59,582 nucleotides of DNA from Candidatus Omnitrophota bacterium (lineage in GTDB: Bacteria > Omnitrophota > Gorgyraeia > 1-14-0-20-64-10), in contig JACQCH010000014.1 of the NCBI GenBank assembly GCA_016201735.1, forward strand, positions 1 to 59,582, written 5' to 3'. The position numbers and the translations under genes were made by a program. How positions within the stretch are numbered: the stretch's first letter is position 1; the number at the start of each line of letters is the position of its first letter. The notes beneath the pieces are model-generated. The model made no database searches. It saw only the letters and a list, made by a program, of their open reading frames with translations, and was not told where the DNA came from. Positions 1 to 59,582 of this stretch are shown here, one piece after another.

Positions 1-579
1 AGCAACTCAACCACGGGGGGCGGTGTCGGTTATACTACTACCGGCATCTCCGGCACCGGCACGATTGCGGCGCAAGGGAACGTCACGGTGGACGGTAACA
101 ACTATAGCGGCACCGCAACGCTTCTGATCAACGGGACGGGGAACCAGACTTTCACGGGGAGCGCCACGCAGACCAGCGGTTATATTCCGAACGTCACCAT
201 CAACAAACCGTCGGGCACCTTGACCCTGGCCGGGACGATCCGGACCTACCGGAACTGGACGTACACGGCGGGTACGGTGGATGCGGGGACGAGCACGGTG
301 GTGTTTTTAGGTTACTCTTCGGCGGCCGCCATCACCGGTTCTCACACGTTGAACAACGTTACGGTGGGTTACTACGACGGTGGTGTGATGACCATTGCTT
401 CTGGGACGACGTTGACGGTGGCGGGCACATTGGCTCTGAGCAACTCAACCACGGGGGGCGGTGTCGGTTATACTACTACCGGCATCTCCGGCACCGGCAC
501 GATTGCGGCGCAAGGGAACGTCACGGTGGACGGTAACAACTATAGCGGCACCGCAACGCTTCTGATCAACGGGACGGGG
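1..579 (+). repeat. Tandem coding repeat, 438-bp period
   Basis: Bases 1-141 recur identically at 439-579, a period of 438 bp (146 codons). The following segment (about 190-300) also recurs in diverged form around 630-740. The window therefore opens inside a tandem array of unknown copy number, a usual place for an assembly to stop. Confidence 0.9.
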
Positions 580-726
580 GACGGGGGCGCAGACCTTCAG
601 CGGTTCCGCGACGCAGACGGCAGGCGGGCTTCCCGCCGTGAACATCAACAAGGCCTCGGGGACGCTGACCTTAGCTGGGACGATCCGGACCAACCGAAAC
701 TGGACCCGCACGGCCGGGACGGTTGA
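1..726 (+). pseudogene. 5' part of giant secreted repeat protein (truncated, frameshifted)
   Basis: Frame 1 is open from the first base, so the true start lies upstream of the window. The peptide is a low-complexity beta-strand repeat rich in Gly, Thr, Ser and Asn (motifs such as [12 protein letters not shown] and GTSTVV), as in secreted adhesin-like or filamentous proteins. The reading frame is correct to about base 580, after which the downstream residues are nonsense relative to the repeat. The expected repeat continues in frame 2 and is the start of the next entry. Removing one G from the G5 run at 583-587 joins the two parts. Either the gene is broken, the G run varies, or the sequence has a homopolymer error. 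Residues after about 195 of this frame are therefore not real protein. Confidence 0.75.
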
Positions 727-3700
727 TCCAGGCACCAGCACCGTGGTGATCGTTCCAACGACGACCGCGGGTCAACCGCAGTGGACCGGCGCTTCTCTCT
801 ACAATGTCATCTTTGACAGCAACAGCTCCAGCGCAACGACCGTCGGAATCTTCGGATTGATGACGGTGGCTGGAGAGCTGAAGTTTGACAACTCCTCGAC
901 AGGCAATATCAAGATAAACACGTCAAGTATCCTTGCGCTGGGAAACATCACCGTGGCGGATACCGTCAGCTACGGCGCCGGGGACACCTCTCTCTACATT
1001 CAAGGAACGGGGAATCAGGTATTGACCGGGCCGGCAGGGGCGGCGGCGAACATTCTAAACATCTATATCTACAAACCCTCCGGCACGCTGTCGTTAGGAT
1101 CGAACATAAGTTTTGTGAGGGTAAGCCAGGGCTGGGACGTTCCCCAAGGAACGACGTTGGATTTGAACGGCTACACCTTCGCCGTTGGGGGGACCTTGTA
1201 CAACGAAGGCACGATCCTGGCCTCTGGGGCCGGATACCCAATCACCGCGGGAACCCTTACCTGCGCAAGCAATTCCCAGGTGACCTTCACCAGCAACTCG
1301 GCTGCCTCAACGGTCTATATCGCGTCGAACGGGAATTTCACTTACGGGAACCTGACGTTGAACAAGGCGGGGGCGACGTTCGGCACGAATGGTAATCCGA
1401 TCACGGTGTTTGGAAATTTTACCATTACGGCCGGGAATTTCGCGCCGGGAACGACGATGACCGTGGGAGGCAGCTGGTCCAACAGCGGGACCTTTGATGT
1501 AGGAGGGGGCTCAACGGTCATCTTGAACGGGACGAACCAAACCATCAGTGGAACCACCACCTTCCACACCCTGAAGAAGAGTGTGAGTGGAGTGGACGTT
1601 TTGACCTTTCCTGCGAATACAACCACAACGGTGGATACAGAGTTAAATCTCCAGGGGGTGGCCGGAGCGCCGCTGGCGATCCGTTCCTCAACCCCCGGGA
1701 CGCGGACGGGACTGAACCTGGTCGCCGACAGCACGCAGATGCTTCTTTACCTGGATGTGCAGGATTCGGATGCCTCGGCCGGCCAGCAGTTGATCGCGTA
1801 TAACTCGGCCAACTCCGGGAACAACCTCAACTGGTCGTTCCAGGCGCTGGATTTGAACGCGGGGTTGCTCAGCTACTGGAAGTTTGATAACGACGCCGGC
1901 GCCGACTCTGTTGGAACACGGAATGGGACGGTCAACGGAGCCGCCTTTACGACTTCAAAGGCACCGGCGACCTATGCCAACACGCATGCCCTTTCGTTCA
2001 ACGGGACGACCAACACGGTGACGGCTTCGGCAACGGGCCTTCCGGCGGCCAATGTCGCGCAGTCAATTGGAGTTTGGGCCAATCCCACCGCCACGGGAGG
2101 GGCGCTGGTTTCGGTCTGGAACTCGGGCTCATCTTCGGCTGTTTTCCTGTTCTCCGATGGAACGGTGAGAAATTTTGCCCGGGCGAATTTGGTTTCCACC
2201 AGCGCTCCGTCTACCGGCTCATGGCACTATTATGCCTATACCTTTGATGGGACGCTGCACAGGATTTACATTGATGGAGTCTTAGGTGCTCTCACGGCGA
2301 CGGCAGCGAACACCGCTTCTCCGGGGAATGTGGTGATTGGAAATACAGGGACCGGGGCCAGCGCTTTCTTTAACGGCTCCATTGACGATGTCCGGATCTA
2401 CAACCGGGCGCTGTCGCCGACGGAGGTGGCGTTGCTGGCGAAGGCCGCGGGGGTCAGCGGGACTGCGGTTCTGACGATGAAGAACCCGACGACCTTAAGC
2501 ACCACGATCACTAACACGCCGGCGGTGCGGGCCTATTTCACGAACGTGGAGGGGGGCGCTCAGTACGCCCTGTCCGATTCCATCACCAGCTTTGGAGCCA
2601 ACACGGCGGCCTCGGGGGCGGCCTTTGATGTGGCCTACACGCTTCCGGCCGGGGACGGAGCCAAACTGGTGTATGCCAAGATTACCAAGAGCGACAGCAC
2701 CAGCTATACGATTACGGGTAACCCGATCACGCTGGATGGGACGCCTCCGGCGGCCCCGACCAATCTGACCTTGACGGCCAACTCGGACAACACCGGGTTC
2801 ACGGCGGCGGTGACGGCGCCCAGCTCGAGCGACGTGACGAAACTGCACTGGCGGTACGCGGCGGCGGATGGGAACGTGGCGCCGACGTACCCGGCATCTA
2901 ATATTGCGGGAACGGCGCTGGGGACCGGGGTGACGACCGGGGTGACGGCCAGTTCCGCGCAGTCGATCACGGTGACCGGGATGACGCAGCTTAAGACGTA
3001 CGGGGTGCGGGTCTGGGCGGAGGACACGGCAGGGAACGTGAGCACCTTGAACGCCCAGCAATCCCTGTACCTGTCTCCTCCGACGCCGCGGCTGGTGGTG
3101 AGTGGGCCTTCGAGCGCGGTCTCGGCGCAGGCGGGGAGTGCGGCCACCTTGACGATCACGGCGAAGGACGCGAACGGGTCGGTGATTTCGACTTATACCG
3201 GACCCTATACCTTGACGTGGACGCCGACGGGCGGGGCCGCGCAGACGCTGGTGAGCGCTTCGACGGCCGGCTTTTCTGCGGGCGCCACCACGGCCTCGGT
3301 GACGATCGGCGGGGCGGACGCGGGGACCGAGACGTTCACGGCGACGGATGAGTCGGGGAGCGCCTTGACAAGCGGGACGTTGAGTTTCACCTTTTATCCG
3401 GCTTCGTTCACGGTGGTGGCGGACGCGGCAGGGCAGACGGCTGGGAAGCCCTTTACGCTGACGGTGACGGCGAAGGACGCGGCGGGTGCGACGGTGACGC
3501 GGTACGCGGGGACGGTGGGGTTGAGCTTGACGGCGACTCCGACGGCGACGAAGGGGTTGAGCGCTGCGGCGGTGACCGCCACCGCAGGGGTGGGGACCAT
3601 TTCCTTAGGATACCCCGATTGTGCCTCGAGCGCGACGATCACGGCGGCGGACACGACCTATGTGACGGGGGTGACGATCCAGGGGACCACGACGGCCCTT

Positions 3701-5566
3701 ACCTTCAGTCCGTTGAAGTTCAGGGTGATTGCGGGGATTCCGCCTTCTCCCCGGCCGGTTTTCTACACCGGCGAGAAGTTTGGAGTGGGAGTGGCGGCCC
3801 TGGCCAATGACGGGATCACTGTGACGCCCAATTATCGCGGGACGGTGGCCTTTACGGCGGTGACGGGGCTTTCGCTTCCGGGGAACTACACCTTCACGGC
3901 GGCGGACGCGGGGCTGCATGACTTCACCGATAGCTATGCCTCCGCGGCGGGCAGCTACGTGGTGACGGTTTCCGATGCGGCGGCTGCGGCAGTGGGGGGA
4001 ACGACGGATCCGACCAAGCCGATCAAGGTGGTGCAGGCGAAGGTGTTGGTGTCGAATGTGGACGGGCCGGTGGGGATATTGTATATTCCGATTCGGATTG
4101 TAGACGCACTGGGGGCGGTGATTCCGGACGACACGACGACCTTCACGGCGGCGCTGACGGAGGAGAAGGCGGACAACACCGCCGTGGCCACGACACCGTC
4201 GGTGAGGTTTCACGCGGGTTATGCGGCTGTTTCAGTGAGCGATTCGGCGGCTGAGAAGGTGACGGTGAAAGGATCCACGACCCCGGTGACCTTGGAGGTG
4301 AATTTTGGGGTGGCGACGTTTGGATCCACCAGCACCACCTCGACAACCGCTTTCACGCCGAACACGCTTTACATCAGCGGGGGTTATACGGCCGGGTACA
4401 GTTATACGTTTCCGACGGGGACTACTTACACGACTCCGGCGGCGGCGGCCTACACGACAACGACCGCGGCTCCGTTGACCCAGCAGTATCCAGGGACGAC
4501 CTACGCGGCTCCGACGAGGTACGATACCGGGGTAACCAGTGGGTTGGCAGGTCTTCAGCAATATACAGGGTATATTGCTCCGAGCGGTTCTGCCGGCTAC
4601 ACCGGTTTAACCGGTGCCACCGGTTTGACCGGTACCACCGGTTTGACCGGCTACACGGCTCCGGCCGGTTCTGCTGGATTTATGGGACTGTTTTCTCCAA
4701 CAACCGGTTCGACCGGTTTAACCGGTTCCACTGGATCCGCCAGTTCTCCCAGTACGTCTTGGAGTCCGGCAGCGTTTCAGGCGGCCACGAGCGGTCTGCC
4801 GCCGAGCGTTGCGGCAAGCATGCAGTCATACTTTAGCAACGCCAACAACCCGACGGCGATGCCCAGTTTTGTGTATGCTCCGTCGAGTGGGATGCCGCAG
4901 GGATCTACGACCTCCTCTGGTGCTGGAGGAGGTTGGAGTCTGGGTCCGATGATGGGCGGCAGCAAAGGGATGACTTTTGGGCCGGTGGGGATGAGCACGG
5001 CAGGTTCGGCCGGTTCGGCGCCCAGTTTTGGGAACTTTGGGGGGTGGGGGTCCGCGTCGGCCAGCTCCGGCGGTTCGACTGGGTCGGGCGCTGGCGCGGG
5101 AAATTGGATGAGCGGGCCGGCAGGATCGACCGGTATGACCGGTCCAGCCGGTGTGACCGGTCCAGCCGGTGTGACCGGTTCGACCGGAGGGTTCACACCG
5201 GATGCGGGGTTGAACGCGCCGGGGATGCTGCCAACGTGGATGACACAAACTGGGCCAGGGGGGCAAGCGGCCGGAGTGCTTCCGCCTGGAATGGAGGGAT
5301 CTTCCGGAGCGTTCATGAACCAGATGCCCGGAGGAGATTCCATGGGGATGCCGATGGACGCGGGCGGCGGGCAGGGGTGGATGGGCGGCTTCAGCCCGCA
5401 GGGGAACTTTGGACCTGGGATGTTCGGCAACGCCGGCGGCCAGGGCCAGCAGGGCGGGGAAGGGAAGAAAGAAGAGAAACAAAAGGGAGAGCCGGACTCT
5501 TCTGGAAAGCAGAGCGCTTCCCCGGGAACCGCCTCCGACAACAGCCAGGGGAGTGTGACAAACTAA
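638..5566 (+). CDS. Giant secreted protein: beta repeats, LamG, Ig/FN3-like, collagen-like tail
   Basis: This is 1642 residues in this frame, and the GTG at 638 is only where the frame opens; the natural protein continues upstream in frame 1. Order seen: Gly/Thr-rich beta-strand repeats (1-400); a LamG/concanavalin-like domain (about 407-605, ending in the typical [12 protein letters not shown] motif); a spacer; an FN3-like segment (about 700-810, starting PAAPTNLTL); several Ig-like repeats (about 820-1240); and a Thr/Gly tail with collagen-like G-x-T/A triplets near 1320-1370 and 1495-1520. The C-terminus is charged ([10 protein letters not shown]) and then Ser-rich. No LPXTG, PEP-CTERM or autotransporter barrel is visible. 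It is probably an extracellular adhesin or sheath protein; the secretion route is not visible. It is followed directly by a response regulator. Confidence 0.85.
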
Positions 5567-5925
5567 TGCGGGTTTTATTGGTGGAAGATCAGTTGGATAT
5601 ACTGGAATGCCTTCGGTTGTATTTTGAAGAGCATGGGCATGAGGTAGCGACCGCCTGCACCGTTGAGGAAGCGGTGGGGCGGCTGGAGAGTATGGAACCG
5701 GACATTGCCTTTGTGGATTTAATCCTTCCGGGGGGGCATGGGCGGACCGTCCTGCAGGAGATGATCAAACGCCGTCTCCCGACCCGGAAGATCGTCATTA
5801 CCGCCTGCGACGATTTGGGTCTGCGGCGGGAACTGCTGGAGATGGGAGTGTCCGATTACCTGTTCAAGCCGGTCACCATCCGGGACCTGGACCTTCTCTT
5901 AAATCCAGCCGCCGACCCCTCCTAA
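5566..5925 (+). CDS. Single-domain response regulator (CheY-like receiver)
   Basis: 119 residues forming one receiver domain and nothing else. Visible signature residues are the acidic pair E7/D8, phosphoacceptor D51 (FVDLILPGG), T79 (VITAC) and K101 (LFKPV). The ATG at 5566 overlaps the TAA stop of the giant surface protein by one base (taATG), so translation is coupled. With no output domain it should act by protein-protein contact, as CheY or Spo0F do. No histidine kinase is in the window. The coupling suggests co-regulation with, or control of display of, the surface protein (inference). Confidence 0.9.
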   Translation: MRVLLVEDQLDILECLRLYFEEHGHEVATACTVEEAVGRLESMEPDIAFVDLILPGGHGRTVLQEMIKRRLPTRKIVITACDDLGLRRELLEMGVSDYLFKPVTIRDLDLLLNPAADPS

Positions 5926-5963
5926 GCTATTGAGCTTTGCAGAAATAATGGACGCTCCATCCC

Positions 5964-6044
5964 GGTCACCCTGAGTTTGTCGAAGGGTGACCTCCGTCGT
6001 GCTTCGACAGAGCCTGCCCCCGACTCGATCGGGGGCTCAGCACG
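5964..6044. repeat. Intergenic double-hairpin repeat (CTGAG..TTGTCGAAG family)
   Basis: Two adjacent hairpins lie between the response regulator and the FKBP gene: 5964-5992 (arms GGTCACCCT/AGGGTGACC) and 5998-6044 (arms CGTGCT/AGCACG, with an inner GCCCCCGA/TCGGGGGC stem). The same words (TGTCGAAG, AGCACGAA) recur at 33285-33341 and, degraded, in the msrA 5' end. It looks like a dispersed palindromic repeat and could also end transcripts. Confidence 0.8.
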
Positions 6045-6115
6045 AACGGGAAGCAACGGCCGGTTTTCACCAGGAAGGTGGTAAAATCGTTGAATAGAAC
6101 AGATCGGGAGGTTCG

Positions 6116-6664
6116 ATGAGTCGGGCTGTTTTCTGGATGGTCTTGTTGGCCGGCGTATGGGGTGTCTCAACGCCGCATGGGGCTCTCGCTCAGGAAAAGG
6201 AAGGAGCCCCCATGCCCGCGTCTGTGGGCGACAATAGCACGGTCCAGTTCGAGTACACCCTGACGGTCGACGGGAACGTCGTCGATTCCTCTCAGGGCCG
6301 CGGCCCGATGAGCTACGTGCACGGCCGCAGACAGATTGTCCCCGGGCTGGAACGGCAGATGACCGGCCTGCATGTGGGGGATTCGAAGGAGGTCACCGTG
6401 GATCCGAAGGATGCCTACGGGCAGGTGAATCCGGCGGCCTTTATCGAAATACCCAAAACCCAGCTGCCTCAAGGATCGGTTCCGGAAGTGGGAATGGTTC
6501 TAAACGGCCGGGATCCGAACGGGCGCCCCCTCCAGGCCAAGGTTTCTGAAGTGAAGGAAACGACCGTACTCCTGGACATGAACCATCCCTTAGCGGGCAA
6601 GACGCTGCACTTTAAGGTGAAGATCATCAACATTTCCCCGGCGGCCGCCCCTTCCAAGGAATAG
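6116..6664 (+). CDS. Exported FKBP-type peptidyl-prolyl isomerase (SlyD-like)
   Basis: 182 residues. An N-terminal signal peptide (hydrophobic residues 5-20, likely cleavage after ALA near residue 25) precedes an FKBP core starting VQFEYTLTVDGNVVDSS, with VPGLERQMTGLHVGDSKEV. This is typical of SlyD-like enzymes with an inserted chaperone flap. It catalyses cis-trans isomerisation of Xaa-Pro bonds and should act in the periplasm or outside. A TAAAAT box lies at about 6079 and a GGGAGG ribosome site at 6105-6110, spaced normally for the ATG. msrA follows 10 bp later on the same strand, so an envelope protein-repair pair is plausible. Confidence 0.9.
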   Translation: MSRAVFWMVLLAGVWGVSTPHGALAQEKEGAPMPASVGDNSTVQFEYTLTVDGNVVDSSQGRGPMSYVHGRRQIVPGLERQMTGLHVGDSKEVTVDPKDAYGQVNPAAFIEIPKTQLPQGSVPEVGMVLNGRDPNGRPLQAKVSEVKETTVLLDMNHPLAGKTLHFKVKIINISPAAAPSKE

Positions 6665-6674
6665 GGGATCGTTC

Positions 6675-7349
6675 ATGCGGAGCCCTTCGACTCGGCCGTT
6701 CATCCTGAGCCTGTCGAAGGAGAACGGCCGGCTCAGGACAGGCTTGTCGGCGGCGGCTTTGCTGATTTTGTTGACCGGTTCACTGCAGAGTGAGGGGAGG
6801 CAACAGATAGAACCGAAACTTCAAAAAGCGGCGTTCGGGGCCGGCTGTTTCTGGGGGGTGGAGAAGATTTTCTCGAAGCTCGACGGGGTGGTCTCCACTT
6901 CCGTGGGGTACATGGGCGGGACGACGAAGGCAGCGACTTACCCCCAAGTCTGCTCAGGACAGACGGGGCACGCGGAGGCCGTCCAGCTGGTCTACGATCC
7001 TTCCCGGGTGTCGTACGAGGATCTGCTCGTCACCTTCTGGGAAACTCACGATCCTACCACGCCGGACCGGCAGGGGCCTGATGTCGGCAGCCAGTATCGG
7101 TCCGTGATCTTCGTTTATGACGGTCAGCAGGAAGAGGCCGCGAAGCGGTCCAAGCGAATCCTCGACGAGGCCAAGGTTTTCAAGGACCCGATTGTCACCC
7201 AGATCATCCCCGCGACGGAATTTTATCGGGCGGAGGAGTACCACCAGAAGTATCTGGAAAAAAACCCGAACGGCTACTGCTCCCACCACCTGCAATCCCC
7301 GAAGATCCGCCAGGCCCTCCAAACCAAGTCCGCCGGCGCTCGTTCATAG
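6675..7349 (+). CDS. msrA: Peptide methionine-S-sulfoxide reductase MsrA, probably exported
   Basis: 224 residues. The MsrA core runs from about residue 50 with the catalytic motif GAGCFWG (C58), GYMGGTTKAATY, GHAEAVQL and a distal CSHHL. It reduces methionine-S-sulfoxide in proteins. The N-terminus is odd: residues 4-25 (STRPFILSLSK...) are a translation of a dispersed palindromic repeat (6684-6750). A hydrophobic stretch follows (SAAALLILLTGSLQ), so the protein still looks exported or anchored. The ATG at 6675 has AGGGGAT upstream. It follows the exported FKBP gene. The identity is certain; whether the repeat-derived residues are used depends on the true start. Confidence 0.93.
   Translation: MRSPSTRPFILSLSKENGRLRTGLSAAALLILLTGSLQSEGRQQIEPKLQKAAFGAGCFWGVEKIFSKLDGVVSTSVGYMGGTTKAATYPQVCSGQTGHAEAVQLVYDPSRVSYEDLLVTFWETHDPTTPDRQGPDVGSQYRSVIFVYDGQQEEAAKRSKRILDEAKVFKDPIVTQIIPATEFYRAEEYHQKYLEKNPNGYCSHHLQSPKIRQALQTKSAGARS
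6684..6750 (+). repeat. Palindromic repeat translated as MsrA N-terminus
   Basis: The words CCTTCGAC, CATCCTGAGCCTGTCGAAGG and CTCAGGACAGGC belong to the same family as the intergenic repeats at 5964 and 33285 (CTGAGC.TGTCGAAG). Here the repeat lies downstream of the msrA start codon and is read as protein. Confidence 0.7.
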
Positions 7350-7364
7350 GAACTCATTTTCGTA

Positions 7365-7393
7365 TTGATGGGTGAATCTCGATGTAGTATAAT
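7365..7393 (+). promoter_or_regulatory. Promoter of xre/nucleotidyltransferase pair
   Basis: TTGATG (7365-7370), a 17-bp spacer, then TATAAT (7388-7393). The word ATGTAGTATA is directly repeated (7382-7391, 7392-7401), possibly a regulator site. Transcription would start near 7400, about 3 nt before the ATG at 7403, and no Shine-Dalgarno sequence exists, so the transcript should be leaderless. Confidence 0.75.
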
Positions 7394-7402
7394 GTAGTAT
7401 AA

Positions 7403-7909
7403 ATGATACATTCTATTAATCGGGGGCCGTTTGGGCAGGTGCTTTATCTATGGCGATTGGAGCGGGGGCTGACTCAAGAAGAGCTGGCCCGCCGAGCGAG
7501 GATTCCGCGCCCGAACCTTTCCGCCATTGAGCGGGGCAAGCGGGAAGTCACCCTTAAAACCCTCCGGGCGCTCGCCGTTGCCTTAAATGTCCGGCCGGGC
7601 ATTCTGGCGGATGGGGCATTTCCCGCTTCAGAGAAAAAGCCACCCTCCTTTTCTCGGCAAGCGCTTGAACGGATCGCCGACGCGGTTGTCCGGGGGAGAG
7701 TTCTTCATTCCAAAAAGGAATGCGCCCTTGTGGATTTGATTCGAGGGGTGGTGGGGCACCGCTTGCCCAACTCCAAAGGAAGTTTTGAGCAGGTGCATCA
7801 TGGAAAACGGTTCGTTGAAAGGGCCTGGCTGCTCCTGGAATCAAAATGCCCGCCGGCGGTTTTGAAGAGTCTTCTCCAGAGGGTGGCGGATCGAGAGCTG
7901 TCCGAATGA
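7403..7909 (+). CDS. XRE-family HTH regulator (antitoxin-like)
   Basis: 168 residues. A Cro/C1-type helix-turn-helix occupies about residues 10-65 (LTQEELARRARIPRPNLSAIERGKR). It is followed by a helical region of unknown family, about 70-168, which begins with FSRQALERIADAVVRG. It overlaps the next gene by ATGA and shares its promoter. An HTH protein coupled to a nucleotidyltransferase-like protein resembles toxin-antitoxin pairs of the AbiE/MenAT type, in which the HTH partner is antitoxin and autorepressor. The pairing is seen; the function is inferred. Confidence 0.8.
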   Translation: MIHSINRGPFGQVLYLWRLERGLTQEELARRARIPRPNLSAIERGKREVTLKTLRALAVALNVRPGILADGAFPASEKKPPSFSRQALERIADAVVRGRVLHSKKECALVDLIRGVVGHRLPNSKGSFEQVHHGKRFVERAWLLLESKCPPAVLKSLLQRVADRELSE

Positions 7910-8511
7910 ATCAGCGCCAGATCAACCGCTTCTTCCGGGTACTCTCCATCCAACTGGATGAGCCCTCCGTCGTCATTCTTACCGGAGCGGCGGCCGGTTC
8001 GCTGTTGGGGCATTCTCGCTCGAGCCTTGACATTGACTTCGCCATCCGGCCTTCGCGGCGGGGCCGGCGGCGCTGGATGAAGATTGAGGAGGCGGTGGGG
8101 CGGACGATTCGTCTGACTGGAATTCAGGCGAATTTCGCTGAAGACATCGACCGGTGGGGGGTGATTTCCCTGATGGATTATCGGCGCCGAACGATTCCTT
8201 ACCGCCATTTTGGAAAGCTGAAGATTTGCCTGCTCGATCCTGTCTACTGGTCCATCGGAAAAATGAGCCGTTACCTGGAGCCGGACGTCCAAGATCTGAT
8301 TGCGGTTTTTAAGAGCAGAAAAATTTCCGGGAATCGACTGGTGCAGGTGTGGGCTCGGGCGCTCCGAGCGAGTCCGCCATCGACCGGGGTTTCGCAATTC
8401 CGCAGGCAGGTGGAGAATTTCCTGGGAACCTATGGCCGGACCATTTGGGGAAAGCAATTTGACCCGGGACAGGCCATTCATCGTTTTCGTCAGCTGGCTG
8501 GAATTATTTAG
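7906..8511 (+). CDS. Nucleotidyltransferase-fold protein, candidate toxin
   Basis: 201 residues from the ATG at 7906, which overlaps the upstream TGA (ATGA). The motif GAAAGSLLGHSRSSLDIDF (about 27-45) matches the G-[GS]-x(9-13)-D-x-D signature of minimal nucleotidyltransferases, with D42 and D44 as likely metal ligands. The rest is not recognised. DUF6036/AbiEii-like proteins beside HTH partners often act as toxins that modify tRNA or proteins; whether this one is active is unknown. It has no second promoter, so it depends on the xre transcript. Confidence 0.65.
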   Translation: MNQRQINRFFRVLSIQLDEPSVVILTGAAAGSLLGHSRSSLDIDFAIRPSRRGRRRWMKIEEAVGRTIRLTGIQANFAEDIDRWGVISLMDYRRRTIPYRHFGKLKICLLDPVYWSIGKMSRYLEPDVQDLIAVFKSRKISGNRLVQVWARALRASPPSTGVSQFRRQVENFLGTYGRTIWGKQFDPGQAIHRFRQLAGII

Positions 8512-8539
8512 AATGATTCGACTGTGGTAGGATGAAAAC

Positions 8540-9337
8540 GTGATGCTGGCGCATGAGGCGGCAGGCACAGGGATTCCCGTCGTGCTGATCCACGCCTTTC
8601 CCCTCTCCCATGGGATGTGGAAGGATTCCATCGAGAGTTTAAGCCGGCCGGCCGGCTTAAGGCGGATGGCCCGGGTGATCGCTCCAGATCTGCCGGGGTT
8701 CGGCGGCTCCGCCCGGCAGGGAGAGCCGTCGATCCCTCAGATGGCGCAGGAGATCGCAGGACTCTTGGACCATCTGAAGGTGGAGGAACCGGCGGTGGTG
8801 GCGGGACTCTCCATGGGAGGATACGTGGCCTTTGAGTTTCTCCGCCAGTTTCCTGGACGAGTCAGGGGGCTGGGTCTGTTTTCAACTCGGGCGGCGGCCG
8901 ACGCCCCCGAGGCACGGCAGGGAAGGTTAAAGGCCGCCCAGAAGATCCAGGGCGAGGGACTGGAACCGTTCGTCAAAGCAATCCTTCCGAAACTGCTTGG
9001 CAAAACAACCGTGGAATCCAATCCGGCCGTCGTCGAGGAAGTCACCGGGATGATCCTGGCCAATGTCCCCGACGGGGTGGCGGATGCGCTCCTGGCGATG
9101 GCCCATCGGCGGGACTCCACGGATCTGCTGGCTTCCATCCGGTGTCCTACCCTGGTGATCGCCGGGGAGGAGGATACCTTTATCCCAGTTTCCGAGGCGC
9201 GGGCGTTTGTCCGGAAGATTCCGGGAGCGGAGCTTGAGGTGATCCGGAAGGCCGGCCACTTGGTAAATCTGGAGGAGCCGGCCGGTTTCCAAGCGGCCCT
9301 GGAACGATTCCTGAAAGATAAAATTCTTGTTGGGTGA
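8540..9337 (+). CDS. Alpha/beta-hydrolase
   Basis: 265 residues with the full fold: VVLIHAFPLSHGMW (oxyanion region), nucleophile elbow GLSMGGYVAFE (serine at about residue 96), acid near GEEDTFIP and histidine in KAGHLVNLEEP. It is close to the 3-oxoadipate enol-lactonase/carboxylesterase group; the substrate is unknown. The start is GTG 8540 or ATG 8543, with AGGAT upstream. The segment SLSRPAGLRRMARVIAPD contains about eight more residues than usual between the GMW helix and the RVIAPD strand. That excess is encoded by a perfect 22-bp palindrome at 8639-8660. Confidence 0.88.
   Translation: MMLAHEAAGTGIPVVLIHAFPLSHGMWKDSIESLSRPAGLRRMARVIAPDLPGFGGSARQGEPSIPQMAQEIAGLLDHLKVEEPAVVAGLSMGGYVAFEFLRQFPGRVRGLGLFSTRAAADAPEARQGRLKAAQKIQGEGLEPFVKAILPKLLGKTTVESNPAVVEEVTGMILANVPDGVADALLAMAHRRDSTDLLASIRCPTLVIAGEEDTFIPVSEARAFVRKIPGAELEVIRKAGHLVNLEEPAGFQAALERFLKDKILVG
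8639..8660. repeat. Intragenic CCGG palindrome, copy A
   Basis: A perfect 22-bp palindrome (TTAAGCCGGCC mirrored) inside the hydrolase gene, read in frame as LSRPAGL. It resembles the other in-gene CCGG elements at 10817, 14723, 25311, 33366, 38033 and 38388. Confidence 0.8.
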
Positions 9338-9344
9338 TTGAAGG

Positions 9345-10175
9345 ATGTCTTTCGAGTGGCTCTTCCTCGTTTCGGTGATCAGCGGTTTTATCGGGGCGAT
9401 GAGCGGAGTGGGAGGGGGAGTCGTGCTCATTCCGGTCATGACCCTCTCCGGCATCGATATCAAGCAGGCCATCGCCGTCAGCTCCATCTCTATCCTGGCC
9501 GTCTCCTGCAGTGCGGCCCCCAGCTACGTCCGGCGCCACATGCCCAGCTTAAACACAAGCGCCTTCTTGGAGGTATTTGCCGTCGTAGGGGCCTTCATCG
9601 GCGCCTTAATCAACCTGGTGTCAGGGAGGCGCCTTCTGTTTTTCCTCTGCGGGGGGATTCTCTTTTTGTCCAGTGTGCTGCTTTGGAAGCGGCAGGACGA
9701 AGAAGGGGCGCGTCTCACCGGCCAAGAGAAGTTCTCCCGATGGCTGGAACTGGAGGGCAGCTACTATGATGACGCGGAAAGCAGGACCATCGCCTATCGG
9801 GGGAATCACGCTTTTCTGGCCGGGGCCTTGATGTTCGGCACCGGTCTTACAACCGGGTTGTTGGGGATAGGCGGATCCGCCTTGACGGTCTTGATCCTGG
9901 AGGAAGTCATGGGATTGCCCACCAAGGTTTCTTTGACGACGAGCAACCTGATCATCGGCGTCATGGCTTTGGCGGGAGCCAATGTCTACCTGGAGGTGGG
10001 GCTTTTGAACTTGCAGTGGGTGGTGCCTGTGATTCTGGGGGTGCCGTTGGGGGCCTTTGTCGGATCCAAACTGCTCGTCCAGCTTCGGAATCAGATCGCC
10101 CGTCTTGTCCTGATCAGCGTGCTTATTATCTGGGGAATCGAGATCATACTGCACGGGATGCGGGGGATTTTGTGA
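9345..10175 (+). CDS. TauE/SafE-family membrane transporter
   Basis: 276 residues with about eight hydrophobic segments and two family repeats, GAMSGVGGGVVLIPVM near residue 20 and GLLGIGGSALTVLILEE near residue 180. The family exports sulfite, sulfonate or related anions across the inner membrane. A soluble loop of about 50 residues (RQDEEGARLTGQEK...) separates the two halves. ATG at 9345 with GAAGG upstream. The next gene (DUF1634) starts at a GTGA overlap; these two families are commonly neighbours, so they may form one transport unit. Confidence 0.9.
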   Translation: MSFEWLFLVSVISGFIGAMSGVGGGVVLIPVMTLSGIDIKQAIAVSSISILAVSCSAAPSYVRRHMPSLNTSAFLEVFAVVGAFIGALINLVSGRRLLFFLCGGILFLSSVLLWKRQDEEGARLTGQEKFSRWLELEGSYYDDAESRTIAYRGNHAFLAGALMFGTGLTTGLLGIGGSALTVLILEEVMGLPTKVSLTTSNLIIGVMALAGANVYLEVGLLNLQWVVPVILGVPLGAFVGSKLLVQLRNQIARLVLISVLIIWGIEIILHGMRGIL

Positions 10176-10570
10176 GGAAGATCGACAGGGTCAAATGGAT
10201 CGCCAACTTCGATATGGAAGATCTGATCAGCTCGATTCTCCAGAACGGGATGTTGATCAGCATGGGCTTGATCTTGGTTGCCATCGCCGTTTCATGGATT
10301 CAACAAGGCCGGGTGGATTTAGAGCAATCCCTCAAGGCGGAAAGTATTCCGAAGTTTCTTTTCGGGCCTTTCCCCCTGGGCGGGGCGCCGGGAGGGTTGC
10401 CTTCCGTATTGGTCCGCTGGGGTGTTTCGGTGTTGATGTTGACTCCGTATGTGCGGGTGGCTGTCTCAATGGTGTATTTCGCTTATGTGGAGCGCAGGTG
10501 GAAGCAGGCCATTTTGACAGGTTTCGTCCTGATCGTTTTGACGATTACCCTGCTCACGGATTGGGTGTAG
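10172..10570 (+). CDS. DUF1634 membrane protein
   Basis: 132 residues from the GTG at 10172, which overlaps the TauE stop (GTGA); ATG 10214 (MEDLISSILQ) is an alternative. Three hydrophobic segments are visible: LISMGLILVAIAVSW, VLVRWGVSVLMLTPYVRVAVSM and AILTGFVLIVLTITLL. DUF1634 proteins usually sit beside TauE/SafE transporters, as here, but their biochemical role is not established. Confidence 0.8.
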   Translation: MRKIDRVKWIANFDMEDLISSILQNGMLISMGLILVAIAVSWIQQGRVDLEQSLKAESIPKFLFGPFPLGGAPGGLPSVLVRWGVSVLMLTPYVRVAVSMVYFAYVERRWKQAILTGFVLIVLTITLLTDWV

Positions 10571-10575
10571 GTGGG

Positions 10576-11745
10576 GTGAAGATACTTCAGATCACCTCTC
10601 ACCTGAACGTTGGGGGGATCACCCGATACATTCTGGCCCTGTCCAAACAGCTCTTGGCCCGGGGCCATCAGGTCGTCATCGCCTCGGGGGGTGGGGAGTT
10701 GGAGCTCCAAGTGCGGGAGATGGGAATCGAACATTGGCGGGTTCCCTTTAAGACAAGCGCGGAGTTCAGTCCGCAGGTTTTCTGGGGGATCCGGGAACTG
10801 GCGGCCCGCTTAGGCGTTGAGCCGGCCAGCCGGTCTGAACCGGTGGATTTGATCCATGCCCACACCCGGGTCGGCCAAGTGGTGGCGGCCCGGATCTCCC
10901 GCCGGTTGAACATCCCCTATGTGACGACCTGGCACGGAATTTACAAGCGGAGATTAAGCAGGAAATTATGGCCCTGCACGGGAAGGATGACGATCGCCAT
11001 CAGCGGCCCCGTCCGCCAACATCTCCAGGAATATTTTCAGATTCCGGAGGAACGGATTCGCTGCATCTACAATGGGATTGACACGGCCCATTATGCTTCG
11101 GCTCCAGATCCCTCAGCGGTGGAGAGGTACCGGGAGAGCCATCAAATCCCGGCAGGTCGGCCGGTCATTGGAGGAATCGGCCGGCTGGCCGCGGGCCGGG
11201 TGAAAGGTTTTGACTCCCTTTTAGTGAGTGCCCACTTGTTAAAGAAGACCTTCCCGGATATCCAGGTCTTGATCGTCGGAGATGGACCGCGGCGGCCATT
11301 TCTTGAGGATGTGGCCAGACGCCTTGGGGTTCGGGACCAGGTCCGTTTTTTGGGGGCTTCCGGGGATGTCCGGCTGCCGCTGGCCCTCATGGATGTCTTT
11401 ATTTTTTCGTCCCGCTGGCCGGAGGCGTTTGGCCTGACCCTGGTGGAGGCGATGGCGGCGGCCAAACCGGTGGTGGCGACAAAGGTGGGAGCGGTTCCGG
11501 AGATTGTCGAACATAACGTGAGCGGATGGCTGGTCCCTGTTGAGGATCCAGATTCGTTGGCCCAGGGGATCGCCCGATTGCTGAGGGACCGAGCCACCGC
11601 CTCCAGATTGGGGCGCGCCGCCCAGATCCGGGCGCGAGAGATGTTCAGTGTCGACCGGATGGTTTCGGAGATAGAACAGGTTTATCGGGAGGTATGTGTC
11701 CCCTTGGTACCGGGTACCGGGGGGACACGTACGGCGATTTCGTAG
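10576..11745 (+). CDS. Glycosyltransferase family 4 (GT-B)
   Basis: 389 residues from GTG 10576 (KILQITSHLNVGGI), the natural N-terminal beta strand. The GT-B fold is evident: GGITRYILALSKQL in the N-domain, GRLAAGRVKGFDSLL and LIVGDGPRRPFLE in the C-domain, and the donor-binding motif SRWPEAFGLTLVEAMAAAKPVVA. It transfers a sugar from a nucleotide-sugar, probably in cell-surface glycan synthesis. The N-domain contains an in-frame palindromic insertion (GVEPASRSEPV, bases 10817-10843) just before DLIHAH. The last 17 residues are encoded by a hairpin shared with the convergent gene rlmB, giving a 64-bp tail-to-tail overlap. Confidence 0.92.
   Translation: MKILQITSHLNVGGITRYILALSKQLLARGHQVVIASGGGELELQVREMGIEHWRVPFKTSAEFSPQVFWGIRELAARLGVEPASRSEPVDLIHAHTRVGQVVAARISRRLNIPYVTTWHGIYKRRLSRKLWPCTGRMTIAISGPVRQHLQEYFQIPEERIRCIYNGIDTAHYASAPDPSAVERYRESHQIPAGRPVIGGIGRLAAGRVKGFDSLLVSAHLLKKTFPDIQVLIVGDGPRRPFLEDVARRLGVRDQVRFLGASGDVRLPLALMDVFIFSSRWPEAFGLTLVEAMAAAKPVVATKVGAVPEIVEHNVSGWLVPVEDPDSLAQGIARLLRDRATASRLGRAAQIRAREMFSVDRMVSEIEQVYREVCVPLVPGTGGTRTAIS
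10817..10843. repeat. Intragenic CCGG palindrome, copy B
   Basis: GAGCCGGCCAGCCGGTCTGAA and flanks, read in the glycosyltransferase as EPASRSEP. It matches the MetF tandem copy (38033-38085) and, on the other strand, the M48 copy (25311-25337). Confidence 0.8.
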
Positions 11746-12434
11746 GCGATCAGGGTGGTGGCGGTGGCGACGTTAAAGGAAAGAGCAGCCCCCTGCATCG
11801 GGAGGGTGACCGTTAGCTCCAAATGTTTCTTTAAACCGGGCCGGATCCCTTCCCCCTCCGAGCCGATCACCACCCCGAGCGGATGGGGCCAGGAAACTTG
11901 GGGGAGGGGCGTCCCCCCGGACACAACGGCGCCGACGATCCAGGTGCCGGCCTCCTTCGCCAGTTCGCAAGCGGTGACGAGGTTGGTCACCTGTGCAACC
12001 GGCACATAATTCTCACCGCCGCAGGCGATCCGTAGGACCGTTTCATTGATTTCAGCGGAATCATGTTTTGGAAGGACGATCGCCATCCGTCCGAAACAGG
12101 CGAGGGTTCTTAAGATGTTCCCGAGATTTTGGGGGTCGGTCACCCGGTCGAGCAGGAAAAGGGTCGGGCGCTGGGTTTCCGGGCGCTTCAAAAGATCGGC
12201 CAGAGGGATATAACGAAACGGATCCACCTCGGCCAGCACCCCTTGAGCATGGACCTCCTCCCCGGCCAGTTTGGCGAAGGCCGGCTTCGAGAGGGAAACG
12301 AAGGGGCGCTTGATCGCTTTCGCGGCCTGCACCACCTCACTGGAATCGGTCTCCTGCTGGAGGTAAAGCATCCGGATGGTTTCCGGGGCGGCCTTTAGCC
12401 GTTCGATCACCGGGCGCTTTCCGTAGAGACGCAC
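11682..12434 (-). CDS. rlmB: TrmH-family 23S rRNA ribose methyltransferase (RlmB-like)
   Basis: 250 residues from GTG 12434 (VRLYGKRPVIERL), where RlmB-type proteins normally begin. The N-terminal substrate-binding domain runs to about residue 90. The SPOUT catalytic domain has LLDRVTDPQNLGNILRTLACFG, VVIGSEGEGIR and LPMQGAALSFNVATA, the three SpoU motifs including the knot. It should 2'-O-methylate a guanosine in 23S rRNA. The last residues (VPPVPGTKGTHTSR) come from the shared hairpin at 11696-11728. A TAGAAT box is placed for a leaderless transcript. Confidence 0.9.
   Translation of the reverse strand: MRLYGKRPVIERLKAAPETIRMLYLQQETDSSEVVQAAKAIKRPFVSLSKPAFAKLAGEEVHAQGVLAEVDPFRYIPLADLLKRPETQRPTLFLLDRVTDPQNLGNILRTLACFGRMAIVLPKHDSAEINETVLRIACGGENYVPVAQVTNLVTACELAKEAGTWIVGAVVSGGTPLPQVSWPHPLGVVIGSEGEGIRPGLKKHLELTVTLPMQGAALSFNVATATTLIAYEIAVRVPPVPGTKGTHTSR
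11696..11728. repeat. Hairpin encoding C-termini of two convergent genes
   Basis: Arms GTGTCCCC (11696-11703) and GGGGACAC (11721-11728) around two GGTACC sites. It is translated on the + strand as the end of the glycosyltransferase and on the - strand as the end of RlmB. It may also act as a bidirectional terminator, although it has no T tract. Confidence 0.75.
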
Positions 12435-12441
12435 AATAATT

Positions 12442-12447
12442 ATTCTA
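12442..12447 (-). promoter_or_regulatory. -10 box of rlmB, leaderless arrangement
   Basis: TAGAAT on the minus strand ends 8 bases before the GTG at 12434, so the expected start point is at about 12435. No Shine-Dalgarno sequence precedes the GTG and no clear -35 is seen. Confidence 0.55.
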
Positions 12448-12555
12448 CTACAGCCACGGGTCCTGCCGCGGTTCGCCCCGCGCCTGGGCCCCTCCGCCCG
12501 GTGTGGATCCTCCCATGCGCGTGGCATCACCGCGTCACCCGTGGCCTCGATAGGA

Positions 12556-12561
12556 TATAAT
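12556..12561 (+). promoter_or_regulatory. -10 box of PQ-loop gene, leaderless arrangement
   Basis: TATAAT at 12556-12561 puts the start point at about 12568, one base before ATG 12569. This supports 12569 rather than ATG 12560 or 12563, which lie inside or next to the -10 box. Confidence 0.55.
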
Positions 12562-12568
12562 GATGCCA

Positions 12569-12817
12569 ATGATTGAGAAGATCGGATTTGTCGCGGCGGT
12601 GGTTCTGCCGCTGTGGAATATTCCGCTGATCGTTAAGGTCGGCCGGCGGAAATCCTCGAAGGATTTAAGCCTCGCTTGGGCGCTGGGGGTCTGGGTCTGC
12701 TTGGTGGCGATGCTCCCGTCGGGTCTTCTATCGGCGGATCCGGTGTTCAGGGTCTTTGCGGTCATGAACATCACCCTTTTCTCTGCGGTCGTGATTCAGG
12801 TCCTGCGTTATCGATGA
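12569..12817 (+). CDS. Small PQ-loop (SemiSWEET-like) membrane protein
   Basis: 82 residues from ATG 12569 (ATG 12560 is in frame but inside the -10 box). Three hydrophobic segments are visible. The first carries a PQ-loop-like sequence (LPLWNIPLIVKVGRRKSSKDLSLAWAL) with Trp-Asn in place of the usual Pro-Gln. The size and three-helix layout match SemiSWEET half-transporters, which dimerise. Substrate unknown. It lies divergent from rlmB and 10 bp before the peroxiredoxin gene. Confidence 0.7.
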   Translation: MIEKIGFVAAVVLPLWNIPLIVKVGRRKSSKDLSLAWALGVWVCLVAMLPSGLLSADPVFRVFAVMNITLFSAVVIQVLRYR

Positions 12818-12827
12818 AAGGATTGCC

Positions 12828-13388
12828 ATGGCGTTAACTCCATCCACCATGCTGGCGCTGGGAACTCAGGCGCCGGACTTTACTCTGCCGGACGTCGTTT
12901 CGGGAAAGAAAATCTCGTTGGATTCTTTCGCCGGTAAGAAGGGGTTGTTGGTGATGTTCATCTGCCGGCACTGCCCTTACGTGCAGCACGTCAAGGCAGA
13001 GCTGGCCCGCATAGGCAAGGATTACGCGTCGAAGGATCTTGGGATCGTGGCGATCAGCGCCAACGATGCCTCGAATTATCCGGACGATGCCCCGGATCAA
13101 CTGAAGGAGATGGCCCGGGAATTGGGATTCACCTTTCCATTCTGCTACGACGAGCAGCAGGAAACGGCCAAGACCTACCAGGCCGCCTGCACGCCGGACT
13201 TCTTTCTGTATGACGAAGAGAGGAAGCTCGTCTACCGGGGACAACTGGATGAGAGCCGGCCCGGGAACGGAAAGCCGGTCACCGGCCGGGACCTGCGCTT
13301 GGCGCTCGACGCGGTGCTGGCCGGCGGACGGGTGGATCCGAATCAGAGGCCGAGCGTCGGCTGCAACATCAAGTGGAAGGCGGCTTGA
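12828..13388 (+). CDS. Thioredoxin-fold peroxiredoxin-like protein (AhpC/TSA)
   Basis: 186 residues. It starts GTQAPDFTLPDV, typical of the AhpC/TSA group, and has a CRHC centre (C46, C49; FICRHCPYVQH), an ANDASNYPDD loop, and a C-terminal PSVGCNIKWK motif found in this subfamily. No signal peptide, so cytoplasmic. It probably acts in thiol-dependent peroxide or disulfide chemistry; the reductant is unknown. The stop codon overlaps the -35 box of the next gene (TTGACA at 13385-13390). Confidence 0.88.
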   Translation: MALTPSTMLALGTQAPDFTLPDVVSGKKISLDSFAGKKGLLVMFICRHCPYVQHVKAELARIGKDYASKDLGIVAISANDASNYPDDAPDQLKEMARELGFTFPFCYDEQQETAKTYQAACTPDFFLYDEERKLVYRGQLDESRPGNGKPVTGRDLRLALDAVLAGGRVDPNQRPSVGCNIKWKAA

Positions 13389-13417
13389 CAGCCGTACTAA
13401 AATGGAGTATACTCCAT
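13385..13417 (+). promoter_or_regulatory. Promoter with palindromic operator for DUF4143 ATPase 1
   Basis: TTGACA (13385-13390), a 17-bp spacer, TATACT (13408-13413). A perfect 16-bp palindrome, ATGGAGTATACTCCAT (13402-13417), is centred on the -10 box. A second one, TAGTAATACTA, follows at 13420-13430. This is a strong candidate repressor site over a near-consensus promoter. Confidence 0.8.
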
Positions 13418-13450
13418 AATAGTAATACTATCTAGGATATTAATCCGAAA

Positions 13451-14620
13451 ATGGAGATATTGCAGAGAAAGCTCAATCTGCGTTTGCCCAAGGGCCGGTC
13501 GGCGTTTCTGTGGGGGGCCCGCAAGACCGGGAAAACCACGTACCTTAAAGAAAAATTTCCCAACAGTCTTGTCTACGATTTTCTAAAGACCGACCTGTTC
13601 GTGGAGCTCTCGAAAAATCCCTCCCTGTTTCGAGAACAGCTTCTGGCCAAAGAACCCCGCTCGCTTCAGAAGCCCATACTCTTGGACGAGGTGCAAAAGG
13701 TTCCTCAAATTTTGGATGAGGTCCATTGGCTCATTGAAAATAAAGGTCTGCAGTTCATCTTATGCGGTTCCAGCGCGCGGAAATTGAAAAGAGGCCACGC
13801 CAATCTGCTGGGAGGGAGGGCTTGGCGCTATGAGATGTTCCCGCTGGTCAGCGCCGAGATCGAGCGGGTGGATCTTTTAAGAGCTCTCAACCACGGCTTG
13901 ATTCCAAGCCATTACCTCCAAGAAGGCCATCGAAAATCTTTGAAGGCGTACGTTCAGGATTACCTCAAAGAGGAGGTTTTCGCCGAAGGATTAACGCGTA
14001 ATATCCCGGCTTTCTCCAGATTCTTCGATGCCATGGGATATTCCCATGGCATGCTTACCAATTATTCCAACATCGCACGGGATTGCGGAGTGGACGCCAA
14101 AACGGTGCGGGAATATTACCAGATTCTGGTAGACACTCTGTTGGGCACGATGGTCGAACCTTTCAAAAAGAGGCAGCATCGGCAAGTGATCGGTAAGGCA
14201 TCCAAATTTTATCTGTTTGATGTGGGCGTTGCCGGCGTCCTCACCCAGCGGCATCTCGAAGAGGAACGGGGAGAGGCCTTCGGGAAGGCGTTTGAACATT
14301 TTCTTCTGATGGAACTGATCGCCTACCGTTCTTACACCGAGTCGGATTTCTCCATCCACTTCTGGAGGACGAAATCGGGATTGGAGGTGGATTTCATCCT
14401 TGGAGCCGGGGAAGTGGCATTGGAGGTCAAGGGAACCTCCCGAGTGAACTCGAGCGATTTAAGGCCCTTGAAGGCGTTTGTAGAAGAACATCGACCCGCC
14501 AAGGCTTTGGTGGTCTGCAACGAGAAGGCCGCCCGGGTGACGGATAAGATCCGGATCCTTCCCTGGAGAGATTTTCTTTCCGATCTCTGGGAGGGGAAGA
14601 TCATGAAGAAAGGTGTTTAA
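13451..14620 (+). CDS. AAA-family ATPase with C-terminal DUF4143 (copy 1)
   Basis: 389 residues. Walker A GARKTGKTTYL near residue 25, Walker B ILLDEVQKVPQ near residue 78, sensor-like ILCGSSARKLKRG, then a helical DUF4143 part ending in a nuclease-like fold region (SGLEVDFILGAGEVALEVKG; the E-VDFI..-E-K pattern resembles PD-(D/E)XK nucleases). The function of this family is not settled; members are often mobile or multicopy. Two paralogues lie at 35036 and 36315 on the other strand. It overlaps the convergent FIST gene by 4 bp. Confidence 0.9.
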   Translation: MEILQRKLNLRLPKGRSAFLWGARKTGKTTYLKEKFPNSLVYDFLKTDLFVELSKNPSLFREQLLAKEPRSLQKPILLDEVQKVPQILDEVHWLIENKGLQFILCGSSARKLKRGHANLLGGRAWRYEMFPLVSAEIERVDLLRALNHGLIPSHYLQEGHRKSLKAYVQDYLKEEVFAEGLTRNIPAFSRFFDAMGYSHGMLTNYSNIARDCGVDAKTVREYYQILVDTLLGTMVEPFKKRQHRQVIGKASKFYLFDVGVAGVLTQRHLEEERGEAFGKAFEHFLLMELIAYRSYTESDFSIHFWRTKSGLEVDFILGAGEVALEVKGTSRVNSSDLRPLKAFVEEHRPAKALVVCNEKAARVTDKIRILPWRDFLSDLWEGKIMKKGV

Positions 14621-15849
14621 GTGCGGGGAAGAAAGAGGCCGAGGGAAGAGGTGAATCCATGGAGGAACAGGCGGCCTCCGATCGGCCCGATCTCTCCGTT
14701 GCAGAAGAAGCCGGCGATTGGGACCGGCTTGCCGGTTTGAACCGGCCCGCCGGAAGGAGCCGTTTCCCCGAGGCAGGATTGGATCGTCCGGATGTCGTGG
14801 TGCGGCTCTCCGTAAAGATCCCGCCCCCGTCCTAAACAGCTGAACAAGAGCCCCCCGGCGGGGGGTCTTTTCAGCGATTTCGAATGTTCCTCAAGCAGGC
14901 GGCGCAGATCCTCGCGGGCGGTATCTCCATCCCGCAATTGGAACTGCACCGTCTGCCCGACTTGGATCCGGTCGCCGATGAACAGGGCGCCCGATGCCGG
15001 GTCAAGCCCGACCAGGTTGCGGATCAGGAAATCTCCCCGGCGGAAGGTCTCTTTTTGTTCGTTCATGACGACCCCCAGGAACAGGGCCCGGCGGGCGAGG
15101 GCCTGATCGGGGGCGGGGAGACTGGCGAAAAGTTTCTGCAGAACTTTCGTCGTGGGGAGACCGGCCAATTCCAGGATCGCGTTGTCCTGGGCCTTGGTGA
15201 CGATGGCGGGGCGGCCGATGGGCCGGCAGCCCTGGGAGACGATCGTTTGAAGCTGGATATCCCCGGTTAGAAGGGTTCCCACCGCTCCTTCGGTGATGAC
15301 CTGGTCGTTCAGGAACAGAGCGGTGCTGCCGGGGGAGTCTCCCCCGCTGGCGAGGCCGCCGACGAGCGGCATCTTTGGATAGCTTTGATTCAGACCTCCC
15401 AACAGAGAGAGGGAGTCGCAGGAGAATGGATCGGGCAGAAGGATTCCGGCCGGTTCCTCGGCGGGCAAGCAGCCCAGTTTCTCGATCCAGAAGCCGGGGC
15501 CGCGGGGTTCCTCCAGATCTTCCGGCGAAACGGTGAACGGATACAGTTCCACCCGGGGCAGGTGGGCCGCGGCGAGTGACAGGGCGGGAGTAAATTCCAG
15601 CTCCTGGTCCCCGCCGAGGATCCCGCCGCCGGTGCAGCCGAGCAGAAGAGGATTTCCCAGTTCCTGACGGATCTTTCGGAGGATCGGTTCCCAGTCGGTT
15701 TTGTAGGAGGCCGAGACGAACAGGAATGCGGCGTGGGCGGGAGCTCCGCCGAGCTGGCCGGCGACGGCCTTAAGGACCGATTCCGCGGCGGCGGCCGGAT
15801 TTTTTTCGTCGGTGATCGACGAGGCGAAACGGATCGAATCGGGGATCAC
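14617..15849 (-). CDS. FIST-domain protein
   Basis: 410 residues with FIST_N (about 20-215, LLGCTGGGILGG) and FIST_C (about 225-405, ending AGFFCNGEIGPIGG). FIST domains are predicted small-ligand sensors, often linked to signalling; here there is no output domain, so the partner is unknown. GTG start at 15849, with the repeat element at 15862-16001 immediately upstream. FIST_C carries an in-frame palindromic insertion (GGPVQTGKPVP, 14723-14753) just before the AGFFC motif. Confidence 0.88.
   Translation of the reverse strand: MIPDSIRFASSITDEKNPAAAAESVLKAVAGQLGGAPAHAAFLFVSASYKTDWEPILRKIRQELGNPLLLGCTGGGILGGDQELEFTPALSLAAAHLPRVELYPFTVSPEDLEEPRGPGFWIEKLGCLPAEEPAGILLPDPFSCDSLSLLGGLNQSYPKMPLVGGLASGGDSPGSTALFLNDQVITEGAVGTLLTGDIQLQTIVSQGCRPIGRPAIVTKAQDNAILELAGLPTTKVLQKLFASLPAPDQALARRALFLGVVMNEQKETFRRGDFLIRNLVGLDPASGALFIGDRIQVGQTVQFQLRDGDTAREDLRRLLEEHSKSLKRPPAGGLLFSCLGRGRDLYGEPHHDIRTIQSCLGETAPSGGPVQTGKPVPIAGFFCNGEIGPIGGRLFLHGFTSSLGLFLPRT
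14723..14753. repeat. Intragenic CCGG palindrome, copy C
   Basis: The coding strand reads CCGGTTCAAACCGGCAAGCC and gives PVQTGKP. It aligns with copy D (25311-25337) at about 20 of 23 bases but is read one frame over, so the nucleotide unit, not the peptide, is conserved. Confidence 0.8.
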
Positions 15850-15861
15850 ATTTTTATTGTA

Positions 15862-16001
15862 TCACCCCGCCCCTCCGGAGTATGCTCTCGGCAGAAGGGG
15901 TGGGTTTTTTAAGATTCAAGGGGGAGACAGCCGAGGGCATCTGTGCCTTCGGCACAGTGAAGCGGCCACGGCCGCTTCATGACTCCGGAGGGGCGGGGTC
16001 A
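15862..16001. mobile_element. TGA-flanked palindromic element, copy 1
   Basis: The core 15865-15998 has perfect 17-bp terminal inverted repeats (CCCCGCCCCTCCGGAGT) and is flanked by TCA direct repeats (15862-15864, 15999-16001). The inner module GACAGCCGAGGGCA..GTGCC.. with a GTGCCTTCGGCAC hairpin is shared, inverted, with copies 2 and 3. It lies between the divergent FIST and NAD kinase genes and encodes nothing. Confidence 0.85.
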
Positions 16002-16028
16002 TAGCAGTTTCAGAAGGAGGTTCTCAGC

Positions 16029-16853
16029 TTGCTCGTGTTGCTCATGTGTAAAAGATCAGCCCGGAGGCCGGCCCGGTCCGCGCACCGGCTATCGCTGGTG
16101 GAAGCGATACCAGGCGCTTCAGCGCATCGGCGGACGCTGGAGAAGGTGCGGCGCCTGCTGCGCGTGAAGGGGATCCGGTTCAGGGCTGTTTACCGGGCTC
16201 GATTCACCGATCGCGCCCCTTACGACGGGGTGATCTCCGTCGGCGGAGATGGAACTTTTCTGGAGGCGGCCCGCCAAGTCCGGACCCAATGGATCTTGGG
16301 AGTCAATTCCGACCCGGCCCGGTCCGCCGGCTCTTTCTGCACGGCGAACGGATCCAACTTTGCCCAGGCGCTGGATCGGCTGCTTAAGAATAGGGCAGGA
16401 ATCCAGCGGCTGAATCGGGTTCAGCTTAGGATGGGCGGGCGTCCTTTAAAGGTTTTGGTCCTCAACGATCTTCTCGTCACCCATCGGAAACCGGCCGCCA
16501 TGAGCCGGTATTGGCTTCGGGTCGGCCGGGTTAGGGAAGAACAGTGGGGTTCCGGGTTATGGATCGCCACCGCGGCCGGATCCACCGGAGCGCTCCGATC
16601 CGCCGGCGGGCGCAAGATCCCCCGGGAGTCCAAGGCGCTCCAGTACAAACCGCGGGAACTTTACCGGGGACCCGGGTTCCGGTATCGGCTGACCGGCGGG
16701 ATCATTCCGCCGGGGCGCTCCGTCCGGATCGGTTCCCTGATGCAGGATGGGTTGATCTGCATCGATGGGGAGCACGTGACATTTCCTTTCAAACAGGGAG
16801 AGACGTTGTCCATCCGGAGCGCCCCTTACCCGCTTCGAGTCGTCCGATGCTGA
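16029..16853 (+). CDS. nadK: NAD kinase
   Basis: 274 residues. The hallmark GGDGTFLEA (GGDGT at 72-76) and the downstream ND motif (VLNDLLVTHRKP) and TAAGSTGALRSAGG loop identify ATP-NAD kinase, which makes NADP from NAD in the cytoplasm. Start: TTG 16029 with AGGAGGT at 16014-16020, well spaced. The N-terminus (SARRPARSAHR) is basic and unusual. The stop codon TGA is the first part of a hairpin (GAACCGCCA..TGGCGGTTC) at the start of the next intergenic region. Confidence 0.93.
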   Translation: MLVLLMCKRSARRPARSAHRLSLVEAIPGASAHRRTLEKVRRLLRVKGIRFRAVYRARFTDRAPYDGVISVGGDGTFLEAARQVRTQWILGVNSDPARSAGSFCTANGSNFAQALDRLLKNRAGIQRLNRVQLRMGGRPLKVLVLNDLLVTHRKPAAMSRYWLRVGRVREEQWGSGLWIATAAGSTGALRSAGGRKIPRESKALQYKPRELYRGPGFRYRLTGGIIPPGRSVRIGSLMQDGLICIDGEHVTFPFKQGETLSIRSAPYPLRVVRC

Positions 16854-17048
16854 ACCGCCACAGTTATTTTCCTCTTTGGCGGTTCAGGGGAGCCGTGCGC
16901 CGAGCGGAGCGAGGGAGAGCGAGGGCGTCGGCCCGAGCGACAGCACGGCGGGAGGCAATTCACCGGGCGACAAGTAAGGAGCCCGGCTTGTGAAGCCAGC
17001 CGAGTTGGTGAGGCTGGCCCCGAAGGCCGTCCAGCGGACGGCCGGAGG
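16851..17048. repeat. Hairpin-rich spacer between nadK and typA
   Basis: About 200 bp with at least four stem-loops: GAACCGCCA/TGGCGGTTC (16852-16885 region), GCCGTGC/GCACGGC, CCGGGC/GCCCGG and GGCCGTCC/GGACGGCC close to the typA ribosome site. No known RNA family was recognised. It may be another dispersed repeat or a structured leader for typA. Confidence 0.55.
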
Positions 17049-17057
17049 GCGCATTCC

Positions 17058-18878
17058 TTGACCCTGACCCCCCGCCTGCGGAACATCGCCATCATCGCCC
17101 ATGTGGACCACGGCAAGACCACCCTGGTCGATGCGATGCTCCGTTACACCAAGGCGGTCCGCGGCTCGGTGGGCGAAGGGGCGCTGATCATGGATTCGAT
17201 GGATCTGGAACGGGAGAAGGGAATCACGATCCGGGCCAAGAACGCGAGCATGCTTTACCGGGGAACCAAGATCAACCTGGTGGATACCCCCGGCCATGCC
17301 GATTTCGGGGGGGAGGTGGAGCGGACCCTCCGGATGGTTGACGGGGCCCTGCTTCTGGTGGACGCCAAGGAAGGCCCGATGCCGCAGACCAAGTTCGTCC
17401 TTCGCAAGGCGATCGGCCTGGGTCTGCCGGTGATCGTCGTGATCAATAAGATCGACCGCTCCGACGCCCAGGTCGACGAGGTGATGAACCGGACGTTCGA
17501 TCTGTTCGTGGAATTAAACGCCTCCTCGGCGCAGCTGGATTTTCCGGTGGTTTACACCTGCGCCACTTTAGGGACGGCAACCCTGCACTTGGAGAAGCCC
17601 GGCGCCGACGTCGCCCCCCTGTTTGAAACGATCCTCGAAAGGATTCCAGCTCCGAACGTGTTGCCTGACGAGCCGCTTCAGATCCTGGTGCTGGCCCTCG
17701 CCTACGATTCCTTCCGGGGCAAGATGGGGATCGGCAAGATCCACGCCGGAACGATCCGAAAGAATCAGCCGGTGATGCGGTGCGCCGCCGGCGGAAGCCG
17801 GCAGACCGGGACGGCCGCCGGGATTTTTGCCTATCAGGGGCTGGAACGGGTGGAGATTGAAGCGGCCGACTCCGGGGAGATCGTCGCCGTCGCCGGCTTT
17901 GATGAGGTCGGGATCGGCGATACCCTCACCGATCCCCAGAACCCAAAACCGCTGCCTCCGATGGTTGTCGAGGAGCCGACGCTTCGGATGGCCTTCTCCG
18001 TGAACAAGAGCCCCTTCGCGGGGAAGGAGGGAAAGTACGTCACCTCCCGGGCCCTGCGGGAGCGGCTTTACAAAGAGTTGGAGATCAACGTCGCTCTGCG
18101 CGTGACGGAGACCGAGAGCCCGGACACCTTTCTCGTCTCCGGGCGGGGAGAACTGCATCTGGCGATCCTGATCGAGACGATGCGGCGGGAAGGATACGAG
18201 ATGGAGGTTTCACAGCCGGAGGTGGTCACCAAAGAGGTGAACGGGCAGAGATGGGAGCCGTACGAATTCCTCACCATTGATGTGTCGGCGGAGTACCGGG
18301 GAACGGTGATTGAGGAACTGGGCAAGCGGCGGGGAGAAATGAAAGACCTGTCCCAACCGCCGATGGGGGAGATCCACTTCGAGTATTTGATCACCACGCG
18401 GGGGATTCTGGGTTTAAAGAGCGTCCTTTTAAAGAAGACTCGGGGGACCGCCTCCGTCCATCACATGTTCGAAGATTACCGGCCGGCGGTGGTGGACCTG
18501 CCGCCGCAGGGGGCGCACGGTTCTCTCGTGGCCACCGAGCCGGGGGTGAGCAGTTCCTTCGCGATCACCAATGCCCAGGAGAGGGGAGAGCTGTTCATCG
18601 GGCCGCAGGTCCCGGTCTACGAGGGGATGGTGGTGGGGCAGGCCGCGCGGGACCAGGACATGGGAATTAACATCTGTAAACAGAAAAAATTGACCAATGT
18701 TCGTTCCTCCACCGCTGAGACCACCGTTCTGCTGGTTACCCCAAGGGAACTCACCCTCGAACTTGCGCTGGAATACATCGGGCCGGATGAACTGCTCGAA
18801 GTGACCCCGATGGCTCTGCGGATCCGCAAGCGGATCTCCGATGCAAAACTGCGCATGCGGGCGCAGCGGGAATCGTGA
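17058..18878 (+). CDS. typA: GTP-binding protein TypA/BipA
   Basis: 606 residues, the usual family length. G-domain motifs: G1 [10 protein letters not shown]3 DTPGHADF, G4 NKIDR; then EF-G-like domains and the TypA C-terminal domain. It is a ribosome-associated translational GTPase involved in large-subunit assembly and stress adaptation. TTG start 17058 with GGAGGG at 17043-17048. A hairpin directly overlaps the ribosome site, so translation may be structure-controlled (inference). Confidence 0.97.
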
Positions 18879-18882
18879 GGAG

Positions 18883-19788
18883 ATGACGGCCTCTGGAGTT
18901 GTTCTGGAAACGGAGCTGGCGGGAGCCAAGCTTTTCAAGCGGGGGAAGGTCCGGGACGTCTACGATCTTGGGGATCAACTGCTGATTGTGGCCACCGACC
19001 GGATCTCCGCCTTCGACGTGGTGATCCCGACCGGCATCCCCTCCAAGGGAGCCGTGCTGACGCAGATTTCCGCCTTCTGGTTCGAGAAGATGACCGATCT
19101 GACCCCCACCCATTTGGTCTCAGCCGACACCGACCGGATCACGCAGATGCATCCGGTCCTTAAAACCCACCGGGCGGTCCTGGCCGGCCGCTCGATGCTG
19201 GCGCGAAAGACCGAGGTGGTCCCGATCGAGTGCGTGGTCCGGGGCTACTTAGCCGGTTCCGGGTGGAAGGAATACCAGAAGTCCCAATCGGTCTGCGGCG
19301 TGCTCCTGCCGGCAGGTTTGAAGGAAGCCCAGGAGCTGCCGGAGCCGATCTTTACCCCGGCGACCAAAGAGGAATCGGGGCACGATATCAATATCTCCGA
19401 AGTGGAGATGGCCAAGCGGGTCGGCGCCGATTTAACGACGGCACTCCGGGAAACCAGCCTGGCCGTTTACAGCAGGGCGCGCGATTACGCCCGCTCGAAA
19501 GGGATCATCATCGCCGACACCAAATTTGAATTCGGCCGGTTCAATGGAGAGCCGATGCTGATCGACGAGCTGTTGACGCCCGACTCCTCCCGGTTTTGGC
19601 CGGTGGAGGAGTATGCGCCGGGGCGGTCGCCGGTCAGCTTTGATAAGCAGTTTGTCCGGGATTACCTGGAGGGCTTATCCTGGGACAAGACCCCGCCGGC
19701 TCCGGCCCTGCCCGAGGAGATTGTCCGAAAGACATCCGCCAAGTACCTTCAGGCCCTGGCCGTGCTCACCGGCCGGGGCCTTTCCTAA
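18883..19788 (+). CDS. purC: Phosphoribosylaminoimidazole-succinocarboxamide synthase
   Basis: 301 residues from ATG 18883 (GTGAGGAG ribosome site just upstream, 4 bp after typA). SAICAR synthetase signatures: KLFKRGKVRDVYDLGD, VVPIECVVRGYLAGSGW and SLAVYSRARDYARSKGIIIADTKFEFG. It catalyses the ATP-dependent ligation of aspartate to CAIR in purine synthesis. The length resembles the longer, yeast-like form rather than the short E. coli form. It is cotranscribed with typA. Confidence 0.97.
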   Translation: MTASGVVLETELAGAKLFKRGKVRDVYDLGDQLLIVATDRISAFDVVIPTGIPSKGAVLTQISAFWFEKMTDLTPTHLVSADTDRITQMHPVLKTHRAVLAGRSMLARKTEVVPIECVVRGYLAGSGWKEYQKSQSVCGVLLPAGLKEAQELPEPIFTPATKEESGHDINISEVEMAKRVGADLTTALRETSLAVYSRARDYARSKGIIIADTKFEFGRFNGEPMLIDELLTPDSSRFWPVEEYAPGRSPVSFDKQFVRDYLEGLSWDKTPPAPALPEEIVRKTSAKYLQALAVLTGRGLS

Positions 19789-19809
19789 GCTCCCCGCGGA
19801 TAATTTTTT

Positions 19810-19838
19810 TTGACTATTTATTTCGTATATGCTAATAT
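19810..19838 (+). promoter_or_regulatory. Promoter/operator of the marR-tolC-RND operon
   Basis: TTGACT (19810-19815), a 17-bp spacer, TAATAT (19833-19838). The inverted repeat TATTTA-N11-TAAATA (19836-19841 and 19853-19858) overlaps the -10 box and start point and is a likely site for the MarR protein encoded next. Confidence 0.75.
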
Positions 19839-19863
19839 TTAGTTTAGGTGAATAAATAAACCG

Positions 19864-20301
19864 ATGCCGCCAGTCAGCCGAAAAGAGGTCAGCGTCGCCG
19901 TTTCCCACCTGATGCCCAACATCATCCGGGGCGTCTCGTTGGATTTCTTTGTCCGGCGGGGCGTGACCCAGACGCAGTTTCTGGTCCTCTTGGCGGTCCA
20001 TTCCTACCAGCGCTGTTCGATGGGAACGCTGGCCCGGAACCTGCGGGTCCGGATGCCGACCGCCACCGGAATCATCGACCGGCTGGTCCGGGACCGGTTC
20101 GTTCATCGGGCCCCTTGTTCGGAAGACCGCCGGCAGGTGTTCGTGGAGCTGACGCCGAAGGGGAAGGATTTCATTCGGCAGTTCCAGGGGGTGATCCGGG
20201 ATCGGTGGGAGGATGTCCTGAAGTCTCTGAGCCCGAAGGAACTGGAGGCCTTCTTCGGGGTCATCACCAAACTCCGCCAACAGCTCCAACCAAATGCGTA
20301 A
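19864..20301 (+). CDS. MarR-family transcriptional regulator
   Basis: 145 residues. A winged helix-turn-helix: MGTLARNLRVRMPTATGIIDRLVRDRFVHRAPCSEDRRQVFVELTPKG, with the DRR wing typical of MarR. It probably represses its own operon and the TolC/RND pump genes directly downstream, with release by a ligand. An AT-rich inverted repeat sits on its promoter. Confidence 0.93.
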   Translation: MPPVSRKEVSVAVSHLMPNIIRGVSLDFFVRRGVTQTQFLVLLAVHSYQRCSMGTLARNLRVRMPTATGIIDRLVRDRFVHRAPCSEDRRQVFVELTPKGKDFIRQFQGVIRDRWEDVLKSLSPKELEAFFGVITKLRQQLQPNA

Positions 20302-20305
20302 CCCT

Positions 20306-20382
20306 GTCATTTCGAGGCCGCCAGGCCGAGAAATCCTGTTTTTGAAAGCGAGATCTCTCGTCGCTTCGCTCCTCGAGATGAC
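20306..20382. repeat. GTCAT..ATGAC palindromic repeat, supplies tolC-like start
   Basis: GTCATTTCGAGG at the left and CCTCGAGATGAC at the right, with CGAGAAATC and GAGATCTCTCG inside. The same family appears at 45739-45804 and, as a half unit, 48529-48562. The ATG of the downstream gene (20378) is the ATG of the terminal ATGAC. Confidence 0.8.
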
Positions 20383-21637
20383 ATTTTTCATCATTCTTAC
20401 CATCTCTGCGCCGTCTTTCGGGGAAGAGCCGAAGAGACAACCCCCCCCGCAGGGGAAGCCGCTGACCCTGAGCGACTGCTACGCGCTGGCCCTTAAAACA
20501 AGCGAGACGATCGCCATCCATCAGGAGCTGATCGCGCAGGCGGAGGCCCGCTTCACCCAGTCCTTAAGCGGGGTTCTCCCTCGGGTCTCCTTCTCTTCCT
20601 CCGACAAGCGGCAGGACGGCAGCGGCAGTTCCGCCTTTACCCTGAAGACGGTGCCGGAGCGGAAATTTGTGATGAGCCAACCCCTCTTCTCCGGCTTCAA
20701 GGAATTCGCCGCGATGGCCGGCACCAAGGCGGAGAAACGTCAGCGGGTCCAGGAAAGGATCCGGGCCGAACAACTTCTCCTTCTCGACGTGGCCGACGCG
20801 TTCACCCTCCTCTTGGAGCAGAGTGAAGATCTTCGGACGCTTGAGACGACCCGGGAAGTCCTGCTGGACCGGATCAATGAGTTAAGGCAGAGGGAGGATC
20901 TGGGCCGTTCCCGTCCCAGTGAGAGGTTGAGCGCTCAGACGCAGGTGTACCGGGTCGAGGCGGAGATGGAACTGGTCCGAAGCCGGGAGACGGCGGCGGC
21001 CCAACTCCTGGAATTTCTCAGCGGGCGGGAACCGATCGGGGAGATCCTCGACACGGAACCGTCCACTCCCGCCGTCGGGGATCGGGAGAGTTACCTGGCC
21101 AAGGCCGGTTCACGTCCCGACGTGCGGGCCGCCGAGGAGGCCATGGAGGTCGCGAAACAACAGGTGCGGGTCGAACAGGGGAAGTACTGGCCGACCGTGG
21201 GATTGGAAGGGAACTATTATGTGGAACGGGTAGGTAATGCCAAGGATGTGACTTGGGACGCAGCGCTCAAAGTGGACGTTCCTTTGTTTGAGGGAGGGCA
21301 GACCCGAGGGGCTGTTCGGCAAGCCGCCTCCCAGGCCGCTCAGGCGAAACTTCAGTTCAGCCAGGAGCGGCGCACGGCCCTGCATGAGATCCGGGACGCC
21401 TACGCCCAGGTTGAAGCTGCTTTGATTCGAAACGCCGCTCTGGGCAGGGCCTTGGAGGCGAGTGAGGAGAGTTACCGGTTCCAGGTCGAGGAATACCGAC
21501 CGAACCTCGTGAATAACCTGGAGGTGCTGCAGGCGATTCGGGAATTTCAGGATGCCCACCGGGACATGATCCACGCCAAGTTCGAATCCCGCCGGCTGGT
21601 TTGGCGCCTGCGGGTCGCCGCCGGAGAAGTTCCATGA
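20378..21637 (+). CDS. TolC-family outer-membrane efflux channel
   Basis: 419 residues from ATG 20378 (MTFFIILTISAPSFG, a short signal peptide). The frame is open to 20294, but those residues only translate the repeat 20306-20382. Two OEP repeats with LTLSDCYALALKTSE, long coiled-coil helices and a DVPLFEGGQTRGAVRQA beta segment are typical. It forms the outer-membrane duct of tripartite efflux. Its stop overlaps the RND start (ATGA). Confidence 0.9.
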   Translation: MTFFIILTISAPSFGEEPKRQPPPQGKPLTLSDCYALALKTSETIAIHQELIAQAEARFTQSLSGVLPRVSFSSSDKRQDGSGSSAFTLKTVPERKFVMSQPLFSGFKEFAAMAGTKAEKRQRVQERIRAEQLLLLDVADAFTLLLEQSEDLRTLETTREVLLDRINELRQREDLGRSRPSERLSAQTQVYRVEAEMELVRSRETAAAQLLEFLSGREPIGEILDTEPSTPAVGDRESYLAKAGSRPDVRAAEEAMEVAKQQVRVEQGKYWPTVGLEGNYYVERVGNAKDVTWDAALKVDVPLFEGGQTRGAVRQAASQAAQAKLQFSQERRTALHEIRDAYAQVEAALIRNAALGRALEASEESYRFQVEEYRPNLVNNLEVLQAIREFQDAHRDMIHAKFESRRLVWRLRVAAGEVP

Positions 21638-24600
21638 CCCTTTCCGACCTGTCGATTAAGAATCCTGTCTTCGCCTGGATGCTGATGGCGGGGCTGATCC
21701 TGTTCGGGATTATCGGCTTCAACCAGATGGGGGTGAGCCAGATGCCGGACGTGGAGTTCCCGGTCATCAACGTCCAGCTCACCTGGGAAGGGGCCGCCCC
21801 GGAGGTGATCGAGTCCGACGTGGTGGACATTGTGGAAGACGCCATCATGTCGGTGCAGGGGATTCGGGACATCTCCTCCACCTCGCGGCAGGGATCGGCC
21901 AGCGTCACCATCGAGTTCGACCTGAACCGTGACATCGACGTCGCCGTCCAGGAAGTGCAGACCAAGATTGCCCAGGCCCAGCGGCGCCTGCCCAACGACA
22001 TCGACCCGCCCATCGTCAGTAAGGTCAATCCTCAGGACAACCCGATCCTGTGGCTGGGGGTCTCCGGCGACATCCCGAAGAAGGAACTGATCGAGTACGT
22101 CCAGAACCATCTCCGGGACAAGTTCCAAACCATCAGCGGCGTGGGAGAGGTGATGCTCGGCGGGTTCGTCGAGCCGAACCTGCGGGTCTGGCTGGATGCC
22201 GAGAAGCTGGAGGCCCTCCAGCTGACCGTGGACGACGTCATCGGCGCCATCCAGAAGGAGCACGCGGAGATGCCGGCCGGCCGGATCGAAACGGGCAAGG
22301 AGGAGTTCAACGTCCGGGCGATGGGGGAGGCCGCCAGCGTTGAGGAGTTCGGCAACATCATCATCGCCCGCCGCGGAGGCCAGCCGGTCTACAAGCCGAT
22401 CTACTTGAAGGATGTCGCCTCCGTTGAGGACGGTCTGGCCGACATCCGCCGGATCGCCCGGATCGGAGGTAAAACCTCGGTGGGAATCGGGATCAAGAAA
22501 CAGCGGGGCGCGAACGAAGTGACCGTGGCCCACAACGTCCTCAAAAAAATGGAGGAGGTTAAGAAACAGCTTCCCAAGGGGATCGAGATCGGCGTCAATT
22601 TCGACCGGACCCGCTTCGTCGAAGATTCCATCCGGGAACTCACCTTCACCCTGATCCTCTCGGCGATCCTCACCTCGATCGTCTGCTGGCTTTTCCTGGG
22701 GTCCTGGAGCGCCACCTTGAACATCCTCATGGCCATCCCCACTTCCATCATCGGCACCTTTATCGCCATGTTCTTCTTCCATTTCACCCTGAACACCTTC
22801 ACCCTGCTCGGGCTGTCCCTGGCCATCGGGATCGTGGTGGACGACGCCATCATGGTGTTGGAGAACATCGTCCGATACCAGGAAAACGGATTGGACCGGG
22901 TGGAAGCGGCTCGAGTGGGGGCCAGGCAGATCACCTTCGCCGCCTTCGCGGCCACACTGGCCATCATCGCCATCTTCCTCCCCGTCGCCTTCATGCAGGG
23001 GATCATCGGCAAGTTCTTCTTCGAGTTCGGCGTGACCATCTCCATCGCCGTGGCCCTCTCGTTGCTCGAGGCCCTCACGCTTGCTCCCATGCGTTGCGCC
23101 CAGTTCCTGCAGGTGGGAGAGCGCCTCGGCCCCATGGGCCGCGCAGTGGATGCCGGGTTCCACGGTCTCTCCCGCGCCTATCGCGCGGCTTTGGGCTGGT
23201 GCCTCAACCACCGGCGGCTGGTTGTTTTAGTCTCCTTGATTTTATTCTTCGGCTCGATCTTCGGGGTGACTCCCCGTCTGCGCCGGGAATTCGTCCCCCC
23301 GCAGGACCAGAGCATGTTCCTCTGCCGCCTGCAGGCGCCCGTCGGCTCTTCCATTGAATTTACCGACGAGCGGTTCAAACAGGCCGAGGCCTTCGCGATG
23401 AGCCGCCCGGAGATCCGGCGCTACTTCGGCGCCATCGGCGGGTTCGGCGGCGGAGAGGTGAACACCGGCATGCTCTTCATGACCTTAAAACCGCCGCGGG
23501 AACGGCCCCTGGTCCCGCCCAACAAAAAACCCCTTACCCAACTGGAGCTGATGAACCTTTTCCGAAAGGAACTGAACAAGATTCCGGACATCCGGGCGAG
23601 AATCCAGGATCTTTCCTTAAGCGGCCTCTCCGCCCAGCGGGGTTTCCCGATCGAGATGACGATCCAGGGCACGGACTGGGAACAGCTCGCCGCCACCTCC
23701 AAGAAGATCCAGGAACAGATGGAGAAAAGCCCGCTCCTCGTGGACGTCGACACCGATTACCTGGAGGGGGTGCGGGAGGTGCGGGTGATCCCGAACCGGA
23801 AGGCCGCCGCCGACCGGGCGGTGAGCGTCGAGACGATCGCCCACACCGTGAACGCAATGATCGGCGGGGAGCGGGTGGCCAAGTACACCCGCGGCGGCCG
23901 GCGCTACGACGTGCGAGTGCGCCTCATCCCGGCTCAGCGCACCCAATCGCAGGATATCGAGAAGCTCTGGGTTTGGAACAACCGGGGGGAAATGGTCCAG
24001 CTCAAGGATCTGGTGACCATCAGCGAGAAGCCCTCGTACCTGTCCATCACCCGCAAGGGGCGGGAGCGGGCCATCAGTATCTTCGCCAACGTCGCGCCCG
24101 GCAAATCACAGGCGATCGCCCTGGAGGAAGCGGAGCGGATCGCCAAAGGGGTTTTGCCGGAGGGCTACCATGTCGTCTTCGGAGGATCCTCGCAGACCTT
24201 CAAGGAATCGTTCCAGTCCCTCCTGTTCGCCCTGTGGCTCGGGATCGCCGTGGCCTACATGGTGCTGGGTTCCCAGTACAACAGCTATCTTCATCCAGTC
24301 ACCGTCCTGCTGGCCTTGCCGTTCAGCGTCACCGGCGCTTTCATCGCCCTGTGGCTGGCGAACCAATCCCTGAATATCTACAGCTACATCGGGCTGATTC
24401 TTTTGATGGGGATCGTGAAGAAGAACTCGATTCTGCTCGTGGACTTTACGAATCAATTGCGCCGGCAGGGCAAGGGAGTCAAGGAAGCCCTTCTGGAGGC
24501 CTGCCCGATCCGGCTGCGTCCTATCCTGATGACCTCCATCTCGACCATTGCCGCTGCCGTCCCGCCCGCCATGGCGTTGGGCCCCGGCGCCGAAACCCGC

Positions 24601-24741
24601 ATTCCGATGGCGATGACCGTGATCGGCGGGATGACCCTCTCAACCCTTCTCACCCTCTTTGTTGTCCCCTGCGCCTACAGTCTCTTCTCCCGCCTCGAGC
24701 GCAAGAAATACCAGGGAGAAACTACTTCGGCTGGGATCTGA
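21634..24741 (+). CDS. RND-family inner-membrane efflux pump (HAE1 type)
   Basis: 1035 residues from ATG 21634 (the frame is open upstream but overlaps tolC). SIKNPVFAWMLMAGLILFG opens TM1; the proton-relay residues are present (GIVVDDAIMVLEN, Asp pair near 402-403, and MGIVKKNSILLVDF, Lys near 928). It exports drugs, dyes or lipids using the proton gradient. No membrane-fusion (adaptor) gene lies between it and tolC or nearby, so an adaptor must be encoded elsewhere or this is an unusual pair. It ends convergent with the M48 gene, overlapping 20 bp. Confidence 0.95.
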   Translation: MTLSDLSIKNPVFAWMLMAGLILFGIIGFNQMGVSQMPDVEFPVINVQLTWEGAAPEVIESDVVDIVEDAIMSVQGIRDISSTSRQGSASVTIEFDLNRDIDVAVQEVQTKIAQAQRRLPNDIDPPIVSKVNPQDNPILWLGVSGDIPKKELIEYVQNHLRDKFQTISGVGEVMLGGFVEPNLRVWLDAEKLEALQLTVDDVIGAIQKEHAEMPAGRIETGKEEFNVRAMGEAASVEEFGNIIIARRGGQPVYKPIYLKDVASVEDGLADIRRIARIGGKTSVGIGIKKQRGANEVTVAHNVLKKMEEVKKQLPKGIEIGVNFDRTRFVEDSIRELTFTLILSAILTSIVCWLFLGSWSATLNILMAIPTSIIGTFIAMFFFHFTLNTFTLLGLSLAIGIVVDDAIMVLENIVRYQENGLDRVEAARVGARQITFAAFAATLAIIAIFLPVAFMQGIIGKFFFEFGVTISIAVALSLLEALTLAPMRCAQFLQVGERLGPMGRAVDAGFHGLSRAYRAALGWCLNHRRLVVLVSLILFFGSIFGVTPRLRREFVPPQDQSMFLCRLQAPVGSSIEFTDERFKQAEAFAMSRPEIRRYFGAIGGFGGGEVNTGMLFMTLKPPRERPLVPPNKKPLTQLELMNLFRKELNKIPDIRARIQDLSLSGLSAQRGFPIEMTIQGTDWEQLAATSKKIQEQMEKSPLLVDVDTDYLEGVREVRVIPNRKAAADRAVSVETIAHTVNAMIGGERVAKYTRGGRRYDVRVRLIPAQRTQSQDIEKLWVWNNRGEMVQLKDLVTISEKPSYLSITRKGRERAISIFANVAPGKSQAIALEEAERIAKGVLPEGYHVVFGGSSQTFKESFQSLLFALWLGIAVAYMVLGSQYNSYLHPVTVLLALPFSVTGAFIALWLANQSLNIYSYIGLILLMGIVKKNSILLVDFTNQLRRQGKGVKEALLEACPIRLRPILMTSISTIAAAVPPAMALGPGAETRIPMAMTVIGGMTLSTLLTLFVVPCAYSLFSRLERKKYQGETTSAGI

Positions 24742-26797
24742 TTTCCTGGATCGCTTTCTTCATCCGGAGGAGCCGTTCGGGGGAGGTCGGGTGGGTGTTG
24801 AAGAAGGAGTGGGAGATCGACTGGGGAAGCTCGGTCGCGAACCGGTCCCAGAAATCGACACCCGCTTCGATCCGGTAGCCGGCCCGGTAGGCGTATTTCA
24901 AGCCGACGTAGTCCGCCTCCCGTTCGAAATCCTGCGAGAAGGGAGCTTGAACCCCGGCCGATGCGGCTTGGCCGATTGTTCCGCCAACTCCGGGCAGGAC
25001 AATGTCGATGGCTCCTCCGATGATGTTCCCAAGAAGCCCTGAGACAATACCGGTCCCCATCCCTTTGGCGATGTGCCCTTTGGTCAAGTGGGCCAGCTCA
25101 TGCGCCATCACGACGGCCAGCTCATCATCGGAAACAATGAAGCGAAGCAGGCCGGTGGTTACCACGATCTGCCCGGGGCCCGCGTAGGCGTTCACCTGGG
25201 GGTCGTCCTCTACTTGAAAATGGACCGGATACCGTTTGGATTCGACGGTAAGAGTCCGCTCAAAGCGGACCCCTTCCCGTTCCAGGAGAAGGGAGACGGA
25301 ATCGTTGGGTTTGAACCGGCCAGCCGGTTTGAGCCGGCGAAAGGCGTTGACCGCCTGGTTGACCGAAGGAGTTTCTTTCTCTCCGACCCGAAGCAGGAGA
25401 TCCCCGGGTTTCAATCCGGCTTTGGATGACGGACCGTTGGGGATGACCCCGACAACCAGACAGCCCCTTTTGGATTTGTGATCGGATTCAATCCCGGAGA
25501 CGCCGAAGACCCGGCCGGAGGTCAGCGTCAGATCATCCAGAAGGACTCCGATGTTTGGCTGAGGGTTGCCCGGCTGGATTTCCTGGGGAGGGAGAGCCGC
25601 CACGATCTGCTCGCCGACGATCCGGACCCGGAGCGTCTGATCATAAACGTGCCGCAGGGATTTGACCTGGTAAAATTCCTGGGCCGATTTCACCTCCCCT
25701 TGGTCGATCGGAGCGACGGTGGCGCATCCGGCCAGAAGAAGAGTTGTCATTCCCACGGCTAATTTGGACATTCCAGCAGTGAATGCGACTTGGTCCAGTT
25801 TATCCTTGGGAATCCATCGACTCTCTGTATACCAACGGGGGCGGATCCCTCCGCTCCTGCGTCGGCACGCGAAGGCCCGGATCTCCAATTCCCGATGAGA
25901 AAGGGTCTGCCGGATTCGCGCCTTAAATTCTCCCGGTATCACATCGATTCCCAGCCGTTCCCGGAAATTCCGTGTGAGACTTTCGGACTCCGTTTCCTTC
26001 GGTTTTCTCTCCCCGCCGGGGAATTCCCACAAGCCCGGGAGTAGGCCCGACATCGGCCGGCGGGCAAGGAGAACGGCTTCGTTGTCCTCGAGAATTCCGC
26101 ACAGATACCGGATCCTCTTTCTCTCCGGAGTCAGGCGGGGAGGGGGGATTTTTTCTTGAAGCCCCAATTTCCTCGCCCGGCATCCGGAACGGATGGGGCA
26201 GGCCGGGCAGGCGGGGGCGCGGGGTGTGCAGACCAAAGCTCCCAGCTCCATCATCGCCTGATTGAAATCGCCCGGATTCTCCGACGGGACAAGCCGCTGG
26301 GAAAGTTCCCACAGTTTCTTCTGAGTCGGGGCCTCCCGCGGATCCTGCCGGATGCCGAAATACCGGCAGAGAACCCGGATCACATTGCCGTCTAAGATCG
26401 GAGCCGGGCGGTCGTACGCGATGGAGGCGACCGCCCCGGCAGTGTACCGCCCAATGCCGGGGAGTTTAAGAAGCTCACTCGTCTCTCGGGGCAGCCGGCC
26501 GTTGTGCCGGGAAACTATTTCCTGCGCCGCCGAATGGAGATTCTTGGCCCGGAAGTAATATCCAAGGCCCGACCAGGAATCCAGCACCGCCGTCAAGGGA
26601 GCTTTCGCCAGTGTCTCCACACTGGGAAACTTCTTTAGGAATTTCTGATAGTAAGGGATCACCGTCGAGACCTGGGTTTGCTGGAGCATTGTTTCCGAGA
26701 CCCAGATTCGGTAGGGGTCGCGGGTTTTCCTCCAGGGGAGATCCTTCCGGGCGTTTTTTTGGTACCAGGCCGACAGGTTCTTTTGGAAGAGGGTCAT
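24722..26797 (-). CDS. MutY adenine glycosylase fused in frame to a lipobox-bearing M48/PDZ protease
   Basis: 691 residues from ATG 26797 without a stop between two proteins. Part 1 (to about 340) is a complete MutY: catalytic Glu in SETMLQQTQV, HhH LPGIGRYTAGAVA, Asp in ILDGNVIRV, 4Fe-4S cysteines C-x6-C-x2-C-x5-C, and a NUDIX-like C-domain (LWEFPGGERK). Part 2 starts at an internal ATG (25771) with a lipoprotein signal (MSKLAVGMTTLLLAGC), then a PDZ domain (KRGCLVVGVIPNGPSSKAGLKPGDLLL) and an M48 zinc protease (VMAHELAHLTKGH). DNA repair is cytoplasmic and the protease periplasmic, so two products from internal initiation are more likely than one working fusion. The PDZ part carries CCGG element D. 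Confidence 0.88.
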   Translation of the reverse strand: MTLFQKNLSAWYQKNARKDLPWRKTRDPYRIWVSETMLQQTQVSTVIPYYQKFLKKFPSVETLAKAPLTAVLDSWSGLGYYFRAKNLHSAAQEIVSRHNGRLPRETSELLKLPGIGRYTAGAVASIAYDRPAPILDGNVIRVLCRYFGIRQDPREAPTQKKLWELSQRLVPSENPGDFNQAMMELGALVCTPRAPACPACPIRSGCRARKLGLQEKIPPPRLTPERKRIRYLCGILEDNEAVLLARRPMSGLLPGLWEFPGGERKPKETESESLTRNFRERLGIDVIPGEFKARIRQTLSHRELEIRAFACRRRSGGIRPRWYTESRWIPKDKLDQVAFTAGMSKLAVGMTTLLLAGCATVAPIDQGEVKSAQEFYQVKSLRHVYDQTLRVRIVGEQIVAALPPQEIQPGNPQPNIGVLLDDLTLTSGRVFGVSGIESDHKSKRGCLVVGVIPNGPSSKAGLKPGDLLLRVGEKETPSVNQAVNAFRRLKPAGRFKPNDSVSLLLEREGVRFERTLTVESKRYPVHFQVEDDPQVNAYAGPGQIVVTTGLLRFIVSDDELAVVMAHELAHLTKGHIAKGMGTGIVSGLLGNIIGGAIDIVLPGVGGTIGQAASAGVQAPFSQDFEREADYVGLKYAYRAGYRIEAGVDFWDRFATELPQSISHSFFNTHPTSPERLLRMKKAIQEIRSQPK
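25311..25337. repeat. Intragenic CCGG palindrome, copy D
   Basis: TTGAACCGGCCAGCCGGTTT plus flank, read on the minus strand as RLKPAGRFKP inside the PDZ domain. Without it the segment would read RRLKPNDSVSLLL, a normal PDZ sequence. Confidence 0.85.
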
Positions 26798-26803
26798 GGC
26801 CTC

Positions 26804-26829
26804 ATTATACAATAGGCCTCATGAGGCCT
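26804..26829. promoter_or_regulatory. Divergent promoter with palindrome (mutY / LMF gene)
   Basis: TATAAT on the minus strand (26804-26809) lies six bases before the mutY ATG, giving a predicted start point on the ATG itself. Next to it is a perfect 16-bp palindrome, AGGCCTCATGAGGCCT (26814-26829), touching the start of the rightward gene; it is a possible operator for both. Confidence 0.6.
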
Positions 26830-26830
26830 C

Positions 26831-28651
26831 ATGCAGCTTAAACCCAGGGAGAAGCCGCTGTTCATTTACGATGGGGACTGCGGTTTCTGCCGCCGCTGGA
26901 TTGCCCGTTGGCAGGCGCTGACGAAGGATCAGATCGAGTACGCCCCCTATCAGGAGACGGCGGCCCAGTTCCCTGAGATTCCCGAGGAGCAGTTCCAGGC
27001 CTCGGTCAAGTTGATCGATACCGACGGCCAACTCTTTTCTGGGGCCGAGGCGATTGTCCGCACGCTGGCCCACGTCCCTGAAAAGAGGTGGCTGCTCCGG
27101 CTTTACAAGGAGCTCCCGGCGGCGGCACCGATCGCGGAGTGGGGCTACCGGATCATCGCCCGGCACCGGGCTCGGCTTTCCCCGCCGCGATGCCCGACCC
27201 CGCCGGAAACCTATTCTGTGAGCCGTTGGATATTCCTCAGGGCGATGGGCCTGATTTATCTGATCGCCTTCGCCTCCCTCTGGGTGCAGGTGGAGGGACT
27301 GCTTGGGCCGCATGGGATCGCGCCGGTCCATGATTTTCTGGAGCTCCTTCGCCGGCAGATGGGACCGGAGCGGTACTGGCTGGTTCCGACCGTTTTCTGG
27401 TTGAACGCCGGCAGCCTGGCTCTGCGCCTGGTCTGCGCCGGCGGCGTTTTCTTCTCCCTGCTTCTTATCGCCAGGATCGCCCCTGCGGCCAGTCTGATCT
27501 TCCTGTGGGCCCTCTACTTGTCTCTGTCCTCGGTCGCTCAGGAATTCTTAAACTTTCAATGGGATGCCCTGCTCCTTGAGACGGGGCTGCTTTCCATCTT
27601 CTTCGCCCTCGCTCCATCGAGGATTGTCTTATGGCTCCTTCGGTGGCTCCTGTTCCGGCTGATCTTTTCCTCCGGCGTCGTGAAACTGGCCAGCGGGGAC
27701 CCGACCTGGGCGAACTTGACCGCCTTGACATTCCATTACCAGACCCAGCCGCTTCCCACATGGATCGGCTGGACCGCGCATCAACTGCCGGTCTGGTTTC
27801 AGAAATTCTCCTGCGGGGTGATGTTCGCCGTCGAGCTGGGAGCGCCGTGGCTGATCCTTGGAGGCCGGCGGCTGCGCCGGATCGGGCTTGCCGCGATCGC
27901 CGCCCTGCAGGGGCTGATCCTGCTCACGGGCAACTACTGCTTCTTCAACTGGCTCACCATCGCCCTGTGCCTCCTGTTCATCGAGGATGCGGCCTGGCTG
28001 CGGCTAGAGGAGGCCGCACCATTTGTATCATGGCCCCGATGGTTCCAAGAGAGGGCGGCAGTAAAGAAACGGCGATGGCCCGGTTGGATCATCCCTCCAG
28101 CGGCTGCGGTCATCTTCCTGGTGAGCTCTTTCCATCTGTTCGGCCTCTTGCGCCGGGACATTGAGTGGCCGGCCGCCGTCTCCGGGTTATCGAATCTTCT
28201 GGCCCCCTATCGCAGCGTGAACAGTTACGGGCTGTTCGCTGTGATGACCACCTCCCGCCCGGAAATCATTGTCGAGGGAAGCCGCGACGGCATCACCTGG
28301 CTGCCGTACGAATTCAAATACAAGCCCGGCGAATTAAAAAGGAAGCCGGCCTTTGTCGCTCCCTACCAACCCCGGCTGGACTGGCAGCTCTGGTTTGCCG
28401 CTTTAAGCCGGGTCCAGGATAATCCCTGGTTCTTAAGCTTCTGCGTCCGCCTGCTGGAGGGATCACCCCAGGTGCTGGCCCTGCTGAAGACCAACCCTTT
28501 TCCGGAGAAACCGCCCCGGTACATTCGGGCGGTACTGTACGATTACCGCTTCACCGATCTCTCCGGCCGACGCGCCACCGGTCAATGGTGGCGGCGGGAA
28601 TTTAAGGGAGTGTATTGTCCGGTCTTGTCTTTGAGATCAGAAACTCCATGA
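26831..28651 (+). CDS. DCC1-like thiol oxidoreductase fused to lipase maturation factor membrane protein
   Basis: 606 residues. The N-terminal domain (about 10-125) begins FIYDGDCGFCRRW, the DxDCxxC signature of the DUF393/DCC1 thioredoxin-like family. Residues 135-605 match the lipase maturation factor family: multiple membrane helices (LIYLIAFASLWVQ, LLLIARIAPAASLIFLWAL) and conserved segments LNFQWDALLLETG, SGVVKLASGDPTW and a C-terminal soluble domain (YRSVNSYGLFAVMTTSRPEI). A disulfide-handling domain joined to a secretory-folding factor fits a role in folding exported, disulfide-containing proteins (inference). A 33-bp repeat shared with the cytochrome c gene lies at 27995-28027. Confidence 0.85.
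   Translation: MQLKPREKPLFIYDGDCGFCRRWIARWQALTKDQIEYAPYQETAAQFPEIPEEQFQASVKLIDTDGQLFSGAEAIVRTLAHVPEKRWLLRLYKELPAAAPIAEWGYRIIARHRARLSPPRCPTPPETYSVSRWIFLRAMGLIYLIAFASLWVQVEGLLGPHGIAPVHDFLELLRRQMGPERYWLVPTVFWLNAGSLALRLVCAGGVFFSLLLIARIAPAASLIFLWALYLSLSSVAQEFLNFQWDALLLETGLLSIFFALAPSRIVLWLLRWLLFRLIFSSGVVKLASGDPTWANLTALTFHYQTQPLPTWIGWTAHQLPVWFQKFSCGVMFAVELGAPWLILGGRRLRRIGLAAIAALQGLILLTGNYCFFNWLTIALCLLFIEDAAWLRLEEAAPFVSWPRWFQERAAVKKRRWPGWIIPPAAAVIFLVSSFHLFGLLRRDIEWPAAVSGLSNLLAPYRSVNSYGLFAVMTTSRPEIIVEGSRDGITWLPYEFKYKPGELKRKPAFVAPYQPRLDWQLWFAALSRVQDNPWFLSFCVRLLEGSPQVLALLKTNPFPEKPPRYIRAVLYDYRFTDLSGRRATGQWWRREFKGVYCPVLSLRSETP
27995..28027. repeat. 33-bp intragenic palindromic element, copy 1
   Basis: TGGCTGCGGCTAGAGGA and following bases, with arms TGCGGCT/AGCCGCA in the partner copy. 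It is 31/33 identical to 46042-46074. Here it is read as WLRLEEAAPFV; in the other gene it is read from the opposite strand as a different peptide. Confidence 0.85.
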
Positions 28652-28657
28652 TAAAAT
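28652..28657 (+). promoter_or_regulatory. -10 box of acs, leaderless arrangement
   Basis: TAAAAT at 28652-28657 predicts a start point near 28664, three bases before the acs ATG (28667), which has no Shine-Dalgarno sequence. The -35 is weak. Confidence 0.5.
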
Positions 28658-28666
28658 TGTCTTACC

Positions 28667-30594
<1,928 letters not shown>

Positions 30595-30598
<4 letters not shown>

Positions 30599-31593
30599 GA
30601 CTCGCGAATCGCCAGCCCCCCTTCCGCCCGAGCGGGTGGTGCCGGGGGCCGCATGCCCAGACGATCTGGGGATCGATCCTGCGTCCTGCTCCACGGGTCC
30701 TCCTTCGGCGGGAACGATGGGAGACGCCGGACGGGGATTTCGTCGACGTCGACTGGACTCCGGGGCCCCCGATGGCTCCCATCCTGATCGTCCTTCCCGG
30801 TCTGGAGGGGTCCTCCCAATCGAAACCGGTGATGGGTCTTTTGGCGGCGGCCTACCGGAAGGGATGGCGCGGCCTGGGGGTGAATTTCCGCTCCTGCAGC
30901 GGAGAGCCGAATCGCCTGCGCCGCTCTTACCACGGCGGAGAAACCTCCGATTTGAGATGGATCATCAGCCGGCTTATTCAGGAAAACCCACGGAGGCCTC
31001 TTCTCTGCGCCGGGATCTCCCTCGGCGGGAACATTCTGCTGAAATATCTCGGTGAGGAAGGGGAAGCCCTTCCCGAGCAGGTCCGGGGCGCCGCCGCCAT
31101 CTCGGCCCCTTTCGACCTGAAGGCTTCAGCCCTTTATCTCGGAAAGGGATTCAGCCGGGTCTACATGAGGCGGCTTGTCAGGAGCCTGAAGGGAAAAGCT
31201 CTGGCTAAGTTGGAACGATACCCGGGTCTGGCCGATCGGCGGAAACTCCTTTCCGTGCGCACCTTGAAGGAATTTGATGATCTGGTAACGGGGCCTGTTC
31301 ACGGGTTCCGGGATGCGCAAGCCTACTGGGCCGCTTCCAGCTCGGCTCAGTTCCTTTCCGAGATCCGCCGGCCGGTTCTTCTTATCAACGCCAGGGACGA
31401 TCCGTTCCTGCCGGAGCAGGCCCTCCCGGAGAAGGAGGTATCCGACAATCATTTCATCACGGCTGAGTTTCCAAAGAAGGGGGGACACGTCGGTTTTCTC
31501 TCCGGCCGCTGGCCGGGCCGGCCGATCCCCTGGGCAGAGATCCAAGCTATCCGTTTTTTGGAAGAGTCTCTTGGGTCTTCGCAAGGAGGGTAA
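30595..31593 (+). CDS. YheT-like alpha/beta-hydrolase
   Basis: 332 residues from the TTG at 30595, overlapping the acs stop (tTGA) behind a GAGGAG site. Family signatures: [13 protein letters not shown] near the N-terminus, [36 protein letters not shown], nucleophile elbow [16 protein letters not shown], and a C-terminal [10 protein letters not shown] histidine. These proteins are putative lipid/ester hydrolases. Its 3' end overlaps the convergent zinc-ribbon gene by 47 bp. Confidence 0.9.
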
Positions 31594-31840
31594 CTTCTAG
31601 AGAAGTCGTCTGCCACCAGAGCCATCGCCCGATCGGCCCCGCCCAAGCGACCCACCAGAACCGGAGCCGGCTCGTCGCCCGGTACCGGGTATTGCACCGG
31701 ACGCAGTAGCAGGTGATTCCAAGATTTTGAAGAAGGCCCTTCGTGAATCGGACCGTCAAGGGGGTGGCGGTGAGCAGCCGCGCGCCGCAGGAGGGACACC
31801 GGCGAAAGGTCCGGTAAAACTGATAAGGCTGAACGCTCAT
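31547..31840 (-). CDS. Small zinc-ribbon membrane protein
   Basis: 97 residues with two CxxC/CxxxC knuckles (RRCPSCGARL and CYCVRCNTRY), a rubredoxin-like zinc ribbon, then aromatic hydrophobic stretches (RFWWVAWAGPIGRWLWW). It overlaps the FAD oxidase stop by ATGA, so it is translationally coupled, and it overlaps yheT tail to tail. No known family was recognised; it could be a small metal-binding partner of the oxidase. Confidence 0.6.
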   Translation of the reverse strand: MSVQPYQFYRTFRRCPSCGARLLTATPLTVRFTKGLLQNLGITCYCVRCNTRYRATSRLRFWWVAWAGPIGRWLWWQTTSLEVTLLAKTQETLPKNG

Positions 31841-33279
31841 GGTGAGTTTATCGAACCATGAGCGGCGTGAAGTAACTCGACCGGGACAATGTTGCCCGGA
31901 CTTAAAATTCCGTTCGGGTCCAAGGCACGCTTGACCCGAGCCATCTCTTCAAGCCCCCGCCTGCCGATCATCATCTCCAGGTAAGGGATCCGGACCTTTC
32001 CGATCCCATGTTCGGCCGAGACCGTCCCGCCCAGCTCCACCGCTTTTCTCGCCAGCAGATCATAAATCCCCTTCGACCGGTCGAACTCCTCCTGGGTCTT
32101 CGGAAGGAGATTGGCATGGAGGTTGTTGTCTCCCAGATGCCCGAAGAGGCAGGTGTCAATCCCCGATTTTCCGAGGATCTCGAGGTAGAAATCCAGCATC
32201 GCCTCGGCCTTCGCGTCCGGGACCGCGAAATCGGTCCCGATTTTCCGGAAACCATTTAAGGCCACCTGCTCGTTGACCAGGACCGGAAGATCGTGCCGGA
32301 ACTCTTTCGGGATCGGGGCGAAATGCCCCCACGGCTGATGGACCGAATCTTCTTGGCCTGCCTGCGTCTCCTGCTCGAAGAAAAGGGCGGCGCCGGCCTC
32401 TTTTGGGATCCTGGGATGTTTCTTGAGAAGCAGTTTAAGCGACCGGGAATCAAAAAACTCCAGCAGGCGGGGGTCCAGACGCGTCCCCGCGGATTCGGCC
32501 CGTCCGATTCGACGCGCTTCCCAGGTGAAGCGGGCGCATTCCTTCTCGGAATCGAAGAAAAGAAGTCCGCCCACGACCGCCTCCGGTTTCTTAAGAACCG
32601 CCAGCTCGATCTCGGTGAACACCCCTAAGGTTCCCTCCGACCCGATGAACAGGTCGATGAGATCCATATCGGGTGCAGTGAAATAGCCGGCGGTGTTCTT
32701 GACCGGCGGCATCGAATAGGTGGGGATGGGGATCTGAATTCTCACGCCGTTGGAGAGTCGGATCGAGAGGGTCCCACCCTCTGCTTTGGTCTGCCCGCGC
32801 GAGAGCTCCAATGGCTCTCCGTTGGGGAGAATCATCCGGAGCCGGCGGACGTACCGGCGGGTGGGACCGTACTTGAAGGATCGGGAACCGGAGGCGTTGG
32901 TGGCGACCGTCCCTCCGATGAAGGCGGCGGTCTCTCCGGGATTCGGCGGGTAAAAAAGCCCTCGCGGCTCCAGCGCCTCCTGCAGATCTTTTAAGATCAC
33001 GCCCGGCTGAACAACGGCGAATCCGCTACCGGCGGAGTCGTCCCATTCGATCTTTAGGATCCGGTTCAGCCGTTCCATCGAGAGGACCGTTCCCCCTTGG
33101 GGGACCCGGGCGCCGGTTAAGCCGGTTCCCGCCCCGGAGACGGTGATAGGGATTTTTTTCTGGTTCGCTTCTTTCAGAAGTTGGGAGATTTCTTTTTCAG
33201 TCGACGGGAAGCAGGCTCGCTCGGCTTTTCCCCGGAAGAGAGAAGCATCCTTGAGGTAATTTTCCAGCGGAGGGTTCAA
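31837..33279 (-). CDS. FAD-linked oxidase, GlcD/D-lactate dehydrogenase type
   Basis: 480 residues. The N-terminal PCMH-type FAD domain has PITVSGAGTGLTGARVPQGG, VVQPGVIL and NPGETAAFIGGTVATNASGSRSFKYGP; the C-terminal cap (FAD-oxidase_C) ends AEHGIGKVRIPYLE and LDPNGILSPGN. It oxidises a 2-hydroxy acid such as glycolate or D-lactate; the substrate is not determinable. TTG start at 33279 directly after the double-hairpin repeat 33285-33341. No GlcE/GlcF subunits are nearby. Confidence 0.93.
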   Translation of the reverse strand: MNPPLENYLKDASLFRGKAERACFPSTEKEISQLLKEANQKKIPITVSGAGTGLTGARVPQGGTVLSMERLNRILKIEWDDSAGSGFAVVQPGVILKDLQEALEPRGLFYPPNPGETAAFIGGTVATNASGSRSFKYGPTRRYVRRLRMILPNGEPLELSRGQTKAEGGTLSIRLSNGVRIQIPIPTYSMPPVKNTAGYFTAPDMDLIDLFIGSEGTLGVFTEIELAVLKKPEAVVGGLLFFDSEKECARFTWEARRIGRAESAGTRLDPRLLEFFDSRSLKLLLKKHPRIPKEAGAALFFEQETQAGQEDSVHQPWGHFAPIPKEFRHDLPVLVNEQVALNGFRKIGTDFAVPDAKAEAMLDFYLEILGKSGIDTCLFGHLGDNNLHANLLPKTQEEFDRSKGIYDLLARKAVELGGTVSAEHGIGKVRIPYLEMMIGRRGLEEMARVKRALDPNGILSPGNIVPVELLHAAHGSINSP

Positions 33280-33284
33280 TTCCG

Positions 33285-33341
33285 TTCGTGCTGAGCTTGT
33301 CGAAGCACGAAGGAGTCACCCTTCGACAAGCTCAGGGTGAT
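33285..33341. repeat. Intergenic double-hairpin repeat (CTGAGCTTGTCGAAG family)
   Basis: Hairpin 1 has arms TTCGTGCT/AGCACGAA (33285-33311), hairpin 2 TCACCCT/AGGGTGA (33316-33341). Same family as 5964-6044. It fills the gap between the VOC stop and the FAD-oxidase start, six bases before that start codon. Confidence 0.85.
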
Positions 33342-33359
33342 CGGAAGTTGTTCCACGGT

Positions 33360-34010
33360 TCACCGATTCGGCTTCGCCGTTTGAGTCGGCTTGGCGGTGA
33401 TGACCGATGATTTCATCAAGCTGTCGGCCGATGGAGGAGAGAAGCCGGCGTAGCCCCGGTGCCGCTCGATCAGCTCCACCACCGTGAAGGGATTACCCTC
33501 TTTCTCGTCGGCCGCCGTGAAGATCTGGCGCAGGTCCCCACCCTTGGCGCCGACGACCTCGCCAGCGAAAGGAATCCCCCGCTTCTTTAACGCGGCGACG
33601 GCTTGCTCGATTTCCTCTACCCGGACCGCGATGTGGTGGAGCACCTTGTCGGAGAACCGGTTGACCCAGGGAGAGATCACGCAGGTTTTTCCCCGCTCGC
33701 CGGCGAAGGCCTGGTCGATAAAGACCGCCGGCAGGCCGGCCTTTCGGTAAACCTTCGCCCACCAGTCGTCGTACTCCAGCACTCCCTGCTTCCCCACGGT
33801 TTTGTCCCAGGCGAAGCCGAGATCAAGGAACTCTTCTGAACGCTTCTCCACGTCCAGTGTCCGGACCGTGATGTGATCCACCAGCGGGAACAGGCCGACC
33901 CCGACCTTCCCCAGTTCCTCCTTCAGGAACCGGGCCGCCTTGTTGTTCTCAACGAACCGGTCCACGTAATTCCGGACACTCTCTTCCGCTTTATCCTTGG
34001 ATTGGGCCAT
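33360..34010 (-). CDS. VOC-superfamily protein related to 4-hydroxyphenylpyruvate dioxygenase
   Basis: 216 residues. VDHITVRTLDVEKRSEEFLDLGF opens the first beta-alpha-beta module; the second has LHHIAVRVEEIEQAVAALKKRG, then DLRQIFTAADEKEGNPFTVVELIERHRGYAGFSP. The His in DHI, His in HHI and Glu in VELIERHRG are candidate metal ligands, as in HPPD-like dioxygenases, though it is half the HPPD length. The last residues (TAKPTQTAKPNR) are encoded by a degenerate CCGG-family palindrome. A TATAAT box at about 34035 and a GAGGAG site precede the ATG. Confidence 0.8.
   Translation of the reverse strand: MAQSKDKAEESVRNYVDRFVENNKAARFLKEELGKVGVGLFPLVDHITVRTLDVEKRSEEFLDLGFAWDKTVGKQGVLEYDDWWAKVYRKAGLPAVFIDQAFAGERGKTCVISPWVNRFSDKVLHHIAVRVEEIEQAVAALKKRGIPFAGEVVGAKGGDLRQIFTAADEKEGNPFTVVELIERHRGYAGFSPPSADSLMKSSVITAKPTQTAKPNR
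33366..33400. repeat. Intragenic CCGG-family palindrome, degenerate copy G
   Basis: It encodes the C-terminal TAKPTQTAKPNR of the VOC protein, the same peptide pattern as the MetF N-terminal copy (GKPDQTGKPD) and the FIST copy (PVQTGKP). It is more diverged (about 16/21 bases shared with copy C), so it is less certain. Confidence 0.5.
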
Positions 34011-34070
34011 CGCTTGAGATTCTCCTCTTATCCATTATATCCCAAAAGTTCGCAACGAGATGAGCAGCCC

Positions 34071-34173
34071 GGGTGCATCCCAAGTTTGTCGGTCATCCTC
34101 GCGAAAGCGAGGATCTGATCCTCATTTTCATGAGGATGACATCCAACGGCACCGACGAATCTGGGATGCACCC
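34071..34173. repeat. 103-bp composite inverted repeat
   Basis: Ends GGGTGCATCCCA and TGGGATGCACCC are exact inverted repeats; the next bases TTTGTCGGT/ACCGACGAAT continue the pairing. The interior has TCCTCGCGAAAGCGAGGA and TCCTCATTTTCATGAGGA hairpins. A small open frame crosses it but is only repeat sequence. It lies in the 509-bp gap 34011-34518, whose part 34174-34316 shows nothing recognisable. Confidence 0.9.
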
Positions 34174-34316
34174 AGCAGCCCTGTATTGTATAAGCACCGT
34201 TTTCGTCGAAATTGGAGGCCATGTCAACCAAGATCACTGGGTTGCCTAAAAGCGTAAATGCGCCGAGTATCCTTTGGTTAATTAAAATAAACCTAGATAA
34301 ATAATTTCAAGAGACC

Positions 34317-34345
34317 TTGACAAATCGGGGGGGGGGGTGCTATAT
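34317..34345 (+). promoter_or_regulatory. Promoter with G10 tract in the spacer (phase-variable candidate)
   Basis: TTGACA (34317-34322), exactly 17 bp, TATATT (34340-34345). Ten of the 17 spacer bases are an uninterrupted G run (34327-34336). Gain or loss of one G by slippage would change the spacing and promoter strength, the mechanism known for Neisseria porA/opc and Bordetella fim promoters. Transcription would start near 34352, just before the riboswitch. Confidence 0.75.
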
Positions 34346-34355
34346 TTCTATTAGT

Positions 34356-34432
34356 ACTCGATAAAGGCAAACCCGCCGCAAGACGGGGGCGCAAAGCAAC
34401 GGGTCCTTTAGACGGATCGCCGAGCTGCCGAG
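34356..34432 (+). promoter_or_regulatory. c-di-GMP-I (GEMM-I) riboswitch aptamer
   Basis: Conserved GEMM-I elements in order: CTCGATAAAGGCAAACC (P1 5' side and GGCAAACC at 34365-34372), a P2 hairpin with CCCG..CGGG arms, GCGCAAAGC (34390-34397), the CGGGTCC..GGATCGCCG P3 stem, and TGCCGAG closing P1. The G before CAAACC is kept, which fits c-di-GMP better than the cGAMP variant, but the GEMM-Ib and other I-type variants cannot be excluded by eye. Confidence 0.85.
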
Positions 34433-34479
34433 GGAAAATGAAAAACCAGTAGGCCTTGGAAGCTCGGCGATTTTATTTT
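34416..34479 (+). terminator. Riboswitch expression platform (rho-independent terminator)
   Basis: ATCGCCGAGCT (34416-34426) pairs perfectly with AGCTCGGCGAT (34461-34471), followed by TTTTATTTT. The 5' arm overlaps the P3/P1 strand of the aptamer, so ligand binding should prevent the terminator and switch the gene on (inference). Confidence 0.8.
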
Positions 34480-34518
34480 CGCCAGTTTCTAGGGTCTTAG
34501 CGTTAAGGAGAATTTAGA

Positions 34519-35001
34519 ATGCTGAAGCGAATCGTGGTGTCGATGATGGTTATTGGAATGGGAAGCGGTTGGCTCCCGGCGGGAGCGTACGCGGCTGATG
34601 CTGATCCGGTAGAGTCCGTTAAAACAGTGGAGAGCGCCGCCGAGTCTCTACAGCAAGCTCAGCAACCCAGCCCCGCCGACGCGTGGGTGGCGTTTCAGAT
34701 CCAGGTCGATGAATGTATCAAAAAAGTTCCCATGGAAGACAAGAAGGATGCAAAACAGCCGGAAGTTACAATTACAAAAGGGCCCGATGGGAAAAAACTT
34801 ATAGAGACCACAAAATTCCCGGGTGGTAATACAGTCGTTATTATGTTCGGTCCGGATGGCAAGCCGTTAGGTGGGGTTGTTTATGATAAAAATGGGAAGC
34901 CCTTGGCCACCATCCGGGAACTTCCGGACGGTACAAAAATTATTACTCCGTACGACAAAGACGGAAAGCCGAAGGAACCGATAACAATAAAACCTAAGTA
35001 A
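34519..35001 (+). CDS. Small exported protein with DGK-type repeats, c-di-GMP controlled
   Basis: 160 residues. Signal peptide MLKRIVVSMMVIGMGSGWLP..AYA, cleaved near residue 28. The mature part has a Ser/Gln-rich stretch, one cysteine, then repeats of the type GPDGKKLIETT, GPDGKPLGGVVYD, DKNGKPLATIRE, DKDGKPKEP, resembling short beta-hairpin (MORN/YwqK-like) repeats. Ribosome site AAGGAG, 8 bp before the ATG. No known family. Control by a c-di-GMP-I riboswitch suggests a matrix or surface role; its own function is unknown. Confidence 0.8.
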   Translation: MLKRIVVSMMVIGMGSGWLPAGAYAADADPVESVKTVESAAESLQQAQQPSPADAWVAFQIQVDECIKKVPMEDKKDAKQPEVTITKGPDGKKLIETTKFPGGNTVVIMFGPDGKPLGGVVYDKNGKPLATIRELPDGTKIITPYDKDGKPKEPITIKPK

Positions 35002-35035
35002 TGCTCCAAAGGCAGAATAATAGAGATCGTTTGTT

Positions 35036-36190
35036 CTAAAGCCCAAGGTTTCGAAGCAGAAGCTGCCAGGGAAGGACCTCGACCTTCTCCACAACTTTCC
35101 GCGCGGTCCCAAGGTAAGCGATCACGGGTCGATGCGGCTTCGAGTAATACTCGCTGAAACTCCGAAGGCCCCTTAAGTCGGATCTCCCTATGTGGGTCGA
35201 CGCCTTGGCCTCGACGGCGACCACCTCTTTGCCTAACTCAACGATGAAGTCCACTTCCGCGCCGTGTGTCGTCCGGTAAGAAGAGATTCGGACCTCTTTA
35301 TCTTTGGCGGCTGCGCCATGGATGATCTGATTAAAGAGGAGATGCTCAAAGAGAGTTCCGATCCTGTCCTGCGAGACGATAAAGTTTCCCATCAGACCGT
35401 TCAAGACGCCCGTGTCGAAGAAGAAATAACGGGGGCTCTGAATGAGCCGCTTTCGCTGGGATTTCCGGAAGGCATCGCAGCGCTTCAGGATCAACGTGTC
35501 TTCCAGGATTTCGAAGTATCGGAGGGCCGACTGACGCGGGATTCCGGCGTCCGAGCCGAGCTTCGAGAGATCGAGGAATTTTCCCGCCTCCGCGGCGACC
35601 ACGAAAAGAAACCGAGAGAATCCCTCTAAATTTCTCGTCAGTGCCTCCGCTTGGATTTCTTCCTTGAGATAGGTGGCCGCGTAGGAACGCAAAGTTTTAG
35701 TCCTTTCCGCTTCATCGGTTTCCGTCCAGATGCCCGGCAGCGTTCCTGTGGAGAGAGCCTGTTTGGTGTTGAGCCCGTAGTTGAGCTCCGCGCAGGTCAG
35801 CGGCCCCAGGAAATAGGTATGGATTCTTCCCGGCAGAAGGTTGGCCTTGCCCCGCTTTAATTTTCTTGCGCTGGAGCCGGTGAGATAGAATTTGGGCGGG
35901 CGCGGCGTATCGTCGAGAATGGCCTGAAGGGTGTTCAAGAGTGTGGGAAGTCGCTGTACTTCGTCAATGAAAACCGTCTTGTACGGTTTGGCCGCCAGGC
36001 GCTGGGTGAGTTCCTCTGGGTTTCGAGCAAACTCCAGATAGGTGGATTCCAGAGCCAAGTTAATGCTGAGTTCCGGAGAGAGGCGGTGGATCAGGGTAGA
36101 TTTTCCAGTCTGCCGGGGCCCCAACAGGAGAACACCCTTTTTCGATTTTTGCAGAATCGGCTCTAAACCCCTCTTGATAAAATGTATCAT
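35036..36190 (-). CDS. AAA-family ATPase with C-terminal DUF4143 (copy 2)
   Basis: 384 residues. Walker A GPRQTGKSTLI (about 25-35), Walker B VFIDEVQRLP, LTGSSARKLKRGKANLLPGR, helical linker, and C-terminal THGAEVDFIVELGKEVVAVEAK with nuclease-like acidic/lysine spacing. A paralogue of the genes at 13451 and 36315. It has its own near-consensus promoter (36199-36228) and is predicted leaderless. Role unknown. Confidence 0.92.
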   Translation of the reverse strand: MIHFIKRGLEPILQKSKKGVLLLGPRQTGKSTLIHRLSPELSINLALESTYLEFARNPEELTQRLAAKPYKTVFIDEVQRLPTLLNTLQAILDDTPRPPKFYLTGSSARKLKRGKANLLPGRIHTYFLGPLTCAELNYGLNTKQALSTGTLPGIWTETDEAERTKTLRSYAATYLKEEIQAEALTRNLEGFSRFLFVVAAEAGKFLDLSKLGSDAGIPRQSALRYFEILEDTLILKRCDAFRKSQRKRLIQSPRYFFFDTGVLNGLMGNFIVSQDRIGTLFEHLLFNQIIHGAAAKDKEVRISSYRTTHGAEVDFIVELGKEVVAVEAKASTHIGRSDLRGLRSFSEYYSKPHRPVIAYLGTARKVVEKVEVLPWQLLLRNLGL

Positions 36191-36198
36191 ACGTGGTT

Positions 36199-36228
36199 AT
36201 TTTACCCGGTATTTCAACCGGATGTCAA
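36199..36228 (-). promoter_or_regulatory. Promoter of DUF4143 ATPase 2
   Basis: Minus strand: TTGACA (36223-36228), an 18-bp spacer, TAAAAT (36199-36204). Expected start point about 2 nt before the ATG at 36190. The inverted repeat CCGGT/ACCGG (about 36207-36222) occupies the spacer and may be an operator. Confidence 0.75.
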
Positions 36229-36237
36229 CAGAAGAGT

Positions 36238-36315
36238 TTAAGCGAGGCGGAGGTTGGAGAGGATCGCCTCGGTGGAATGAGAACGGTTGAGGCAGTAGAA
36301 ATGGAGGCCGGGCAC
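36238..36315 (-). pseudogene. Remnant of a second metF 3' end
   Basis: The minus strand reads VPGLHFYCLNRSHSTEAILS and five more residues, then TAA. This is a diverged copy of the intact MetF C-terminus (VPGLHFYCLNRSVSAEKVLK...) at 37523. It abuts the TAG of ATPase 3 (36315-36317) in another frame and has no start, so it is a 25-codon gene fragment. Confidence 0.85.
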
Positions 36316-37469
36316 TAAATAAGGGAGGGAAGTCGTCTTAGGTAAGTTTGCCACGGGAGGATCCTGACATCCCCGATGTCATAGGGATGTGAGGCCGTGC
36401 AGACCAGGAAGCAGGGAATTCTTGAGTGCTCTTCCTTGAACGCCCGAATCCCCGAAAGATCGGCACCACCGATGTAAGCGATCGACTTGAATTCGAAGGC
36501 AGCCAAGATCTCCCCATGCTTCTCAATGAGAAGATCAACTTCAGCGCCGTGATTTGTCCTCCAAAAATAGAGATTGGCCTCGCTCCTTTTGTAATGAATC
36601 AGCCGGTCCGCTTCGAGGACGAGGAGCTGCTCAAAGAGTTTGCCCCGCGTGATCCGATCAAGAGGGGCCGTCAGCCGTTTATTCACGGCATTCGTCACGC
36701 CCAGGTCAAAGAAGTAGAATTTCGGATGCCCCGCAAGGCGTTTTCGCAGGCTTTTCCGCCAGGGAAGAAGCTGTAAGCCGATCAGGGTGTCTTCCAGGAT
36801 TTCGTAATAGGATTGGACGGTTCGGACAGGCAACTGGCACTCACGGGCCGTGGAAGAAAAACTCACCGGTTCTGCGAACTGACTGGCTGCGATGTCGAGG
36901 AATCGGGAAAACCCTCCCAGGTTGCGGACAATCCCCTCGGCTTGGATCTCTTCGCGCAAATAGGTGTGGACGTAGGTTGTCAGAAAATCGATGCGGTCTT
37001 TTTGTTCTCTTCCAATGACAGGGGGAAGAGTTCCGAAAAGGAGGGCATCTTCCAGATCAAATTGTTTCTCGATCTCCCCGTAGACGAAAGGAAACAGGTG
37101 CCGTTCTACGGCCCGTCCTCCCAAGAGGTTCGCTCCTCCCCGTCGGAGTTTCCGGGCGCTCGAGCCGGTCAGGATAAACTGGCAACCCGGATCCCTCATC
37201 AGGGCCTGAACCTCGTTCAGCAGGAGGGGAACGCGTTGAATTTCGTCTATGAATAGGGTGTGGATTCCCTCTCGAATTTTCGTCTCAGCCTCCTTCCTGA
37301 AGAGGGAAGGATCCTTCGAGTACTTCAGAAAAAGGTCGCTGAGCAGGAGATCCACTTTCCAGATGGATTCCGTGTAGCGGGTCTCGATCAGCGTGCTTTT
37401 TCCAGTCTGCCGTGGCCCGAAGAGAAAGAAGGACTCTCTTTTTGGGAGGTCGATGATTCTATTTATCAT
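36315..37469 (-). CDS. AAA-family ATPase with C-terminal DUF4143 (copy 3)
   Basis: 384 residues. Walker A GPRQTGKSTLI, Walker B LFIDEIQRVP, LTGSSARKLRRGGANLLGGR, C-terminal NHGAEVDLLIEKHGEILAAFEFK. It ends exactly against a metF fragment, and the intact metF begins 54 bp upstream of its start, so it sits between two metF 3' ends. Strong own promoter (37478-37506), predicted leaderless. It looks like a cassette that moved into a metF-containing region (inference). Confidence 0.92.
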   Translation of the reverse strand: MINRIIDLPKRESFFLFGPRQTGKSTLIETRYTESIWKVDLLLSDLFLKYSKDPSLFRKEAETKIREGIHTLFIDEIQRVPLLLNEVQALMRDPGCQFILTGSSARKLRRGGANLLGGRAVERHLFPFVYGEIEKQFDLEDALLFGTLPPVIGREQKDRIDFLTTYVHTYLREEIQAEGIVRNLGGFSRFLDIAASQFAEPVSFSSTARECQLPVRTVQSYYEILEDTLIGLQLLPWRKSLRKRLAGHPKFYFFDLGVTNAVNKRLTAPLDRITRGKLFEQLLVLEADRLIHYKRSEANLYFWRTNHGAEVDLLIEKHGEILAAFEFKSIAYIGGADLSGIRAFKEEHSRIPCFLVCTASHPYDIGDVRILPWQTYLRRLPSLI

Positions 37470-37477
37470 GATGCAGG

Positions 37478-37506
37478 ATTGTACGGCATATTTGCACCGT
37501 TGTCAA
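37478..37506 (-). promoter_or_regulatory. Promoter of DUF4143 ATPase 3
   Basis: Minus strand: TTGACA (37501-37506), a 17-bp spacer, TACAAT (37478-37483); expected start about 2 nt before the ATG at 37469. CGG..CCG half-sites flank the spacer. Confidence 0.8.
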
Positions 37507-37522
37507 TAGGAGGTGGAGTGGT

Positions 37523-38443
37523 TCAGGCGGGACGCAGGTTTTTGAGGACTTTTTCAGCGGAAACGGAACGGTTGAGGCAGTAGAAGTGGAGGCCGGGCAC
37601 CCCGGACCTCAGTAATTCCCCGCACATCCTCGTGGAAAGTTCAATTCCGTATTTCGCGGCTCCCTCGTCGTCGTTCTCGTATTTCACCAACTCCTTGGCG
37701 ACCGCCGGCGGGATCGTCGCCTTGCACAGGTCGGCGAAGCGCCGGACCTGAGAGACGGAAAGAATCGGCAGAATTCCCGGCACGACCGGCGCGGTGATTC
37801 CGGCCTTCTTGACGTGCCCCATGAATTCGAAGAAGTAAGCGTTGTCGAAGAAAAGCTGTGTGATGATGACGCAGCCGCCCGCCGAAACCTTCCTCTTTAA
37901 ATAAGCGATATCCGAGGCCCGGTCCTTCGCTTCGAAATGGACCTCCGGGAAGCCGGTCACCGCGATCGAGAACCAGGGATCCTTGCGGGCCTCCTCAATC
38001 AGCTCCACGGAGGAATGGAACCCGTCCGGATGCGGCTTGAACCGGCTGGCCGGTTCAAGCCGGCTGGCCGGTTTGAAGTCCGGCTGGTCCTTCGGCGGAT
38101 CCCCCCGCAGGGCAAGAAGGTTGTACACCCCCATCGCTTTTAGACGTTTCAGGTTTTCCAGGAGATCCTGTTTGGACTGGCCGATGATGTTCAAGTGGCA
38201 GGTGGTTTCGACCCCGGACTTATTTTTGAGCCGGTCGCACAGATCCAGGGTGAGGTCTCGAGTCGTTCCTCCCGCGCCGTAGGTCATCGAGAAGAAGGCC
38301 GGCTGGAATCGTTTGAGCCGCCCGACGGTCTCGAACAGTTTCTCAACGGCTTCCGGGGTTTTGGGAGGGAACAGCTCGAAGGAAATATCCGGTTTACCGG
38401 TCTGATCCGGCTTGCCGGATTTATAAAGCTGGTCCAATCTCAT
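37523..38443 (-). CDS. metF: Methylenetetrahydrofolate reductase
   Basis: 306 residues from ATG 38443, which overlaps the DUF420 stop (ATGA). MTHFR signatures: ISFELFPPKT, FFSMTYGAGGTTRD, HLNIIGQSK, NLLALRGDPP, VHFEAKDR, IITQLFFDN and GILPILS. It reduces 5,10-methylene-THF to 5-methyl-THF for methionine synthesis using FAD. Two in-frame palindromic insertions are present: GKPDQTGKPD near the N-terminus and FKPASRLEPASRFK inside the GDPPK..HPDGF loop. Its place at the end of the oxidase operon is unusual. Confidence 0.95.
   Translation of the reverse strand: MRLDQLYKSGKPDQTGKPDISFELFPPKTPEAVEKLFETVGRLKRFQPAFFSMTYGAGGTTRDLTLDLCDRLKNKSGVETTCHLNIIGQSKQDLLENLKRLKAMGVYNLLALRGDPPKDQPDFKPASRLEPASRFKPHPDGFHSSVELIEEARKDPWFSIAVTGFPEVHFEAKDRASDIAYLKRKVSAGGCVIITQLFFDNAYFFEFMGHVKKAGITAPVVPGILPILSVSQVRRFADLCKATIPPAVAKELVKYENDDEGAAKYGIELSTRMCGELLRSGVPGLHFYCLNRSVSAEKVLKNLRPA
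38033..38085. repeat. Intragenic CCGG palindrome, tandem copy E
   Basis: Two adjoining units of CCGGCTGGCCGGTT type, read on the minus strand as FKPASRLEPASRFKP inside metF. Removing them restores the usual GDPPKDQP-HPDGF loop of MTHFR. Confidence 0.9.
38388..38420. repeat. Intragenic CCGG palindrome, copy F
   Basis: The minus strand reads CCGGCAAGCCGGATCAGACC and onward, giving SGKPDQTGKPD at the MetF N-terminus. Same frame and peptide type as the FIST copy C. Confidence 0.8.
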
Positions 38444-39042
38444 GAAGAGGGTTTGTGGCTGCGGCGGGCCGAACGGACGATGAGAAAGGTGATCCCGGCG
38501 AACAGCAGGTAAGGGGTACACAGAAGCAGGCCCAGCGACCAGGCGAATCCACCGGTCAGGCGGGAGGCGGCGGCCAGGTCGCGCGTGGAAGCAACCACAT
38601 CCTGGCACATCGGGCAGCCCAGCGCCCAGTTGACCCGGTACAGCATCCAGTAGACGATCACACCGGTGACCGAGACGTACAGCCAGATGGGGAACGCCCA
38701 TCGGGCGATCCGGCGATGCTCCTCGAGACGGCTGCGGACCGCCAGGAACAAGGTTCGGATCGCCAGGGGGACAATGACAACCGCCAGAATCGTGTGGGAG
38801 ATCAGGATCGCGAAGTAGACCGGCCGAATAGGCCCCCTGCCGGGGAAATGAGTGGATCCGTGGAGGGCGTGGTAAGTCAGGTAGGAAACCAGAAACAAGA
38901 TCGAGGTCAGGAACGCCAGCGACATCAAAATCCCGTGGGCCTGAGCTTTCTTTTTCCGGATGAGAAAGAGACCGGTCACCAGGAACAGGGCGCTGGTTCC
39001 GTTCAAGACGGCGTTCAGGGTCGGCAGGAGGTTAATGGACAA
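38440..39042 (-). CDS. DUF420 membrane protein fused to CPxC-type membrane domain
   Basis: 200 residues. The first 140 match DUF420 (oxidase-associated): LNAVLNGTSALFLVTGLFLIRKKKAQAHGILMS, the YHALHGS motif and ILISHTILAVVIVPL, with conserved histidines. The tail (about 140-200) has NWALGCPMCQDVV and one more helix (LGLLLCTPYLLFAGITFLIV), resembling small separate CPxC membrane proteins of oxidase clusters. DUF420 proteins relate to assembly of caa3-type oxidases. Overlaps sco by 11 bp and metF by ATGA. Confidence 0.85.
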   Translation of the reverse strand: MSINLLPTLNAVLNGTSALFLVTGLFLIRKKKAQAHGILMSLAFLTSILFLVSYLTYHALHGSTHFPGRGPIRPVYFAILISHTILAVVIVPLAIRTLFLAVRSRLEEHRRIARWAFPIWLYVSVTGVIVYWMLYRVNWALGCPMCQDVVASTRDLAAASRLTGGFAWSLGLLLCTPYLLFAGITFLIVRSARRSHKPSS

Positions 39043-39616
39043 GCTGGACCGCCTCTCTGATCAGCTGCTCAAGCGCCTTCGGATCGGTCGAGTCGTAATA
39101 ACCGCGGATCCATCCTTCGGGATCGACCAGCACGAACCGGGTGCTGTGGGTGACCGGCTCCATCAGATTCTCTCCTTCTTCGGCGTAGCTGAGGCGGAAT
39201 CCCTGCTGGACCAGCGGCCCGATCACTTCGGGGGATCCGGTCAGGAAATGCCAGCGGCCGGCCTCGGCCCGGTTATGCCTTGCGTAGGCCTCCAGGACTT
39301 CCGGGGTGTCGCGCGCCGGGTCGACGCTGATCGAGACCAGATGAATTCCCGCCGGCAGGCGCCGCTGGAGCAGGAGCATCTTCTCGGTCATCTGCGGGCA
39401 TTGTCCGGCGCAGGAGGTGAAGATAAAGTCGGCGATCCAGATATGATTTTTGAGCGCGGCGCTCTGGAAGGGCTGTCCCGTCTCGTCGATGAGTTGAAAG
39501 GGTGGAACCTGCGTGAGGGTCGGAAGAATCAGGGGGGACGGCCGAACGATGGAGGATCTCAGCACCACCCCGGTCATGACCAGGAGAAGAATCCCCCAGA
39601 GAATTCGATTATTCAT
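39032..39616 (-). CDS. SCO1/SenC copper chaperone for cytochrome oxidase
   Basis: 194 residues from ATG 39616. N-terminal anchor (ILWGILLLVMTGVVL), then a thioredoxin fold with the copper motif C69-AGQ-C73 (FTSCAGQCP) and the distal His157 (PVTHSTRF). It delivers copper to the CuA centre of subunit II on the periplasmic side. The frame is open upstream over coxD, but those residues are not SCO-like. It follows coxD by 8 bp. Confidence 0.93.
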   Translation of the reverse strand: MNNRILWGILLLVMTGVVLRSSIVRPSPLILPTLTQVPPFQLIDETGQPFQSAALKNHIWIADFIFTSCAGQCPQMTEKMLLLQRRLPAGIHLVSISVDPARDTPEVLEAYARHNRAEAGRWHFLTGSPEVIGPLVQQGFRLSYAEEGENLMEPVTHSTRFVLVDPEGWIRGYYDSTDPKALEQLIREAVQLVH

Positions 39617-39624
39617 GAGGAGCC

Positions 39625-39891
39625 CTAGCCCGAGACGATTCCGGCAAAGACCAAAAGAGTCGCCAGCCCGATGAGGAAGAAAGGAAAGCCCGCGACGATC
39701 CAGAGCGGAACCAACCGCTCGAATTTTAGATGCATGTAGAACAGGGCAACGAGAATTGCCTTGATCAGGGAGACGAACAGAATGAGCCCGACCGCCGTCG
39801 TCTTGGAGATCGGCAGCGTCGAGATGAATGTCCCCGCCGCCAACAGGACGATCAGCCAAATCCAGATGACAAAATACTTTCCGTAGCTCAC
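39625..39891 (-). CDS. Cytochrome c oxidase subunit IV (prokaryotic type)
   Basis: 88 residues, three membrane helices (YFVIWIWLIVLLAAGTFIS, AVGLILFVSLIKAILVALFYMHLKFE, LWIVAGFPFFLIGLATLLVF), with the ALFYMHLKFE signature of the COX4-pro/CtaF family. The GTG start (39889-39891) is made of the last G of repeat element copy 2 and the TG of its flanking TGA, with the element's GGAGGGG as ribosome site. Confidence 0.9.
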   Translation of the reverse strand: MSYGKYFVIWIWLIVLLAAGTFISTLPISKTTAVGLILFVSLIKAILVALFYMHLKFERLVPLWIVAGFPFFLIGLATLLVFAGIVSG

Positions 39892-40042
39892 CCCGCCCCT
39901 CCGGAGTTGCAGCTCCGCCCCTGCAGGGGTGGAGCCGCTGTGCCGAAGGCACCGATGCCCTCGGCTGTCTCTCGTTTAACAACACCATAAGAATCCAAAT
40001 TGTCACCTATGCCGAGGGCATAACTCCGGAGGGGCGGGGTCA
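39888..40042. mobile_element. TGA-flanked palindromic element, copy 2
   Basis: Core 39891-40039 with perfect 17-bp terminal inverted repeats, flanked by TCA direct repeats (39888-39890, 40040-40042). It separates coxC from coxD: the coxC TGA stop is one flank, and the coxD GTG start uses the other. The inner GTGCCGAAGGCAC..CCCTCGGCTGTC module is shared with copies 1 and 3. Confidence 0.9.
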
Positions 40043-40630
40043 TATCAGGTACAACAGCGGAAACAGAAAGATCCAGACCAAATCCACGAAGTGCCAGTAC
40101 AGCCCGGAAAGCTCCACCCGGTGCCCGTCAGATCGGAGGAAGTTCGGCCGGAACGTCAGCCATAAGATCCAAAGGTTGGCGATGATTCCCGCCAGCACGT
40201 GAAGCCCATGTAAGCCCGTCAGGGTAAAGTAGCAATCCCAGAACAGTGCTGTTCCCGGGAAATGTCCGTGGGCGAATTTGATCGAATACTCATAGCCCTT
40301 CACTCCCAAGAAGGCGGTTCCCAACAGGATCGTCAAGAGGAGGAAGAGGCGGATCTTCTTCGAGTCGGCCTGATGAACCGCGGCGACGGACATCGCCATC
40401 GTCATGGAGCTGGAAAGCAGAATGAAGGTATTCATGGCGGCCAAGGGGATCGACAGATCCTCTCCCGGACGCGGCCAGTGAGCCATTCCGGCCCGTAAGA
40501 CAATGGTGGCCCCCAGAAGCCCGGTGAAAAACATCACCTCCGAGGCCAGGAAAAGCCACATCCCCAATTTCGCCGAAGGGATTCCGGTCGAGGTGTCTCC
40601 CGTGTGAACCGAATGAGCGTCGGTCGTCAC
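40040..40630 (-). CDS. Cytochrome c oxidase subunit III
   Basis: 196 residues from GTG 40630; a longer frame to 40657 only translates the repeat. Five helices, GMWLFLASEVMFFTGLLGA (with the conserved Glu) and TGLHGLHVLAGI, HRVELSGLYWHFVDLVWIFLFPLLYL typical of subunit III. The start codon and ribosome site are supplied by element copy 3; the stop codon abuts copy 2. Inner-membrane part of the oxidase. Confidence 0.93.
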   Translation of the reverse strand: MTTDAHSVHTGDTSTGIPSAKLGMWLFLASEVMFFTGLLGATIVLRAGMAHWPRPGEDLSIPLAAMNTFILLSSSMTMAMSVAAVHQADSKKIRLFLLLTILLGTAFLGVKGYEYSIKFAHGHFPGTALFWDCYFTLTGLHGLHVLAGIIANLWILWLTFRPNFLRSDGHRVELSGLYWHFVDLVWIFLFPLLYLI

Positions 40631-40814
40631 CCCGCCCCTCCGGAGTTCTGGTTCCATCCCTTCAGGGATGGAACCGCTGTGCCGAAGGCACAGGTGCCCT
40701 CGGCTGTCTCCAATTCAAACCGGCCACCCTTTCCGAAAAACATGTGTCGCGTCTCCTTGGATCTTAAAGAACCCACTCCCTCTGCCGAGGGCACACTCCG
40801 GAGGGGCGGGGTCA
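40627..40814. mobile_element. TGA-flanked palindromic element, copy 3
   Basis: Core 40630-40811 (182 bp), 17-bp perfect terminal inverted repeats, TCA flanks at 40627-40629 and 40812-40814. It separates ctaA-ctaB (TGA stop in the flank) from coxC (GTG start). Contains GGTTCCATCCC/GGGATGGAACC and GTGCCGAAGGCAC hairpins. Confidence 0.9.
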
Positions 40815-42503
40815 TCCAATCACCTTGTCCAGTGTCATGGTAACAAAAAGAAACGGAAGGTAAAGCACCGACGCGAAGAAGAGCCGGTGAGCGGCCCGCG
40901 CCGACTTTGTCTGGGCGGTCATCAGGCCGATCGTTAAGAAGGCCAAGCTTCCCCCCAGCGCCCCGAAGAAATAAAGAGAGCCGGCCAATCCGAAGAAGCT
41001 CGGCAGCAGACTGGCCGGCACCAGGGCCGCGCAGTAAAGGGAGATCTGCCGGAAGGTCAGCCCCCCGTCCGGATCCAAGACCGGGAGCATCTTAAAACCG
41101 GCGCGCGCATAATCCTCCCGGAATTCCCACGCCAGCGCCAGGAAATGGGGCAGCTGCCAGAGGAAAAGAATCGCGAATAAGATCCAGGCCCCGACCCCCA
41201 GTTCCCCGCGGGCCGCCGCCCACCCGATCAGCGGAGGCAGGGCGCCGGGGATTGCCCCGATCAGCGTGCACAGGGCGGTGCGGGGTTTTAGAGGAGTGTA
41301 GAGGAACAGGTAAGTTCCCAGGGTGGCCGCTCCAAGAGTCCCGGCTAACGGATTTGCCCCGAAGGTTAAGATAAGAAGTCCGGCGACGGAAGCAGCGACG
41401 CCGAAAAACAGGGCCGATTCCGGCCGGATCCGCCCGGAGGGGATCGGCCGTTTGCGGGTCCGGCTCATCCGGGCGTCCGCTTCCTGTTCCAGAACCTGGT
41501 TCAGAGCGGCGGCGCCCCCGCCTAAGAAGGCGGTGCCCAGCAGAACCGAGACCCCTTTCCCCATATCCAGCGGGCCGGTCGACGCGAGGAATAAACCGAT
41601 CAGACTGGTGATCACCGCGAGACAGGTCAGGCGCGGTTTGGTCAGCTCCAGATAAACGGACAGGCCCGACGGATAATAGGAGGATTCGGAAGAATAAAAT
41701 ACCCGGACGCACAAGAGGACCGAGACGGCCAACATCAGAGCGCCGACGGCCACATGGGCCGTGGCCAGCCCAACGCCGCCTCCTCCCCGTACAAGAGTTG
41801 AGAATCCCAAGCCGATCTGAACCAGGAGGAGGCAGGGCAGCATTTTCGCGGGCCCGGCGAGGATGGAGTCTTGGCGGTGTCTTCGAAGAACGGCCGCAGC
41901 CGTCGCCCCGATGCAGCCGGCGACCGTCACAGCCCAAGCGATGTGGGCTCCGACCAGGTGCGGCCTCCAACCGGCGTGCCTTAACAACGCTCCCAAGATG
42001 AGCTGGCCGTAGACTGCCAACGCCGTCGCGAAACTTAGCTGCCGCAAGAAAACGGAAGGCCGTTCCTCGGGTTTGAGCCGCCGCGGCAGCCATTCAGGGG
42101 AAGTGACCTGCGCCAGCGCGACGATCGCGGCGAAGAAGGTTTGCCCTAAGCAGGCGTGGGCGACGGAAACCGGCAGAGGAAGCTGCCACAGGACGGTCAA
42201 TCCTCCCAGGATTCCCTGAAGGAGGACAAGCCCCAAGGCCCCGACCCCCAGCCGCCGGACCCACCGGCGGGATTCTTTCATCTGCAGCCAGACGGCAAGG
42301 ATCAGGGTCAAAAGCCCCACCGTGGCGGCGATCATCCGGTGAGTGTGCTCGAACCGGATCCCGCCGACCATCGGCGGGAAAAGGGTTCCGTAGGAAAGAG
42401 GCCAATCCGGGACCGACAACCCGGACCCGGTGGAGGTGACCAGCCCCCCCGCGATGATCAGCAGGAAGCTGACGAAGGCTGTGAAAACGGCGAGCCTATG
42501 CAT
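40812..42503 (-). CDS. Haem A synthase-protohaem IX farnesyltransferase fusion (CtaA-CtaB)
   Basis: 563 residues. Residues 1-275 are CtaA/COX15-like (GGLVTSTGSGLSVPDWPLSYG, FEHTHRMIAATVG, VSVAHACLGQ, GAHIAWAV, histidine pairs for haem). Residues 285-563 are CtaB/COX10-like (YLELTKPRLTCLAVIT, NQVLEQEADARMSRTRKRPIPSGR, YTPLKPRT, WQLPHFLALAWEFREDYARAG). CtaB farnesylates haem B to haem O, CtaA oxidises it to haem A, so the fusion joins successive steps. Its start overlaps the coxA stop by 8 bp. Confidence 0.95.
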   Translation of the reverse strand: MHRLAVFTAFVSFLLIIAGGLVTSTGSGLSVPDWPLSYGTLFPPMVGGIRFEHTHRMIAATVGLLTLILAVWLQMKESRRWVRRLGVGALGLVLLQGILGGLTVLWQLPLPVSVAHACLGQTFFAAIVALAQVTSPEWLPRRLKPEERPSVFLRQLSFATALAVYGQLILGALLRHAGWRPHLVGAHIAWAVTVAGCIGATAAAVLRRHRQDSILAGPAKMLPCLLLVQIGLGFSTLVRGGGGVGLATAHVAVGALMLAVSVLLCVRVFYSSESSYYPSGLSVYLELTKPRLTCLAVITSLIGLFLASTGPLDMGKGVSVLLGTAFLGGGAAALNQVLEQEADARMSRTRKRPIPSGRIRPESALFFGVAASVAGLLILTFGANPLAGTLGAATLGTYLFLYTPLKPRTALCTLIGAIPGALPPLIGWAAARGELGVGAWILFAILFLWQLPHFLALAWEFREDYARAGFKMLPVLDPDGGLTFRQISLYCAALVPASLLPSFFGLAGSLYFFGALGGSLAFLTIGLMTAQTKSARAAHRLFFASVLYLPFLFVTMTLDKVIG

Positions 42504-44208
42504 GCTTCTCGGTTTGCATCTGCCAATCCCGCTTCATTCCCGGAACGGAATACTCGTAAGGCCCGCAGTGGACCACCGGAGTCTTGGCGAAATTTCCATG
42601 GGGCGGCGGGGAAGGGGTTTCCCATTCCAGGGTGGTCGCCTCCCATGGATTCGGGCCGGCCTTCTCTCCCTTAAACAGACTCCGGAAGAAATTGAAGGCG
42701 AACAGCAGCTGGGTAGCCATCAGGCAGAACGCGGAAACGGACATCATCCGGTTTAACGGAGCGAAATGGACCAATCCCGCGTACTGGGTGTAGTCGTAGA
42801 TTCGCCGCGGCATCCCGCCCAATCCCAGGATGAACATCGGGAACATGACGCCGTTGAAGAACAGGAACGTCAGCCAGAAATGGGTTTTCCCCCACCGGTC
42901 GTTCATCTTCCGGCCGAACATCTTGGGGAACCAGTAGGTGATCCCGGCGAAGGCCCCGAAGAGGGATCCGCCGAACAGGACGTAATGGAGATGGCCGACG
43001 ACGAAGTAGGTGTCGTGCATGTACATATCCACCGGCGTCGAGGCGAGAAAAACCCCGGTCAATCCCCCGATGATGAACATCGAGATGAATCCCAAGGCGT
43101 GCAGCATCGGGGTGGTGAGGCGGATGCTCCCCCGCCAGAGGGTTCCCAGCCAGCTGAACACCTTCACCCCCGTGGGAACCGCCACCGCCATCGTGGAAAC
43201 CATGAAGGTCGTCCCCAGCGTCGGGTTCATTCCGGTCTGGAACATGTGATGGGCCCAAACGAGGAACCCGACCGCTCCGATCGTCACCGCCGAGTAGGAG
43301 ATCGCCTTGTAGCCGAAGATCGGCTTCCGGGAAAAGTTGGGCAGGATGTCGGAGACAAATCCCATGGCCGGGAGAATCATGATGTAGACCGCAGGATGAG
43401 AATAGAACCAGAACAGGTGCTGCCACAAAAGGGCTTGGCCTCCGGCATGGGCGAGGGGAGTTCCGTCGACGATCATCCCGGCCGGGAGGAAGAAGCTGGT
43501 TCCCAAGCAGCGGTCCAGCAGGAGAAGGATCATGGCTGCGGCCAGCACCGGGGTGGCCAGCAGGGTCAGGACCGCCGTGGTGAACATGGCCCAGATCGAG
43601 ATCGGCAGCCGGTGGAAGCTCATCCCGGGCGCCCGGTGGTTGATGATCGTCGCCACGTAATTGACCGCGCCGAAGATCGACGAGAATCCCAGGATGACGA
43701 CCCCGGCCGCCCAAAGGGTTTGCCCCGGCCCCATCGTTTCTTTCAGCCCGCTTAAAGGAGGATACGCCGTCCAGCCGGAGGCCGCGGCGCCTCCCTCGAC
43801 GAAGAAGCCGGCCAGCACCGTCGCGGCGGCGATCGGAAAGAGCCAGTACGACAGCATGTTCAGGCGGGGGAAGGCCATGTCCGGCGCCCCGATCTTTAAG
43901 GGGATCAGGTAATTGCCGAACGCTCCGACGAGCAGGGGGATCACCCCGAAGAAGATCATGATCGAGCCGTGCATGGTAAAGAGCATGTTGTAATATTCCG
44001 GCACCATGATCCCGCCGGGCATTCCGGCGGGGGCTATTTTTTCCATGAAGGGCAAGGGGCTCCCCGGCCATCCCAGCTGCCAGCGCATCAGCATCGCCAA
44101 GAGTCCACCGAAAAACATGAAGATCAGAGAAGAGAAGAGGAATTGGATTCCGATCACCTTGTGATCCGTCGAGAAGATGTACTTCCGGATGAATCCCGGG
44201 TCACTCAT
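42496..44208 (-). CDS. coxA: Cytochrome c oxidase subunit I (A2-type haem-copper oxidase)
   Basis: 570 residues. Low-spin haem ligands H80 and H408; high-spin haem H406; CuB H271, H320, H321 with the His-Tyr crosslink pair H271/Y275 (FWFYSHPAVY). The YS motif in place of the A1-type Glu marks subfamily A2. The K-channel Lys is K301. It reduces oxygen to water and pumps protons in the inner membrane. Overlaps coxB by 8 bp. Confidence 0.97.
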   Translation of the reverse strand: MSDPGFIRKYIFSTDHKVIGIQFLFSSLIFMFFGGLLAMLMRWQLGWPGSPLPFMEKIAPAGMPGGIMVPEYYNMLFTMHGSIMIFFGVIPLLVGAFGNYLIPLKIGAPDMAFPRLNMLSYWLFPIAAATVLAGFFVEGGAAASGWTAYPPLSGLKETMGPGQTLWAAGVVILGFSSIFGAVNYVATIINHRAPGMSFHRLPISIWAMFTTAVLTLLATPVLAAAMILLLLDRCLGTSFFLPAGMIVDGTPLAHAGGQALLWQHLFWFYSHPAVYIMILPAMGFVSDILPNFSRKPIFGYKAISYSAVTIGAVGFLVWAHHMFQTGMNPTLGTTFMVSTMAVAVPTGVKVFSWLGTLWRGSIRLTTPMLHALGFISMFIIGGLTGVFLASTPVDMYMHDTYFVVGHLHYVLFGGSLFGAFAGITYWFPKMFGRKMNDRWGKTHFWLTFLFFNGVMFPMFILGLGGMPRRIYDYTQYAGLVHFAPLNRMMSVSAFCLMATQLLFAFNFFRSLFKGEKAGPNPWEATTLEWETPSPPPHGNFAKTPVVHCGPYEYSVPGMKRDWQMQTEKHA

Positions 44209-44887
44209 TGGCTTTCGTCTCCGCGAGCCACTCCTGGAAATTGACGGCCGGCTCTGTGGTTACAAATCCCCGCATTCGGTAATGGCCCAGCCCGCACAGC
44301 TCCGCGCAACGGATTTCGAACTGGCCGGCCCGGGTGGCCTGCACCCAAACCTGGGTCGGCAGTCCCGGCACTGCGTCCTGTTTGACCCGGAACTCCGGGA
44401 CAAAGAAGCTGTGGATCACATCCTTCGAGAGAACCTTGATCAGGACCGGCTCTCCGACGGGCAGATGAAGCTGGTTGATCGTCGTGATGTCGTCCGCTGT
44501 GTTGAATTGGTTGTCCGGACCGGGATACCGGATGTTCCAGGCGAACTGCTCGGCCAGGATCTCCACCTGAACCGCGGGGGTCGGCATCTGTTTCGGGAAC
44601 CGGATTTCGGCCCAGACCTTTTGTGAGGCCAGGGTAAGAAAGAGCAGGATCACCGCCGGAACAATCGTCCAGATAATTTCCACTAGGGTGTTTCCGTGCA
44701 GATACGCGGCGGGTCTTCCCGGCTTGGCCCGATAGACAAGCACGAACAGCAATAAAGCCCCCTGAACCAGGAAGAAGAAGAATCCGGTGATCCAAAGGAT
44801 CGCCCAGAAGAGCCGGTCAACCTGCGGGGCGTAGGTGGAGGCGGCTTCCGGAAGAAGCATTTCAGCGGTCTGATGAAAATGGCTCAT
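44201..44887 (-). CDS. coxB: Cytochrome c oxidase subunit II (CuA)
   Basis: 228 residues: two N-terminal helices, then a cupredoxin domain with the complete CuA site H159, C194, E196, C198, H202, M205 (CAELCGLGHYRM). No C-terminal cytochrome c domain, so a separate cytochrome must donate electrons; the dihaem gene at 45855 is a candidate. The first residues MSHFHQT, including the ATG, are encoded by one arm of the inverted-repeat element 44867-44990. Confidence 0.96.
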   Translation of the reverse strand: MSHFHQTAEMLLPEAASTYAPQVDRLFWAILWITGFFFFLVQGALLLFVLVYRAKPGRPAAYLHGNTLVEIIWTIVPAVILLFLTLASQKVWAEIRFPKQMPTPAVQVEILAEQFAWNIRYPGPDNQFNTADDITTINQLHLPVGEPVLIKVLSKDVIHSFFVPEFRVKQDAVPGLPTQVWVQATRAGQFEIRCAELCGLGHYRMRGFVTTEPAVNFQEWLAETKANE

Positions 44888-44990
44888 CTGCTTCGTTGCA
44901 CGCTGCGCTCCCTTGTGTGGCGTACATGTTGACGTACGCCTCCGCGGTCGCTTGCGTGCGCCTCACATCTGAGACCATTTTGATCAGACC
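44867..44990. repeat. 124-bp inverted repeat supplying the coxB start
   Basis: Terminal arms GGTCTGATGAAAATGG and CCATTTTGATCAGACC pair with one mismatch; the centre is a perfect GGCGTAC/GTACGCC hairpin, and CGCACGCAAGCG-type stems lie between. The left arm is inside coxB and encodes its first seven residues; the right arm ends 18 bp before the cupredoxin stop. Confidence 0.85.
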
Positions 44991-45008
44991 CCGAGGTGAA
45001 TCTGCAAT

Positions 45009-45725
45009 TTACTTTGCCTTGAACGAGAAGTTGACCGTTTTGGTTTCGCCGTCGGCGACGGTGACCTGCGCGGTCTGAGTGCCCAGCTTTTCGTGCCAAG
45101 CCTCCACCGTGTAGGTTCCGGCGGGAAGCCCGTTCAAAGTGAATGAACCATTCTCGCCGGTGACTCCGAAGAACGGATGATCCAGCACGACGGCATGGGC
45201 GGCCATCCAAGGATGGACATTGCACTTGAACGGCACCGGAATCTCCACCTTGTCAAAAGTCTTAGTCGTCTTCATTCCCTTGGTCGGCTGGGCGATGTTG
45301 AACCGCTTGTTGAGTTTCGGCTGAGCGTTGATGTTGTGAAGGGTCGCGTCGGAGTTGCGGATCTCCAAGGGCTGACCCACCTGAATGCCGAAGACGTGGG
45401 GATGGTACTGGCAGCCTGCTTGGTCGATCACCACCGGTGTCGTGGGAGCGGGGAAAGTTTTTCCGGACAAGCCATCCTTCATGTAGACCACCACATTCTG
45501 CAGGGCGCCGTTATTCACCACCAGATCCTCGCTCAAAACCGGATCTTTGTGGGCGCCCAGGCAGACCGGATCCGCCGCCATCTTGATTTTCTCCCGGGAG
45601 GGGGCGGCTCCTTCAAAAGAAACCTTTCCGGAAACCGTCGCCCCGGCGGCGAAAGCCGGGTTGGCAATCCCCATCCCGAGGATTATAAAAAGAAACCCGA
45701 GCATAATCTTCCTTGACGTATTCAT
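45009..45725 (-). CDS. Exported cupredoxin with C-terminal carboxypeptidase-regulatory-like domain
   Basis: 238 residues from ATG 45725 (AAGGAG site). Signal peptide ending NPAFAAG. Residues 30-170 form a plastocyanin-like domain with candidate copper ligands His in LHNINA, Cys and His in FKCNVHPWM, and Met. Residues 180-238 are a CarboxypepD_reg-like beta sandwich (GVTGENGSFTLNGLPAGTYTVEAWHE). It is related to methylamine-utilisation-type cupredoxins and could carry electrons or copper to the oxidase directly downstream. Confidence 0.85.
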   Translation of the reverse strand: MNTSRKIMLGFLFIILGMGIANPAFAAGATVSGKVSFEGAAPSREKIKMAADPVCLGAHKDPVLSEDLVVNNGALQNVVVYMKDGLSGKTFPAPTTPVVIDQAGCQYHPHVFGIQVGQPLEIRNSDATLHNINAQPKLNKRFNIAQPTKGMKTTKTFDKVEIPVPFKCNVHPWMAAHAVVLDHPFFGVTGENGSFTLNGLPAGTYTVEAWHEKLGTQTAQVTVADGETKTVNFSFKAK

Positions 45726-45738
45726 CTTCAGTCTCCTT

Positions 45739-45857
45739 GTCATTTCGAGCAAAGCGAGAAATCTCTATTTAGATCCCTCGCCTGCTGCGCAGGCTCGGGA
45801 TGACGTTCGGCCAGCGAACTTACGGAACGAAGTGACGTAAGTTCGGGCCTCACGTCA
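45739..45857. repeat. GTCAT..ATGAC palindromic repeat cluster
   Basis: Unit 45739-45804 (GTCATTTCGAG..CTCGGGATGAC) belongs to the family at 20306-20382. It is followed by a GAACTTACG/CGTAAGTTC hairpin (45816-45844). The cluster fills the gap between the cytochrome c stop (itself inside GAAATGACG) and the cupredoxin ribosome site. Confidence 0.8.
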
Positions 45858-47222
45858 TTTCAAAACCAAATCAACCCAATTGGAATTGGCTCGGCGGCGG
45901 TCCCGCTCCCCGTTTCCGCCGTCGAAAACCACCGCTCCGAACAGGAACGGTTTCTTAGTGCTCAAGGTTACCCCTCCGGGATGGAAGGATTTAAGCGGGC
46001 GCTTGATCAGAAGCGTCCACACACCGTCTGCGTACGAATCTTGGCTGCGGCTAGAGGAAGCCGCACCACTTGTAATCTCTGAGTCGTTGGATTCAAGCAT
46101 CTGCTCGGCCTCCCGCGCCGAATCTTGTTTCGCGGACCAGCTGCATACGTCCAGCGCTGGAGCATCAGGGCCGGCCGGCCAACTCCGCAGAGAGCCGACC
46201 TGGAATTTGAGCCGACGATCCTGAAGCAGAAATAACCTCACGGCATCCGGCGGATCTTCCCGGCTCTCGTTCGGATCCTGCCAGGTCAGACGGAACAGAA
46301 CCGCATCTTCATTGTACACCGCTTGAACCCCGATTGCATTGACCGAGGTAGGTTGAATTTCTCCCTGCTGGTAGACGGTGCTGCTTAAACGCAGGTCCGT
46401 CCGGGGCGCCTCCTGCCATTTTGGATCCTCCGGGTCTGCCGGCAGGGATCCGGCCGCCTTGACCGCTTCGATCGTCCGGTTCCAATGCGGCGTTTCTTGG
46501 AGGGAATGCACGTAATAGGCCAGGTGCCAGGCATCTTCTTTTGAAGAGAGGGCGTCGGCATAGGAAGGCATCGGGGTCCCATCGATGCCGGCCATCATCC
46601 GGGCCACGATCTCTTTGACACCGGAACCGGCCCGGTAATTCCACCCCTGCGTCAGATTGGCGGCCCGGATCGGGCTGCCCCAGCTGTCGACAAGGGTCGG
46701 CGCCGACGGGCCGTTCCCCCGGCCGGCGGTGCCGTGGCAGGAAGCGCATCCCAGCTGCGCGTAAACCTCTTTCCCTTTTGCCAGGCTGGCCTCTTTGGGT
46801 CCTGGGTCTTTCCCCAGATCGATCGGTTCCGGGGCCTGGTCTTTAAAGATCGGGGAGAGACTCTTGACGTAGGCGATCAAGTTCCTGCGGGTCTCTTCCG
46901 AAAGGCGCTGGAAGTCCGGCATCCTGCTCCCGGGAAGTCCCGTCGAGAGGGTGCGGAAGAGATCCTCGTCGGTGGGAGGGGTTCCGCTGGCTGTAGTTCG
47001 GAATTTAAAGATCCCTTCGGCCAACTTGCGGGGTTTTGGGAACATCCGCTTGGCGTCGGGGCCGTCTCCGGCTCCGGTCGGCCCGTGGCACCGGGCGCAA
47101 TTGGCCTCGTAGGCATCCTTCCCGGCCGCTAAATCAGCGTCGGAAAAGGCCGGCGTTGGAGAACCCAGGAACCCAACGATTCCTAAACCGATGACCCATC
47201 TTATAGAGGAAGAAAGACACAT
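45855..47222 (-). CDS. Dihaem cytochrome c with ethylbenzene-dehydrogenase-like haem domain
   Basis: 455 residues. Signal peptide ending TPAFSDA; two c-type domains with CARCH and CASCH haem motifs and Met ligands (GSRMPDF, GTPMPSY); then about 170 residues resembling the EB_dh haem-binding/DOMON-like domain (WQEAPRTDLRL, VLFRLTWQDPNESREDPPDAVRLFLL, DGVWTLLIKRPL). Periplasmic; it probably passes electrons from an oxidoreductase to the neighbouring oxidase. It contains the 33-bp intragenic element (46042-46074), read as TSGAASSSRSQ. Confidence 0.88.
   Translation of the reverse strand: MCLSSSIRWVIGLGIVGFLGSPTPAFSDADLAAGKDAYEANCARCHGPTGAGDGPDAKRMFPKPRKLAEGIFKFRTTASGTPPTDEDLFRTLSTGLPGSRMPDFQRLSEETRRNLIAYVKSLSPIFKDQAPEPIDLGKDPGPKEASLAKGKEVYAQLGCASCHGTAGRGNGPSAPTLVDSWGSPIRAANLTQGWNYRAGSGVKEIVARMMAGIDGTPMPSYADALSSKEDAWHLAYYVHSLQETPHWNRTIEAVKAAGSLPADPEDPKWQEAPRTDLRLSSTVYQQGEIQPTSVNAIGVQAVYNEDAVLFRLTWQDPNESREDPPDAVRLFLLQDRRLKFQVGSLRSWPAGPDAPALDVCSWSAKQDSAREAEQMLESNDSEITSGAASSSRSQDSYADGVWTLLIKRPLKSFHPGGVTLSTKKPFLFGAVVFDGGNGERDRRRANSNWVDLVLK
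46042..46074. repeat. 33-bp intragenic palindromic element, copy 2
   Basis: TGGCTGCGGCTAGAGGAAGC and onward, arms TGCGGCT/AGCCGCA; 31/33 identical to 27995-28027. Here it is read from the opposite strand as TSGAASSSRSQ, so insertion orientation and frame differ. Confidence 0.85.
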
Positions 47223-47273
47223 CGAGGATTAGAATTTTCATTTTAACCGATCCCCGCCGATTTTTCTAGTTTC

Positions 47274-48533
47274 TCAACGCGCAAGGAAAGCGGTCAGCAG
47301 GCCTAAGTAGGTGCCGAGGAGGTTGCCTAAGATCGCCATCAGGAGTCCGACCGTCGCCAGTTCGGCGGAAAAGGTGGCTCCCACGATCGGAGCGGAGATC
47401 GGCCCGCCGATGTTCGCCTGGGAGGCGGTGGCGATCAGCCCCAACGGGGCCTTAAAGAGGAATCCTCCGACGATGAGCAGAACCAGCCCATGGATCAGGA
47501 TCCAGGTGATTCCGAAGGCGATAAAGACCGGTGCCTGGGCGATGGCCTGAAAATTCGCGCGGGCCCCGATCGAAGCCAGCAGCACATACAGGGCAAAGGT
47601 TCCGACCCGGGAAAGGCCCGCCTGCTCGATTCTTCTCAACGGGGTCAGGGAGAGAATCAGGGCCAGCGTGGTCACGAGCAGGATCGTCCAGCTCGACGGG
47701 TTCATCACCCATCCCATCGTCGGCAGCCGCCGGCCAATCCACTGCGCCATCACAGAAAGGGATACAGCTAGAGCGATGCCAGTTGCGAGGCCGTTGACAT
47801 TACTGGAGACAGCGCCATGGGAGGGGGCGGGGTTCGAAGACAATAGATGGCCCGAGCGGGCACGGTTCTCCGCCGGTGAGCTTTCACTCAGGCGGAGAGA
47901 GCGAGGGCCAGCTTTTAGCGAGACGACCTCGCTGGGGTCGTCTCGCGGGTCTGAGAATCCCGCTCCCTCCCGCTGGCGCTGAGTCAGGCGTTGCCACGGC
48001 TCCTGCCACGCGGAGCTCCAGATGAGGAGCGCCATCCAGGAATACGCGACGATCGCATCGACGAGGATGATCGGGGCCATCAGGGCGTCCGGAGTCCGCA
48101 GCGCCTCCTTGACCGCCAGCATGTTCGCAGAACCGCCGATCCAGCTTCCAGCGAGGGCTCCGACCGCGGCCCAGGAATCCGGCGGCAGCCATCGATGGTA
48201 CAACGCCAGTGAGGCCAGGCCTCCGAGGATCGTTCCGAAGGAGCCGGTGAGCATGAGAATGATCGCTACAGGACCCAGCCGGGCGATCCCTTTTAGGTCG
48301 GTGCCGATCAAAAGAAGGACGAGGCAGATGGGGAGGAGTTGTTGCGAGAGGGCGCTGTATAGAGGATGGCTTGAGGGCAGCCAGCCCAAGCTCGTTCCCG
48401 CCATCGGGATCATGTAGCACCAGAAGGGGAGCGGAAAAAATTTAAACGCCCAGCGGAACTTCGGCTGAACAGATAAATTCCGCAGGACAGCAACCAGGGC
48501 GATCAGGAACAGTAAGAGATGGAGAGACGTCAT
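47274..48533 (-). CDS. DUF819-family membrane transporter
   Basis: 419 residues, about ten hydrophobic segments, with DUF819 features ALAGSWIGGSANMLAVKEAL and ANIGGPISAPIVGATF. The family is an uncharacterised permease group, often beside dipeptide epimerase/peptidase genes; here the epimerase gene is directly upstream with an ATGA overlap, so muropeptide or amino-acid uptake is plausible. A loop of about 75 residues (QRQREGAGFSDPRDD...SHGAVSSN) is encoded largely by hairpins and is absent from typical members. The start ATG lies in a dispersed repeat. Confidence 0.85.
   Translation of the reverse strand: MTSLHLLLFLIALVAVLRNLSVQPKFRWAFKFFPLPFWCYMIPMAGTSLGWLPSSHPLYSALSQQLLPICLVLLLIGTDLKGIARLGPVAIILMLTGSFGTILGGLASLALYHRWLPPDSWAAVGALAGSWIGGSANMLAVKEALRTPDALMAPIILVDAIVAYSWMALLIWSSAWQEPWQRLTQRQREGAGFSDPRDDPSEVVSLKAGPRSLRLSESSPAENRARSGHLLSSNPAPSHGAVSSNVNGLATGIALAVSLSVMAQWIGRRLPTMGWVMNPSSWTILLVTTLALILSLTPLRRIEQAGLSRVGTFALYVLLASIGARANFQAIAQAPVFIAFGITWILIHGLVLLIVGGFLFKAPLGLIATASQANIGGPISAPIVGATFSAELATVGLLMAILGNLLGTYLGLLTAFLAR
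47867..47946. repeat. Hairpin pair inside the DUF819 gene
   Basis: TCTCCGCC/GGCGGAGA (47867-47898) and a perfect 11-bp stem GCGAGACGACC/GGTCGTCTCGC (47918-47946). Both are translated in frame into a cytoplasmic-loop insertion. Confidence 0.8.
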
Positions 48534-48562
48534 TGCGAAGAGCGAAACGATGAAGCAATCTC
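48529..48562. repeat. Half unit of ATTGCGAAG..CAATCTC repeat at a stop/start junction
   Basis: The plus strand reads GTCATTGCGAAGAGCGAAAC and onward to GAAGCAATCTC. On the coding strand it encodes the epimerase C-terminus EIASSFRSSQ, its TGA, and the ATG of the DUF819 gene (ATGA). Confidence 0.85.
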
Positions 48563-49627
48563 AGCGCCGCAGCCGGGCCGGGTGGGATGAACGGTCAGCC
48601 GGGCTCCTCGGGTCTCAAAACCGGGAACGCCGGGCGGGGAAACGACCAAGAGATGAGAATCCAGATCAACGAAATCAAAAACGCCCGTCCCGCAGGCGAA
48701 CTGAACGGATGCCGACAAGCCGACCGCCGACTCGGCCATGCAGCCGATCATCAGCTTCATACCGGCCCGTCTGGCCAGGCGGACGATCTTGAAGGCTCCC
48801 AGGAGCCCGCACTTGGCAAGCTTGATATTGAGGATCCGGACGGTTCTTTTGCGAATCAGTCGGCCCGCTTCGGAGACACTCCGAGCCGACTCATCGGCAG
48901 CGACGGAGATTCCCCCTTCTTTCTGAACCTGGGCGAGCCCATCCCAGTCTTCCCGGGCGACCGGCTGCTCGAACAGTCGGATCGGGAAATGGTGCCGGCG
49001 CAGGAGCCGGGCAAAGCCAATGGCTTCTTTCACGGTAAATCCTTGGTTGCCATCGACCCAGAGGGTCGCCTGTGGGGCTGCCTCGCAGACGGAGGCGATC
49101 CGCCGCAGATCCCCGTCCGGATTTTTCCCGGTCACCTTTACCTTCAGCCGCCGGAAGCCGGCCGCCTGGGCGCTGGAGGCCGCGCGGGCCGCTTGGTTTC
49201 CGGGCCAGGCCGAGATCGTCAAGCTGGTCGTGACCGATCGGCCTTTTGCTCCATAGAAGCGCCAGAGAGGAATTCCTTTCGTCCGGGTGTAGGCATCCAT
49301 CAGCGCGCACTCGAGAGCCCCAACGGCGGTCGGGTGCTCACCGGCCGCTTCCCACGCCGATTCAGCCAATCGGCGGAAGCAGAGGATGGAGGCACCGATC
49401 AACCGGCCCTCGAGCCGCCGGAGGGCGGCGGCCATCGCGGCCTGAGTTTCCGAGGGCCAGGCCAGCGACGCGGAGGCTTCTCCGATCCCGACGGTCCCGT
49501 CTTCCAGCCGGAGCCGAACGAGCAGATTCCGGCTGATCCGCTTATTCCCCAGTGCCGTCACGAACGGCCGGCGCATCGGGAGATTCAGCGGCGCCAGTTC
49601 CAGCCCGGCGATCCGCTCGCCGCTCAC
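48530..49627 (-). CDS. L-Ala-D/L-Glu-type dipeptide epimerase (enolase superfamily)
   Basis: 365 residues. The catalytic KxK pair K162/K164 (RRLKVKV), metal ligands D192 (WVDGNQGF), E220 (FEQP) and D245 (AADES), and K269 (NIKLAKCG) are all present, the dipeptide-epimerase pattern. It converts L-Ala-D-Glu from murein to L-Ala-L-Glu. The GTG start and ribosome site come from element copy 4; the last ten residues come from a second repeat. Neighbours are an NlpC/P60 peptidase (which would release the substrate) and a permease. Confidence 0.93.
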   Translation of the reverse strand: MSGERIAGLELAPLNLPMRRPFVTALGNKRISRNLLVRLRLEDGTVGIGEASASLAWPSETQAAMAAALRRLEGRLIGASILCFRRLAESAWEAAGEHPTAVGALECALMDAYTRTKGIPLWRFYGAKGRSVTTSLTISAWPGNQAARAASSAQAAGFRRLKVKVTGKNPDGDLRRIASVCEAAPQATLWVDGNQGFTVKEAIGFARLLRRHHFPIRLFEQPVAREDWDGLAQVQKEGGISVAADESARSVSEAGRLIRKRTVRILNIKLAKCGLLGAFKIVRLARRAGMKLMIGCMAESAVGLSASVQFACGTGVFDFVDLDSHLLVVSPPGVPGFETRGARLTVHPTRPGCGAEIASSFRSSQ

Positions 49628-49760
49628 CCCGCCCCTCCGTTTCTATGAAAAGCCGTTTGGCTTTTCATAGCGCCGAGCCATGGGTCGGCGCAGGCGCTGT
49701 CGAAATCCATTCTCTTGTCCTGTGCTGTTCGACAGCGCAGGAAACGGAGGGGCGGGGTCA
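49624..49760. mobile_element. TGA-flanked palindromic element, copy 4
   Basis: Core 49627-49757 (131 bp), perfect 17-bp terminal inverted repeats (CCCCGCCCCTCCGTTTC), TCA flanks at 49624-49626 and 49758-49760. The interior differs from copies 1-3: ATGAAAAGCC/GGCTTTTCAT, CGCCGA/TCGGCG and GCGCTGTCGAA/TTCGACAGCGC stems. It separates the nlpC stop from the epimerase GTG start. Confidence 0.9.
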
Positions 49761-50804
49761 TTGAGGAAGATACGTCCCGAAAAAGATCCGGCGGCCCTTC
49801 GCCTCTTTCAAACGCTCGCTGAGAGGAAGCTCTCGGACCAGCTTCCCGGTCCCGGGGCTTTCAATGATGCGGGCCTTATTTTCATAGAGATAAATCATGA
49901 CGTGGCTCACTCGTTGCGGATCCTTCGGATCGTTCAAAAAAATTAGATCTCCGGGCAAGAGCTGCTCCGGTGAGATCGGCCAGGCCTGCATCCAGATCTC
50001 ATGGGCGTCCCGCGGGATGATCATCCCGTTGGCTTGGTAGACTAACCCCGCGAGCCCCGAACAGTCGACGGCGGTGTGAGATGTTCCAGAGCCGGACAGG
50101 TTGGCGGCGGAGCGCCCGCCCCAGTAGTAAGGATCCCCGAGAAACAACCGGGCGGTCTGGACCAACCGGGCCCGCCAGCGGGCCGGATCTTCCTTCCGGA
50201 TTTCGGCCAGTTTTTCAAGCCGAGCGATCTCTTCCCCTGAAATCCAGCCAGTCGTTCCATCGAGCAGCCGCAGATTCCACCCGTTTCCGTCCGGAGTTCC
50301 CGCCAGCCGTGTCCCGATCGACAAGAGGAAGCGGGCAGGGGTGTTTGATCCCGGCTTCTCCAGCACCTTCCCCTGCTTGGCCGTCACAACCAGATTGGGA
50401 TTCCAATTCCCGGGATCCTCGATGAGATTCTCCAGTTCGATCCAGCCGGGATATCCTTCCCACCGCTTATGATGAGTCCATTCCATCTGCTCGACGGCCG
50501 AGACCCGGGCCCAGCCCTCTTTTATTTCCTGAACCTCGACGGGATCTCCGTAAAGGAGTTGGCTCTCTTCCAACGGATCCTGCTCGAGCGTCGGGCCGGC
50601 CCGTCCCGGTTCCCGCCGGAGATCCGCGACAGGAACCGCCACCCGCATCCGCCGCGGAGCCGCTTCGATCGTAGCGCTGGTTGCAGGCAACAACCAAATG
50701 AGGAAGGAGATGGCCAGTCCCACCCCTGCTCCTTTCGGGGTCCTGGCGGGGGTGGGCTGTCTCCCGGCATCGGCCTTCACTGGATGAGTTTTCACATTTA
50801 CCAT
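49758..50804 (-). CDS. Exported NlpC/P60 gamma-D-Glu endopeptidase with SH3-like domains
   Basis: 348 residues from ATG 50804 (GTG/TTG starts upstream are possible). An N-terminal hydrophobic segment (GLAISFLIWLLPATSATIEA) acts as signal peptide. Two SH3-like segments (about 50-200) bind wall peptide. The NlpC/P60 domain has AVDCSGLAGLVYQANG (catalytic Cys), VSHVMIYL (His) and RIIESPG. It should cut muropeptides between D-Glu and the diamino acid, yielding the dipeptide for the adjoining epimerase. A CCCACCCC/GGGGTGGG hairpin (50718-50761) encodes the residues just before the signal helix. Confidence 0.9.
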   Translation of the reverse strand: MVNVKTHPVKADAGRQPTPARTPKGAGVGLAISFLIWLLPATSATIEAAPRRMRVAVPVADLRREPGRAGPTLEQDPLEESQLLYGDPVEVQEIKEGWARVSAVEQMEWTHHKRWEGYPGWIELENLIEDPGNWNPNLVVTAKQGKVLEKPGSNTPARFLLSIGTRLAGTPDGNGWNLRLLDGTTGWISGEEIARLEKLAEIRKEDPARWRARLVQTARLFLGDPYYWGGRSAANLSGSGTSHTAVDCSGLAGLVYQANGMIIPRDAHEIWMQAWPISPEQLLPGDLIFLNDPKDPQRVSHVMIYLYENKARIIESPGTGKLVRELPLSERLKEAKGRRIFFGTYLPQ

Positions 50805-50975
50805 GTCAGAGTTAAGAGAGATGGCCAAACCCAAACAGGACGTTCCATGGAAAGGCGTTCATTTCAGCCTGTGTCTTCCATTCCATCAGGGCTTGAGCCT
50901 CACACGGCGGCCTGCTGGCGGGAGCCAACCCACCCCCGTCACCCCGAAGGTCTCTGTCCCGATGCATTTTTCCAT

Positions 50976-50981
50976 TATAAT
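50976..50981 (+). promoter_or_regulatory. -10 box of vanY-like gene, leaderless arrangement
   Basis: TATAAT ends 9 bases before ATG 50990, so the expected start is about 2 nt upstream of it. The gene has no Shine-Dalgarno sequence. Confidence 0.6.
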
Positions 50982-50989
50982 GGTTCGAC

Positions 50990-51781
50990 ATGAGATTCCG
51001 ATGGATTCAATCCGTCTTGATTTCGCTGGCGCTGGCGGCGCCTTGGGCGGCCGATTCCGCGGCCGCGATTTCGCTGGATGGGCTGAGTGAACCGGAGGTT
51101 GCTCTCCTGAAATCCACTCTCAAAAATTTGGACCCCCTCATCACTCAACGCAAAAGGGAGGGAACCGCTCCGGTGATGACCTTCGAGGAGCTTTACGTTC
51201 CCTTGAAGTCGGAGCAGGCCGCTTTTCTCGACGAGATCCGGCGATTGGATCCGGCCGGCTTGGGGGGATCGAGTCGGAAACTACCCGCGCCCACGGGCCA
51301 GGAATCTTTCGTCCGGTTGGATCATCAGACGAACATTAAGGAAGGCAGACCGGTCCGCATGGATTCCCAATATTTGCCGCGGCCGGCCTTCGAGGCCTAC
51401 CAGCGGATGATGGCGGCGATAGAAGCCGATTTAGGGAAGCGGCTCCTCGTCGAGTCCGGCTACCGCTCGCCGGCTTATCAACTGTATCTGTTCCTCTTCT
51501 ACCTGCCCAAACACGGCACCTCAATCCGGGAGACGAACCGGCACGTGGCTCTGCCCGGCTGCAGCGAGCACGGCAGCCCCGCATTCCAAGCGATCGATTT
51601 CATCACCCCCGCCGGAATCAACGGGGAGGACCGCCCCGGGGAGTTCGAGGAACTTCAGGAGTACGGCTGGCTTCAGGCTCGGGCCCGTGAATTCGGCTTC
51701 TATCTTTCTTACCCGAGCGGCGGCCCCTCCGCCTTCGAGCCTTGGCACTGGCATTATGAAGACAATCACCGAGACGGATGA
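50990..51781 (+). CDS. Exported M15-family (VanY-like) D,D-carboxypeptidase
   Basis: 263 residues. Signal peptide (LISLALAAPWAADSAAA). The zinc peptidase core is at about 140-260: LLVESGYRSPAYQ, SEHGSPAFQAIDF (His/Asp zinc ligands, with Ala in place of the more usual Leu/Gly) and EPWHWHYED (final zinc His). It removes the terminal D-Ala from wall peptides or processes D,D-peptides. Divergent from the NlpC gene; together with the epimerase it suggests wall turnover. The next gene starts inside its end (26-bp overlap). Confidence 0.9.
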   Translation: MRFRWIQSVLISLALAAPWAADSAAAISLDGLSEPEVALLKSTLKNLDPLITQRKREGTAPVMTFEELYVPLKSEQAAFLDEIRRLDPAGLGGSSRKLPAPTGQESFVRLDHQTNIKEGRPVRMDSQYLPRPAFEAYQRMMAAIEADLGKRLLVESGYRSPAYQLYLFLFYLPKHGTSIRETNRHVALPGCSEHGSPAFQAIDFITPAGINGEDRPGEFEELQEYGWLQARAREFGFYLSYPSGGPSAFEPWHWHYEDNHRDG

Positions 51782-53126
51782 GCCGGAGGAAATAGGCTGC
51801 GGCGGGCCGCCGCTTTCACTGAGGCGTTCGCTGGGGCTCGTCGACGCGACGGCGCTGGTGATTGGCTGCGTCATCGGGGCTGGGATCTTCCGGGCCGCCG
51901 CCTCGGTGGCGGCGCAGCTCCACACGCCGGGGTTGGTGATGGCGGTCTGGGCCGTCGGCGGGATCCTCTCCTTCTGCGGGGCCCTCTGTTACGCGGAGTT
52001 GGGGGCAGCCTATCCCAAGGCCGGCGGCGACTACGTTTACTTGACCCGGGCCTACGGCCCGGCGGTCGGTTTCCTTTTCGGATGGACCAAGGTGTTCACC
52101 GAGCGGATCGGGACCATCGCGATCTTAGGATTTGTTTTCGCGGAGTACGCCGGCTCCCTCGCTGCCCTGAATCCGGCCCAGACGAAATGGTTTGCCGCGC
52201 TGGCGATCCTTCTATTGACGGGAGCCAACGTGATCGGGATCCAGGTGGGGAAGGAAGTCCAGAATCTTCTCACAGGGATTAAGCTGTTCGCCCTCTTGGG
52301 GATCATTGCCGTCGGGTTGTTGAGCGGAAAGGCCCAGCCGGTCATTCTCTCTTTGGGGACCGATCCGATCGATGGGGGAGTCCTCCGGGCGTTTGGAGTG
52401 GCGCTGGTTTTCGTTCTCTGGACTTATGGGGGTTGGGCGGAATCGACTTATGTCGCGGAAGAGGTTCGGCGGCCGGAGCGAACCTTGCCTTGGTCGATCT
52501 TTCTGGGACTGGGAGTCGTCACGCTGCTTTACCTGGTGGTCAACTGGGTCTACATGGCGTATATTCCTTTGAATCAGATGCCGGGCCGGCCGCTCGTCGC
52601 GGCGGAGGTGATGCGGTCTATCCTCGGTCCGGTCGGGGCCAAGGTGACCGCCGGGATGGTCGCCGCTTCCGCTTTCGGGGCCTTAAACGGTTTTATCCTG
52701 ACCAGCAGCCGGATCCTTCTTGCGGTAGGCCGGGACCATCCGATTTTTGGCCGGCTCTCCAAGGTCAGCCCAAGATTCGCGACACCGGTTTATTCCTTGA
52801 TCTTCAATGCCGTCGGGGCCCTGGTTCTGGTCTGGGCGGGGACGTTCGATCAGATCGTGACCTACTCGACGGTGGCGATCTCGGTTTTCTCCGGGATGGC
52901 GGCCTTGGGCGTGATTCTTCTGCGGATCAAGGAGCCGCTGGCTCCGCGCCCCTACCGGGTGTGGGGCTATCCCTTGACCCCGCTGATCTTCGTGCTGGGT
53001 TTGTTTCTGTTCATTGGGGACGTCGCCCTCATGCAGCCGAAGGAAACCCTCTTTGGGTTCGGCCTGATGCTGTTGGGTCTGCCCCTCTACGCCGGGTCCC
53101 GCCGGCTCCAAAAGTCACAGGGGTAA
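51756..53126 (+). CDS. APC-superfamily amino-acid permease
   Basis: 456 residues from ATG 51756 (MKTITETDEPEE), overlapping the carboxypeptidase gene by 26 bp. Twelve hydrophobic segments; TM1 has the substrate motif LVIGCVIGAGIFRAAA, then CYAELGAAYPKAGGDYVYLTRAYGP, both typical of LAT/APA-type transporters. It may take up amino acids freed by the wall enzymes encoded next to it (inference). Confidence 0.93.
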   Translation: MKTITETDEPEEIGCGGPPLSLRRSLGLVDATALVIGCVIGAGIFRAAASVAAQLHTPGLVMAVWAVGGILSFCGALCYAELGAAYPKAGGDYVYLTRAYGPAVGFLFGWTKVFTERIGTIAILGFVFAEYAGSLAALNPAQTKWFAALAILLLTGANVIGIQVGKEVQNLLTGIKLFALLGIIAVGLLSGKAQPVILSLGTDPIDGGVLRAFGVALVFVLWTYGGWAESTYVAEEVRRPERTLPWSIFLGLGVVTLLYLVVNWVYMAYIPLNQMPGRPLVAAEVMRSILGPVGAKVTAGMVAASAFGALNGFILTSSRILLAVGRDHPIFGRLSKVSPRFATPVYSLIFNAVGALVLVWAGTFDQIVTYSTVAISVFSGMAALGVILLRIKEPLAPRPYRVWGYPLTPLIFVLGLFLFIGDVALMQPKETLFGFGLMLLGLPLYAGSRRLQKSQG

Positions 53127-53178
53127 ACGTTGACGGCCCTTTTACTCTGCGGGGGCTGATAAATCCCGCCTATTAAGG

Positions 53179-53184
53179 TAAAAT
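53179..53184 (+). promoter_or_regulatory. -10 box of ferredoxin gene, leaderless arrangement
   Basis: TAAAAT at 53179-53184 followed by CAATTC and then ATG 53191; the expected start point coincides with the A of the ATG. No Shine-Dalgarno sequence. Confidence 0.6.
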
Positions 53185-53190
53185 CAATTC

Positions 53191-53517
53191 ATGGGAAATC
53201 CGAATAAGCCGCCGCGGGCGAGGGATCCGAGAATCGCCGCGGTGGTCAACCAGAACGGATGCACCGGCTGCGAGGCGTGTCTGACCGTCTGCCCGGTGGA
53301 TTCGATCGAGCCGGTTCCGGGGACGGATCGGCCCGGGCTGTTTAAGCTCGTCGAGATCGACCTGGACCGGTGCATCGGCTGCGGGCTCTGCCCGAAGATC
53401 TGCCCCTGGGACACAATCACGATGGAGCCATACCCACAGGCGAAGGAAATGGCTCCCCAGGTGACGATTCGATCGGTCGTGCCCGGCCATCAGGCCGGCG
53501 TCACTTCCCCCGCGTGA
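53191..53517 (+). CDS. 2[4Fe-4S] ferredoxin
   Basis: 108 residues with two classical clusters: CTGCEACLTVCP and CIGCGLCPKICP. N-terminal PRARDPRIAAVVNQNG and a C-terminal tail (TIRSVVPGHQAG) extend it beyond the minimal ferredoxin. A soluble low-potential electron carrier; no partner oxidoreductase is adjacent. Its stop overlaps a possible GTG start of greA. Confidence 0.93.
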   Translation: MGNPNKPPRARDPRIAAVVNQNGCTGCEACLTVCPVDSIEPVPGTDRPGLFKLVEIDLDRCIGCGLCPKICPWDTITMEPYPQAKEMAPQVTIRSVVPGHQAGVTSPA

Positions 53518-53525
53518 ACGAACCG

Positions 53526-53999
53526 ATGGCAGCCACCTACCTTACCAAAGCCGGTCTCGCCAAATTAGAGGAAGAACTCAAAGAGTTGAAATCTCAGAAG
53601 CATAAACTCTCCAAGGATGTGGGCACCGCACGGGAATGGGGGGATCTTCGGGAGAACGCCGAGTATCACGCGGCGAAGGAACGGCTCCAGCAGGTTCTTT
53701 CCCGGATCAGCGACTTAGAGTTCAAACTTTCCAACGTCAATGTCGTGGATCCGACCCAGCATGAAAAGGGGGTCGCCACGTTAGGCACTCAAGTGACTGT
53801 GAAAGACCTCACTCGGGACCGAGAAGAAAAATATATTCTGGTCGGCCCCGATGAAACCGATCCGGCCGCCGGGAAAATTTCCATCCAGTCTCCGTTGGGC
53901 AAGGCCTTCTTGGGCCGCAAGATTAAGGAAAAGGTCACCGTCCTCCTTCCTGCCGGCCCTCGTCCCTATCTGATTATCTCGGTGGAACTGTCCGAATAA
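53526..53999 (+). CDS. greA: Transcription elongation factor GreA
   Basis: 157 residues from ATG 53526; GTG 53514, overlapping the ferredoxin stop (GTGA), is an alternative. N-terminal coiled coil with the active tip REWGDLRENAEYHAAKERL (conserved D and E), then the C-terminal FKBP-like domain (SPLGKAFLGRKIKEKV). It stimulates RNA polymerase to cleave backtracked transcripts. Confidence 0.95.
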   Translation: MAATYLTKAGLAKLEEELKELKSQKHKLSKDVGTAREWGDLRENAEYHAAKERLQQVLSRISDLEFKLSNVNVVDPTQHEKGVATLGTQVTVKDLTRDREEKYILVGPDETDPAAGKISIQSPLGKAFLGRKIKEKVTVLLPAGPRPYLIISVELSE

Positions 54000-54010
54000 T
54001 TCCCTCCGAA

Positions 54011-55207
54011 GTGACCCCCGACCAGAAACGGATTTACGCGGCGGCGTTCCTGCGGGCCGTCGGGGTGGGAATATTGGGAGTGTTGTTCGCCCTGTATCTG
54101 TCGCTGGGCGGACTGCATGCGGGCCAAATCGGAGTTTTGGTCGCGGTCGGCATCGGCGGGGCGGCCAGCGGCACCTTTCTGATCAGCTTCTGGGCGGACC
54201 GGCTCGGCCGCCGGAGGACATTGATCCTTCTGTCAGCGCTGATGGCTATCGGCGGCATTGGGCTGGTGCTAGCCCCGGGATTTCCGGCGCTTGCCCTCTT
54301 TTGTTTCCTGGGGATGGTCAACGCGATGGGACGAGAACGGGGGGCCCTCTTTACCCTGGAGCAGACGATCCTGCCGGAGACGACCGATCCCCGTCACCGG
54401 ACTCAGGCGCTGGCCTGGTACAACGTGGTTCTGGACGTCGGCCAGGCCGTCGGCTCCTTACTTGGCGGGCTGCCGTTTTTATTGCGTCAGCAATTCTTGA
54501 TGGGGGAACTTGCTTCCTACCGGTGGACGCTTTGCCTGTACGTCGTTTTCGCCTGCGTCAGTTTCCTCCTCTATGCCGGGTTGACTCCACAGGTGGAAAT
54601 CCATGGGCCGACCCTGTGGCATAAAATTACCCCCGCCTCCCGCCGGATCATCACGCGGCTCAGTCTCCTTTTCGGATTCGACAGCATTGCCGGCGGTTTT
54701 CTCCCGGGCTCTCTCATCGCCTACTGGTTCTTCAAGCGGTTCGGTGTGGGGGAAGGGCTGCTGGGCCCGCTGTTTTTCATCGCGCACATCGCGAATGCCA
54801 TTTCCTATTTGATGGCGGCCCGGCTCTCCCGGCGGATCGGTCTGGTCCGGACGATGGTCTTCACCCACATGCCGGCCAACCTGTGCCTGATCGCGATCCC
54901 GTTTGCCCCGAGTCTCACGGCGGCGGCGGCCCTGTATCTGGTTCGGGAATGTCTTGTCGAGATGGACGTTCCGACCCGGCAGTCGTACGTGATGGCGATG
55001 GTGGAGCCGAGTGAAAGGACCCTGGCCGCCGGGGCGACGAACTTGACGCGCCTAGTCGCCTGGACCATCGCCCCCGGATTCGCCGGGCTGGCGATGTCAA
55101 GTTTGAACTTAAGCTTCCCCCTTTTCTTGGGCGGTGGGATGAAGCTCCTTTATGACATCACCCTGTATCGTTCCTTCCGCCACCTGCGTCCTCCCGAAGA
55201 GCGATAG
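54011..55207 (+). CDS. Major facilitator superfamily transporter
   Basis: 398 residues from GTG 54011. About twelve membrane segments; loop 2-3 motif A-like SFWADRLGRRRTLILLSAL. Substrate unknown. It follows greA by 11 bp and precedes the NYN gene by 5 bp, so it is probably in the same transcript. Confidence 0.9.
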   Translation: MTPDQKRIYAAAFLRAVGVGILGVLFALYLSLGGLHAGQIGVLVAVGIGGAASGTFLISFWADRLGRRRTLILLSALMAIGGIGLVLAPGFPALALFCFLGMVNAMGRERGALFTLEQTILPETTDPRHRTQALAWYNVVLDVGQAVGSLLGGLPFLLRQQFLMGELASYRWTLCLYVVFACVSFLLYAGLTPQVEIHGPTLWHKITPASRRIITRLSLLFGFDSIAGGFLPGSLIAYWFFKRFGVGEGLLGPLFFIAHIANAISYLMAARLSRRIGLVRTMVFTHMPANLCLIAIPFAPSLTAAAALYLVRECLVEMDVPTRQSYVMAMVEPSERTLAAGATNLTRLVAWTIAPGFAGLAMSSLNLSFPLFLGGGMKLLYDITLYRSFRHLRPPEER

Positions 55208-55212
55208 TCTCC

Positions 55213-55584
55213 TTGCTGACGGTGATCGTGGATGGGGACAATGTGCTCCGGGGGCTGCGGATCGTTCAGGGGACGAACCTCGCGAAGGCGGAACAGTTCC
55301 TTCAGCGATTGGAACTGGCCGCTGCGGCGAAGGATTGGGAGGTGATCGTGATCTTTGACGGGCCGGAGCGGTTCCTCCCGAGGGAGAGCGGCCCTTTGGT
55401 GGTTCGATACGCGCGGGGGAAAACCGCGGATACCCTGATCGAACGAACCGTCTATCAGGCGCCCGACCGGACGCAGGTGGTCGTGGTAACCGAGGACCGG
55501 GCCGAGGCGAATCTGGTTCTGGGGCTGGGCGCCCGGGTCTGGACGTCCCAGCGTTTCTTGGAGGAAATGAGTGACAAGATCTGA
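55213..55584 (+). CDS. NYN-domain (YacP-like) putative ribonuclease
   Basis: 123 residues from TTG 55213. TVIVDGDNVLRGL (Asp-x-Asp-Asn of the PIN/NYN fold), VIFDGPERFLP, KTADTLIERTV and VVTEDRAEANLV supply the acidic active-site residues. YacP-type proteins are predicted or shown single-strand RNases. Last gene of the greA-MFS run. Confidence 0.85.
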   Translation: MLTVIVDGDNVLRGLRIVQGTNLAKAEQFLQRLELAAAAKDWEVIVIFDGPERFLPRESGPLVVRYARGKTADTLIERTVYQAPDRTQVVVVTEDRAEANLVLGLGARVWTSQRFLEEMSDKI

Positions 55585-55619
55585 ATTCGTGAAAAAGGAT
55601 CGGCTTGGCATACAGCCAT

Positions 55620-55685
55620 AAAAAGTAATACTTTTTTATGTTGACTTACTTCTATATTAAAGGTATACTCTATTTTGGAGGTGAT
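55620..55685 (+). promoter_or_regulatory. vapBC promoter, operator and ribosome site
   Basis: Operator-like inverted repeat AAAAAGTAATACTTTTT (55620-55636); TTGACT (55641-55646), a 17-bp spacer, TATACT (55664-55669); strong ribosome site GGAGGTGAT (55677-55685). AT-rich against its surroundings, as expected for an autoregulated toxin-antitoxin operon. Confidence 0.85.
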
Positions 55686-55690
55686 ACAGT

Positions 55691-55936
55691 ATGGTTGAAA
55701 CGTCTGTGGTGACCACGAAAGGGCAGGTGGTTATTCCGCGCAAAATCAGGGCGAGGTTTCACATCAAGAAGGGAACTCGCATCTGCTTTGAGCTGGGCGG
55801 CGGGGAGATCATCCTCAAGCCCCTGACCTCGGAATATTTCGAGAAGATCGCCGGCATCCTCGGGGTCGGAGGTAGAGCGACGAAGGCTCTTCTGGAGGAA
55901 CGGGCTAAGGAGCGCCAGCAGGAAGATCAGGCATGA
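55691..55936 (+). CDS. VapB-type AbrB/MazE antitoxin
   Basis: 81 residues. N-terminal SpoVT/AbrB DNA-binding domain (VVTTKGQVVIPRKIRARFHIKKGTRICFEL), then a toxin-binding tail (TKALLEERAKERQQEDQ). It should bind VapC and the operator. ATGA overlap with vapC. Confidence 0.93.
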   Translation: MVETSVVTTKGQVVIPRKIRARFHIKKGTRICFELGGGEIILKPLTSEYFEKIAGILGVGGRATKALLEERAKERQQEDQA

Positions 55937-56331
55937 CGCATGTCCTCGATGCTTATGCCCTGACGGCTTATTTTGAGAAAGAGTCAGGGTATGCGAAGGT
56001 GCAAGAGCTCCTGACGGAGGCCGCTTCCAGCGGGCACCCGCTGCTTTTATCCGCGGTCAACTGGGGAGAGGTTTTCTATGTCACCTACCGCGAGCACGGC
56101 AAGGCGTCCGCCGACCAGATTGCGCGTCTCATGGATGAGTTTCCCATCGAAGTCATTCCCGTAGATGTCCCCATCGCCCACCAGGCCGCCATCTACAAAG
56201 CTACCCACAAGATGTCTTATGCCGATTGCCTAGCCGCCGCCCTGGCCAGGCTTCGGAAGGCGACGCTTGTGACGGGTGATAAGGATTTCAAAGTTCTTGA
56301 GAACGAGATTAAGGTCCAGTGGTTGCACTGA
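55933..56331 (+). CDS. VapC-family PIN-domain ribonuclease toxin
   Basis: 132 residues. PIN active-site acids D6 (VLDAYAL), E46 (NWGEV), D98 (MSYADCL) and D116/D118 (TGDKDF) are all present, so it should be an active Mg-dependent RNase, usually against tRNA or rRNA. Coupled to VapB by ATGA. Confidence 0.93.
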   Translation: MTHVLDAYALTAYFEKESGYAKVQELLTEAASSGHPLLLSAVNWGEVFYVTYREHGKASADQIARLMDEFPIEVIPVDVPIAHQAAIYKATHKMSYADCLAAALARLRKATLVTGDKDFKVLENEIKVQWLH

Positions 56332-56440
56332 ATTTGGATGCCAAGGACGCATTGAGATATAAGCGACCTAGATAATGAAAGATAGAGATAAAGTTGAGCA
56401 ATAAAGGGGGACATCGTCATTCGTTGGCTAACGGTGTCTG

Positions 56441-57097
56441 ATGCCTGAATCCAAAGCGATCAAACAACTGGAAGATCGGATGGCGGGTCTCGAGCCCGGG
56501 ACGCTCCGGCGGGAGACCTTGGAAGCGGCCAAGCGGTTCAAAAGTTCCTGGATCGAGTTGGGGAGGATGCTCTGGACCATTTGGAAGGAGAAACGATTCC
56601 GGGAATGGGGGTATCTGACCTTTGACGCCTACTGCGCCAAGGAGGTTGGGATCCGGCCCGCGACCGCGAAGAAATTGCTTCACTCCTACTATTTCCTCGA
56701 GAAAGAGGAGCCGACCCTGCTTAGAAAATTGACCGAGGAAACAGCTCCTGCGAACCTGCCCAATCCTGATTCGGTCAATCTTCTGCGTCTGCTGGAGAAG
56801 AAACAGGAAGTTTCGCCCGAAGGGTACCAGCGGGTCCGCTCCTATGTGTTGGAGAAAGGGAAGGAGGCACCCGAGGTACGCCGGGAGGTCCGTGCCCTCT
56901 TGGATGCGGCGCAGCCGGATCCAGCCGCGGCCCGGGCGGCCCGCCGGCAGGCATTGATCCGGCGGATGATCGGGACCTTGAAGGGGCTGAAGATGGAGCT
57001 GGCCTCTTCTAATATGCTTCCCAAGAAACTTCTTGCCGAAGTTGAAGCGATCGCCCGGAAATTGGAAGAAAGTATAGAGGAAGAGGCCTCTCCATGA
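56441..57097 (+). CDS. Unknown helical protein with HTH-like core, coupled to thiolase
   Basis: 218 residues, mostly charged helices. The core (about 30-85) reads RFKSSWIELGRMLWTIWKEK..FREWGYLTFDAYCAKEVGIRPATAKKLLHSYYFLEKEEP, with a spacing that resembles a helix-turn-helix (GIRPATAKKLLHSY). The tail is Ala/Arg-rich coiled-coil-like. No membrane or signal segment. Its stop overlaps the thiolase start (ATGA), an unusual pairing. I do not recognise the family. The 110 bp upstream is AT-rich spacer following vapC. Confidence 0.65.
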   Translation: MPESKAIKQLEDRMAGLEPGTLRRETLEAAKRFKSSWIELGRMLWTIWKEKRFREWGYLTFDAYCAKEVGIRPATAKKLLHSYYFLEKEEPTLLRKLTEETAPANLPNPDSVNLLRLLEKKQEVSPEGYQRVRSYVLEKGKEAPEVRREVRALLDAAQPDPAAARAARRQALIRRMIGTLKGLKMELASSNMLPKKLLAEVEAIARKLEESIEEEASP

Positions 57098-58350
57098 GAG
57101 GGATCGGGTTAAGGCGGGGATTCCGGACCCCCTTCGTCAAGATGGGAAGGGAATATGCCCGCTTGAACGCGGTGGATCTTTCCGTCCGGTTGATCGATGC
57201 AATGCTGGCGAAGCCGGATCTGCCGGCGGAGAAAATCCAGCACGTGATCTGGGGCATGGTGGTCCCGGATCCGAACATCTATTCCATCGCCCGGGAAGCG
57301 GTTCTCGCTTCCCGCCTGGACAACCGGGTCGAGGCCTACAGCATCTCCCGGGCCTGCGCCACCTCCCTTCAGGCGGCGGCCAACGCCGTCAGCTACTACA
57401 ACGCTTTTCCGGAGGAGCCGTCTGTTTCGCTCGTCGGAGGGGTCGAGTCCTTCTCCGCGGCCCGCCCGGTGCTGACGGATCATGCCTCTCTCCTTTTTAA
57501 GACTTGGGCAAGCAAGGTCTCTTTTCTTGAGAAACTGCGGGTCTTGTTTAAAACTCCTCCAGGAGTTCTTTGGCCTGTTCCTCCCTCGGCGAAAGAGTAC
57601 TCGACCGGTCTGACGATGGGGGAGCATTGTGAACTGATGGTCAAGGCCTTCAAGATCCCGCGCGAGCGCCAGGATCGGTTCGCGCTCATCTCGCACCAGC
57701 GGGCGGCCTCCGCCAGGGGAAAGATCGCTCCGCAGTTGGTCGCCGTCGAAGGGGTCACCCGCGACACCCTGATTCGGCAGGACACCTCGATGGAGGCGCT
57801 GAAGAATCTCGCTCCGGCGTTTGATCGGACCGCCGCCGGCACGATCACCGCCGGAAACGCCAGCCCCTTTACCGACGGAGCGGCTGCCCTCTACGTGATC
57901 TCCCCCGCGTTGGAACCGGCGGTGGCGCCGGACGCGTTCCTGATCGATTTTGAATTTGTCGCCGTCGAGCCGATGGATGGGCTTCTCATGGGCCCGGGCA
58001 AGGCGATGCTGCGGATCTTAGAGAGGCAGCGGCTTCGCTGGCGCGACCTGGATTACATCGAGGTGCACGAGGCCTTCGCCGGCCAGGTCCTCTGCAATGT
58101 GGATGCCGTCAATAACCCCGCCTACCGGGAGAAAACTTACGGGATCTCTTACGATCCGGGGCCGCTGGATGAGGGTGTTCTAAATCCGTGGGGTTCCTCG
58201 ATCGCCTACGGGCATCCCTTCGGGGCGACGGGAGCCAGGATGTTGAACCAGGCGATCGCCTATCTTCAAGAAACAAAAACGAAACGGGCCCTCCTCGGAA
58301 TCTGCACCGCCGGCGGGCTTGCCGGATCGGCCCTCCTTGAGCGCCGGTAA
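57094..58350 (+). CDS. Acetyl-CoA acyltransferase (FadI-type thiolase)
   Basis: 418 residues. Catalytic C88 (SRACATS), H325 (VHEAFAG), H374 (GHPFGATGARM) and C404 (GICTAGGLAG) are all in place. The inserted loop (TWASKVSFLEKLRVLFKTPPGVLWP) and NPWGSSIAYGHP fit the FadI/trifunctional beta-subunit group. It cleaves 3-ketoacyl-CoA to acetyl-CoA in fatty-acid oxidation. No FadB/FadJ gene is nearby. Confidence 0.93.
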   Translation: MRGIGLRRGFRTPFVKMGREYARLNAVDLSVRLIDAMLAKPDLPAEKIQHVIWGMVVPDPNIYSIAREAVLASRLDNRVEAYSISRACATSLQAAANAVSYYNAFPEEPSVSLVGGVESFSAARPVLTDHASLLFKTWASKVSFLEKLRVLFKTPPGVLWPVPPSAKEYSTGLTMGEHCELMVKAFKIPRERQDRFALISHQRAASARGKIAPQLVAVEGVTRDTLIRQDTSMEALKNLAPAFDRTAAGTITAGNASPFTDGAAALYVISPALEPAVAPDAFLIDFEFVAVEPMDGLLMGPGKAMLRILERQRLRWRDLDYIEVHEAFAGQVLCNVDAVNNPAYREKTYGISYDPGPLDEGVLNPWGSSIAYGHPFGATGARMLNQAIAYLQETKTKRALLGICTAGGLAGSALLERR

Positions 58351-58365
58351 AGAAAGAGTGTCCCG

Positions 58366-58737
58366 ATGAGAAAGTGGCTTTTTCTCTGGGCGCCGGTCGC
58401 GGCCTACATCGCTTTTATCTTCTGGCTTTCCTCCGCGCCCCGCCCGATTCCAGGGATCCGGCAATTTCCGTGGTTGGATAAGCCGCTTCATACATTGGAG
58501 TACGCCCCGCTGGGGGCTTTGCTTAGTCGGGCGCTGCGCCACTCCTTGCCGTCGAAGGGATGGCGGATCGTTCAGGCGCTGGCCTTGATCGGAGCGGTTT
58601 TCGTCGGGTCAGCGGATGAGTTTTATCAGAGGTTCGTGCCGCTGAGATTCTCGTCCATTTGGGACACTGTCGCCGACTGCGCGGGGGCTCTCTTCGGGCA
58701 AGCGTTCTATCAGCGCAGATCGCAAAGGACCCCGTAA
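58366..58737 (+). CDS. VanZ-like membrane protein
   Basis: 123 residues, four hydrophobic segments. Starts FLWAPVAAYIAFIFWLSS; motifs DKPLHTLEYAPLGALLSRAL and ADEFYQRFVPLRFSSIWDTVADCAGALFG are the VanZ core. Function of most members is unknown. It overlaps the convergent phosphatase gene by 28 bp. Confidence 0.88.
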   Translation: MRKWLFLWAPVAAYIAFIFWLSSAPRPIPGIRQFPWLDKPLHTLEYAPLGALLSRALRHSLPSKGWRIVQALALIGAVFVGSADEFYQRFVPLRFSSIWDTVADCAGALFGQAFYQRRSQRTP

Positions 58738-59423
58738 TGGTCGGAAGGATGAAGTCCCCCCGCTCCGGGAGTCCGGCAGGCGACTTCGCACCGGCTGAAG
58801 CCAAACCGCTCGGCCCCCTTCTTCCGGAGAAACAGATAGTCGATCCGCCGGTCCGGGAATTTCTCCGAATGGGATTGGATGAACGGGTTCCGGTTGTCCC
58901 AAGTGATCCCCGGCTCGTCGGGGTGGGCCGTGGCGAACAGATCCAGGAAACCGGCTTCCTGGATTTTCCGAATCGAAGGAGCCTCCGGCGCGGCGTTGAA
59001 ATCTCCGCTTAACAGGACATCCTCTCCCAGTGCGGTGACGAGCCCAAGCAGTTCCTGCACTTGGGCCCCGCGCGCGGCCTCGTCCTGAGCCATCCAGGCC
59101 AGGTGAGTGGTGACTGCCCAGAGGGGCTTGGTTCCAAGATCCAAATGGACCATCAGGGCTTGGCGAGGGTAAGTTTCGAAGGGGGATTGGGTCTGATAGG
59201 TGACGACCCGATGGGCGGCCGCAGGGAACCGGGCCAAGACCGCCAGCCCCGATTCCGGCGTGTGCAGGCGGGTCGGGTAAGAGAAGGAATCGAGAAGTTT
59301 CTCGTCGGCGACCTCCTGGAGGCAGAGCAGGTCCGGATTCAGAGTTCGGATCGCCTCGACGAGAACAGGCCGCCGGGCGGGCGGCCCGTAGGTTCCCCAT
59401 GTATTGAAGGTAACGATTCTCAC
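58710..59423 (-). CDS. Endonuclease/exonuclease/phosphatase (EEP) family protein
   Basis: 237 residues from GTG 59423 (RIVTFNTWG, the normal EEP N-terminus). Catalytic motifs: CLQEV (metal Glu), THLAW, LSGDFNAAPEAP, DYLF and the final HPSDHYGVLCDL. A cytoplasmic metal-dependent hydrolase of phosphodiesters or phospholipid/inositol phosphates; substrate unknown. A TATGAT box at 59431-59436 predicts a start point one base before the GTG. Confidence 0.88.
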   Translation of the reverse strand: MRIVTFNTWGTYGPPARRPVLVEAIRTLNPDLLCLQEVADEKLLDSFSYPTRLHTPESGLAVLARFPAAAHRVVTYQTQSPFETYPRQALMVHLDLGTKPLWAVTTHLAWMAQDEAARGAQVQELLGLVTALGEDVLLSGDFNAAPEAPSIRKIQEAGFLDLFATAHPDEPGITWDNRNPFIQSHSEKFPDRRIDYLFLRKKGAERFGFSRCEVACRTPGAGGLHPSDHYGVLCDLR

Positions 59424-59430
59424 GGAGAGA

Positions 59431-59436
59431 ATCATA
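59431..59436 (-). promoter_or_regulatory. -10 box of EEP gene, leaderless arrangement
   Basis: TATGAT on the minus strand ends 8 bases before GTG 59423; the expected start point is about 59424. This also argues for GTG 59423 over ATG 59435, which overlaps the box. Confidence 0.5.
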
Positions 59437-59533
59437 TCATGACACGACTCATGCAAATTGACCGATTTCCCCCTATGATCTATACTGGGCCTACTCCCCG
59501 ATGGTTCAACGATTCCATTGGGGAGGAGACCGC

Positions 59534-59582
59534 ATGGTGCCAATCGTGGACTATCCGCCGGTGGTTCAACGCTACTTGCCCC
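59534..59582 (+). CDS. Start of a truncated gene, possibly a transposase
   Basis: ATG 59534 after GGAGGAG opens a frame to the window end (MVPIVDYPPVVQRYLP). The D-Y-P-P-V-V beginning recalls the N-terminus of some DDE transposases, but 16 residues cannot prove it. The word TGGTTCAACG occurs twice nearby (about 59502 and 59563). An insertion sequence at a contig end would explain the break. Confidence 0.35.
   Translation, partial: MVPIVDYPPVVQRYLP

Follow-up and report, generated by a model that had tools for sequence, protein, structure and literature searches.

A G-tract promoter ahead of a GEMM-I riboswitch: a candidate two-gate leader for an exported protein in Candidatus Omnitrophota

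The window analyzed here is a stretch of 59,582 nucleotides from a Candidatus Omnitrophota bacterium whose assembly comprises 1.81 Mb in 67 contigs and is 95% complete. The closest relatives of the MTHFR gene in the window share 73-75% identity with it, and all are Candidatus Omnitrophota. Positions 34317 to 35001 hold, in order, a promoter with a long G tract in its spacer, a GEMM-I (c-di-GMP-I) aptamer, an intrinsic terminator overlapping the aptamer, and the gene of a small exported protein (Table 1). Elsewhere in the window, positions 4593-5187 consist of nine-base tandem repeats, apparently collagen-like Gly-X-Thr codons.

Table 1. Features of the promoter, leader and gene, in positions of the window
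Feature	Position	Strand	Basis or remark
-35 element TTGACA	34317-34322	+	exact consensus
G11 homopolymer tract within promoter spacer, candidate slippage site	34327-34337	+	sequence
Extended -10, TGC-TATATT	34338-34346	+	hexamer 34341-34346; 18 bp from -35
Approximate expected transcription start	34353	+	about 7 nt past -10; inferred from promoter geometry
GEMM-I (c-di-GMP-I) aptamer	34357-34433	+	RF03167, 76.2 bits, E 2.5e-16
Intrinsic terminator	34414-34479	+	stem 34414-34473; 5' arm 34414-34433 within aptamer; U-rich tail to 34479
Ribosome-binding site AAGGAG	34505-34510	+	8 nt ahead of ATG; sequence
Open reading frame of 160-aa exported protein	34519-35001	+	signal-peptide-like N-terminus, SLQQAQQP linker, C-terminal beta-strand repeats (about residues 80-157)

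An earlier sequence-only reading of this DNA had described a 160-residue exported protein with DGK-type repeats, and the open reading frame with its signal-peptide-like start bears this description out. In the single-sequence AlphaFold2 model of the protein, confidence is low over the N-terminal half; the model further shows one helix and about seven short strands between residues 82 and 157 that form a repeated single-sheet design, with block pLDDT values of 74-85 across the C-terminal half. No Pfam family was found for the protein, and in NCBIfam the sole match, to a surface-protein repeat, stayed below threshold. A structure search gave a weak resemblance to OspA's single-layer sheet (E 0.004, TM-scores 0.2-0.3) that is unusable as homology. 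Apart from the outcome of a query with the first 57 residues, described below, no relatives were found in the contigs of its own genome or in 58 other genomes. We consider the protein to be probably exported and surface-exposed. Two adjacent AAA_14/DUF4143 ATPase genes lie downstream of it on the minus strand (35036-36190 and 36315-37469).

The riboswitch is the firmer of the two regulatory layers. A GEMM-I aptamer had been read at 34356-34432, and the RF01051 covariance-model search proposed as its check recovered the same interval with 60.8 bits, the cut-off being 35. The best Rfam family, missed by that reading, is not the parent RF01051 but c-di-GMP-I-GGC (RF03167), whose score compares with a gathering cut-off of 59 bits. 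When aligned to Vc2 numbering, the aptamer AAAGGCAAACC carries G at the residue aligned with Vc2 G20 and A at the position of A47. The consensus of RF03167 has G (GCGAAgC) where ordinary GEMM-I has A47 (GCAAAGC), a G that, going by the model consensus alone, would be the residue defining the GGC family; nearly all GEMM-I elements of this genome have A there, as does the studied aptamer. GEMM-I RNA with a G20A change is the form that was studied in complex with cGAMP (PMC6274999). Given that position 20 is G, c-di-GMP is the expected ligand, and a cGAMP-type aptamer is not favored. Because the best model is GGC and yet its G position is A here, we grade the predicted ligand as probably, rather than certainly, c-di-GMP.

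The overlap between the aptamer and the 5' arm of the terminator, likewise noted before, is also confirmed: the 3' strand of the aptamer serves as the 5' arm of a stem of -34.1 kcal/mol (z -5.71), with an inverted repeat at 34416-34433/34454-34471. This is the anatomy of a transcriptional ON-switch. The strand that the terminator requires also closes the aptamer, so a bound ligand should favor readthrough and the gene should be ON. The design resembles that of the experimentally studied GEMM-I ON-switch of Geobacter pilM, in which the terminator takes the aptamer's 3' strand so that the two structures are mutually exclusive (PMC9262584); unlike the aptamer studied here, with G at the G20 position as expected for c-di-GMP, pilM senses cGAMP. 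In a comparison set of 55 GEMM-I loci, drawn from nine genomes within the family, 47 have a candidate terminator of the same kind by a lenient scan (-12 kcal/mol) that 14 of the 55 shuffled-downstream controls pass too. That the aptamer is an ordinary GEMM-I member with an ON design is well supported; sequence and model scores support both aptamer and terminator, and we infer the ON direction and the ligand from anatomy.

The genome as a whole agrees with the riboswitch layer of the earlier reading, which is well supported by the covariance score, the terminator design and the genomic complement of c-di-GMP elements. With the studied aptamer included, there are 14 GEMM-I matches, 13 of them over the RF01051 cut-off, and eight GGDEF matches, all over cut-off, one of which has a stretch interrupted by an in-frame stop; c-di-GMP signaling is therefore amply represented. 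Among the genes that follow the other GEMM-I elements are one for a TPS-domain (filamentous-haemagglutinin-type) protein and one for a TadE-like protein, as would fit control of surface functions. The regulation of the exported-protein gene suggests that its product may act in the high-c-di-GMP (attached) state.

The promoter reads TTGACA AATC GGGGGGGGGGG TGC TATATT from 34317 to 34346. Both hexamers had been recognized correctly in the sequence-only reading; its ten Gs and 17-bp spacer do not hold, the sequence having 11 Gs and 18 bp, and it had overlooked the extended -10, TGC ahead of TATATT. The G run lies between the -35 and -10 elements at a workable spacing (TTGACA-18-TATATT with G11), and the 59.6-kb window has a single match to TTGACA-N16-19-TATAWT, where 100 shuffles of it yielded none. 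Ten nucleotides separate the -10 from the aptamer, comparable to the 11-12 nt at three other GEMM-I loci (L009, L014 and L049). Both the promoter and the RNA go beyond chance. A run of 11 Gs somewhere in the genome is not improbable by itself; what is unusual is where exactly this one lies and that a related gene bears G11 as well. In the porA and opc promoters of Neisseria and the fim promoters of Bordetella, a G or C run between -35 and -10 sets the spacing, and tract variation at promoters of this type is experimentally established. The promoter studied here shares the run in its spacer with these systems and differs from them in two respects: theirs have no riboswitch in series, and variation is established there, whereas here the tract is a candidate.

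Taken together, these features can be read as a two-gate leader, a G-tract promoter followed by a GEMM-I ON-switch, for a small exported and probably surface-associated protein, a reading to which we give slightly better than an even chance. The first gate would be a sigma-70-type promoter with its -35/-10 spacing set by G11 (18 bp as assembled), and replication slippage that gained or lost Gs would shift promoter strength from cell to cell. The extended -10 may buffer changes in spacing, so that this gate could be graded instead of on/off. The second gate would be the GEMM-I riboswitch just past the expected start. When no ligand is bound, the 3' strand of the aptamer would pair into the terminator; with c-di-GMP, the aptamer would retain that strand, RNA polymerase would read through, and the gene would be ON. 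Phase variation at the G11 promoter is plausible and better supported than in the earlier note, with chances that we put at about even.

The main alternative is an ordinary GEMM-I ON-switch behind a fixed promoter, in which the G11 tract is neutral, lengthened by slippage and unused, and c-di-GMP is the sole control. The 13 other GEMM-I elements of the genome manage without such a tract, and the tract occurs in no relative. A search of 384 genomes of the class for a run of at least eight Gs followed within 30 bases by GGCAAACC matched the studied locus alone and none of the 383 other genomes, a lack of conservation that counts against the two-gate leader. We thus rejected the idea that G-tract riboswitch promoters are conserved across the class. 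A search for G8 or longer between TTGAC and TAT gave 13 matches in 246 genomes against five with a reversed control, most of the 13 at gene starts or within genes; the exceptions are three promoters of pilin-like genes, all from a single genome. In these three paralogous type-IV-pilin-like genes of an Omnitrophota genome (L124, L125 and L126 in G214), one promoter-like sequence, TTGACAATCCCTAGGGGGGGGTAAACTAT, recurs unchanged, and past its -35 comes a G8 run. No further copies of the studied promoter were found in viral contigs.

The frequency of long G runs bears on the same alternative from both sides. The whole genome has five runs of at least nine Gs, of lengths 12, 11, 11, 9 and 9. Three runs of at least 11 Gs are seen, where the decay shown by 7- and 8-G runs predicts about 0.28 (Poisson P about 0.003); this decay, about 0.2 per added base, was estimated from 100 of 230 positions. 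Lower-order Markov models expect 0.5-13 runs of at least 11 Gs; by such models a genome may well hold one or several G11 tracts, which favors a fixed promoter with an idle tract. The same models overpredict runs of nine (11-114 expected versus five seen), so the decay-based expectation is the fairer one, and the excess of runs of at least 11 Gs over it, a modest statistical signal, speaks against an idle tract. Of 38 other Omnitrophota genomes, 12 also have runs of at least ten Gs, with G10-G13 tracts at many unrelated positions, in keeping with neutral lengthening. Two G10 runs elsewhere in Omnitrophota, one directly ahead of the ATG start codon of a lipoprotein-like gene (L097) and one where two open frames join (L101), are candidate further slippage loci. 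A response-regulator receiver gene that immediately precedes a gas-vesicle (GvpA-like) gene has a G12 run (L023, C11:3213-3224) at its extreme 3' end, where a change in length would alter the last residues only.

A stronger signal than the excess of runs is where the other G11 tract of the genome lies. A genome search with the first 57 residues of the exported protein returned exactly one other gene, on contig C12 (E 0.04, 48% identity over 31 residues), and the second G11 (L027, C12:27513-27523, minus strand) sits inside the signal-peptide codons of that gene, which likewise encodes an exported protein. The local alignment score of the two proteins is 75, as compared with a mean of 32.8 and a maximum of 65 in 500 shuffles, and their N-termini have in common the stretch VE.A..SLQQAQQP..A; the relatedness extends over about 60 N-terminal residues and was sought after the C12 tract had been noticed. 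As at the studied locus, a gene for an AAA-type ATPase lies downstream. The exported protein encoded at L009 was considered as a third member, and its similarity is not significant. As assembled with G11, the start of the C12 gene (MKMKKVMGWMMIGNMVGLSL...) and its long body (LTEAAVAPT...RSIYRP) are in different frames. Given that the tract falls within the signal-peptide codons and leaves start and body out of frame, its length would decide whether the protein is made, and the C12 gene is a candidate locus for translational phase variation; it could also merely be decaying or mis-assembled. Two related exported proteins, each with G11 at a classic position for phase variation, are hard to attribute to chance, although their relationship was sought post hoc. 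The signal-peptide tract of the C12 gene makes it seem that the genome controls such proteins by tract length in two ways: the two may be under tract-length control, one via its promoter and the other via its reading frame. A fixed promoter with an unused tract leaves this coincidence, along with the placement of the tract exactly between -35 and -10, to chance, and we regard that explanation as quite possible though not probable.

A further alternative, which we judge improbable, is that a fixed tract length tunes the promoter, with the 18-bp G-rich spacer setting basal transcription for the riboswitch. Among the 55 family loci, 18 have a promoter score of at least 9.5, with the studied promoter among the best; of the 19 promoters scoring at least 9, 11 have a spacing of 18 bp, seven of 17 bp and one of 19 bp, so that the spacing seen here is the commonest among strong GEMM-I promoters of the family. 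Another GEMM-I leader of the same genome (L013, C25:6193-6271), ahead of a TPS-domain (filamentous-haemagglutinin-type) secreted protein, has a G6 run in the spacer of its TTGACA-17-TAGACT promoter, which also fits tuning by G-rich spacers. Against tuning, a run of 11 Gs is a poor means to fix a spacing, and spacers of equal length elsewhere have no long runs: in the other family loci the longest G run in the spacer is 1-4, save L013 and a weak candidate, L059 (G6 in each), and none of them has more than six consecutive Gs. Still less probable is that assembly or sequencing errors account in part for the two G11 runs, here and on C12, and that the true lengths are shorter: the 67-contig assembly is a draft in which the length of G11 may be miscalled, homopolymers are the commonest site of length errors, and several G10 or longer runs in a relative (G010) are located at contig ends, but both tracts are contig-internal (that on C12 about 200 bp from the end) with unique flanks running into sensible genes, and the promoter hexamers stand at a workable distance.

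The two-gate leader has its nearest conceptual precedents in Clostridioides difficile. The flgB leader combines a class-I c-di-GMP riboswitch (Cd1), which is OFF with ligand, with a downstream invertible flagellar switch (PMC5386303). The locus studied here likewise has a class-I c-di-GMP riboswitch in series with a phase-variable element, here a candidate one, and flgB too controls a surface structure; it differs in that flgB uses recombinase-driven inversion downstream of an OFF riboswitch, whereas here a candidate promoter G tract lies upstream of an ON-type riboswitch. At cmrRST, a class-II c-di-GMP riboswitch that is ON with ligand is combined with an invertible cmr switch and promoter (PMC8844915). 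Riboswitch activation by c-di-GMP is there joined to a phase-variable promoter region, as it may be here; unlike the studied locus, cmrRST relies on inversion rather than tract length, has a class-II aptamer, and carries its switch, with its own promoter, downstream of the riboswitch. Phase variation by an invertible element of the C. difficile type was rejected for the studied locus, as no inverted repeats flank the promoter and leader: within 33900-34520, inverted repeats were found just in the terminator and in a palindromic element at 34071-34173. The latter is compact, its terminal inverted repeats being 23 nt long, and has an inner hairpin (GTCATCCTCGCGAAAGCGAGGATC). It resembles a small mobile element or one of REP type, and a hairpin like it comes after another riboswitch (L012). 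The earlier claim that the combination of promoter and riboswitch is undescribed therefore holds for homopolymer-tract promoters and not for the concept, which flgB and cmrRST embody via DNA inversion (PMC5386303; PMC8844915). In the literature searched, which covered few subscription journals, neither a homopolymer-tract promoter coupled to a riboswitch nor a paper pairing Omnitrophota with phase variation was found. What is new is the repeat-tract version of two-layer c-di-GMP control; the two-layer idea was already known.

More broadly, the two loci raise the tentative proposal, which we rate a little short of even, that in this Omnitrophota bacterium poly-G slippage gates the expression of related exported proteins stochastically, through promoter spacing ahead of a c-di-GMP ON-riboswitch in one case and through the reading frame of the signal peptide in the other. 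If this proposal is true, the studied leader would to our knowledge be the first repeat-tract phase variation directly in series with a riboswitch, and the two genes would be the first contingency loci that we know of in Omnitrophota. The pairing of a random gate with a c-di-GMP gate, documented in C. difficile via inversion, would then have arisen in another phylum with different hardware, namely repeat slippage upstream and antitermination downstream. Bet-hedging by surface proteins in an uncultured phylum would also become testable from metagenome reads, since tract lengths can be counted in public data.

Follow-up and report, generated by a model that had tools for sequence, protein, structure and literature searches.

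A probable MITE-like mobile element in an Omnitrophota genome that targets start codons and supplies a new one

A short palindromic element, present in about 65 copies in the genome of a Candidatus Omnitrophota bacterium, is probably a non-autonomous, MITE-like mobile element that prefers a start codon followed by A (DTGA) and that brings a bridge ORF and a new GTG to the gene it precedes. Insertion at DTGA would duplicate the TGA and leave the old NTG start at the left, where it would now open a bridge ORF through the element. The bridge would end at a TGA overlapping a new GTG (the last G of the element plus the duplicated TG), with GGAGGGG as its ribosome site; where the target is a stop/start overlap, the upstream stop would be kept unchanged. 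Ribosomes from the old start would translate the bridge, melt the stem sequestering the new Shine-Dalgarno, terminate at the TGA and start anew at the GTG that overlaps it (–4 coupling). Insertion would thereby be nearly neutral, even within essential operons.

Copies, ends and target site

The window, the whole stretch of 59,582 nucleotides that was analysed, contains a cytochrome oxidase whose closest matches are in Candidatus Omnitrophota MAGs (best 82% identity). All four elements that an earlier note had claimed for this DNA were found, each with TCA on both sides, and the 13-bp end CCCCGCCCCTCCG is found at exactly 8 places in the window, all of them ends of these four elements. The elements and the genes around them are as follows.

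15865-15998, minus strand: element copy 1, 134 bp, with TCA at 15862-15864 and 15999-16001
39625-39891, minus strand: coxD (COX4_pro), starting at an element-made GTG
39888-40043, minus strand: putative bridge ORF of copy 2, 51 codons plus TGA; it opens at the old ATG at 40043, and its TGA overlaps the new GTG
39891-40039, minus strand: element copy 2, 149 bp, between coxC and coxD
39896-39902, minus strand: element-borne Shine-Dalgarno-like GGAGGGG (sequence motif, putative role) before the coxD GTG at 39891
40040-40630, minus strand: coxC (COX3), starting at an element-made GTG and ending with the TGA that flanks copy 2 on the left
40627-40815, minus strand: putative bridge ORF of copy 3, 62 codons plus TGA
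40630-40811, minus strand: element copy 3, 182 bp, between the ctaA-ctaB-like gene and coxC
40635-40641, minus strand: element-borne Shine-Dalgarno-like GGAGGGG (sequence motif, putative role) before the coxC GTG at 40630
40812-42503, minus strand: COX15/CtaA plus UbiA/CtaB fusion, upstream gene; its stop TGA (40812-40814) is kept at the left end of copy 3
48530-49627, minus strand: MR/MLE-family gene, starting at an element-made GTG
49624-49761, minus strand: putative bridge ORF of copy 4, 45 codons plus TGA
49627-49757, minus strand: element copy 4, 131 bp, between the NlpC/P60 gene and the MR/MLE-family gene
49632-49638, minus strand: element-borne Shine-Dalgarno-like GGAGGGG (sequence motif, putative role) before the GTG at 49627
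49758-50834, minus strand: NlpC/P60 gene, upstream; stop TGA (49758-49760) kept, 5′ end uncertain

Copies 2 to 4 are arranged as the earlier note had described: their left TGA terminates a long ORF (CoxC, the CtaA-CtaB-like fusion and NlpC/P60, respectively), and the terminal GGGG followed by TG opens CoxD, CoxC and the MR/MLE-family enzyme, which had been called an epimerase. Copy 1 is an exception to the start-codon rule. It precedes a FIST-domain gene at short distance without opening an ORF, has the opposite orientation to most copies and carries a stop in its bridge frame. The coxC frame extends back into copy 3 as far as an ATG at 40657, and a coxC start there, inside the element, is conceivable; the coxC ortholog in L046 begins ATGACAACTCAT (MTTH..), which favours the element-end GTG (MTTD..) for CoxC.

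The host genome (G000) is a draft assembly of 1.81 Mb in 67 contigs, 95% complete, from which at least 64 intact elements of 96-503 bp were gathered, taken from 56 stretches plus the window; a variant copy (L173:2571-2710), copies cut at contig ends and solo ends were kept outside this set. A 14-bp end allowing at most one mismatch gave 75 + 68 matches in the genome vs. 3 for a reversed-pattern control. The ends have the terminal sequence CCCCGCCCCTCC, bordered by TGA. Among the 64 copies the arms pair at positions 1-17 and no further, so that the terminal inverted repeat length of 17 bp given in the earlier note is correct. Positions 1-12 are near-invariant, with few substitutions, and positions 13-17 vary by subfamily, both arms changing in concert. 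The palindrome runs one base past the element, with A before the initial CCCC and T after the final GGGG.

Two one-ended copies, L131:1515 and L137:1544, have an identical interior ending at the same CATCATGCAT boundary, which suggests a truncated subfamily. A second interspersed repeat family is present at 50731-50954 and 47823-47967 of the window and also in L172, L154, L169 and L180. Elements of 287-503 bp (L148, L149, L156, L160 and L179) are composites containing this second family, and several short elements sit within it at one AAGCTGA-like site, which accounts for some copies away from gene starts.

A direct TGA repeat flanks 60 of the 64 copies, and the remaining four have one altered flank, in keeping with the 3-bp duplication upon insertion that the earlier note had postulated. 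The base preceding the left TGA is A in 37 copies, G in 15, T in 9 and C in 3, placing D at position –4 in 61 of 64, and no further strongly conserved position besides DTGA was seen within 15-18 bp of flank. The last G of the element and the TG of the right TGA open an ORF of at least 60 codons in 61/64 copies, with the GGAGGGG of the element placed as Shine-Dalgarno for the new GTG. A downstream ORF of this length is also found at 43% of all window TGA sites and is therefore a weak criterion alone, so upstream stops, Pfam starts and the junctions of relatives were added. The left TGA ends an upstream ORF of at least 60 codons in 40/64 copies, and 3% of window TGA sites have both features at once. 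The earlier proposal that stop, Shine-Dalgarno and start are all rebuilt thus agrees with the genome-wide set. Its companion, that overlapping stop/start junctions are the target, holds for these 40 copies and not for the other 24, which have no such upstream ORF; the feature that the targets share is a start codon with A next to it, whether a stop overlaps it or not.

It is unlikely that selection alone produced this specificity, with the element entering any TGA and the harmless copies surviving. Intragenic insertions would be purged, and the end of the inverted repeat happens to be harmless at starts, as such a process would need. However, start sites make up about 10% of the window TGA sites whose use would not break a gene, an estimate for the window under a longest-ORF gene model. 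By this simple rule harmless intergenic TGAs outnumber start TGAs about 9:1, yet 3 of the 64 copies lie off starts. Starts are over-represented among the copies about tenfold in proportion, and uniform insertion followed by loss of intragenic copies does not account for 61/64.

New gene starts, bridge ORF and predicted fold

The proteins downstream of the elements, a good number of them products of core genes, include GcvPA, GcvPB, DnaG, KdsB, TrpS, ITPase, GrpE, DapA, Prs and YidC, as well as a MurD-like ligase and an ATP synthase alpha/beta-family subunit. Pfam matches begin at residues 2-5 of GTG-started GcvPA, DnaG, KdsB, TrpS and ITPase, and at residues 9 and 8 of GTG-started CoxC and CoxD, respectively. 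As judged from the sequences, the new GTG would be the true gene start. In two genera the elements precede pth (L140:1586-1702 in G000 and L233:1514-1668 in G007); their interiors have diverged, and they represent either an old shared insertion or independent hits on the same start. Among the GTG-started proteins in relatives is one with a start typical of what we take to be the peptidyl-tRNA hydrolase family. TATAAT stands a few bases upstream of the old start at L128:4798-4993, L168:1544-1740 and L174:1562-1759, as expected for leaderless transcripts.

The earlier note had overlooked both the bridge ORF and the cloverleaf. The bridge runs from the old start NTG (M-T-P-P-L-...-G-G-A-G-stop) to the right TGA, which overlaps the new GTG, and this requires an element length of 2 mod 3. 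Such lengths are found in 48/64 host copies and in 18 of 20 copies of relatives, whose interiors have diverged. The bridge is open to its exact end in 46/64 host copies, the 464- and 503-bp ones included, and in 16/20 copies of relatives. As copies are related, per-copy p-values overstate independence; counted as distinct length classes, 24 of 38 are 2 mod 3 (p = 1.6e-4). No stop interrupts the bridge frame in 49/64 copies, vs. 9 and 25 in the two remaining sense frames. Its peptide is not conserved, with 174 nonsynonymous and 77 synonymous changes, near the neutral expectation, and new stops account for 2 of 253 changes vs. about 4% expected. An unconserved peptide combined with rare stops suggests that selection acts on an open frame of the right length, not on the peptide, and that is what the selected property looks like from these sequences; base composition and the shared cloverleaf may also contribute to the open frames.

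Folding predictions give exactly three arms on an outer stem, a cloverleaf, in 77 of 84 copies vs. about one fifth of shuffles, and this three-arm fold is kept despite divergent sequence. In predicted stability the interior exceeds dinucleotide shuffles by 5.9 standard deviations on average. GGAGGGG sits in the outer 17-bp stem of the predicted fold, paired with CCCCTCC of the left end, so that ribosomes would be expected to have difficulty in starting directly at the new GTG unless one translating the bridge opens the stem.

Solo right ends (GGAGGGGCGGGG followed by TGA) were seen at L164:1586, L166:1581, L218:1606, L219:1580, L240:1604 and L170:3791. Each is an in-frame C-terminal extension of a long upstream ORF while still supplying a Shine-Dalgarno and GTG to the next gene, at L240 a MurG-like start. 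They are possible domesticated remnants.

The bridge ORF could be incidental, the mobile element supplying a strong, independent Shine-Dalgarno and GTG for direct initiation. We regard this as doubtful. Frame-breaking lengths occur in 16/64 copies, mostly of a few subfamilies, that still precede genes, indicating that the bridge is favoured and not essential. Solo right ends, from which the rest of the element is gone, likewise still stand before ORFs with their Shine-Dalgarno and GTG. Most of them, however, terminate a long in-frame upstream ORF and are thus also reached by translating ribosomes. An incidental bridge is further at odds with the excess of 2 mod 3 over many length classes and in relatives, with the depletion of stops and with a Shine-Dalgarno buried in the 17-bp stem of the predicted fold. 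Counting against the coupled reading preferred here, a Shine-Dalgarno-like motif precedes the old start in just 24/64 copies.

Empty sites, mobility and mobilising enzyme

For eight gene pairs, the comparison covered 46 junctions between orthologs in eight genomes from the GTDB family of the host. The element is absent from 46/46, and 26 of these junctions have a single NTGA in which the upstream TGA overlaps the downstream start (dapA 8/8, trpS 5/7 and gcvPB 5/6 of relatives' junctions). The double TGA is therefore derived and arises by insertion; the earlier note had proposed this comparison. Identity between copies at unrelated loci reaches 99.5% over 197 bp, which argues for recent movement.

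Five of the nine members of the family have such ends, in evident multi-copy sets or as dispersed matches: strongly in G000, G003, G007 and G008, and weakly in G001. Matches are merely sporadic in other families of the class, and a generic scan of 898 kb of other genomes for TGA-flanked inverted repeats found none. Viral contigs gave 13 single matches to the element end, which were taken as chance.

Among the listed end matches in the draft of 67 contigs, in which some copies are cut at contig ends, none of the located end pairs carries a transposase; the gene of the mobilising enzyme may be missing from the draft assembly. Several candidates were rejected. A derivative of a group II intron would call for a reverse transcriptase, and RVT_1 (PF00078) is absent from G000. 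A 1.8-kb stretch between two elements on contig C57 (L172) holds type II secretion-like genes and no transposase. The sole DDE_Tnp_1 gene found in G000 is an insertion sequence remnant (L321:1370-2571) with an in-frame stop and 37-nt imperfect inverted repeats unrelated to the ends of the element.

A mechanism acting on single strands (HUH/Y1, IS200/IS605-like or REP-like), with TGA as target and terminus in place of a staggered-cut duplication, seems improbable. By sequence alone its product is indistinguishable from a 3-bp duplication, and it would suit a folded, palindromic element of which 55/57 clustered copies point the same way with respect to TGA despite symmetric ends. This bias does not follow from frame selection alone, since about half of the copies would retain an open frame if flipped. 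Against a single-strand mechanism, no Y1 transposase (PF01797) was matched in the 95%-complete host genome, the ends pair together and not as separate end hairpins, and some copies in relatives have the reversed arm order.

It is possible, and we offer it tentatively, that the element is a structure-recognised mobile cloverleaf that actively finds translation starts and has spread through the core operons of one Omnitrophota family as a self-contained coupling cassette of old start, bridge ORF, Shine-Dalgarno and overlapping GTG. If so, it would account for the concerted arm variation, the conservation of three arms, the orientation bias and the excess of starts over neutral intergenic TGAs. 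An ancestral, non-mobile regulatory RNA leader (attenuator- or riboswitch-like) would explain a stable cloverleaf before genes and is already largely refuted, given that the downstream genes are functionally unrelated, that the element is missing from all relatives' junctions compared, that near-identical copies stand at different loci and that an Rfam search of ten sampled loci had no match over the elements, only a tRNA and a sub-threshold Y RNA-like match outside them.

Comparison with known systems

Read as a MITE-like element, it would be a clear case of a mobile element that is tolerable in essential operons because it supplies anew the start signal that its insertion removes. By our estimate from 61 starts, about 3-4% of the genes in this 1.8-Mb genome would use an element-made GTG and ribosome site. 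The copies would offer natural repeated experiments on translational coupling, solo ends surviving as ribosome sites would mark a path to domestication, and N-termini called inside such elements will be wrong.

IS5-family elements of the IS1031/IS427 type make TNA duplications, and a 3-bp TNA duplication would cover TGA/TCA; the Omnitrophota element differs in showing TGA only, and the one DDE_Tnp_1 gene of its genome has unrelated repeats. REP/BIME sequences with RAYT (Y1) are likewise palindromic, extragenic and of high copy number. Here, in contrast, the genome has no Y1 transposase, the ends pair across the whole element and TGA flanks it. The earlier note had set the element apart from REP/BIME and ERIC only; mycobacterial MIRUs are described as sharing the start-codon insertion and the –4 ORF (PMC12548453).

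As in MITEs such as Chunjie of Geobacter uraniireducens, the element is short, codes no transposase, occurs in multiple dispersed copies with a stable predicted fold, and has terminal inverted repeats (17 bp) and direct repeats (TGA on both sides in 60/64). According to its title, the Chunjie paper (reference 11 in PMC10969869) reports that the element entered an operon and left the operon structure undisturbed. In the literature covered, which is incomplete, so that an earlier description is possible, we found no MITE that systematically lands on start codons with a Shine-Dalgarno, a GTG and a bridge ORF.

MIRUs seem mobile, insert at start codons and bring an internal ORF that is coupled to the gene at –4, which probably keeps their effect on expression small (PMC12548453, a 2025 review). 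The same logic is seen in the Omnitrophota bridge, with insertion at a start codon (61/64 with new GTG and ORF) and, in the arrangement read from the sequence, an internal ORF at –4 nt to the downstream gene. Supply et al. are said to have given the MIRU target in 1997 as DTGA, which matches the target here. To our knowledge, MIRUs are without dyad symmetry and terminal inverted repeats. The Omnitrophota element, likened to them by description and not by sequence, differs in its 17-bp inverted repeats, TGA duplication, three-armed cloverleaf and phylum. A known autonomous partner aside, its structure is that of a MITE, and its mode of action resembles that of a MIRU, giving the MIRU strategy a counterpart of quite different anatomy in a distant phylum.
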